A stretch of 25,398 nucleotides of DNA, taken from a virus. Below are positions 1 to 25,398 of this stretch, one piece after another. The DNA lies in the IMG/VR virus record IMGVR_UViG_3300027142_000052, positions 1-25,398 of that record; one strand, given 5' to 3'. A model generated the notes under the pieces. The model saw only the letters and a program-made list of their open reading frames with translations, was not told the origin of the DNA and did not search any database. The translations under genes were made by a program, and so were the position numbers. How positions within the stretch are numbered: position 1 is the first letter of the stretch; the number at the start of each line of letters is the position of its first letter.

Positions 1-1221
1 GGGGCCATCGGCACCACGGCGGGTGTCCAATACTTCCCGTTCGTGATGTCGTTTAACGCAACCTACGTTGCCAACTTCGGCCAACGCCCCTTCGCCTACA
101 CCGCCCCCAGCGGCTTCAAGGCGCTCAATACCAGTTCGTTACCTGCCCCAGTAGTCACGAAGCCTAGTGACGTGATGGACGTGTTGCTGTGGACGGGCAA
201 TGGCAGCAACCCGCGCAGCCTTACTGGTCTTAATTTCAGTCCAGATCTGGTCTGGATAAAAGGTCGTCAGTTGATGCCTGATGGGTTTCCTTACGATCAC
301 ACATTGTTTGACAGTGTGCGTGGCACATCTAAGGATCTGCGCTCAAACAGCACCGCTGTGGAAACCACAAACAATACTTACGGATATTTGGATCAGTTTG
401 ACTCGGCTGGGTTCCGAGTCACAAACGGCGCCACTGACGATTACTACGTCAATGAAACCAACAAAACCTACGTCGCCTGGACCTGGGACGCCGGCAGCTC
501 CACCGTCACGAACACACAAGGCTCCATCACTAGTCAGGTGAGGGCTAATGCAAGTGCGGGGTTCTCGATTGTTACTTATACGGGGAATGGTACGAATGGC
601 GCAACAGTTGGACATGGACTAGGTGTTTCACCTGGAATGGTTATTGTCAAATCGCGGTCGGCCGCATACGAGTGGCCGGTGTATCACTCGTCTCTCTCGG
701 CAGGAACAGGGCTTTTTCTTTCCTACGCAATGGCCGCAGGCTCGGTGTCTAGTCAATTCAACTGGGGCGGGATTGGAGCCGCAAGTAATACCACGTTCAC
801 CTGCACGCAAGGCGTCACTACCATTAACAACACAAACGCCAATAGTGCCACCTACGTCGCCTACTGTTTCGCCCCAGTAGCCGGGTACGTTTCTATTTCC
901 AGTTTCATTGGTAATGCGTCGAGCGATGGTCCCTTTGTGTATACGGGATTCCGCCCGAAGTTTCTGCTGATTAAAAATGCTTCGCTCGCTGGGTCCAACT
1001 GGCGAATTATTGATTCTTCTCGCAACCCGTATAACGAGGCAAATCTTCTTCTCAATCCAAACAGCTCAAACGCCGAACAGACAACAACTGCAAACAAGAT
1101 TGATTTCTTGTCTAACGGTTTCAAGTGCAGAGGCACAGATGGTGACACCAACGGCAGTGGAAACACCATGATTTACATGGCAATGGCCGAATCACCCTTC
1201 CAATACGCCCGCGCACGCTAA
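1..1221 (+). CDS. Tail fibre-like protein, SPRY end plus DUF7483-like repeats (5' partial)
   Basis: The reading frame is open from the first base, so the gene begins upstream of the window; the GTG/ATG at 43-48 are internal. The first ~35 residues (ending in the motif NFGQRPFAYTAPSGF) look like the last strands of a SPRY domain as seen in phage tail proteins. Three related beta-rich units follow, each with a pattern like YTGNG...G...SP..V..K....W (visible around bases 185-290, 560-690 and 915-1030), resembling DUF7483 units of cyanophage and pelagiphage fibres. The likely role is host-surface binding at the tail tip. Third codon positions are visibly richer in C/G than in the genes that follow, which suggests exchange of this receptor-binding module. 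The SPRY/DUF7483 assignment is from pattern memory; a structural role is fairly sure, the exact receptor is unknown. Confidence 0.75.
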   Translation, partial: GAIGTTAGVQYFPFVMSFNATYVANFGQRPFAYTAPSGFKALNTSSLPAPVVTKPSDVMDVLLWTGNGSNPRSLTGLNFSPDLVWIKGRQLMPDGFPYDHTLFDSVRGTSKDLRSNSTAVETTNNTYGYLDQFDSAGFRVTNGATDDYYVNETNKTYVAWTWDAGSSTVTNTQGSITSQVRANASAGFSIVTYTGNGTNGATVGHGLGVSPGMVIVKSRSAAYEWPVYHSSLSAGTGLFLSYAMAAGSVSSQFNWGGIGAASNTTFTCTQGVTTINNTNANSATYVAYCFAPVAGYVSISSFIGNASSDGPFVYTGFRPKFLLIKNASLAGSNWRIIDSSRNPYNEANLLLNPNSSNAEQTTTANKIDFLSNGFKCRGTDGDTNGSGNTMIYMAMAESPFQYARAR

Positions 1222-1249
1222 GCCGCCCCACTAGTGAACAAGACTAATT

Positions 1250-1807
1250 ATGTTTATCCTTAACAACCAGCCCCTTTCACCAGATCGGGCATTTACAACT
1301 GAAGATGGAACTCAGTTTCCAGCAAACTGGCTGAGATTATCCAGTCCTGAGGAGCGGGCAGCACTTGGTATTACCGAGACCGAAGATGAGCCTTGGTATG
1401 ACCAAAGGTTCTATTGGGGACCAGACCTACCTAAGGACCACGCTCAACTCGTAGAGCAGTGGGTCGGTCAGACTAAAGCTACCGCTGGCACACTGTTGGC
1501 CGGTAGTGACTGGTACATCACCCGTCAAGCTGAGACAGGCACTCCAACTCCTGCTGACGTTCTTTTCTACCGCCTTGCTGTACGGGACATCTCCGGTACA
1601 AAGGAAGGAAAGATCCGAGCTACCACTACTACTGATGAGTTGGCAGCTTATGTAACCAGTGCTGACTACAGCGGTTGGCCAACAAAAGACGAACCCATTA
1701 CCCAAGCTGATGACACCATTAGCTTCGACGGTGTAACAAGTGGTTCTTACTTTACCGCTACCTCTATTGTTGGTGGCTTTGGTAATGACACCCTTACCTT
1801 TAACTAA
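1250..1807 (+). CDS. Tail-linked hypothetical protein (fibre assembly or accessory type)
   Basis: 185 residues, ATG start, between a tail fibre and the lysis genes. The middle contains a segment of the form SDWYITRQAETGTPTPADV followed by YRLAVRD, which resembles the conserved part of small phage tail-assembly or fibre-chaperone proteins, where a Trp-Tyr motif and a conserved arginine helix recur. The last ~35 residues are Gly/Ser/Thr-rich and may be a beta extension. Position directly after the fibre supports a role in fibre folding or attachment. The family match is a resemblance only; a minor tail protein is an equally fair reading. Confidence 0.6.
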   Translation: MFILNNQPLSPDRAFTTEDGTQFPANWLRLSSPEERAALGITETEDEPWYDQRFYWGPDLPKDHAQLVEQWVGQTKATAGTLLAGSDWYITRQAETGTPTPADVLFYRLAVRDISGTKEGKIRATTTTDELAAYVTSADYSGWPTKDEPITQADDTISFDGVTSGSYFTATSIVGGFGNDTLTFN

Positions 1808-1809
1808 CC

Positions 1810-2016
1810 ATGATCACTATTCTTGGTATTAAGGTGTCCTATGAGACACTTGCTTTCTTTGTTCTTTTTATTGCATCTGAGTATCTTGGTGTAACTAAGA
1901 AGCGTAAGGCTAATAGCGTTACTCAAGCCATCTCTATGGCTGCTGCTTACTTTAGTAAGACACGTACTGAGGATGACACTGTACGTAAGATTCGTCGTAC
2001 CTTCCGAGGTAAGTAG
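1810..2016 (+). CDS. Small membrane protein, candidate holin
   Basis: 68 residues with one clear hydrophobic segment (about residues 10-28, ETLAFFVLFIASEYLGV), then a positively charged tail ending in KIRRTFRGK. It starts three bases after the previous stop and ends two bases before the endolysin start. A one-pass membrane protein directly upstream of an endolysin is the usual place for a pinholin or holin, so it is called a candidate holin from context. There is no sequence motif that proves pore formation; similar small proteins next to lysis genes in cyanophages are mostly left unassigned. Confidence 0.6.
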   Translation: MITILGIKVSYETLAFFVLFIASEYLGVTKKRKANSVTQAISMAAAYFSKTRTEDDTVRKIRRTFRGK

Positions 2017-2018
2017 TA

Positions 2019-2987
2019 ATGGTACTGCTGCAAGTTAAGCAGTACTACCCCCAGACAGATAGTGCAACAGGTCACGGGGATCGGATGTGCTTTAGCTCAA
2101 CATGTGCTATGGCCATCAAGTATCTCCGTCCTGATGCATTAAAGGGTAGTAACGCCGATGATGATTACCTCCGTACTGTATTGAAGTATGGAGATACAAC
2201 TGAATATACATCACACATCAAGGCTTGTCAGCAGTACGGTATCTTAGCTACCTTCTACCAAAAGGGTACTAAGCAAGCTTTGATCAATGAACTAAAGGCT
2301 GGCTATCCAGTTGCTACTGGTATCCTACATAAAGGTCCTGCTACTGCTCCTAGGGGTGGTGGGCATTGGATGTTATTGATTGGTGATGAGAGTGAACGTG
2401 GTGTCTTCCATGACCCATACGGTGAGATGGATAACGTTAACGGAGGCTATGTCACTATTGGTAGTGGTGGTAGTAGTGTCCGTTACTCTTGGAAGAACTG
2501 GCTTAAGCGTTGGGAAGTAGAGGGTAGTGGTACTGGTTGGTTCATGACCTTCAGGCCTGTCAACACCCCGCAACCTGTAGCTACCGTTGCTAACACTTGG
2601 GAGGGAGTTATTACTGCTGCTAAGGTAGCAGGTGCTAAGTTCCCACAAGTAGTAGCAGCACAGTGGGCATTAGAAAGTGGATGGGGTAAGCATACCTCTG
2701 GTACACATAACTACTTTGGACTTAAGGGCTCTGGTACTGACCATGAGACTAAAGAGTTCATCGATGGTAAGTGGATCACGATTACTGCTGGGTTCATTAA
2801 CTTCCCGGATCTTCAGTCGTGTGTCTCCTATTTGACACAGCGTTGGTACAAGGACTACAAGACATATAAAGGTGTAAATAGAGCAACCTCTGTAGAGGAG
2901 TGTTGCAAACTTTTAGTCAAGGAGGGGTACGCCACTGATCCCAACTATAGCACTAAACTGATTAACATCATCAACCAAAAGAAATGA
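2019..2987 (+). CDS. Two-domain endolysin: C39-like peptidase plus glucosaminidase
   Basis: 322 residues. Residues ~5-170 have the layout of a C39-type papain-fold peptidase: Cys24 in a C-F-S-S-T-C-A-M-A context, a histidine in GGGHWMLLIG (about residue 116) and an Asp in FHDPYG (about residue 132). Residues ~190-320 resemble the endo-beta-N-acetylglucosaminidase family (PF01832), with AAQWALESGWGKHTSGTHNY including the expected catalytic Glu (about residue 218) and NYFGLKG. The enzyme should cut both the peptide cross-links and the glycan strands of the cyanobacterial wall. No signal peptide is seen, so a holin is needed for release; the small membrane gene just upstream could supply it. The stop overlaps the next start (ATGA). 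Confidence 0.85.
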   Translation: MVLLQVKQYYPQTDSATGHGDRMCFSSTCAMAIKYLRPDALKGSNADDDYLRTVLKYGDTTEYTSHIKACQQYGILATFYQKGTKQALINELKAGYPVATGILHKGPATAPRGGGHWMLLIGDESERGVFHDPYGEMDNVNGGYVTIGSGGSSVRYSWKNWLKRWEVEGSGTGWFMTFRPVNTPQPVATVANTWEGVITAAKVAGAKFPQVVAAQWALESGWGKHTSGTHNYFGLKGSGTDHETKEFIDGKWITITAGFINFPDLQSCVSYLTQRWYKDYKTYKGVNRATSVEECCKLLVKEGYATDPNYSTKLINIINQKK

Positions 2988-3229
2988 TTGAAGCGGTTAT
3001 CACAGGTGTTGCTTCTCTGGTGATTGGGATAGGTGGCGGTATTGCAGCTATTAATAGTAAATCGAACACACGTATGGATCAATTAGACAAACGTATTGAT
3101 TCCATTGAGTTGAGGTTTGCTGAGAAGTACGTCCCTCGCCAAGAGCTAGCTAACGCCTTACAAAAGATGGAGGATCACATGATCAGAATCGAGAACAAGC
3201 TGGACCAGATTGTATTGAGAAATGGCTAA
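2984..3229 (+). CDS. Spanin-like membrane/coiled-coil protein
   Basis: 81 residues: an N-terminal hydrophobic, glycine-rich membrane segment (about residues 4-24, VITGVASLVIGIGGGIAAI) followed by a charged heptad-like coiled coil to the C-terminus. It overlaps the endolysin stop by four bases. This shape fits an inner-membrane spanin (Rz type) or an antiholin; related proteins sit beside cyanophage endolysins. No lipoprotein partner (Rz1) is visible nested in or after it, so the spanin call is from topology and context only. Confidence 0.6.
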   Translation: MIEAVITGVASLVIGIGGGIAAINSKSNTRMDQLDKRIDSIELRFAEKYVPRQELANALQKMEDHMIRIENKLDQIVLRNG

Positions 3230-3611
3230 GAAAACCTGCATTAAATGCGGGATAGAAAAAGAGTTGGACAAATTTGAGAGTAAACGTAACACTTGTAAGG
3301 AATGCAGAAACCAGCAAGCTCGTGATTCTCAAAGAGCAAGAACTTGGAAGTACCGAACTCAGTACGGTATTACTTTAAAGGATTACGATTTACTCTACGA
3401 ACAGCAGAATGGCCTTTGCTCTATTTGTGGTACAGATACCCCTGGAGGTCCCGGAGAACGTTTTAGAGTAGATCATAACCATGAAACGAATGAAGTTCGT
3501 GGGTTACTTTGCAATAACTGCAACCGTGGACTTGGTTACTTAAAAGATAGCCCAACAATACTATCTAAAGCCTTGACTTATTTACTTACTAACGGACACT
3601 ATGGCACCTAA
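3222..3611 (+). CDS. HNH homing-type endonuclease, endonuclease VII fold
   Basis: 129 residues. The N-terminus carries two CxxC knuckles (CIKCG and CKECR), and the C-terminal half has CSICG, VDHNHETNEVRGLLCNNCN and a GLGYLKD tail, the hallmark of the recombination endonuclease VII family (PF02945), a zinc-bound treble-clef nuclease. Such genes are usually selfish insertions between phage genes. It is wedged between the spanin-like gene (overlap 8 bases) and the small terminase (overlap 11 bases). A paralogue lies at 15816-16229. A Holliday-junction role cannot be excluded but T7-like phages normally use endonuclease I, which is present elsewhere. Confidence 0.85.
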   Translation: MAKKTCIKCGIEKELDKFESKRNTCKECRNQQARDSQRARTWKYRTQYGITLKDYDLLYEQQNGLCSICGTDTPGGPGERFRVDHNHETNEVRGLLCNNCNRGLGYLKDSPTILSKALTYLLTNGHYGT

Positions 3612-3855
3612 ACAGAAAGCTACGGAAGATGCTTTTAACGAATTACATAACCTAGTTACCGAAGAGTTTCTTCGCCGCATTAAATCTGGTGAGGCTAGTA
3701 CTGCAGATTTAAAAGCCTGCACAGATTGGCTATCTAAAAATGACATTTCGGGTTGCGCGTATCAGGGTAACCCCCTTGACAAACTAGCTACCATCATGCC
3801 TAAGGTAGACCCTGAACTTATCCAAAAGAGGTTGTATGGCAAGTCGCACATCTAA
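3601..3855 (+). CDS. Terminase small subunit (DNA maturase A, T7 gp18-like)
   Basis: 84 residues, mostly helical, with the segment LRRIKSGEASTADLKACTDWL followed by KNDISG, which resembles the conserved core of T7-type maturase A proteins of cyanophages. It would bind the concatemer junction and guide the large terminase. Length matches T7 gp18 (about 89 residues). It overlaps both neighbours, ending in the start of the next gene. The large subunit lies 2.9 kb downstream instead of next door, with nuclease-like and unrecognised genes in between. Confidence 0.7.
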   Translation: MAPKQKATEDAFNELHNLVTEEFLRRIKSGEASTADLKACTDWLSKNDISGCAYQGNPLDKLATIMPKVDPELIQKRLYGKSHI

Positions 3856-4090
3856 ATACTATAAGGCTAATCCTGAGGCAAAGGCTAAGCGCCTTGAGCA
3901 ACAGGCTAAGTACAATAAGACTAAGGAAGGTCTCAAGATCCGTACTAATGCCAATAAGTTAAACCGTAAGCTTGGTACTTATGGTAACGGGGATGGTATG
4001 GATGCTTCCCATACAGGTCCTAATAAAGGTAAGTTAGAGTCTCCTAAGGCTAACCGTACACGCCCACGTAAGGGTAAGAAGTATGGCTGA
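3836..4090 (+). CDS. Basic small protein with a degenerate HNH-like motif
   Basis: 84 residues, very rich in Lys/Arg. The N-terminal part (KYYKANPEAKAKRLEQQAKY) is a charged helix; the C-terminal part has DGMDASHTGPNKGKLES then NRTRPRKG, recalling small phage proteins of the pattern D-x-x-H ... sN ... NR, which are distant relatives of HNH nucleases. Several catalytic positions appear lost, so DNA binding without cutting is possible. It sits between the small terminase and an intact HNH gene. The gene is very probably real (ATG in overlap with upstream gene), its function is not known. Confidence 0.55.
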   Translation: MASRTSKYYKANPEAKAKRLEQQAKYNKTKEGLKIRTNANKLNRKLGTYGNGDGMDASHTGPNKGKLESPKANRTRPRKGKKYG

Positions 4091-4107
4091 TCCATTGATC
4101 CGGTAAT

Positions 4108-4434
4108 ATGACTCCACTACTGCCTAGTCCTGATCACTACCTCCATAACCTAATAACGATGACAAGCTCTGAAGCAAAAAGGCTACACCGTCGTGCAATT
4201 AAAGAATACTTTAACTGTCAATGTGTTTATTGCGGAGAAACTTATGAATTACATGAACTTACACTTGATCACGTTCGCCCTAAGTGTCTTGGTGGCGAAG
4301 ACCTTACATCAAATCTGGTACCCAGCTGTAGGCAATGTAATCAGGATAAAGGCAGTAGAAATTGGTTACAATGGATGAGGGACACATTCGGTCCTACCAA
4401 TAGGGAAACACTAATCTTAGCACACATTCGTTAA
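4108..4434 (+). CDS. HNH endonuclease
   Basis: 108 residues with the classic HNH module: CVYCGETYELHELTLDHVRP, then GG, NLVPSCRQCNQDKGS (two zinc CxxC pairs and the DH of the active site). The family (PF01844) is widespread in cyanophages, often close to packaging genes, where HNH proteins can help the terminase cut DNA or act as free-standing homing nucleases. The N-terminus could begin at Met18 (base 4159) where homologues seem to start, because the first residues are Pro/Leu-rich and less typical; the start at 4108 is chosen because it fits the tight spacing. Confidence 0.85.
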   Translation: MTPLLPSPDHYLHNLITMTSSEAKRLHRRAIKEYFNCQCVYCGETYELHELTLDHVRPKCLGGEDLTSNLVPSCRQCNQDKGSRNWLQWMRDTFGPTNRETLILAHIR

Positions 4435-4436
4435 TC

Positions 4437-4820
4437 ATGGACAAAAAGAAAACACTTAAAGAGATGCGTGATGAAATCAATCGAATGATTGAAGCATCTC
4501 AAATGCGTCAAAAGGGTCAAAAGGTAACATCTGAAGATATTAAAAGTAACCCTATTGGTACACGGGTTAAGGCAGTTAAGCCTGAAAATTTCCGTACTGA
4601 TATTGACACAGGTAAAAAGTCTCAACAGTCTAAGGACTACAGTAAAGCAAAAACTTCAGGTACCTACATGGACTCCAATAATAAGCCTTATCCTCCTTCT
4701 GCTAATAAGGATAGCAAGCCTCGTCAACGTCCTGGCTCTGGTAAAGAGCGTATGCTGGCAAAGGAAGAGGAAGAGCGTAAGCGTCGTATGCGTGGTGAGT
4801 CTAACGTAGTTGGGAGCTAA
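4437..4820 (+). CDS. Unrecognised hydrophilic protein
   Basis: 127 residues, no recognised domain. It is almost entirely polar, with a Lys/Asp/Ser-rich centre and a highly charged C-terminus (KERMLAKEEEERKRRMRGE), so it is probably largely disordered or coiled coil. It starts two bases after the HNH stop and is followed two bases later by the next gene, so it belongs to the same transcription unit. Location near packaging genes leaves open a scaffold or minor virion role; nothing in the sequence decides this. Confidence 0.6.
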   Translation: MDKKKTLKEMRDEINRMIEASQMRQKGQKVTSEDIKSNPIGTRVKAVKPENFRTDIDTGKKSQQSKDYSKAKTSGTYMDSNNKPYPPSANKDSKPRQRPGSGKERMLAKEEEERKRRMRGESNVVGS

Positions 4821-4822
4821 TT

Positions 4823-6148
4823 ATGGCTCCACGTCCAATGCCTGTACGTAGACAACAGTCTCGTGAAATTAAACAGGTACTCAGTGAAGGCACATATACA
4901 ACTACTGATCCTCAGGGGCAGATTAATGTTATGCGCCAATACCAAGCAGCTAATCTAATTCCACCAGAGTTTAACGCTCCTCAGGAAGTATCTGACGCTG
5001 TAGCAGAGCGAATGGCAGCTGGTAGATCCAAGGAACAAGCTCTTAACGAATTAGGCATTAACTTGCCACGTTCTTTCTTTGACAACAAAGGTAAACTTAT
5101 TGGTAGAAAACTTAGGGATGCTCAAAGCCCAGCACTAATAGAAGCTTGGAACAAAGCTACTGGAGGTTTACCTGCTCAAGATTTGGGTAAACTGGAAGGT
5201 CGAGAGTGGACTAACGCACAAAAGGTGGCTCAAGAGGTTGGTCGTCGACTTGGCATGAAACTAGATCTTGGTCACTTTGAGACATCTGCTTCTGGTGCCC
5301 CTGGTAATATAGCAGCTGCAGGGGCTGAATACAACCTGGCCAATCAAGCAGCTGGCCGTAGTCTTGAGAATCCATTTAGGCCTCAAACACAGGCTGAGGT
5401 TGCTAATCTTGGTATGGCAACTAACAAAGTACAGGGTTTGGCTGAAGCCTCTTTGTTAACTCAAGACCTACCGACTCGTGGTGGTTTGGTTGGTAGTCCG
5501 CTTAATCCGTATGTGTCAGTTCTACTTGGTACTACTTTAAGTGGTCAAAGCTCCAGACTCTTACCTCAGGAAAACCTTGAAACATTAAACTACACCTTTG
5601 ATCAACTGGTTAAACAAGGTGCCAATCCAGTTGCCATGTATGATTACATACGTGAACGTGCTGGTGAAGGTATTGACATTAATGAAATGTCTAGTGCTGG
5701 TCAAGAACAGTACGATATTTCTAGGTTTGCCCCTAAGGAAGAAGCACCTAATGCTGGTCCACTAAGGATTACACAACCTGCTGCACCTAAAGGTCCTACA
5801 GTAACGACAAAAGGTGTTCCCAAGGGATTAGCAGAACCTCAAGTAATCCTAACAAGCAGTCAATCCTTAGGTCAAAAGGCTGCAGCTATTGCTAATAGGG
5901 AACCTGTACCACCACCTAAACCAGTTGTAGTAGTACCTAAACCAGCAGCTAAGCCTAAACCAGTGGCTGCTAAACCTAAACCAAAAGCAGTAACTAAACC
6001 CACACCAGTTGTAACTACTAGAACAACTAAGGTTAAACCGACTAGTGCTAGTATGCAAATTAGGGCTATGCAGAATACTGTCCCTGATGTTATGCGTATT
6101 CAACCTGGTATGAGCCTACCTAGTACATCTTTAATTCAAGGTATTTAG
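4823..6148 (+). CDS. Unrecognised protein, probable virion-linked, Pro/Lys-rich tail
   Basis: 441 residues. Residues ~125-180 contain a segment LGHFETSASGAPGNIAAAG followed by N-x-A-N-Q-A-A-G, which weakly recalls degenerate HNH/treble-clef modules of phage proteins (GH ... N ... N). Residues ~350-400 are a low-complexity linker of Pro, Lys, Val and Ala (PPPKPVVVV, PKPAAKPKPVAAKPKPK), like linkers in structural proteins. The final 40 residues are Met/Ser/Pro-rich. Length and composition suggest a virion or tail-linked protein. The codon use is like that of neighbours. Function unknown. Confidence 0.6.
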   Translation: MAPRPMPVRRQQSREIKQVLSEGTYTTTDPQGQINVMRQYQAANLIPPEFNAPQEVSDAVAERMAAGRSKEQALNELGINLPRSFFDNKGKLIGRKLRDAQSPALIEAWNKATGGLPAQDLGKLEGREWTNAQKVAQEVGRRLGMKLDLGHFETSASGAPGNIAAAGAEYNLANQAAGRSLENPFRPQTQAEVANLGMATNKVQGLAEASLLTQDLPTRGGLVGSPLNPYVSVLLGTTLSGQSSRLLPQENLETLNYTFDQLVKQGANPVAMYDYIRERAGEGIDINEMSSAGQEQYDISRFAPKEEAPNAGPLRITQPAAPKGPTVTTKGVPKGLAEPQVILTSSQSLGQKAAAIANREPVPPPKPVVVVPKPAAKPKPVAAKPKPKAVTKPTPVVTTRTTKVKPTSASMQIRAMQNTVPDVMRIQPGMSLPSTSLIQGI

Positions 6149-6151
6149 CGT

Positions 6152-6451
6152 ATGGCAGAAAAGAAAAAGCAAACCATTCAAGATAAAGTCTTGAAGCTAA
6201 TACGTGACCTAAAGATTGGCTACATCAACGGTCAAAACCCTATGGGTCGTGCTCAAACAGGTCATGGCTACTTCCCTGCTAAGAATGCAGCACTTAACAT
6301 TGGGGCATTGATGAACATGCCGTATGACCCTGAGATGAGGATTAGACCTAAAGATCCTCAACAACAACTGCGTGCTATTACCTCTGGTATTGGTAGAGTG
6401 GAACGTATCCATAATGCCTACATCAAACCACGAGTAAAGCTTGCAGACTAG
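6152..6451 (+). CDS. Unrecognised small basic protein
   Basis: 99 residues, basic, ATG three bases after the preceding stop. A charged N-terminal helix is followed by GYFPAKNAALNIGALMNMPY and a C-terminal basic helix. No family recognised. It is the last gene before a hairpin and terminator, so it ends a transcription unit that began at or before the lysis genes. Confidence 0.55.
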   Translation: MAEKKKQTIQDKVLKLIRDLKIGYINGQNPMGRAQTGHGYFPAKNAALNIGALMNMPYDPEMRIRPKDPQQQLRAITSGIGRVERIHNAYIKPRVKLAD

Positions 6452-6470
6452 TGCGTGCTAACGCACACTA
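6451..6470 (+). repeat. Hairpin and one copy of a 16-nt inverted repeat
   Basis: GTGCGT-GCTA-ACGCAC forms a perfect 6-bp stem with a 4-nt loop at 6451-6466, touching the stop codon of the upstream gene. Bases 6455-6470 (GTGCTAACGCACACTA) are the exact reverse complement of 10429-10444 in the early leader. There is no T-run after it, so it is not a terminator by itself. Confidence 0.6.
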
Positions 6471-6487
6471 ACGCTCCACCATAGGTG

Positions 6488-6526
6488 CCTAGGAGCCTCT
6501 ACAGGGGGCCTCTAGGTTCCTTTACG
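6488..6526 (+). terminator. Rho-independent terminator
   Basis: A 12-bp stem (CCTAGGAGCCTC at 6488-6499 with GGGGCCTCTAGG at 6505-6516; one A-C mismatch and two G-T pairs) with loop TACAG is followed by TTCCTTTACG. It lies in the 86-base gap between the small basic protein gene and the gene at 6538, with the hairpin at 6451-6466 upstream. The T-run is interrupted, so read-through into the terminase gene is likely to be partial. Confidence 0.65.
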
Positions 6527-6537
6527 CACATTCTACT

Positions 6538-6744
6538 ATGAACAACATTAAACGCGATACAGCGCCTTCTAGGAGTCAATTAAAGATTGCTGGCCATATG
6601 ACATCATCAGATAAGCAAATCCTTATGGATCATGCTAAGTCTCTTAAACAACAAGGTGGCCGTGGAGCTGCTAAGGAACTAGAGAGAATGAATAAAATGT
6701 ACGCTCCTTATGGGTTGTCATTTGGTAAAATTGAGGGTGCATAA
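6538..6744 (+). CDS. Unrecognised small protein upstream of TerL
   Basis: 68 residues, basic and helical (for example ILMDHAKSLKQQGGRGAAKE). The stop codon overlaps the TerL start (TAATG), a sign of coupled translation. Small proteins at this place in T7-like cyanophages are common, but no function is known for them. It could help packaging because of its place only. Confidence 0.6.
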   Translation: MNNIKRDTAPSRSQLKIAGHMTSSDKQILMDHAKSLKQQGGRGAAKELERMNKMYAPYGLSFGKIEGA

Positions 6745-8486
6745 TGGATAATGTCCTCTCTGCTTTGAGAGGCGATTTCAAGCTGTTCCTACAAGCACTG
6801 TGGCAACAGCTTGATCTACCCTCTCCTACCCGTGCTCAATACGCCATTGCTGATTACCTACAACACGGTCCTAAACGACTACAGATCCAAGCCTTCCGAG
6901 GAGTCGGTAAGAGCTGGATTACTGGAGCGTTTGTGTTGTGGACACTCTTCAATGACCCTGAGAAGAAGATTATGATCATCTCGGCTTCTAAGGAACGTGC
7001 GGATAACATGTCGATCTTCCTACAGAAGTTAATCATTGAGACACCGTGGTTAGTGCACCTTAGACCTAAGAGTGATGATAGTCGTTGGAGTCGCATTAGC
7101 TTTGATGTTAACTGTTCTCCTCACCAAGCACCATCAGTCAAAAGTGTAGGCATCACAGGTCAGCTTACTGGTAGCCGTGCAGACCTCATGATTCTTGATG
7201 ACATCGAAGTACCTGGCAACAGCATGACTGAGATGATGCGAGAGAAGCTATTGCAACTCTGTACGGAAGCTGAGTCTATCCTTACACCTAAAAAAGATAG
7301 TCGTATCATGTACCTCGGTACACCACAGACTACCTTTACCATCTACCGTAAGCTAGCAGAACGTAACTACCGTCCCTTTGTGTGGCCATCTCGTTACCCA
7401 CGTAAGGATAAACTATCACAGTATGAAGGTCTACTATCCCCACAGATTGTAGAAGACATAGAGATGGGTGTAGAGGAGTGGGCCCCTACAGATCCTGACC
7501 GTTTTACATCTGAAGATCTAGTAGAACGTGAAGCTGCTATGGGTCGTAGTAACTTTATGTTACAGTTTCAATTAGACACAACTTTGAGTGATGCAGAAAA
7601 GTTCCCACTTAAATTCAGTGATCTTGTCGTTACCGCTGTTAACCCGACTCAAGCGCCGGATGCTGTTGTGTGGTGCAGTGACCCTCGTAATTGTCTCAAG
7701 GATCTGCCTACGGTTGGCCTACCTGGCGATTACTTCTACTCCCCGATGCAGCTCCAAGGAGAGTGGAGTGCGTACAGTGAAACCATATGCTCAGTAGACC
7801 CTAGTGGTCGTGGTACAGATGAAACGGCAGCAACATACATAAGTCAAAAGAATGGATTTCTCTACGTTCACGAGGTACGAGCGTATCGCGACGGTTATAG
7901 CGATAACACACTTCTTGACATCCTTCGTGGGTGTAAGCGTTATAACGTTACCAAACTTGTTGTTGAAACAAACTTCGGAGACGGTATCGTCGCAGAGCTG
8001 TTTAAGAAGCACCTCCAACAAACTAAACAAGCAATAGACGTAGAGGAAGTACGTGCTAATGTCCGTAAAGAAGACCGTATCATCGATACCCTAGAACCAG
8101 TCCTTAACCAACATAGACTCATCGTAGATAGGTCGGTAGTAGAGTGGGACTATAACTCTAATAAAGATGCCCCTCCAGAGGATCGTCTACTGTATATGCT
8201 CTTCTACCAAATGTCTAGGATGTGTCGGGAGAAGGGTGCTGTTAAACACGACGACAGATTAGACTCATTAGCACAAGGTGTTAAATATTTCATTGATGCT
8301 ATGGGTATCTCTGCTTATGAAGCTGTTAAGATGCGTAAACAGGAGGAGTGGCAAGACATACTAGACACATTTATAGATGACCCAATAGCTGCTACAAACC
8401 ACCTAGTTATGGGGATGAATCTAGACCAAAGACGTAAGGCTAGAGGTAAGACAAAAAGCTCTACTCCTATGTGGATAAGCCTGTGA
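6744..8486 (+). CDS. Terminase large subunit (DNA maturase B, T7 gp19-like)
   Basis: 580 residues, close to T7 gp19 (about 586). Walker A is QAFRGVGKSW (residues ~49-58), Walker B is DLMILDDIEVP (~147-157) with the catalytic Glu, and the coupling motif is YLGTPQT (~190-196). The C-terminal nuclease domain shows SVDPSGRGTDE (Asp352, Asp359), VVETNFGDG (Glu408) and HDDRLDSLAQGVKYF, matching the acidic metal site of gp19. It is the ATP-driven motor that packs DNA into the prohead and cuts the concatemer. It is translationally coupled to the gene upstream and is followed by a long structured 3' region with a terminator. Confidence 0.95.
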   Translation: MDNVLSALRGDFKLFLQALWQQLDLPSPTRAQYAIADYLQHGPKRLQIQAFRGVGKSWITGAFVLWTLFNDPEKKIMIISASKERADNMSIFLQKLIIETPWLVHLRPKSDDSRWSRISFDVNCSPHQAPSVKSVGITGQLTGSRADLMILDDIEVPGNSMTEMMREKLLQLCTEAESILTPKKDSRIMYLGTPQTTFTIYRKLAERNYRPFVWPSRYPRKDKLSQYEGLLSPQIVEDIEMGVEEWAPTDPDRFTSEDLVEREAAMGRSNFMLQFQLDTTLSDAEKFPLKFSDLVVTAVNPTQAPDAVVWCSDPRNCLKDLPTVGLPGDYFYSPMQLQGEWSAYSETICSVDPSGRGTDETAATYISQKNGFLYVHEVRAYRDGYSDNTLLDILRGCKRYNVTKLVVETNFGDGIVAELFKKHLQQTKQAIDVEEVRANVRKEDRIIDTLEPVLNQHRLIVDRSVVEWDYNSNKDAPPEDRLLYMLFYQMSRMCREKGAVKHDDRLDSLAQGVKYFIDAMGISAYEAVKMRKQEEWQDILDTFIDDPIAATNHLVMGMNLDQRRKARGKTKSSTPMWISL

Positions 8487-8503
8487 CAGTTACTACAACT
8501 GTC
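8485..8503 (+). repeat. Perfect hairpin on the TerL stop codon
   Basis: GACAGTT-ACTAC-AACTGTC, a 7-bp perfect stem with a 5-nt loop that includes the last two bases of the TGA stop. No T-run follows. It may protect the 3' end of the mRNA or slow ribosomes at the stop; this is inference. Confidence 0.55.
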
Positions 8504-8802
8504 TACTGCTGAGATCCATTGCGCTGGAATTGATCTTGAGATCCCACCCGTTAAGCGGGAGCTGAAGGGTGGATCAGACCCCGTGAATGGAGAGAGACAT
8601 GCCTCTATCGAGACACATCTCTCTCTTTATTAATGTCCCTGGGAATGGACATTCTGTAAGTACTACTAAACCCCAAAGACACAAACTTCCACTCCACTGA
8701 ACTATTAATGTTAATACTGTGAGTACTGTGAGGGATTAGGAGCGCAGCTCCTCCCACTACCGTCACTACTGTTATTAACTCTCTCCTCACTTCCGTTAAC
8801 GT
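8504..8802 (+). other. Gene-free stretch with a row of hairpins
   Basis: About 300 bases without a supported gene on either strand. It holds a long imperfect hairpin at 8540-8575 (GATCCCACCC with GGGTGGATC, one bulged C), the terminator at 8590-8630, a 7-bp perfect hairpin at 8632-8653 (AATGTCC/GGACATT), a tandem 9-bp repeat TACTGTGAG at 8715-8732, and a GC hairpin at 8738-8752 (AGGAGC-GCA-GCTCCT). The run TAATAC (8712-8717) followed by GGGA (8732-8735) recalls parts of a T7-class promoter, but with the wrong spacing. Confidence 0.6.
8590..8630 (+). terminator. Rho-independent terminator after TerL
   Basis: GAGAGAGA (8590-8597) pairs with TCTCTCTC (8618-8625); a shorter inner stem CTC-TATC-GAG closes the top, and TTTATT follows. 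This is a strong terminator shape for the late packaging unit. Confidence 0.75.
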
Positions 8803-8985
8803 ATGAGTAGAACTTATCGTAAGACACCTACACATGTCTTTAGAGCAGTACAAACTTATAGTGAGTTAAAGCAACAGTCATTCGATGATGATGGTTATAC
8901 GGTATCCACTCGGCATCGTTATATCCCGTCATTGTATGATGACATACGTCCTTCTTCTTACAACCAATTAGATCATAAGTCGTAA
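8803..8985 (+). CDS. Unrecognised 60-residue protein
   Basis: 60 residues starting MSRTYRKTPTHVFRAVQTY, basic at the N-terminus and Asp/Tyr-rich afterwards. I recall similar short proteins in cyanophages but know no function. It lies 28 bases upstream of thyX and downstream of the hairpin cluster, so both may be read from a promoter in 8640-8800. No Shine-Dalgarno site is visible. Confidence 0.55.
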   Translation: MSRTYRKTPTHVFRAVQTYSELKQQSFDDDGYTVSTRHRYIPSLYDDIRPSSYNQLDHKS

Positions 8986-9013
8986 TCCACTTCGTTACTC
9001 ACGACCACCACTA

Positions 9014-9664
9014 ATGCATACTACCACCCCACCACTTCACTCCGTTCAGCTAGTACACATTACCCCTAACGCTGAAGAGCTTATAGCTTACATGGCTAGG
9101 GTAAGTAACCCAGCTAATCAAAACAACACTGAGACCAGTGCTAAGTTAATTAAGTATCTTATTGACCATCAACATTGGTCACCCTTTGAGATGGTTAATA
9201 TGTGTGTATCTATAGAGACAACAAGGAGTATAGCAGCACAGATCTTACGACATAGGAGCTTTAGCTTCCAGGAGTTTAGCCAACGGTATGCTGAAGTACA
9301 GCTCAGACCTGAGTTACCAGAGATGAGAAGGCAGGATCTGAAAAATAGACAGAACAGTGTTGATGACCTTCCTCTTGGTGTGTTGCATGAATGCGATCAA
9401 GTAGTTGGACAAGCATTGGTAACTAGTTACCGAGCATATGAACGTCTGTTAGAACTAGGTGTAGCTAAAGAGTGTGCTAGAGAAGTATTACCTCTTTGTA
9501 CACCCACTAAGTTGTATATGAACGGTACCATTAGGTCTTGGATTCACTACTGTCAACTACGCTGCGGTAACGGTACACAAGAGGAGCATAGGATCATTGC
9601 CAATGGTGCCTATAAGCTCCTACAAGAGCATCTACCTAGTGTGTGCTCTGCATTCACTGTCTAA
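9014..9664 (+). CDS. thyX: Flavin-dependent thymidylate synthase ThyX
   Basis: 216 residues, the usual length. The ThyX signature is present as RHRSFSFQEFSQRY (residues 79-92), with the substrate-binding arginines and the Ser of the family motif RHRxxSxxxxSxR. Further conserved parts are ARVSNP near the N-terminus and HWSPFEM. The enzyme makes dTMP from dUMP with methylene-tetrahydrofolate and NADPH through FAD. It fits with the ribonucleotide reductase and MazG-like genes at 22.2-24.6 kb to supply dNTPs, but is separated from them and sits at the end of the late block. The ATG at 9014 has no clear Shine-Dalgarno site; no better start is seen. Confidence 0.95.
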   Translation: MHTTTPPLHSVQLVHITPNAEELIAYMARVSNPANQNNTETSAKLIKYLIDHQHWSPFEMVNMCVSIETTRSIAAQILRHRSFSFQEFSQRYAEVQLRPELPEMRRQDLKNRQNSVDDLPLGVLHECDQVVGQALVTSYRAYERLLELGVAKECAREVLPLCTPTKLYMNGTIRSWIHYCQLRCGNGTQEEHRIIANGAYKLLQEHLPSVCSAFTV

Positions 9665-9713
9665 CGTGTTAGAGGGGCCTCTCTACCGACGCTGGGGGGG
9701 GTCTCCTTAATTT

Positions 9714-9741
9714 TTGACATAATTTTAACAAGCCTTATATC
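9714..9741 (+). promoter_or_regulatory. Sigma70-type promoter P1
   Basis: TTGACA (9714-9719, full consensus), 16-base AT-rich spacer, TATATC (9736-9741, 4 of 6). It sits inside the loop of a 9-bp inverted repeat of G and C runs (9692-9700 with 9761-9769). It would start RNA near 9748, upstream of the hairpin-rich region and with no gene for some 760 bases. Confidence 0.55.
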
Positions 9742-9812
9742 GACAGTGGACCTCGTAATTCCCCCCCAGTGCCCCCCTCTTGCGATCAAGGACTCACACG
9801 GTATAACAATAG

Positions 9813-9930
9813 ACACCACTGTATATAGTGCACTGCTAGCCAGTGGTATACTAATTGGTAGCGGTGGAGTACTGGGTACAGCTGGTTAGTAACTGGTGGT
9901 GGAAGGGTATAACGCTATATGTAGTGGTGT
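9813..9930 (+). ncRNA. Candidate structured RNA of about 118 nt
   Basis: The ends pair as ACACCACTGTATATAG (9813-9828) with CTATATGTAGTGGTGT (9915-9930), 14 of 16 positions complementary. Inside are CACTG-CTAGC-CAGTG (9831-9845, perfect), GTAC-TGG-GTAC (9869-9879) and the dyad GTTAGTAAC. It begins about 65 bases downstream of the expected start from P1. No open frame of note lies in it. Whether it is an RNA product, a DNA cruciform or a protein-binding array is not decided by the sequence. Confidence 0.4.
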
Positions 9931-9943
9931 TAGGATATGGTGA

Positions 9944-9963
9944 CACTAGGTAGATACCAAGTG
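9944..9963 (+). repeat. Imperfect palindrome, possible operator
   Basis: CACTAGGTAGATACCAAGTG reads as CACT-a-GGTA-ga-TACC-a-AGTG, a 20-base dyad that could bind a dimeric protein or form a short hairpin. A further stem follows at 9966-9971/9990-9995 (CTGTCT with AGACAG), and another with one mismatch at 10023-10030/10040-10047. Confidence 0.35.
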
Positions 9964-10227
9964 ATCTGTCTGCCCCTCTTAACTCAGTTAGACAGTGCAG
10001 CTATAACGCTCTCAGACACGCCTAGAAGCGGCTATAAGGCGCCTCTAACAGTTAATAGGTATACTGAGCCCTAGAGCACAGTAGAGAGGCATTGTAGACG
10101 GTTATCAATAGTTTGTTCACACTCACGCTACTTATCACCTAGGTCCGTACGACATACACCACGATACCAAACCACTATGTGGTACCGATGCCACCACTAA
10201 TTGGTAGCTAGGAGCCCAACTTAGGGC

Positions 10228-10256
10228 TTGACAAGGCGGCTCGGATGGGCTATGGT
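10228..10256 (+). promoter_or_regulatory. Strong sigma70-type early promoter P2
   Basis: TTGACA (10228-10233), exactly 17 bases of spacer, TATGGT (10251-10256). Transcription would start near 10263 and run into the early genes at 10512 onward. A GC-rich hairpin begins at once (10267-10278 with 10283-10295, GGCG-agac-CGCC at its tip), and a second, partly exclusive stem (GACCGC 10280-10285 with GCGGTC 10305-10310) is possible. This is the best candidate for the promoter read by host RNA polymerase on infection. Confidence 0.7.
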
Positions 10257-10347
10257 AGGTTCATCGGTGGGGGAGGCGAGACCGCCACTCCTCACTCAGC
10301 ACCAGCGGTCCTTTCGCTACGCTTCAGCACCTAGACAATTGCATATT

Positions 10348-10430
10348 TAGGTCGTCACAAGACGGAACTAGTGGAGCGAGCGATCCCACGAGTAGTTATA
10401 GGTTGCAACCCGACCTGACTACACGACCTA
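10348..10430 (+). ncRNA. Branched structured leader RNA candidate
   Basis: TAGGTCGT (10348-10355) pairs perfectly with ACGACCTA (10423-10430). Enclosed are a 9-bp arm, AACTAGTGG with CCAC-gag-TAGTT, and a self-complementary GGTTGCAACC. The layout is a three-way junction in the 5' leader downstream of P2 and upstream of the first early gene. It is not a tRNA: the T-arm stem does not pair. It may regulate early gene expression or protect the 5' end. Confidence 0.35.
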
Positions 10431-10511
10431 GTGTGCGTTAGCACTAACACAGAGCCACATGTGTTTAATAAATTAGATCATGGCAATTGTCCACCATTAA
10501 CGGAGTTAACT

Positions 10512-10664
10512 ATGTCCCTTACTCTTGACCGTAAAGTAGCTACTGGTCTTCTCAGTAAAGCTACTACTGGTAATGATCTCTTGTCTGTACTTGAGATGAT
10601 TACATCTACCTTTACCAAACCACCTGTTAACAACGAACCTACACTTGAGGAGATTGAGTTTTAA
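10512..10664 (+). CDS. First early gene, unrecognised 50-residue protein
   Basis: 50 residues, starting MSLTLDRKVATGLLSKATTG and ending in acidic PTLEEIEF. The ATG at 10512 is chosen over an upstream GTG (10431) because GGAG lies just upstream (CGGAG at 10501-10505) and because the GTG lies inside the leader hairpin. It is the first gene after promoter P2. No family recognised. Confidence 0.6.
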   Translation: MSLTLDRKVATGLLSKATTGNDLLSVLEMITSTFTKPPVNNEPTLEEIEF

Positions 10665-10738
10665 TGCTAGCTTTAGCTATCCTAATCATCGGCACCATTT
10701 ACACTATTAAGGAGGTCAATGACAACGTATTCCTTTGA
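10664..10738 (+). CDS. 24-residue candidate membrane peptide
   Basis: The stop of the previous gene and this start overlap as TAATG. The product, MLALAILIIGTIYTIKEVND plus NVFL, is a single hydrophobic helix with a short polar end. It ends inside the next gene (overlap 20 bases). The pattern of coupling used throughout this cluster supports translation, but the reading frame is short enough to be chance, and it also contains the Shine-Dalgarno site of the next gene. Confidence 0.4.
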   Translation: MLALAILIIGTIYTIKEVNDNVFL

Positions 10739-10937
10739 TCAATTGCGTGATGCTGTGCAGGAATGCACCAGCTATGATCTTGTTCAACGCTTTAGTGATG
10801 ATGAGGATGAGTATGTACTCGTTGATCCTTATGGAGATGTGGATGGTGAGCCCTTCTATGATCTTAATGATGTAGAAGACTTCATCCGCAATAACGATCA
10901 AGTTGATCAGTACCTCTACGAACTCACCAACAAATGA
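10719..10937 (+). CDS. Unrecognised acidic early protein
   Basis: 72 residues, strongly acidic (Asp/Glu-rich, for example FSDDEDEYVLVDPYGDVDGE). AAGGAGG at 10709-10715 is one of the few consensus Shine-Dalgarno sites in the window, so the protein should be made in quantity early. Acidic small early proteins of phages often mimic DNA or bind host enzymes; that is inference here. It overlaps the next gene by ATGA. Confidence 0.7.
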   Translation: MTTYSFDQLRDAVQECTSYDLVQRFSDDEDEYVLVDPYGDVDGEPFYDLNDVEDFIRNNDQVDQYLYELTNK

Positions 10938-11083
10938 CTTATACCATTTCACGTATGGATGATGAGGGCAACTGGATTGCTCTTGAGTCATTCGAGACAT
11001 ATAGTGAGGCTGAGATGAATCACGATTGGTATAGTGACAAATATCCCTATGCCTTAGTTGATATCGTCAGCACACTAGAGTAA
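10934..11083 (+). CDS. Unrecognised 49-residue early protein
   Basis: 49 residues, MTYTISRMDDEGNWIALESF at the start, acidic, ATGA overlap with the preceding gene. No family recognised. After its stop there are 61 bases without a gene before the anti-restriction-like gene; the stretch contains no clear promoter or terminator. Confidence 0.6.
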   Translation: MTYTISRMDDEGNWIALESFETYSEAEMNHDWYSDKYPYALVDIVSTLE

Positions 11084-11144
11084 CACTTGTCCCTTTCATT
11101 CACATAATTTGTTCACTACGTTCACAATCACGAGGCCTAACGTT

Positions 11145-11720
11145 ATGACCACTGCTGTTGTTCCATTTATGCTCAAGGGTGATGCACTTGTTGCATTCGT
11201 CGATGAGAGAATGGAATTAGTTAACCGGGGTGAGCAGACTCGCACTGAGATGATCAAGGACGCTGGCTACATGTATGACAATGGTAAGCCTATGTACACT
11301 GAGTTCTACACTGAGCTACTCAATGCACGAGGTATTGTACCCACCACTGATACAGACAAAGCTGATCAAGAGTATGATGACCTGACCAGTGAGGAGAAGG
11401 ATCTCTATGATAAGATCACTGATATGCTTGGTGAGAAGTGGACTCATGAGGAGACTATTGAGTTCATGGATGAGCTGTATGAGAATGGCATCAACACTGC
11501 TAGTGAGTTTGAGGAAGCTTATGAGTACACCCATGATAGCTACTCTAGCTATGCTGAGAAAGAGTTCAGTGAGTACTTTTGTATCGAAGTGATGGGAGCT
11601 GAGATTCCAGAGTGTGTCCTCTGTGCTGTAGATTGGCAAGCTGTGTGGGATCATAACCTACGTTATGACTTCTGTAGCATTGAGACTGTTAACGGTACCT
11701 TCTTCTTTCGTAATAACTGA
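11145..11720 (+). CDS. AbrB-type segment fused to ArdA-like anti-restriction domain
   Basis: 191 residues. Residues ~8-65 follow the pattern of the N-terminal part of cyanobacterial AbrB-type regulators (cyAbrB): L-x-G-x-x-L ... R-x-E ... GY ... FYTELLNARGI, where cyAbrB proteins read roughly CGY ... DFYxALLxARGI. Residues ~95-190 look like an ArdA-type anti-restriction protein: FEEAYEYTHDSYSSYAEKEF, then IPECVLCAVDWQAVWDHNL and a C-terminal SIETVNGTFFFRNN; the protein is highly acidic, as expected for a DNA mimic. ArdA proteins block type I restriction enzymes. The ATG at 11145 with GAGG upstream is preferred over a TTG at 11109. Early position fits a defence-blocking job. The domain calls are from motif reading and need a profile search. 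Confidence 0.6.
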   Translation: MTTAVVPFMLKGDALVAFVDERMELVNRGEQTRTEMIKDAGYMYDNGKPMYTEFYTELLNARGIVPTTDTDKADQEYDDLTSEEKDLYDKITDMLGEKWTHEETIEFMDELYENGINTASEFEEAYEYTHDSYSSYAEKEFSEYFCIEVMGAEIPECVLCAVDWQAVWDHNLRYDFCSIETVNGTFFFRNN

Positions 11721-11722
11721 TT

Positions 11723-11881
11723 ATGCATAACTTTAGAGTTGTACTTGACAGCGTTGACAACCCTGGTAAGTTCACCTTCATTGATGTTGACAACGCTAAG
11801 GACCTAGAGGATTGTATCAACTCTATTCGTACTGAATGGGATCATCAGTTCACTATTCAACAAATCACTGAGGTTAACTAA
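11723..11881 (+). CDS. Unrecognised 52-residue early protein
   Basis: 52 residues with an alternating beta-like first half (FRVVLDSVDNPGKFTFIDV) and an acidic helix, three bases after the preceding stop and coupled to the next gene by TAATG. A small alpha/beta fold is likely. Function unknown. Confidence 0.6.
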   Translation: MHNFRVVLDSVDNPGKFTFIDVDNAKDLEDCINSIRTEWDHQFTIQQITEVN

Positions 11882-12051
11882 TGACTATCTTGCAATACAA
11901 AGTCATGTCGTACATCACAGCTGATGATACTCAGCCATACTGTCACGGGTATTACGATACAGAAGAAGCAGCCCAACGTGTAGCAAACGACTACAATAAC
12001 ATGTGGGCATACATCGAGCACAAACTCTACGCAAAGGTTGAGCACGTATGA
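11881..12051 (+). CDS. Unrecognised 56-residue early protein
   Basis: 56 residues (starts MTILQYKVMSYITADDTQPY), with a beta-hairpin-like first half, then a helix EEAAQRVANDYNNMW. The spacing recalls small host-takeover proteins of cyanophages, but no match is claimed. Coupled on both sides (TAATG before, ATGA after). Confidence 0.6.
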   Translation: MTILQYKVMSYITADDTQPYCHGYYDTEEAAQRVANDYNNMWAYIEHKLYAKVEHV

Positions 12052-12203
12052 CTGAACAAAACATTATCCTTGCTGTGATTGGTATGGTTGGATTGTTTGC
12101 TACGGCTACTATCTTCCAACGTGCTAATCGCATCACTAGCCGCTACTACGCTAACAAGATCAATCGTGATCTTATCGATCTCAATAACCGCACCTTTAAC
12201 TGA
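12048..12203 (+). CDS. Small single-pass membrane protein
   Basis: 51 residues: a membrane segment at residues ~5-22 (NIILAVIGMVGLFATATIF) followed by a basic, Asn-rich tail. It could act on the host membrane early in infection. It starts by ATGA overlap; a 20-base gap follows. Confidence 0.6.
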   Translation: MTEQNIILAVIGMVGLFATATIFQRANRITSRYYANKINRDLIDLNNRTFN

Positions 12204-12223
12204 CCGCCACCCACTTAACTAAG

Positions 12224-12469
12224 ATGACTGTTTTCACACTCACAAACTACTGCGATTGCGGTTCTACCAACATTCTTGGTGTCTTCAATAGTATGGAGGC
12301 TGTGATTGAGCGTATGCGTGTCTTGGCTGCTATGACTGATCCTGGTGATGAGTATCGCATTGAATGCTTTGAGGTAAAGACCTTTGAGGAAGAGGAGGAG
12401 AACACTTCACGTATCCTTCGCTCTCGTGCAGAGTGGAAGGCTAAGCAAGCTAAGATGGAGGAAGAGTGA
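12224..12469 (+). CDS. Unrecognised 81-residue early protein
   Basis: 81 residues. The first half is beta-like with a CDCGS turn and a helix SMEAVIERMRVLAAM; the second half is an acidic then mixed-charge helix (EEEEENTSRILRSRAEWKAK). The overall pattern (strand, Ser/Met-x-E-A-V helix, strand) is shared by many small phage proteins. No function known. Its stop overlaps the next start (TGATG). Confidence 0.6.
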   Translation: MTVFTLTNYCDCGSTNILGVFNSMEAVIERMRVLAAMTDPGDEYRIECFEVKTFEEEEENTSRILRSRAEWKAKQAKMEEE

Positions 12470-12648
12470 TGCATGACACTGCTATTAAAGTTGATGTCTA
12501 CCCTGATGAATTCAAGCCTATTATGAAGGCACTCAAGTACTCGCTATTGTGTGATGACTCACGCAAGGTATTGACTGGTGATGAGTGGTCTACTCTTAAT
12601 GGGTGGCTTGACTACTTCTCTGATGTTGCACTTAATGAGGGTATCTAA
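12469..12648 (+). CDS. Unrecognised 59-residue early protein
   Basis: 59 residues beginning MHDTAIKVDVYPDEFKPIMK, acidic, Trp-containing C-terminal helix (DEWSTLNGWLDYFSD). The ATG at 12469 is preferred to a GTG three bases upstream because it makes the TGATG overlap seen across this cluster. No family recognised. Confidence 0.6.
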   Translation: MHDTAIKVDVYPDEFKPIMKALKYSLLCDDSRKVLTGDEWSTLNGWLDYFSDVALNEGI

Positions 12649-12818
12649 TGGCTAAAGCATTGACTGATGAACAACGTAAACTGCGTCTTGAGATGATTGA
12701 TATCGTAGCTCAAGGCATTAAGACACAAGCTCATGCTGGCTACTATGATGCTGCTCAAGTAGAGTACCTGACAACACAGGTTAAGCGTGTTGCTAAGTTC
12801 CTTTGCGTTGCTAACTAA
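12648..12818 (+). CDS. Unrecognised 56-residue helical early protein
   Basis: 56 residues, all helical and slightly basic (EQRKLRLEMIDIVAQGIK, then VEYLTTQVKRVAKFL). TAATG overlaps at both ends. Function unknown. Confidence 0.6.
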   Translation: MAKALTDEQRKLRLEMIDIVAQGIKTQAHAGYYDAAQVEYLTTQVKRVAKFLCVAN

Positions 12819-12982
12819 TGTACACCACACATAAAGGTCTGCGTGAGTATGAGATCACGCTTGGTTCAGGTGTTTGGTATCTCCTAGCACCCAGCTCTGA
12901 AGCTGCTGCATGGACAGCATTGGAGTTGTCCAAAGAACGTAATGATGAGTTGCTTAATGTTAAACAAACTGATGAATGGTAA
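12818..12982 (+). CDS. Unrecognised 54-residue early protein
   Basis: 54 residues: a beta-hairpin-like start (YEITLGSGVWYLLAP) then a helix (SEAAAWTALELSKERNDELL). TAATG overlap before and after. Unknown function. Confidence 0.6.
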   Translation: MYTTHKGLREYEITLGSGVWYLLAPSSEAAAWTALELSKERNDELLNVKQTDEW

Positions 12983-13293
12983 TGGGTAAGAAGAAAGAGT
13001 ATCCCAACAACTGGCAAGAATACAAAGATGCTGATGATGACATGTTCCATGCTCATACCTATGAGGAGATCATGTCTTGGAAGGTAGCAGGTTGGGAACT
13101 CCCATCTTCTGTATGCTGTATCATCCGCACCTCTGACCTTAAGACAAAGAAGGTTAAGGAGTATGTCTACCAGAAGCGTAGTGCTGCACAAGCTAAGGTA
13201 GATGCATTGATCGACACACCTGACATTGAGTTCACTGTTGTTGATCACGAGTCCATTCATTTCCTCACCCCTACTAATTTCGATTATGAGTAA
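12982..13293 (+). CDS. Conserved cyanophage early protein, function unknown
   Basis: 103 residues. The segments MFHAHTYEEIMSWKVAGWEL, PSSVCCIIR and FTVVDHESIHFL resemble a conserved hypothetical protein I recall from T7-like cyanophages, located just before the RNA polymerase there too. The ATG at 12982 (TAATG overlap) is chosen over one at 12976. The last eight bases overlap the next gene. A mixed alpha/beta fold is likely. Confidence 0.65.
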   Translation: MGKKKEYPNNWQEYKDADDDMFHAHTYEEIMSWKVAGWELPSSVCCIIRTSDLKTKKVKEYVYQKRSAAQAKVDALIDTPDIEFTVVDHESIHFLTPTNFDYE

Positions 13294-13423
13294 CACCACC
13301 TTTTCTCGTCGCCTTCAACAACTGATCAAGCAAGTAGAGAATCATCCTAATCGTGATGAGATCATCAAACTTGCACAAGAACAACTTGTTGATGATACGT
13401 TCACAATCACCAGCGTTAACTAA
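13286..13423 (+). CDS. Unrecognised 45-residue protein before RNA polymerase
   Basis: 45 residues, helical, MSNTTFSRRLQQLIKQVENH then an acidic end. The ATG at 13286 overlaps the previous gene by 8 bases. Its stop codon abuts the TTG start of the RNA polymerase, so its translation probably feeds ribosomes to the polymerase gene. Confidence 0.6.
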   Translation: MSNTTFSRRLQQLIKQVENHPNRDEIIKLAQEQLVDDTFTITSVN

Positions 13424-15763
13424 TTGGCTACACCTGCACAGATAGATGAACAGGTAGCGTTAGAGCGAGAGCAAATCAGGCAAGGACTCCAGCGCCTTAG
13501 AGATAATACTCGTAAGCTACAGGATCAAAGCTATGCAAGTGCTACGGTGTATGGTGCAGCGTCTATTGATGCGTTGTTACCTGCACTTGTTAAGTACATT
13601 GAAGAGACCACTGAATACCGCCTTAAGCGAGGTTCTGGTCACCAGTTTGACATCATCAAGAACTATGTCACTCAGTTAGAGCCATTGGCTGCTGCTGCCA
13701 TTGCATTAAAGATTACCTTTGATCATGTGTTCTCCACTAAGAAAGGTAATGATCAACTGCAATCAGTATGTGATGGCATCGGTCATGCTATTGAGTCTGA
13801 GTGTCAGATGCGTTACTATGAGAAGTCAGCACCTGGTCTACTAGCTGTACTCAAGAAGAACTACTTCCATAGGTCTATTGGTACACACCAAAAACTGGTG
13901 GTTATCCGTACACTTATGAATAGGTCTGATGTACCTGATTGGGAGGCTTGGGGTAGAGCTAATCGCATTAAGCTAGGTGCATGGCTACTTGACTGCATTA
14001 TGACTACTAGTGGGTGGTTCGTAAAGGAGCTACGTAGGCTTGGAAAGGTAACGGTCACCTTCGTGGTACCAACACCTGAGTTCCTCGCTATCAAGGACAA
14101 GGTAATGACTGAGGCAGAGCTGTTTGCTCCACTTGCTTGGCCAATGCTCATCGAACCTAACGATTGGACTAGTGATCGTGCTGGTGGTTACCTTCTCAAC
14201 GAGGTAATGCGAGGCTATCCTTTGGTTCGTCGTGGAGATCCCACCCGTCTACAGGAGGGTACCCCCATTGAGTTCTTAAACAGGATTCAGAAGGTAGCTT
14301 ACCAGATAAATCCCTTTATTTATGGGGTAGCTGAGGAGTTAGTAGAATTAGAACGCTCCGTTGGTAAGTTCCTTCCTATTGTTCATCATCCTCTTCCTGT
14401 TAAACCTGCTGATATTGAAACTAACTACGATAGTCGTAAGGATTATCGGAGAAGAGCAGCAGAGGTGAGGAACATACAAGCACAAGAGCCTAAGAAGTCA
14501 TGCCGAACACGTATGACAATGGAGGCAGCTAAACGATTCAAGGATAGGGAGAGGTTCTTTTGTCCATGGTCATTTGACTATAGAGGAAGAGCATACCCTA
14601 TCCCTGCTTTCTTAACACCACAAGATACTGACTTTGGTAAGTCATTACTTAGGTTTGCTGATGGTGCTTATATGGTACCAGAAGCTGAGTCGTGGTTAGC
14701 ATTCCATGTAGCAACCTGTTATGGGTTAGATAAAGCTACAATGGAGGATAGGTTAGAGTGGGTGTCTAATAACATCACACTCATCAGCCGAATTGCTACT
14801 GATCCGATTGGGTCTTTACCTGAGTGGGAAGTAGCAGAAGAACCATGGCAATTCTTAGCTAGTTGTGATGAGTATTATCATTGCGTGATCGCAGCTGATA
14901 GACAATTTACAACCCTGCCTGTTGCTGTAGACGCTACGTGTAGTGGTCTCCAAATCTTGGCTGGACTTGCACGAGATAAATCAACAGCTAAACTAGTTAA
15001 TGTATTACCTGGTGATAAACCACAAGATGCCTATAAGGTAGTGGCTGAGGTAGCTATGCCCTCAGTACCTGAACGCTTACGTCCATTCCTAGATAGGAAG
15101 AAGACCAAGCGATGTGTTATGACCATCCCTTACAATGCTAAGCCTTACTCCAACAGGGGTTACATTAAAGAGGCTTTCTTGGAGGATGGGATAGAGCTTG
15201 AGAAGGAAGAGCTAACTCAAGTTGTTCAAGCTATCAGGTCAGCTATGGATGTGGTCGTACCAGGTCCTATGGCTGTCATGAAATGGATTGAGGCTGAAGT
15301 AGCTGCTGCTGTTAAGCGTGGTGCTAAACACTTGGAATGGGTAACACCATCTGGGTTTGTTGTACACCAGAAGCTAAACAAGAAACAGTTCCAGTCTATG
15401 GAGCTACAGTTACTGGGTCGTTGTAAGATGAAGGTGGCAGTTGGGGAGACTGATGAGGTCGACCTTAATCACCACAAGAATGCAACAGCTCCTAACCTTA
15501 TCCATTCACTCGACGCTAGCCTGCTACATTTGAGTGTCTTACGCTTTGATGCACCCATTGCTCTTATCCATGATTCTGTGCTTTGCCGTGCAACGGATAT
15601 GTCCTCCCTGTCTACTATTGTCAGAGAGACATACATGCACCTCTTTGCAGAGCATGATTACCTACGAGACTTTGCCAAGTACATTGGTGCAGAGTCTGAA
15701 CCACCGATCATTGGTGATCTAGAACCAGAGACCGTTATTGAGAGTACGTATTTCTTCTGCTGA
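13424..15763 (+). CDS. Single-subunit T7-like RNA polymerase
   Basis: 779 residues, about 100 shorter than T7 RNA polymerase (883). Motif T/DxxGR is FDYRGRAYP (residues ~384-392); motif A is AVDATCSGLQ with catalytic Asp503; motif B is RKKTKRCVMTIPYNAKP with Lys562 and Tyr570; motif C is ALIHDSV with Asp717; NLIHSLDASLL precedes it. The enzyme would transcribe the replication and structural genes. The start is TTG directly after the upstream stop (TAA TTG); no Shine-Dalgarno site is seen, so it relies on coupling and is probably made in small amounts. A terminator follows immediately. Confidence 0.95.
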   Translation: MATPAQIDEQVALEREQIRQGLQRLRDNTRKLQDQSYASATVYGAASIDALLPALVKYIEETTEYRLKRGSGHQFDIIKNYVTQLEPLAAAAIALKITFDHVFSTKKGNDQLQSVCDGIGHAIESECQMRYYEKSAPGLLAVLKKNYFHRSIGTHQKLVVIRTLMNRSDVPDWEAWGRANRIKLGAWLLDCIMTTSGWFVKELRRLGKVTVTFVVPTPEFLAIKDKVMTEAELFAPLAWPMLIEPNDWTSDRAGGYLLNEVMRGYPLVRRGDPTRLQEGTPIEFLNRIQKVAYQINPFIYGVAEELVELERSVGKFLPIVHHPLPVKPADIETNYDSRKDYRRRAAEVRNIQAQEPKKSCRTRMTMEAAKRFKDRERFFCPWSFDYRGRAYPIPAFLTPQDTDFGKSLLRFADGAYMVPEAESWLAFHVATCYGLDKATMEDRLEWVSNNITLISRIATDPIGSLPEWEVAEEPWQFLASCDEYYHCVIAADRQFTTLPVAVDATCSGLQILAGLARDKSTAKLVNVLPGDKPQDAYKVVAEVAMPSVPERLRPFLDRKKTKRCVMTIPYNAKPYSNRGYIKEAFLEDGIELEKEELTQVVQAIRSAMDVVVPGPMAVMKWIEAEVAAAVKRGAKHLEWVTPSGFVVHQKLNKKQFQSMELQLLGRCKMKVAVGETDEVDLNHHKNATAPNLIHSLDASLLHLSVLRFDAPIALIHDSVLCRATDMSSLSTIVRETYMHLFAEHDYLRDFAKYIGAESEPPIIGDLEPETVIESTYFFC

Positions 15764-15807
15764 GTTAGCGTCTCCTCCATAGATAGGAGGCACGCTTTTT
15801 CTAACTC
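15762..15807 (+). terminator. Rho-independent terminator nested in an outer stem
   Basis: Inner hairpin: GCGT...CCTCC (15768-15778) with GGAGG-c-ACGC (15786-15795), loop ATAGATA, followed by TTTTT (15796-15800). An outer 7-bp stem, GAGTTAG (15762-15768) with CTAACTC (15801-15807), encloses it, sharing base 15768 with the inner stem. It closes the early unit right after the RNA polymerase. Confidence 0.8.
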
Positions 15808-15815
15808 AGCTAGTC

Positions 15816-16229
15816 ATGAAAGTATGTAACAAATGCCTTGAGGTTAAACCATTCACTGAGTTTTATGTGGGATCTGCTTACAAGGATGGGTACCGCCCTA
15901 CTTGTAAAGCTTGCGTATCTTTGTATTACAAGGAACGTAATGCAACCGCCGATCAAAAGGCTAAGAACAGAGAGTGGTCTATCAAACGTAGATACCAAAT
16001 TTCACAGGAAGATTACGACTCACTGTTAATTAGTCAAAGTGACGCTTGTAAAATTTGTGGATCCACCTCCTCACGTAGAGGTGACCAACCTTTAGTTGTA
16101 GATCATTGTCACCAAACTGGGGAGGTAAGAGGATTACTCTGCCACCCATGTAATGTAGCTATTGGATTGTTAGGGGATAATATCTCTACTCTCCAATCTG
16201 CTATTAACTATTTATCAACCTACCATTAA
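15816..16229 (+). CDS. HNH homing-type endonuclease, endonuclease VII fold
   Basis: 137 residues. N-terminal CNKC and CKAC knuckles, then CKICGS, VVDHCHQTGEVRGLLCHPCN and GLLGDNISTLQSAI, the same endonuclease VII-type layout as the gene at 3222-3611, with which it shares the order DYDxL...CxICG...VDHxHxTxEVRGLLC. It lies between the RNA polymerase terminator and the SSB gene, to which it is coupled by TAATG. Its place as the only non-core gene in the replication block suggests a selfish insertion. Confidence 0.85.
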   Translation: MKVCNKCLEVKPFTEFYVGSAYKDGYRPTCKACVSLYYKERNATADQKAKNREWSIKRRYQISQEDYDSLLISQSDACKICGSTSSRRGDQPLVVDHCHQTGEVRGLLCHPCNVAIGLLGDNISTLQSAINYLSTYH

Positions 16230-16807
16230 TGTCACAACCAATCCACGTTACTCAACAGCCTGTTGTCCTCGAAGGTTACCAAGCTGTACTGAAACCATCT
16301 AAGTTTGGCTATTCACTGTCTGCTATCCTGGACTCCCAGCTTATCGAAGCATTGGAGGAGGATCGTAAAGAAACCCTCAAGTGGGCAGAAGGGAAACTGA
16401 AGAATCCTAAGCGTAGCGTCCTGAAGCCTGAGCCTTGGGAAGAAGTTACTGAGGGTAAGTACAAGACTAAGTTCTCCTGGAATGAAGAGAACCGTCCTCC
16501 TGTTGTAGACAGTGAGGGCACACCTATCACTAATGCTGACCTGCCTGTCTATAGTGGCAGTAAGGTTAAGCTTGCCTTCAAACAGAAACCTTACATCCTC
16601 AAGGATGGTGTCACCTATGGCACTAGTCTTAAGCTTGTAGGTGTACAAGTTGTAGAGCTTGGAGGTGGTGCTGGTGTCGACCGTAGCGAGCTTGGTAACA
16701 CTGAGGTAGCTGCACTGTTCGGTCAGACTACTGGCTTCAAGGCTGGCTCAGTACCTGCTACTGTTACTGAGGCTAGTGATGATGTCGTCGAGGATGACGA
16801 TTTCTGA
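16229..16807 (+). CDS. Single-stranded DNA-binding protein, T7 gp2.5-like
   Basis: 192 residues with an OB-fold-like core: SKVKLAFKQKPYILKDG followed by TYGTSLKLVGVQVVELG matches the conserved beta strands of gp2.5 proteins. The C-terminus ends in an acidic tail with a final aromatic residue (DDVVEDDDF), the feature by which gp2.5 touches the polymerase and the helicase. It coats single-stranded DNA at the fork and aids annealing. ATG overlaps the HNH stop; it overlaps the next gene by one base. Confidence 0.85.
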   Translation: MSQPIHVTQQPVVLEGYQAVLKPSKFGYSLSAILDSQLIEALEEDRKETLKWAEGKLKNPKRSVLKPEPWEEVTEGKYKTKFSWNEENRPPVVDSEGTPITNADLPVYSGSKVKLAFKQKPYILKDGVTYGTSLKLVGVQVVELGGGAGVDRSELGNTEVAALFGQTTGFKAGSVPATVTEASDDVVEDDDF

Positions 16808-17160
16808 TGGCATTCCGCTCAGGACTTGAAGAGAAGGTCGCTGATCTTCTCACCAACCTGGGTGTTAAATACGAATACGAATCAACCAAGGTACCTTACG
16901 TACTGCAATGCAACTACACGCCCGACTTCCTCCTCCCATCAGGTATCTACCTAGAGACCAAGGGACAACTTACCGATGAGGATCGGCGTAAGATGAAAGC
17001 AGTTAAGGCAGCACATCCTGACCTTGATATTCGTTTCGTATTCCAAACACCTTATAACAAGATCTATAAAGGATCTAAGACTACCTATGCCAAGTGGGCT
17101 GATAAACATGGCTTCCCTTGGTGTTCCTTCCACTCGATTCCTATTTCATGGCTGACGTAA
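16807..17160 (+). CDS. Endonuclease I, T7 gp3-like Holliday junction resolvase
   Basis: 117 residues. The catalytic set of T7 endonuclease I is recognisable: FRSGLEEKVADLL (Glu of helix 1), then YTPDFLLPSGIYLETKGQ (Asp, Glu and Lys), then DIRFVFQ and KIYKGSKTTYAKWADKHG. The nuclease forms an intertwined dimer, cuts branched DNA and helps break down host DNA for dNTP recycling. It is shorter than T7 gp3 (149) mainly at the N-terminus. Confidence 0.93.
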   Translation: MAFRSGLEEKVADLLTNLGVKYEYESTKVPYVLQCNYTPDFLLPSGIYLETKGQLTDEDRRKMKAVKAAHPDLDIRFVFQTPYNKIYKGSKTTYAKWADKHGFPWCSFHSIPISWLT

Positions 17161-17294
17161 AAGAAATCAGTCAAGTCGTTAGCGCCTTGATTGAAGCCTT
17201 CGATAAGACAAGCTCACCTAATGACATCATCGAAGCTTTTGATGATGCCCTTGAGGGGTATGAGCAACTGATCCAAACTTACCACCAAAAGTAA
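17148..17294 (+). CDS. Unrecognised 48-residue acidic protein
   Basis: 48 residues (starts MADVKEISQVVSALIEAFDK), helical and acidic, overlapping endonuclease I by 13 bases and the next gene by TAATG. Function unknown. Confidence 0.55.
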   Translation: MADVKEISQVVSALIEAFDKTSSPNDIIEAFDDALEGYEQLIQTYHQK

Positions 17295-17503
17295 TGCGCC
17301 CCACTATGTACGGTACTGTTGAGTTCTTCGCTGATGGCTTCAGTGACTACCTTGCTGATGTTGATAGCACAAACCCAGCAACCACAGAAAACATCATTCA
17401 AGGTTTCTATCAAGCACTAGACTCATGGTTCGAGTATCACGATGAGCAAGCACGAACTTATGCAGACATCCGAAAGCGAGTTCGTCAGGCACTTACCGTG
17501 TGA
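17294..17503 (+). CDS. Unrecognised 69-residue protein
   Basis: 69 residues (starts MRPTMYGTVEFFADGFSDYL), acidic, Tyr/Phe-rich, with a basic C-terminal helix (DIRKRVRQALTV). It overlaps the primase-helicase start region by 62 bases, which is long for this genome; either this C-terminus or the helicase N-terminus may be shorter in reality. Function unknown. Confidence 0.55.
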   Translation: MRPTMYGTVEFFADGFSDYLADVDSTNPATTENIIQGFYQALDSWFEYHDEQARTYADIRKRVRQALTV

Positions 17504-19034
17504 TACATGTGGGTCATCTGATGCAGCTAGCCTGTACACAGATGGCCACACTTTTTGCTTTTCATGTAACGCCTACACCAAAGGTGATGGCGATGTTCAC
17601 AATCACACAATGTCCACCAATGTCCAACTCCGAGGTTCAGCCGAGCGGCTGCAAAAGCGGAACATCTCAGAAAAGGTTTGTCAACAATACCGGATCTACA
17701 AAGACGGAGACGTTCTACGCTTCTATTATTTCGACGATGCTGGAGTCGTTAAAGGTTGTAAGGTAAAGACAAAGAGCAAGCTATTCACCTATGAAGGAGA
17801 AACACCTGGAACACTCTTTGGACAACATTTGTTTCCCGCCACTGGAAAACGAGTCGTTATCACTGAGGGGGAACTCGATGCAGCTTCATGTAGTGAGGCT
17901 ATGCCGGGGTGGCCGATGGTATCTCTACCTAGCGGTGCCGCAGCGGCAAGGAAGTCGATTCAACGGGCTCTCCAATGGCTCCAGGGTTATGAGGAGATTG
18001 TCCTGTTCTTCGACAATGACGAGGCGGGCCGTAAGGCGTCGGAGGACGCAGCAGGGGTCCTACCACCTGGCAAGACAAAGATCGCAAGACTTGAGGAATA
18101 CAAGGATGCGTCAGACGCTCTCCAGGTCAATGACACTGAAGCGATTCGTCGAGCTATTTGGGACGCGAAGCCTTACCGTCCAGATGGAATCGTCGATGGC
18201 AAAAGCCTACTAGAGATAGTAACAACACCAAACCCACCATCTGATCATGACTACCCATTCCAAGGATTACAGGCAAAGCTTCACGGAATCAGGTACGGAG
18301 AGCTTGTTACGATTACTGCAGGCTCTGGCATTGGTAAATCCTCATTCTGCCGTGAACTCGCAACTCACCTTCTTAACAACGGAGAACGGGTTGGGTACTT
18401 GGCACTTGAAGAAAGTAACCGTAGAACCGCCTTGGGACTGATGTCCGCTGCTGTAGGTAAATCACTACACCTTGGTAATCATGACAGAGATGCCCTCACT
18501 GAAGCTTATACTCACAGTCTTGCTAAGTGGAACCTGTTTCTTTTTGATGGCTTCGGTTCTTTCGACCCAGACGTTATCTATAACCGAATTGAATACCTTG
18601 CTTGCGGGTTAGATACTAAGGTCATCTTCCTTGACCACCTCTCGATCCTTATGTCTGGATTGGAGGGTGATGAGAGGCGGATGATTGATGTTACTATGAC
18701 CAAGCTACGTTCTCTTGTAGAGCGTACTGGTATCGCTATGTTCCTTGTCTCCCACCTACGACGCACATCCAATGACACAAACCACGAAGAAGGTGCCCGA
18801 GTCACCCTTGGACAGCTTCGAGGTTCGGCAGCTATTGCTCAATTGTCAGATGGAGTTATTGCGCTTGAACGGAACCAGCAAGCGGATCGAGGAGGCTCTT
18901 CAACGACTGTGCGAGTCCTCAAAAACCGTTATAGTGGGGAAGTAGGTGTAGCTTGTCAGCTGACCTATGACCTAGATACTTGTAAATTTACTGAGACTGA
19001 AGCTAATGACTTCGACCCTTCCACCGACTTCTAA
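17442..19034 (+). CDS. Bifunctional primase-helicase, T7 gp4-like
   Basis: 530 residues (T7 gp4A: 566). A zinc finger C20-x2-C23...C39-x2-C42 (PCDTCGSSDAASLYTDGHTF) reads the priming site. A TOPRIM primase core follows (TEGELDAAS with Glu142; FFDNDEAGRKA ~189-199). The RecA-like helicase has Walker A AGSGIGKSS (~293-301), Walker B VIFLDHLSI (~394-402) and the DNA-binding part LGQLRGSAAIAQLSDGVIAL. The C-terminus ends in TDF as in T7, where the acidic tail docks to the polymerase. It unwinds the fork as a hexamer and makes RNA primers. A start at Met7 (17460) would also keep the zinc finger. Confidence 0.95.
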   Translation: MSKHELMQTSESEFVRHLPCDTCGSSDAASLYTDGHTFCFSCNAYTKGDGDVHNHTMSTNVQLRGSAERLQKRNISEKVCQQYRIYKDGDVLRFYYFDDAGVVKGCKVKTKSKLFTYEGETPGTLFGQHLFPATGKRVVITEGELDAASCSEAMPGWPMVSLPSGAAAARKSIQRALQWLQGYEEIVLFFDNDEAGRKASEDAAGVLPPGKTKIARLEEYKDASDALQVNDTEAIRRAIWDAKPYRPDGIVDGKSLLEIVTTPNPPSDHDYPFQGLQAKLHGIRYGELVTITAGSGIGKSSFCRELATHLLNNGERVGYLALEESNRRTALGLMSAAVGKSLHLGNHDRDALTEAYTHSLAKWNLFLFDGFGSFDPDVIYNRIEYLACGLDTKVIFLDHLSILMSGLEGDERRMIDVTMTKLRSLVERTGIAMFLVSHLRRTSNDTNHEEGARVTLGQLRGSAAIAQLSDGVIALERNQQADRGGSSTTVRVLKNRYSGEVGVACQLTYDLDTCKFTETEANDFDPSTDF

Positions 19035-19155
19035 TGGTGAGCGTTACCTGCACTTCCCTACTGGTCTTACATTGAAGGCACCTAATCCCCCTACACCTGA
19101 GGCAATCAAGCGAGCACAGTTCGTTGATAAGACCTACAAGTGGACAGGTAAGTGA
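19006..19155 (+). CDS. Unrecognised 49-residue protein overlapping the helicase end
   Basis: 49 residues, Pro/Thr-rich with a basic C-terminus: MTSTLPPTSNGERYLHFPTG and, later, AIKRAQFVDKTYKWTGK. The ATG lies 29 bases inside the helicase gene in another frame, and the stop overlaps the GTG start of the exonuclease gene (GTGA), filling an otherwise 117-base gap. The tight fit at both ends is the main support. Function unknown. Confidence 0.55.
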   Translation: MTSTLPPTSNGERYLHFPTGLTLKAPNPPTPEAIKRAQFVDKTYKWTGK

Positions 19156-19670
19156 ACCTAATCTTTGACTTAGAAACAGACGGTCTATACAATGATGCTA
19201 CCAAGATCCACTGTATCGGCATCTATGATCTTGACACTGAGCAGACTCTTGTCTTCAATGATGAGGGGAGTGAGCAACCAATTACAAAAGGCGTTCAACT
19301 ACTCGAAGATGCCTGTTGTCTTATTGGCCATAACATTGTCGGTTATGATATTCCTGTTCTCCGTAAACTCTACCCTTGGTTTAGCCCCAACGCTAGGGTT
19401 GTGGATACTTTGGTTCTCAGCCGTATCTATCATGCTGACATGTTGAAGACTGATCAGAAGCGTAAGTGGGGTAACATGCCACCTAAGCTTCTAGGTCGTC
19501 ACTCACTAGAGTCATACGGCTACAGGCTAGGCGTGTACAAAGGAGAATTTGGTAAAGACACTGACTGGAAACACTGGTCACAAGAAATGCAGGACTACTG
19601 CATACAAGACGTAAAAGTAACACAGAAGTTATGGCAACATTTCCATCCATACCTGACTTCATCCAACTAG
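19152..19670 (+). CDS. DNA polymerase, separate 3'-5' exonuclease (proofreading) part
   Basis: 172 residues, matching the exonuclease domain of T7 gp5 (~1-187). Exo I is IFDLETDGL (Asp and Glu for metal binding), Exo II is in LIGHNIVGYDIPVL, and Exo III is YCIQDVKVT; HSLESYGYRLGVYKGEF matches the GSHALEAWGYRLGEMKGEY part of gp5. The gene starts at GTG in overlap with the upstream stop and ends 40 bases into the polymerase gene, so proofreading and synthesis are on two chains unless a -1 shift joins them. It should correct mismatches made by the next gene product. Confidence 0.9.
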   Translation: MNLIFDLETDGLYNDATKIHCIGIYDLDTEQTLVFNDEGSEQPITKGVQLLEDACCLIGHNIVGYDIPVLRKLYPWFSPNARVVDTLVLSRIYHADMLKTDQKRKWGNMPPKLLGRHSLESYGYRLGVYKGEFGKDTDWKHWSQEMQDYCIQDVKVTQKLWQHFHPYLTSSN

Positions 19671-20911
19671 AACATGATGTCGCAACAATCCTCACAGAGC
19701 AGGAGATACATGGGTGGTACTTTGATGAAAGAGCTGCATGGGAACTTGAATCGACTCTCCGAGGAGAGCTTGAAGGACTTACTCAGCTACTACGCAACAG
19801 GTACCCTCTCATTAAAGACAGAGAGTTCACTCCTAAACGAGTTAACCGCACAACGGGATACGTCGCAGGTGCTCCTCTCACTAAGCTAAAGGAGTTCAAC
19901 CCTGGTAGTCGTGATCACATTGCATGGGTCATGAAGAACCATCATGGTTGGATACCCGATAAAGAGACAGCAAGTGGCAAGACTGCCATTGATGAAACTG
20001 TTCTCAAAGATATTGGTACAGAGGAGGCACTACAGTTCTTCCGCTGCCTAGAGCTTACTAAGCAACTAGGTATGTTGTCTGAGGGACAGAATGCTTGGCT
20101 TAAACTAGTCAAGGGTAACCGTATTCACCACCACTGTTCGGTTGCTACTAACACACATAGATGTGCTCACCGTAATCCAAACCTCGGGCAGGTACCAAGT
20201 GATCTTAACTTTAGAAAGCTATTTTGTGCTAGCCCTGGGCATGTCATGGTTGGCGCTGATCTCGCAGGCATTGAACTTAGAATGCTCGCACACTACCTTG
20301 CCCGATATGATGGAGGCAGGTACGGAGATGTTCTTCTCAACGGTGACATACACCAAGAGAACGCTGACAAGATAGGCATATCACGCCGACTAGTAAAGAC
20401 TGTAACGTATGCCTTTCTATATGGGGCAGGCGATCAAAAGATAGGACTTAGTTATGACCAAAGCCTTTCCCCGAACAAGGCTAAAGAAAAAGGGGCTGAG
20501 ATACGAAGTGCTTATGTTGCTGCCATTGACGGCTTGGATAGTCTTCTTACCGCTGTTCGTCAAGCAGGTGAGCGAGGCTTTATCAGGTCCATAGACACAC
20601 GTAAGATACCTGTAGATAGTCCACACAAGGCACTCAACTACCTCCTCCAGTCAGGAGCCGGTGTTGTAGCTAAGCGTTGGATGGCTATCGCTAATCAGAA
20701 CTTTCCTACTATTGACAACGACTATCTCAGTCACACTCATCAACTAGCATTTATCCACGACGAATTACAGTGGGAATGCCTACCAACTTATGCAGAGGAT
20801 CTTAAGGAACACCTAGAGATGTGCGCTGCATTAGCTGGCGAATACTATAATCTCCGTATCCCTATCGCTGCCGAGGGTAAGATCGGATCCACCTGGGCAG
20901 ATGTTCACTAA
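19631..20911 (+). CDS. DNA polymerase, family A polymerase part (T7 gp5-like)
   Basis: 426 residues with no exonuclease motifs. Motif A is GADLAGIELRMLAHYLAR (catalytic Asp), motif B is RLVKTVTYAFLYGAGDQKIG (the Lys and the Tyr equivalent to T7 Tyr526), motif C is LAFIHDELQWEC (catalytic Asp); EGKIGSTWADVH ends it as in gp5. Between the first helices and FNPGSRDHI there are only ~30 residues, where T7 has the ~75-residue thioredoxin-binding loop, so that loop is mostly missing. The ATG at 19631 lies in the -1 frame relative to the exonuclease gene. It replicates the phage genome with the helicase and SSB encoded upstream. Confidence 0.92.
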   Translation: MATFPSIPDFIQLEHDVATILTEQEIHGWYFDERAAWELESTLRGELEGLTQLLRNRYPLIKDREFTPKRVNRTTGYVAGAPLTKLKEFNPGSRDHIAWVMKNHHGWIPDKETASGKTAIDETVLKDIGTEEALQFFRCLELTKQLGMLSEGQNAWLKLVKGNRIHHHCSVATNTHRCAHRNPNLGQVPSDLNFRKLFCASPGHVMVGADLAGIELRMLAHYLARYDGGRYGDVLLNGDIHQENADKIGISRRLVKTVTYAFLYGAGDQKIGLSYDQSLSPNKAKEKGAEIRSAYVAAIDGLDSLLTAVRQAGERGFIRSIDTRKIPVDSPHKALNYLLQSGAGVVAKRWMAIANQNFPTIDNDYLSHTHQLAFIHDELQWECLPTYAEDLKEHLEMCAALAGEYYNLRIPIAAEGKIGSTWADVH

Positions 20912-20913
20912 TT

Positions 20914-21051
20914 ATGGCTGTTAAATCAAAGACTGCACTGGGACGTGTAGAGTTTAAGTCCCGTGCCAAATATAAACGTACACGACAAGGTAACGGTACT
21001 CGATCACTGCCCTCTCACGGACGTAAGCTTCGTCGAGGTCAAGGTAAGTGA
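20914..21051 (+). CDS. Small very basic protein, conserved in cyanophages
   Basis: 45 residues: TALGRVEFKSRAKYKRTRQG then SHGRKLRRGQGK. About a third of the residues are Lys or Arg. I recall short proteins with the phrase RVEFKSxAKYKxTRQG from several cyanophages, near replication genes. It may bind nucleic acid. It starts two bases after the polymerase stop and overlaps the exonuclease start. Confidence 0.65.
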   Translation: MAVKSKTALGRVEFKSRAKYKRTRQGNGTRSLPSHGRKLRRGQGK

Positions 21052-21815
21052 GTCTACTTATTGATGCTGACTTCATTGTCTATAAATGCTGTGCCGGAGC
21101 TGAAACAGAAATTGACTTTGGAGAAGACCTTATCGTCGTCACCTCCAACTTCAATGAAGCCTATGAGTACGTTGAACGGGAACTCTATAACATCGCAACA
21201 AACCTTGGATGTTTCGATGACTCTATTTTGTTTTTTAGTGATAGCGTCAACTTTCGTAAATCTATTGATCCAGCGTATAAAGGACATCGAAATCGAAAGA
21301 AGCCGTGTGGCTACAAAAGGGTCATCAATAAACTCAAGGAGGAATACAACGTTGTTGTGATGCCTACACTAGAGGCTGATGATGCCCTCGGTATCTACGC
21401 CACTAAAGAGCCAGGACACATCATTTGCAGCCCCGACAAGGACATGCGACAGATCCCTGGGGACCTCTATGACCTCACAGATGGAGTGGTTACTGTAGAG
21501 CCTGAGGAAGGCCGTAGGTGGCACCTCATTCAAACACTAGCTGGTGACCAGACTGATGGCTATGCTGGTGTACCTGGTATTGGTATTAAACGTGCTGTTG
21601 CTCTCTTTGAGAAGGAAGGCTACACTTGGGACACAGTAGTTAAAGCATTTGCTGAGAAGGATCTTGGAGAAGATGTAGCTCTCATGAATGCACGCCTCGC
21701 TAAGATTCTACAATGTGATGACTATGATTTCACCAATCAAGAACCAAGACTTTGGTCTCCCAGCACCAGTAGTGGAGCTGACAATGGAGCAGCAGTTCAA
21801 ACTCAAACAGATTGA
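21048..21815 (+). CDS. 5'-3' exonuclease, T7 gp6-like (FEN family)
   Basis: 255 residues, GTG start in overlap with the previous stop (GTGA). Metal-binding acidic motifs of the FEN/PIN-like fold: LLIDADFIVY (N-terminus), MPTLEADDALGIYA, CSPDKDMRQIPGDL and AGDQTDGYAGVPGIGIKRAV (the helix-hairpin-helix that grips DNA). It removes RNA primers and degrades host DNA. The C-terminal ~30 residues are Ser/Gln-rich and overlap the next gene, so they are probably not structured. Confidence 0.9.
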   Translation: MSLLIDADFIVYKCCAGAETEIDFGEDLIVVTSNFNEAYEYVERELYNIATNLGCFDDSILFFSDSVNFRKSIDPAYKGHRNRKKPCGYKRVINKLKEEYNVVVMPTLEADDALGIYATKEPGHIICSPDKDMRQIPGDLYDLTDGVVTVEPEEGRRWHLIQTLAGDQTDGYAGVPGIGIKRAVALFEKEGYTWDTVVKAFAEKDLGEDVALMNARLAKILQCDDYDFTNQEPRLWSPSTSSGADNGAAVQTQTD

Positions 21816-22011
21816 GAATGCACTGCATAATCCAGAGACAAAGTTAGAAGATGTAATTACTATCTTCATGGCTCTACAACGCCAAAACTTTACTCTCTGT
21901 AATACAGTATCCAACCTAGTTAAGAAATGGCCAACAGTAACCTCACAGGACCCTCCTACTACAAGCGAGGGTCAATTCAAGTTTGGGATTTCATCCGAGA
22001 CCAAGGACTGA
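21718..22011 (+). CDS. NblA-like small protein (candidate)
   Basis: 97 residues. After a short N-terminus (DFGLPAPVVELTMEQQFKLK) comes a long helix with FMALQRQNFTLCNTVSNLVK. The phrase LTMEQQFKLKQIE recalls LTLEQQF of NblA, the adaptor that directs phycobilisome breakdown and that some cyanophages carry; however the second half lacks the usual NblA residues, and cyanophage proteins of the same shape are mostly unassigned. The start at 21718 (or 21724) keeps the conserved part; a GGAG-preceded ATG at 21784 (74 residues) is the alternative. It overlaps both neighbours. Confidence 0.6.
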   Translation: MTMISPIKNQDFGLPAPVVELTMEQQFKLKQIENALHNPETKLEDVITIFMALQRQNFTLCNTVSNLVKKWPTVTSQDPPTTSEGQFKFGISSETKD

Positions 22012-22226
22012 ACTTTCATCTTGGTAATGCAATCAAATACATCTGCCGTGCTGGTTATAAAGACAGCAAAGTAGAAGATCTCAAAAAAGCAATCCACTAT
22101 CTTCAAAATGAGCTTGAAAGCCAAGTCGTTTCTCAGTATCCAATCAAAGGAGTTCCGGAAAAGTTTCCGGGTCAAGAACAATACGAGTCCAGCTTCACGG
22201 ACTATGCAGCGGACTTTGATCGTTGA
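21927..22226 (+). CDS. DUF3310-type protein
   Basis: 99 residues with the DUF3310 pattern: YYKRGSIQVWDFIRDQGLNF then HLGNAIKYICRAGYKDS and KVEDLKKAIHYLQNEL. Small proteins of this family are common beside phage nucleotide-metabolism genes. No enzyme activity can be assigned with certainty. It overlaps the previous gene by 85 bases in another frame and the MazG-like gene by 23. Confidence 0.75.
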   Translation: MANSNLTGPSYYKRGSIQVWDFIRDQGLNFHLGNAIKYICRAGYKDSKVEDLKKAIHYLQNELESQVVSQYPIKGVPEKFPGQEQYESSFTDYAADFDR

Positions 22227-22497
22227 GGAATTTAAAGAGTTCCTTGATGCTGACAACCAACTCATCAAAGGATTCGTAGTTAATGCTACCGATACCCTTA
22301 AGGAGTTGGCTGATCTTGTTTATGTCTGCTATCAATACGCAGAGAACCTTGGTTGGGACCTTGATGAAGCCCTCAACCGTGTCCACCAAAGCAATATGAG
22401 TAAGCTTGGGGAGGACGGAGAACCTGTGTACCGAGAGGATGGTAAAGTCCTCAAGGGTCCTAACTATCAACCACCAAACCTTAGTGATCTTGTCTAA
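22204..22497 (+). CDS. MazG-like nucleotide pyrophosphohydrolase
   Basis: 97 residues. The all-alpha NTP-PPase signature appears as EEFKEFLDAD (ExxE pair) and TDTLKELADLVYVCYQYAEN (ExxD pair), followed by LGWDLDEALNRVHQSNMSKL and a Gly/Pro-rich end that I recall from cyanophage MazG-like proteins. It should hydrolyse non-canonical or host-signal nucleotides ((p)ppGpp or dNTPs) to monophosphates and so feed the reductase and ThyX route; the exact substrate is not known. The ATG at 22204 was chosen because conserved sequence begins there. Confidence 0.85.
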   Translation: MQRTLIVEEFKEFLDADNQLIKGFVVNATDTLKELADLVYVCYQYAENLGWDLDEALNRVHQSNMSKLGEDGEPVYREDGKVLKGPNYQPPNLSDLV

Positions 22498-22498
22498 T

Positions 22499-23899
22499 AT
22501 GTCCACTGACCTTATTGCCCGTACTGGGCGTGTTCAATCTTGGATCGATGATCCTACCTCACGACTGCCTGTGTCGTGTACAGTATTTGTTGTAGAGGAC
22601 ACCATGGAGGGTCCTAATGGAATCGAAGCATCTTGGCGATTTGTTAGCCACGCTCTACGCTATGGAGCGGGAGTTGCAGTCCATCTATCTAAACTCCGGG
22701 CACGAGGAGAGGAGAATGATAAAGGCTTGGTTGCATCAGGCCCCGTATCTTTTGCCAAGATCTACTCAACACTAAACGAGATCCTTCGACGTGGAGGTGT
22801 CTATAAGAATGGAGCTGTTGTACTGCACCTTGATCTCAGTCATCCTGATGTGCTTGAGTTTATTACTGCTTCTCGGGCTGAGCTTCCTTGGGTTAAGCGT
22901 TGCGTTAACATTAACAAGCGTTGGTGGGAACTTGCTACCCAAGAAGTTAAGGACGCCCTCCTTGAAGGAATCAAAAAGGGTGACATCTGGCTCAACAAAA
23001 CAAAGGTAGATCGTAATGGAAATCGAATCCGAGGTAACGTATGCTTGGAGGTCTACCTCCCAAGCCGGGGAACATGTCTACTTCAACATGTCAACCTCGG
23101 CGGATGTGAACTCAATGACATTCAAGGTGCGTTTGTTCACGGAATGTCCGAACTGTGCAACCTTCACGGCAAAACAAATGTTGGAGAAAGTGGAGAGTAC
23201 CTCCCTTCAGAGACTGATCGCCAAGTCGGTCTCGGATTGCTGGGACTTGCCAACCTTCTCCGACGCTACAACGTAACCTATGAGACCTTTGGTAAGGCTC
23301 TCAAGGATATCAATGATGGACAGATGGCACAGACCCCTGCCCATATTCTTGCAGCTGAGATCAACGCTGGTGTAACTGCAGCAGCACATACCGCCCGTAT
23401 CAACAAGATGGATCGAGCGTTTGCTATTGCACCTACAGCGTCCTGTAGCTACCGCTATAAAGACTTGGATGGGTACACTACCTGTCCTGAGATTGCTCCT
23501 CCTATTGCCCGCCAAGTAGACCGTGATAGCGGTACCTTCGGCGTCCAGAGCTTCGACTATGGTCCTGTTGAGATCGCGTCTGAAGTTGGCTGGGAGAACT
23601 ATAAGCGAGTTGCGGATGAGATTGTCCGTATGCTCGATAAGACGGGACTTCTTCATGGGTACTCATTCAACTCGTGGTCTGATGTGATCACGTATGATGA
23701 GGAGTTCATTGAGGAGTGGCTGGATAGCCCCCAAACATCTCTTTACTACTCACTCCAAGTGATGGGAGACGTTCAGGATAAATCCAGCGCATATGCAGCA
23801 CTGGATGAAGCTGAAGTCGATGATTACCTGGAGTCTATTCTTAATGACCCGGCTGGCGCTAGTCAGCCCCAAGCTCCTGATTGTAATTGCGGCGAATGA
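22499..23899 (+). CDS. nrdA: Ribonucleotide reductase catalytic (alpha) subunit, short cyanophage type
   Basis: 466 residues, far shorter than E. coli NrdA (761), and without an ATP-cone. Active-site parts: SCTVFVVEDT (Cys27, equivalent to C225), NVCLEV (Cys182 for the thiyl radical, Glu184), GTCLLQHVNLGGC (Cys193, equivalent to C462), and APTASCSYRY near the C-terminus. The tail ends in CNCGE, likely the redox-shuttle cysteines. It makes dNDPs or dNTPs from ribonucleotides. Short cyanophage enzymes of this kind were once placed in class II; the ferritin-like gene that follows by ATGA overlap argues for a class I alpha/beta enzyme. ATG two bases after the MazG stop. Confidence 0.88.
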   Translation: MSTDLIARTGRVQSWIDDPTSRLPVSCTVFVVEDTMEGPNGIEASWRFVSHALRYGAGVAVHLSKLRARGEENDKGLVASGPVSFAKIYSTLNEILRRGGVYKNGAVVLHLDLSHPDVLEFITASRAELPWVKRCVNINKRWWELATQEVKDALLEGIKKGDIWLNKTKVDRNGNRIRGNVCLEVYLPSRGTCLLQHVNLGGCELNDIQGAFVHGMSELCNLHGKTNVGESGEYLPSETDRQVGLGLLGLANLLRRYNVTYETFGKALKDINDGQMAQTPAHILAAEINAGVTAAAHTARINKMDRAFAIAPTASCSYRYKDLDGYTTCPEIAPPIARQVDRDSGTFGVQSFDYGPVEIASEVGWENYKRVADEIVRMLDKTGLLHGYSFNSWSDVITYDEEFIEEWLDSPQTSLYYSLQVMGDVQDKSSAYAALDEAEVDDYLESILNDPAGASQPQAPDCNCGE

Positions 23900-24606
23900 A
23901 CCCTTATCAAAAACTACAAAATCGTAAACGTACCTGGACACCAGTCCAGACCACAGCAGGTGAACTTTGTGCAGGCTCTGAAGAAACCATCTACCGTGCG
24001 CTCGCTATGCGACACATGGAACTCCCCGTTGGTAGCTTCATTCAAGATGCCCTTAGTGAAATTCCAGCTCTATCGGCAGACCTGCTTAAATCTAATGTCA
24101 AAGACGAGGAAAACCACGACTTGGCTCTCGGTTACATCGCCAATGCTTTGGGTGTTGACGAAACTGCTGAAGCCGAAGCAAAGCGCCTTAGGGATGCTTG
24201 GGAAGCGCATCCTGATCACACGGTCCTCAAGGCACTTGTTGCCGAGCGTGCAATTTTCTTCGTACTACTCCCTTTCTTCCGCTTTAATGGTGACGCTGGT
24301 CTCAGAACCGTAAGCGCCGACATCAGTCGTGACGAACAGGTTCACGTAGCTGCTAACAGCCTTGTGTGTAAGGAGCTAGGGTTGGAGATCAGCCCTTCCC
24401 TTGACAAGCTGCGTAAGGCTACTATTAACTGGGTTATGTCACCTTTGAAAGCGTCCACCAACAAATATCTGGACAAAAAATTTTGGCTGGATGCCAGTGA
24501 TCGCTTGATGTATGAAGGGAAGGCTCCAGAGCTTTCTGATACAAAGCGAGCACGTATGCCTGCCTTCTTTGAACATGCAAACCCCAACCTACCTCAGTAT
24601 GCTTGA
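23896..24606 (+). CDS. nrdB: Ribonucleotide reductase beta (ferritin-like) subunit
   Basis: 239 residues, all-helical. Two ExxH metal motifs are visible, DEENHD (Glu71, His74) and SRDEQVHVA (Glu147, His150), with further Glu117 in VAERAIFF, as in di-metal class I beta subunits, but the chain is much shorter than usual (E. coli 376). Position His+4, which holds the radical Tyr122 in E. coli, is Leu78. It should hold the metal cofactor that starts the radical in the alpha subunit. ATG at 23896 overlaps the alpha stop, so the two are made together. The ferritin-fold call is quite sure, the radical type is not. Confidence 0.75.
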   Translation: MNPYQKLQNRKRTWTPVQTTAGELCAGSEETIYRALAMRHMELPVGSFIQDALSEIPALSADLLKSNVKDEENHDLALGYIANALGVDETAEAEAKRLRDAWEAHPDHTVLKALVAERAIFFVLLPFFRFNGDAGLRTVSADISRDEQVHVAANSLVCKELGLEISPSLDKLRKATINWVMSPLKASTNKYLDKKFWLDASDRLMYEGKAPELSDTKRARMPAFFEHANPNLPQYA

Positions 24607-24772
24607 GACCCATGGTCTCCAGTTTACTTCTCTCCTCCAACAACTAGAAGAGAACTTCCCACCACTTAATCCCCACCCGGATGATCCACACTCATTAATC
24701 ATGTACCGCTCTGGCCAACGTTCTGTGGTCGAGTGGATTCAACACCAACTCAACGAAGAGAACAATGGCTAA
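24599..24772 (+). CDS. Unrecognised 57-residue protein
   Basis: 57 residues (starts MLETHGLQFTSLLQQLEENF), with a Pro/His-rich middle (PPLNPHPDDPHSL) and a C-terminal helix (RSVVEWIQHQLNEE). The ATG at 24599 overlaps the beta-subunit stop by 8 bases and the following gene by 8. Function unknown; the layout suggests it is part of the same operon. Confidence 0.6.
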   Translation: MLETHGLQFTSLLQQLEENFPPLNPHPDDPHSLIMYRSGQRSVVEWIQHQLNEENNG

Positions 24773-25398
24773 GAAACAAGAGCAACGTAGAGAAGCACCT
24801 AAGCCCACACCAATGCCACAACGTAGGGAAGAACCTAGGACGACCCTTGGTCAAGGTATTAGGGCTGCAGGTGCAGATGGTATTACTAAGAAAGAACTGA
24901 ACTTTATTGCGGATACAACTGGCAAGTCTAGCAGTCAAATTATCCAAAAACTAGACCAGGTTAATAAAAACCTAAAGTCTAATGATAAGACTGGCATCAA
25001 CCTTGGTGCTGCTGCTAGCAATATGCTCATCCGTGAAGCAAGTAAGCAGTCACCCACTGGTTACAATACTTACCTCAGTTCGATCATGGGTCCTGCAATG
25101 GGAACTGGTCGTCTTGGAACTGAACTGCAGCGTAGGGCTACTGAGTTTGGTACTACCGGCAGCATGGGTTCACTTATTCCACGAGGTATGAGCGCCATGC
25201 CTAGTGGTAGGTTGACTGTATCTGGTGTTGGTAAGCAGTTCGAGCTTCCTAAGACAAAGATACTCAACCCGATTGACCTAGAAACAGGTGGCAACAGGCC
25301 TCCTGGTGGTAATAATACTGATGTTGAACCAACAGTTGAGGAAGTGGCTCCTACTACAATAGACACACAAGCTCCTGATATGGGTATCAGTGCTGACC
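24765..25398 (+). CDS. Unrecognised cyanophage protein, likely virion-linked (3' partial)
   Basis: 211 complete codons in the window, open at the right edge. N-terminus Lys/Gln/Arg/Pro-rich, then TLGQGIRAAGADGITKKELN followed by a small helical module (FIADTTGKSSSQIIQKL), then a Gly/Ser/Thr-rich stretch and a Pro/Thr-rich linker. I recall proteins with this AGADGIxKKEL module in cyanophages just before the portal gene, so the structural block probably starts here. No function is assigned. Confidence 0.6.
   Translation, partial: MAKKQEQRREAPKPTPMPQRREEPRTTLGQGIRAAGADGITKKELNFIADTTGKSSSQIIQKLDQVNKNLKSNDKTGINLGAAASNMLIREASKQSPTGYNTYLSSIMGPAMGTGRLGTELQRRATEFGTTGSMGSLIPRGMSAMPSGRLTVSGVGKQFELPKTKILNPIDLETGGNRPPGGNNTDVEPTVEEVAPTTIDTQAPDMGISAD

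Follow-up and report, generated by a model that had tools for sequence, protein, structure and literature searches.

Genomic context of the non-coding block

The DNA stretch analysed here (25,398 nucleotides, hereafter the window) represents part of the genome of a T7-like cyanophage, with strong phage-family matches for RNA polymerase, terL, thyX, primase-helicase and DNA polymerase. Judged by these sequences, the single-subunit RNA polymerase together with the T7-type terminase and replication genes places the phage in the Autographiviridae. The closest named record is Synechococcus phage DSL-LC07, itself a metagenome assembly, which is 78.7% identical across 87% of 4 kb. Between the end of thyX (9664) and the ATG of the first early gene (10512) lies a block of 847 bp that, as an earlier note on this DNA had claimed, holds no convincing gene; no tRNA or tmRNA was found in it either. 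The G8, C7 and C6 runs mentioned in that note are present, and so is its 13-bp direct repeat, ACTAATTGGTAGC, found at 9850 and 10196. One copy (9850-9862) lies inside the predicted terminal repeat and the other (10196-10208) in the unique left end. This direct repeat is also present in the relative L110 and partially retained in DSL-LC07. The features of the locus are listed in Table 1.

Table 1. Features of the late-early gene boundary and of the early unit (positions in the window).
Feature	Position	Strand	Basis or remark
Large terminase (terL)	6744-8486		phage family match
thyX	9014-9664		phage family match; last gene in late order
Right-end cut-site motif TTTTGACATAATTTTAACAAGCCTTA	9712-9737	+	predicted genome end immediately 3'
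Predicted direct terminal repeat, 226 bp	9738-9963	.	landmark rule; single copy here
C-tract at +24 of repeat	9761-9767	+	terminus landmark
ATCTGTC, T7 concatemer-junction (CJ) type motif	9964-9970	+	first bases of unique left end
Conserved left-end block, phased GCTATAA/CCTAGAA/CCTCTAA repeats	9997-10073	.	alignments with relatives
Early host-type promoter TTGACA-17-TATGGT	10228-10256	+	sole sigma70-type + strand promoter found
boxA-like element GCACCTAGACAATTGCATA	10327-10345	+	16/19 match to host rrn spacer GAACCTTGACAACTGCATA
Three-way-junction leader RNA	10348-10430	+	covariance model R1, 113.8 bits in window
P1 helix	10348-10355/10423-10430	+	part of three-way junction
Invariant junction sequence	10356-10370	+	part of three-way-junction RNA
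P2 helix	10371-10374/10386-10389	+	part of three-way junction
P3 helix	10392-10396/10418-10422 and 10400-10405/10411-10416	+	part of three-way junction
H-type pseudoknot	10447-10484	+	covariation across 32 distinct sequences
Pseudoknot S1; S2	10447-10451/10460-10464; 10454-10457/10481-10484	+	covariation
Pseudoknot loop GAGCCACA	10452-10459	+	pairs with TCATGGC downstream
First early gene (50 aa, MSLTLDRKVATGLLSKA...)	10512-10664	+	ribosome site GGAG 10502-10505
Phage single-subunit RNA polymerase	13424-15763	+	phrog_414, E 4.7e-221; probable end of early unit
Terminator-like hairpin just past RNA polymerase gene	15770-15791	+	consensus scan only

The earlier note had singled out this block for its density of hairpins. 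Its folding energy as a whole gives z = -2.35 or -1.67, varying with the shuffle set, a modest gain over shuffled sequence. For twelve equally long segments from the rest of the window z lies between -5.4 and +1.35. Set against these, the whole block is unexceptional in folding, and its energy was rejected as evidence because other segments reach lower values. Two local segments, 9815-9934 and 10265-10434, stand out with z of about -3. The listed inverted repeats fared unequally: that at 10348-10430 is the outer helix of a covarying RNA, whereas that at 9813-9930 was rejected as a conserved structure, its 3' arm being absent in two relatives (L106 and L118). With hairpin energies modest, one repeat unkept and another covarying, the useful signal is conservation and covariation, not hairpin density. 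Alignment with relatives, which the note had proposed as a check, gave a clear outcome: conservation is strong and stems covary, and an alignment of five relatives displays strongly conserved islands within a poorly conserved background. The unremarkable fold energy of the whole block would suit an ordinary spacer with chance hairpins, a reading that strong conservation and covariation refute and to which we give practically no credence.

The block is real and not a product of chance, but "hairpin-dense" is the wrong label for it; it consists of two halves. The first (9712-9970) is a predicted junction of right and left genome ends with a 226-bp terminal repeat, and the second (10228-10511) contains the early promoter and a folded leader RNA. 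The note's reading of the block as a left-end control region holds in that both parts are there, and they correspond to two of the uses it had envisaged, packaging ends and RNA products. Its third suggestion, an array of protein sites, found no support, though the block at 9997-10073 could be one.

Predicted genome ends

Judging by homology, the segment 9712-9970 is almost certainly a T7-type concatemer junction. Four junction landmarks were calibrated on records that carry their terminal repeat (T7, T3, Syn5, P-SSP7, S-TIP37 and S-SBP1). The exact end repeats in these records measure 160 bp in T7, 237 bp in Syn5, 206 bp in P-SSP7, 150 bp in S-TIP37 and 180 bp in S-SBP1. The motif TTTTGRCA sits 26 nt ahead of the repeat in Syn5, S-TIP37, S-SBP1 and P-SSP7; T7 lacks it and reads CATAAAAAT at the counterpart position. 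The first bases past the repeat are ATCTGTT/C in T7, T3, Syn5, S-TIP37 and S-SBP1, and ACCTGTT in P-SSP7. A C-tract (C5 or longer) is found at +24 to +27 in T7, T3, S-SBP1, S-TIP37, Syn5, P-SSP7 and gh-1, as well as in 43 of 44 relatives. T3 follows both the after-repeat motif rule and the C-tract rule, and gh-1 is a near fit, the after-repeat motif falling just inside its annotated repeat. In SP6, ATCTGTT occurs at 174; the portion of K1F that was examined showed no junction landmark.

In the window ATCTGT[CT] occurs once on the + strand, and the combined landmark rule has one match with one consistent solution; control DNA (125 kb) and shuffled sequence (10 Mb) gave none. In relatives the rule predicts 44 distinct repeats, between 138 and 368 bp long. 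An unplanned test came from the 46,028-bp contig of the relative L100, which starts at the exact predicted first base of the repeat and carries at its opposite end a partial second copy (268 nt, 98.5% identical). The window contig has one copy of the predicted repeat and the relative G005 two; a single copy is what one would expect of a collapsed assembly, a contig that runs through the concatemer or circular junction. Circular assembly has been shown to hide the terminal repeats of P-SSP7 (PMC3350473).

The predicted repeat lies between the last late and the first early gene, the position of a T7-type terminal repeat, and by sequence it is accompanied by the corresponding landmarks (right-end motif, C-tract near +25 and A(T/C)CTGT(T/C) after the repeat). 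Cutting at 9712-9970 together with duplication of the repeat would give a linear virion genome, as in T7. The junction resembles those of T7, Syn5 and P-SSP7 in its late/early gene slot, after-repeat motif, C-tract position and similar repeat length, and differs from them in that the repeat sequence is unlike theirs and is predicted rather than mapped. Two sigma70-type promoters had been proposed in the block. The one at 10228-10256 was found and is conserved, but the TTGACA at 9714 is inside TTTTGRCA, which stands at a constant 26 nt from the DNA end and is therefore likelier to be a packaging signal than a promoter. The conserved left-end block at 9997-10073 is possibly the counterpart of the short repeats beside the T7 terminus.

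Two observations were made on the ends of relatives. The record NC_025456 (S-CBP1) was opened within the leader; by the landmarks, its terminal repeat would be the 183 bp at 45934-46116. The sequence TTATTGAGAATGAnTTGCAATAA or a near variant occurs inside the predicted terminal repeats of L094, L095, L228, L230, L232 and L100; it is an inverted repeat resembling the cyanobacterial Fur (iron) box, present in many relatives and absent from the window.

Early promoter and extent of the early unit

Nearly every relative retains the early promoter, some 95-125 nt ahead of the junction RNA, and transcription is expected to start near 10263-10265. A consensus scan of the + strand between 10225 and 16300 found no terminator-like site other than that just past the RNA polymerase gene. 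The promoter and this lone site suggest that the early unit probably extends from about 10264 to 15790. Across relatives the order promoter, boxA, junction RNA, first gene is fixed, and the first gene itself varies. The first early gene of OQ999402 (20000-20206) is annotated from an AUG that belongs to the pseudoknot helix; its real start is probably the ATG 54 nt downstream, which corresponds to 10512 in the window. No recurrent phage-polymerase promoter motif was found across the intergenic regions of DSL-LC07, and the Syn5 promoter sequence was rejected for the window, where it has just weak matches with 4 mismatches.

The boxA-like element

The element GCACCTAGACAATTGCATA is the best boxA match in the whole window, the next on the + strand scoring 13/19. 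It is found at a fixed distance from the junction RNA in 53 distinct leaders, which match the host 19-mer at 12-17 positions, against a typical 9/19 for random stretches; the best relatives match at all 19. Many relatives carry GAACCTTGACAACTGCATA exactly (for example L250 and L272) or with one change, and the phage consensus is identical at every base to the 16S-23S spacer sequence of Synechococcus. Synechococcus RCC307 and WH 5701 have an exact copy of this 19-mer in their 16S-23S spacer, past the tRNA genes and ahead of 23S. With at most one mismatch it is present in 128 of the 150 host-order genomes searched (0 for a reversed-pattern control). At 16 of 19 positions the window's element agrees in sequence with the rrn boxA, and it is likely to be a true one. 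We take the cyanobacterial spacer sequence to be a boxA because of its location, its likeness to known boxA and, in part, the spacer literature. A partial complement of the 19-mer lies about 3 kb away, across 23S, so the host sequence may also be conserved as a strand of an rRNA processing stem.

The early leaders of other T7-like phages carry GCTCTTTAACA, at 813 in T7, 781 in T3, 656 and 926 in SP6, 669 in K1F and 728 in gh-1. This is the exact proteobacterial boxA; it also fits the E. coli rrnB leader and the published boxA consensus GYTCTTTAANA (PMC5725501). The stretches of Syn5 and P-SSP7 that were examined showed no good boxA.

A three-way-junction leader RNA

Directly after the boxA-like element, the segment 10348-10430 has near-invariant junction and loop sequences and helices that vary by compensation. 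RNAalifold recovers the three-way junction unaided from 19 distinct sequences. By pair counting, 97.3% of pair positions are paired and 12 pairs have changes on both sides. Covariation scores 0.416; shuffles score 0.125, none of 500 reaches the observed value, and slid controls give at most 0.08. A covariance model finds one copy per locus in 65 loci (46 distinct), plus one truncated copy; its E-values are rough and its bit scores safer. The 46 distinct rows are 97.1% paired with a covariation score of 0.374 (0.101 in shuffles), in a model-fitted alignment, which is biased toward the model. Of 45 scored rows, 41 retain a U.G pair and the others have another paired type; this wobble identifies the + strand as the folded strand. 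P3 varies in length by 2 and 22 nt, which speaks against a coding sequence, and an optional additional hairpin is inserted there in L103 and L108. The first gene behind the RNA varies from phage to phage, so the element does not belong to any single gene. We are virtually certain that it is real and folded.

In the thyX tree of cyanopodoviruses the RNA occurs in a single part, not all of whose members have it. L017, L019 and S-CBP4 (NC_025464, 419-629) have a different conserved leader RNA in its slot, placed in L017 and L019 behind the same promoter type. Rfam 15 gave no match in the window and, in the block, just chance-level matches, none above a family threshold. The exact core was not found in bacterial genome contigs, no copy was found in plasmids, and a search of 299 host-order genomes, run with strict filters and no positive control, returned none. 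The leader is also absent from the published descriptions found in a limited open literature. The three-way-junction RNA is a previously uncatalogued, strongly conserved family of leader RNAs.

An H-type pseudoknot

A second fold follows before the first early gene. In 32 distinct sequences of this pseudoknot 95.1% of cells are paired, and six of nine pairs show two-sided changes. The pseudoknot helix changes in compensation from GCCA/UGGC to CCCA/UGGG in L019 and S-SBP1, and the window's own S1 carries a compensatory change. A pattern scan matches at least 120 viral stretches and none of 200 host genomes. The pseudoknot occurs just 5' of short genes also in contigs where boxA and the junction RNA are absent (twice in the 60-kb contig L262, 12267-12651, and once in L285, 2903-2935), which points to a broader phage 5'-UTR element.

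Five marine relatives (L008, L123, L251, L254 and L301) have a T-arm-like hairpin GTTCGAGTC and an acceptor-like helix directly after the pseudoknot. Most of these sequences are not called as tRNA; ARAGORN reports a weak tRNA-Met in L254, and Rfam gives no match. The feature resembles a truncated tRNA-like RNA; L273 has a real tRNA-Thr in the same place.

Proposed role of the early leader

From the observed order, sequences, folds and conservation of the leader parts we infer how they may act. Host RNA polymerase would start the early operon at 10228-10256, and the phage RNA polymerase gene would close that operon. As it emerges, the leader would expose a host-type rRNA boxA, then the three-way junction, then the pseudoknot. 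The boxA may recruit host NusB-S10 with other Nus factors, and the junction RNA and pseudoknot, folded beside the polymerase, may help hold, shape or assemble the modified complex; alternatively, the polymerase complex may aid the folding of these RNAs. The 5.5-kb early operon could then be copied fast and without premature stops up to the phage polymerase gene. We assign a probability of roughly 0.65 to this reading, in which the block joins a concatemer junction to an early leader that acts through boxA and folded RNA on host polymerase. A function of the leader specifically in elongation or antitermination, suggested by analogy, falls slightly short of even odds. A strongly terminator-resistant polymerase would make the terminator after the polymerase gene puzzling. 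Cyanobacteria are generally described as lacking Rho, and protection from Rho cannot then explain the leader.

The strongest rival is a role in RNase protection or processing, in which the junction RNA and pseudoknot would shield the 5' end of the early mRNA from RNases or mark a cut site. RNase III sites in T7 leaders offer a likeness, the T3 annotation placing such a site directly after the T3 boxA, and the element's independence of the first gene and the pseudoknots ahead of short genes in the unrelated contigs L262 and L285 would fit. This role leaves the fixed upstream host boxA unexplained, and the invariant junction resembles a binding surface more than a plain protective hairpin; we consider it rather unlikely, at about one chance in four by our estimate. 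The boxA bears also on an action in trans, by which early RNA would soak up host Nus factors or disturb rRNA processing. The boxA-like stretch being the exact host spacer sequence in L250 and L272 speaks for this, but each genome has a single such stretch, at a fixed cis position that separates promoter from operon, and no terminator would release a short RNA, which makes such an action improbable.

Covarying helices round an invariant 15-nt junction and loops, together with the optional P3 hairpin, are typical of aptamers and could indicate a ligand-sensing riboswitch for the first early genes. Against that assignment, the downstream gene varies between phages, Rfam has no match, and no expression platform is seen, neither a terminator nor a covered ribosome site following the RNA (the ribosome site of gene 1 lies about 70 nt past P1 and about 18 nt past the pseudoknot). 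A riboswitch is accordingly a minor possibility, hardly better placed than the action in trans. Proximity to the predicted terminal repeat might suggest instead that the conserved folds act as DNA, in a replication origin or in packaging recognition. The conserved U.G pair would, however, be a mismatch in DNA and an A-C mismatch in the opposite strand. The elements are preceded by a conserved promoter and separated from the junction by about 380 bp, and we regard this reading as very improbable.

Returning to the leader as an element that acts on host polymerase, a broader and more speculative proposal can be made, to which we lean less than to the alternative of its being wrong: that a new leader RNA family (three-way junction plus H-type pseudoknot) and a copied host rRNA boxA remodel host polymerase on the early operon, and that T7-like phages in general, from those of E. 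coli and Pseudomonas to cyanophages, have the host's rRNA boxA in their early leaders. Environmental genomes of T7-like cyanophages are often deposited as circles, with ends wrong or missing, and the landmark rule places such ends within about 1 base. The leader holds an uncatalogued RNA family, a second family of pseudoknots and a host-matched boxA; together these parts suggest an rRNA-type control of host polymerase in the minutes before the phage polymerase takes over.

Comparison with known leader RNAs

The proposed action can be likened to that of the rrn, lambda nut and HK022 put elements. With rrn boxA and lambda nut the leader would share a host boxA sequence in nascent RNA just past a strong host promoter; it differs from them in having a three-way junction and a pseudoknot, not a boxB hairpin, and in that Nus binding is here a prediction. 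The leaders of T7 and T3 (RNase III site R0.3) likewise combine a host boxA with folded RNA before gene 1. Their folds are unrelated in sequence to those of the window, which lacks a long hairpin of the RNase III type.

HK022 put consists of two stem-loops and requires no dedicated protein factor (PMC9378689). Like the window's RNA, it is a gene-independent cis RNA of about 70-80 nt downstream of a phage early promoter (PMC9378689). The two are not identical: the consensus fold in the cyanophages is a three-way junction, not two stem-loops, with a boxA upstream, and no sequence relation is seen. As an analogy, HK022 put is the closest working one for a cis RNA of such size near early promoters.
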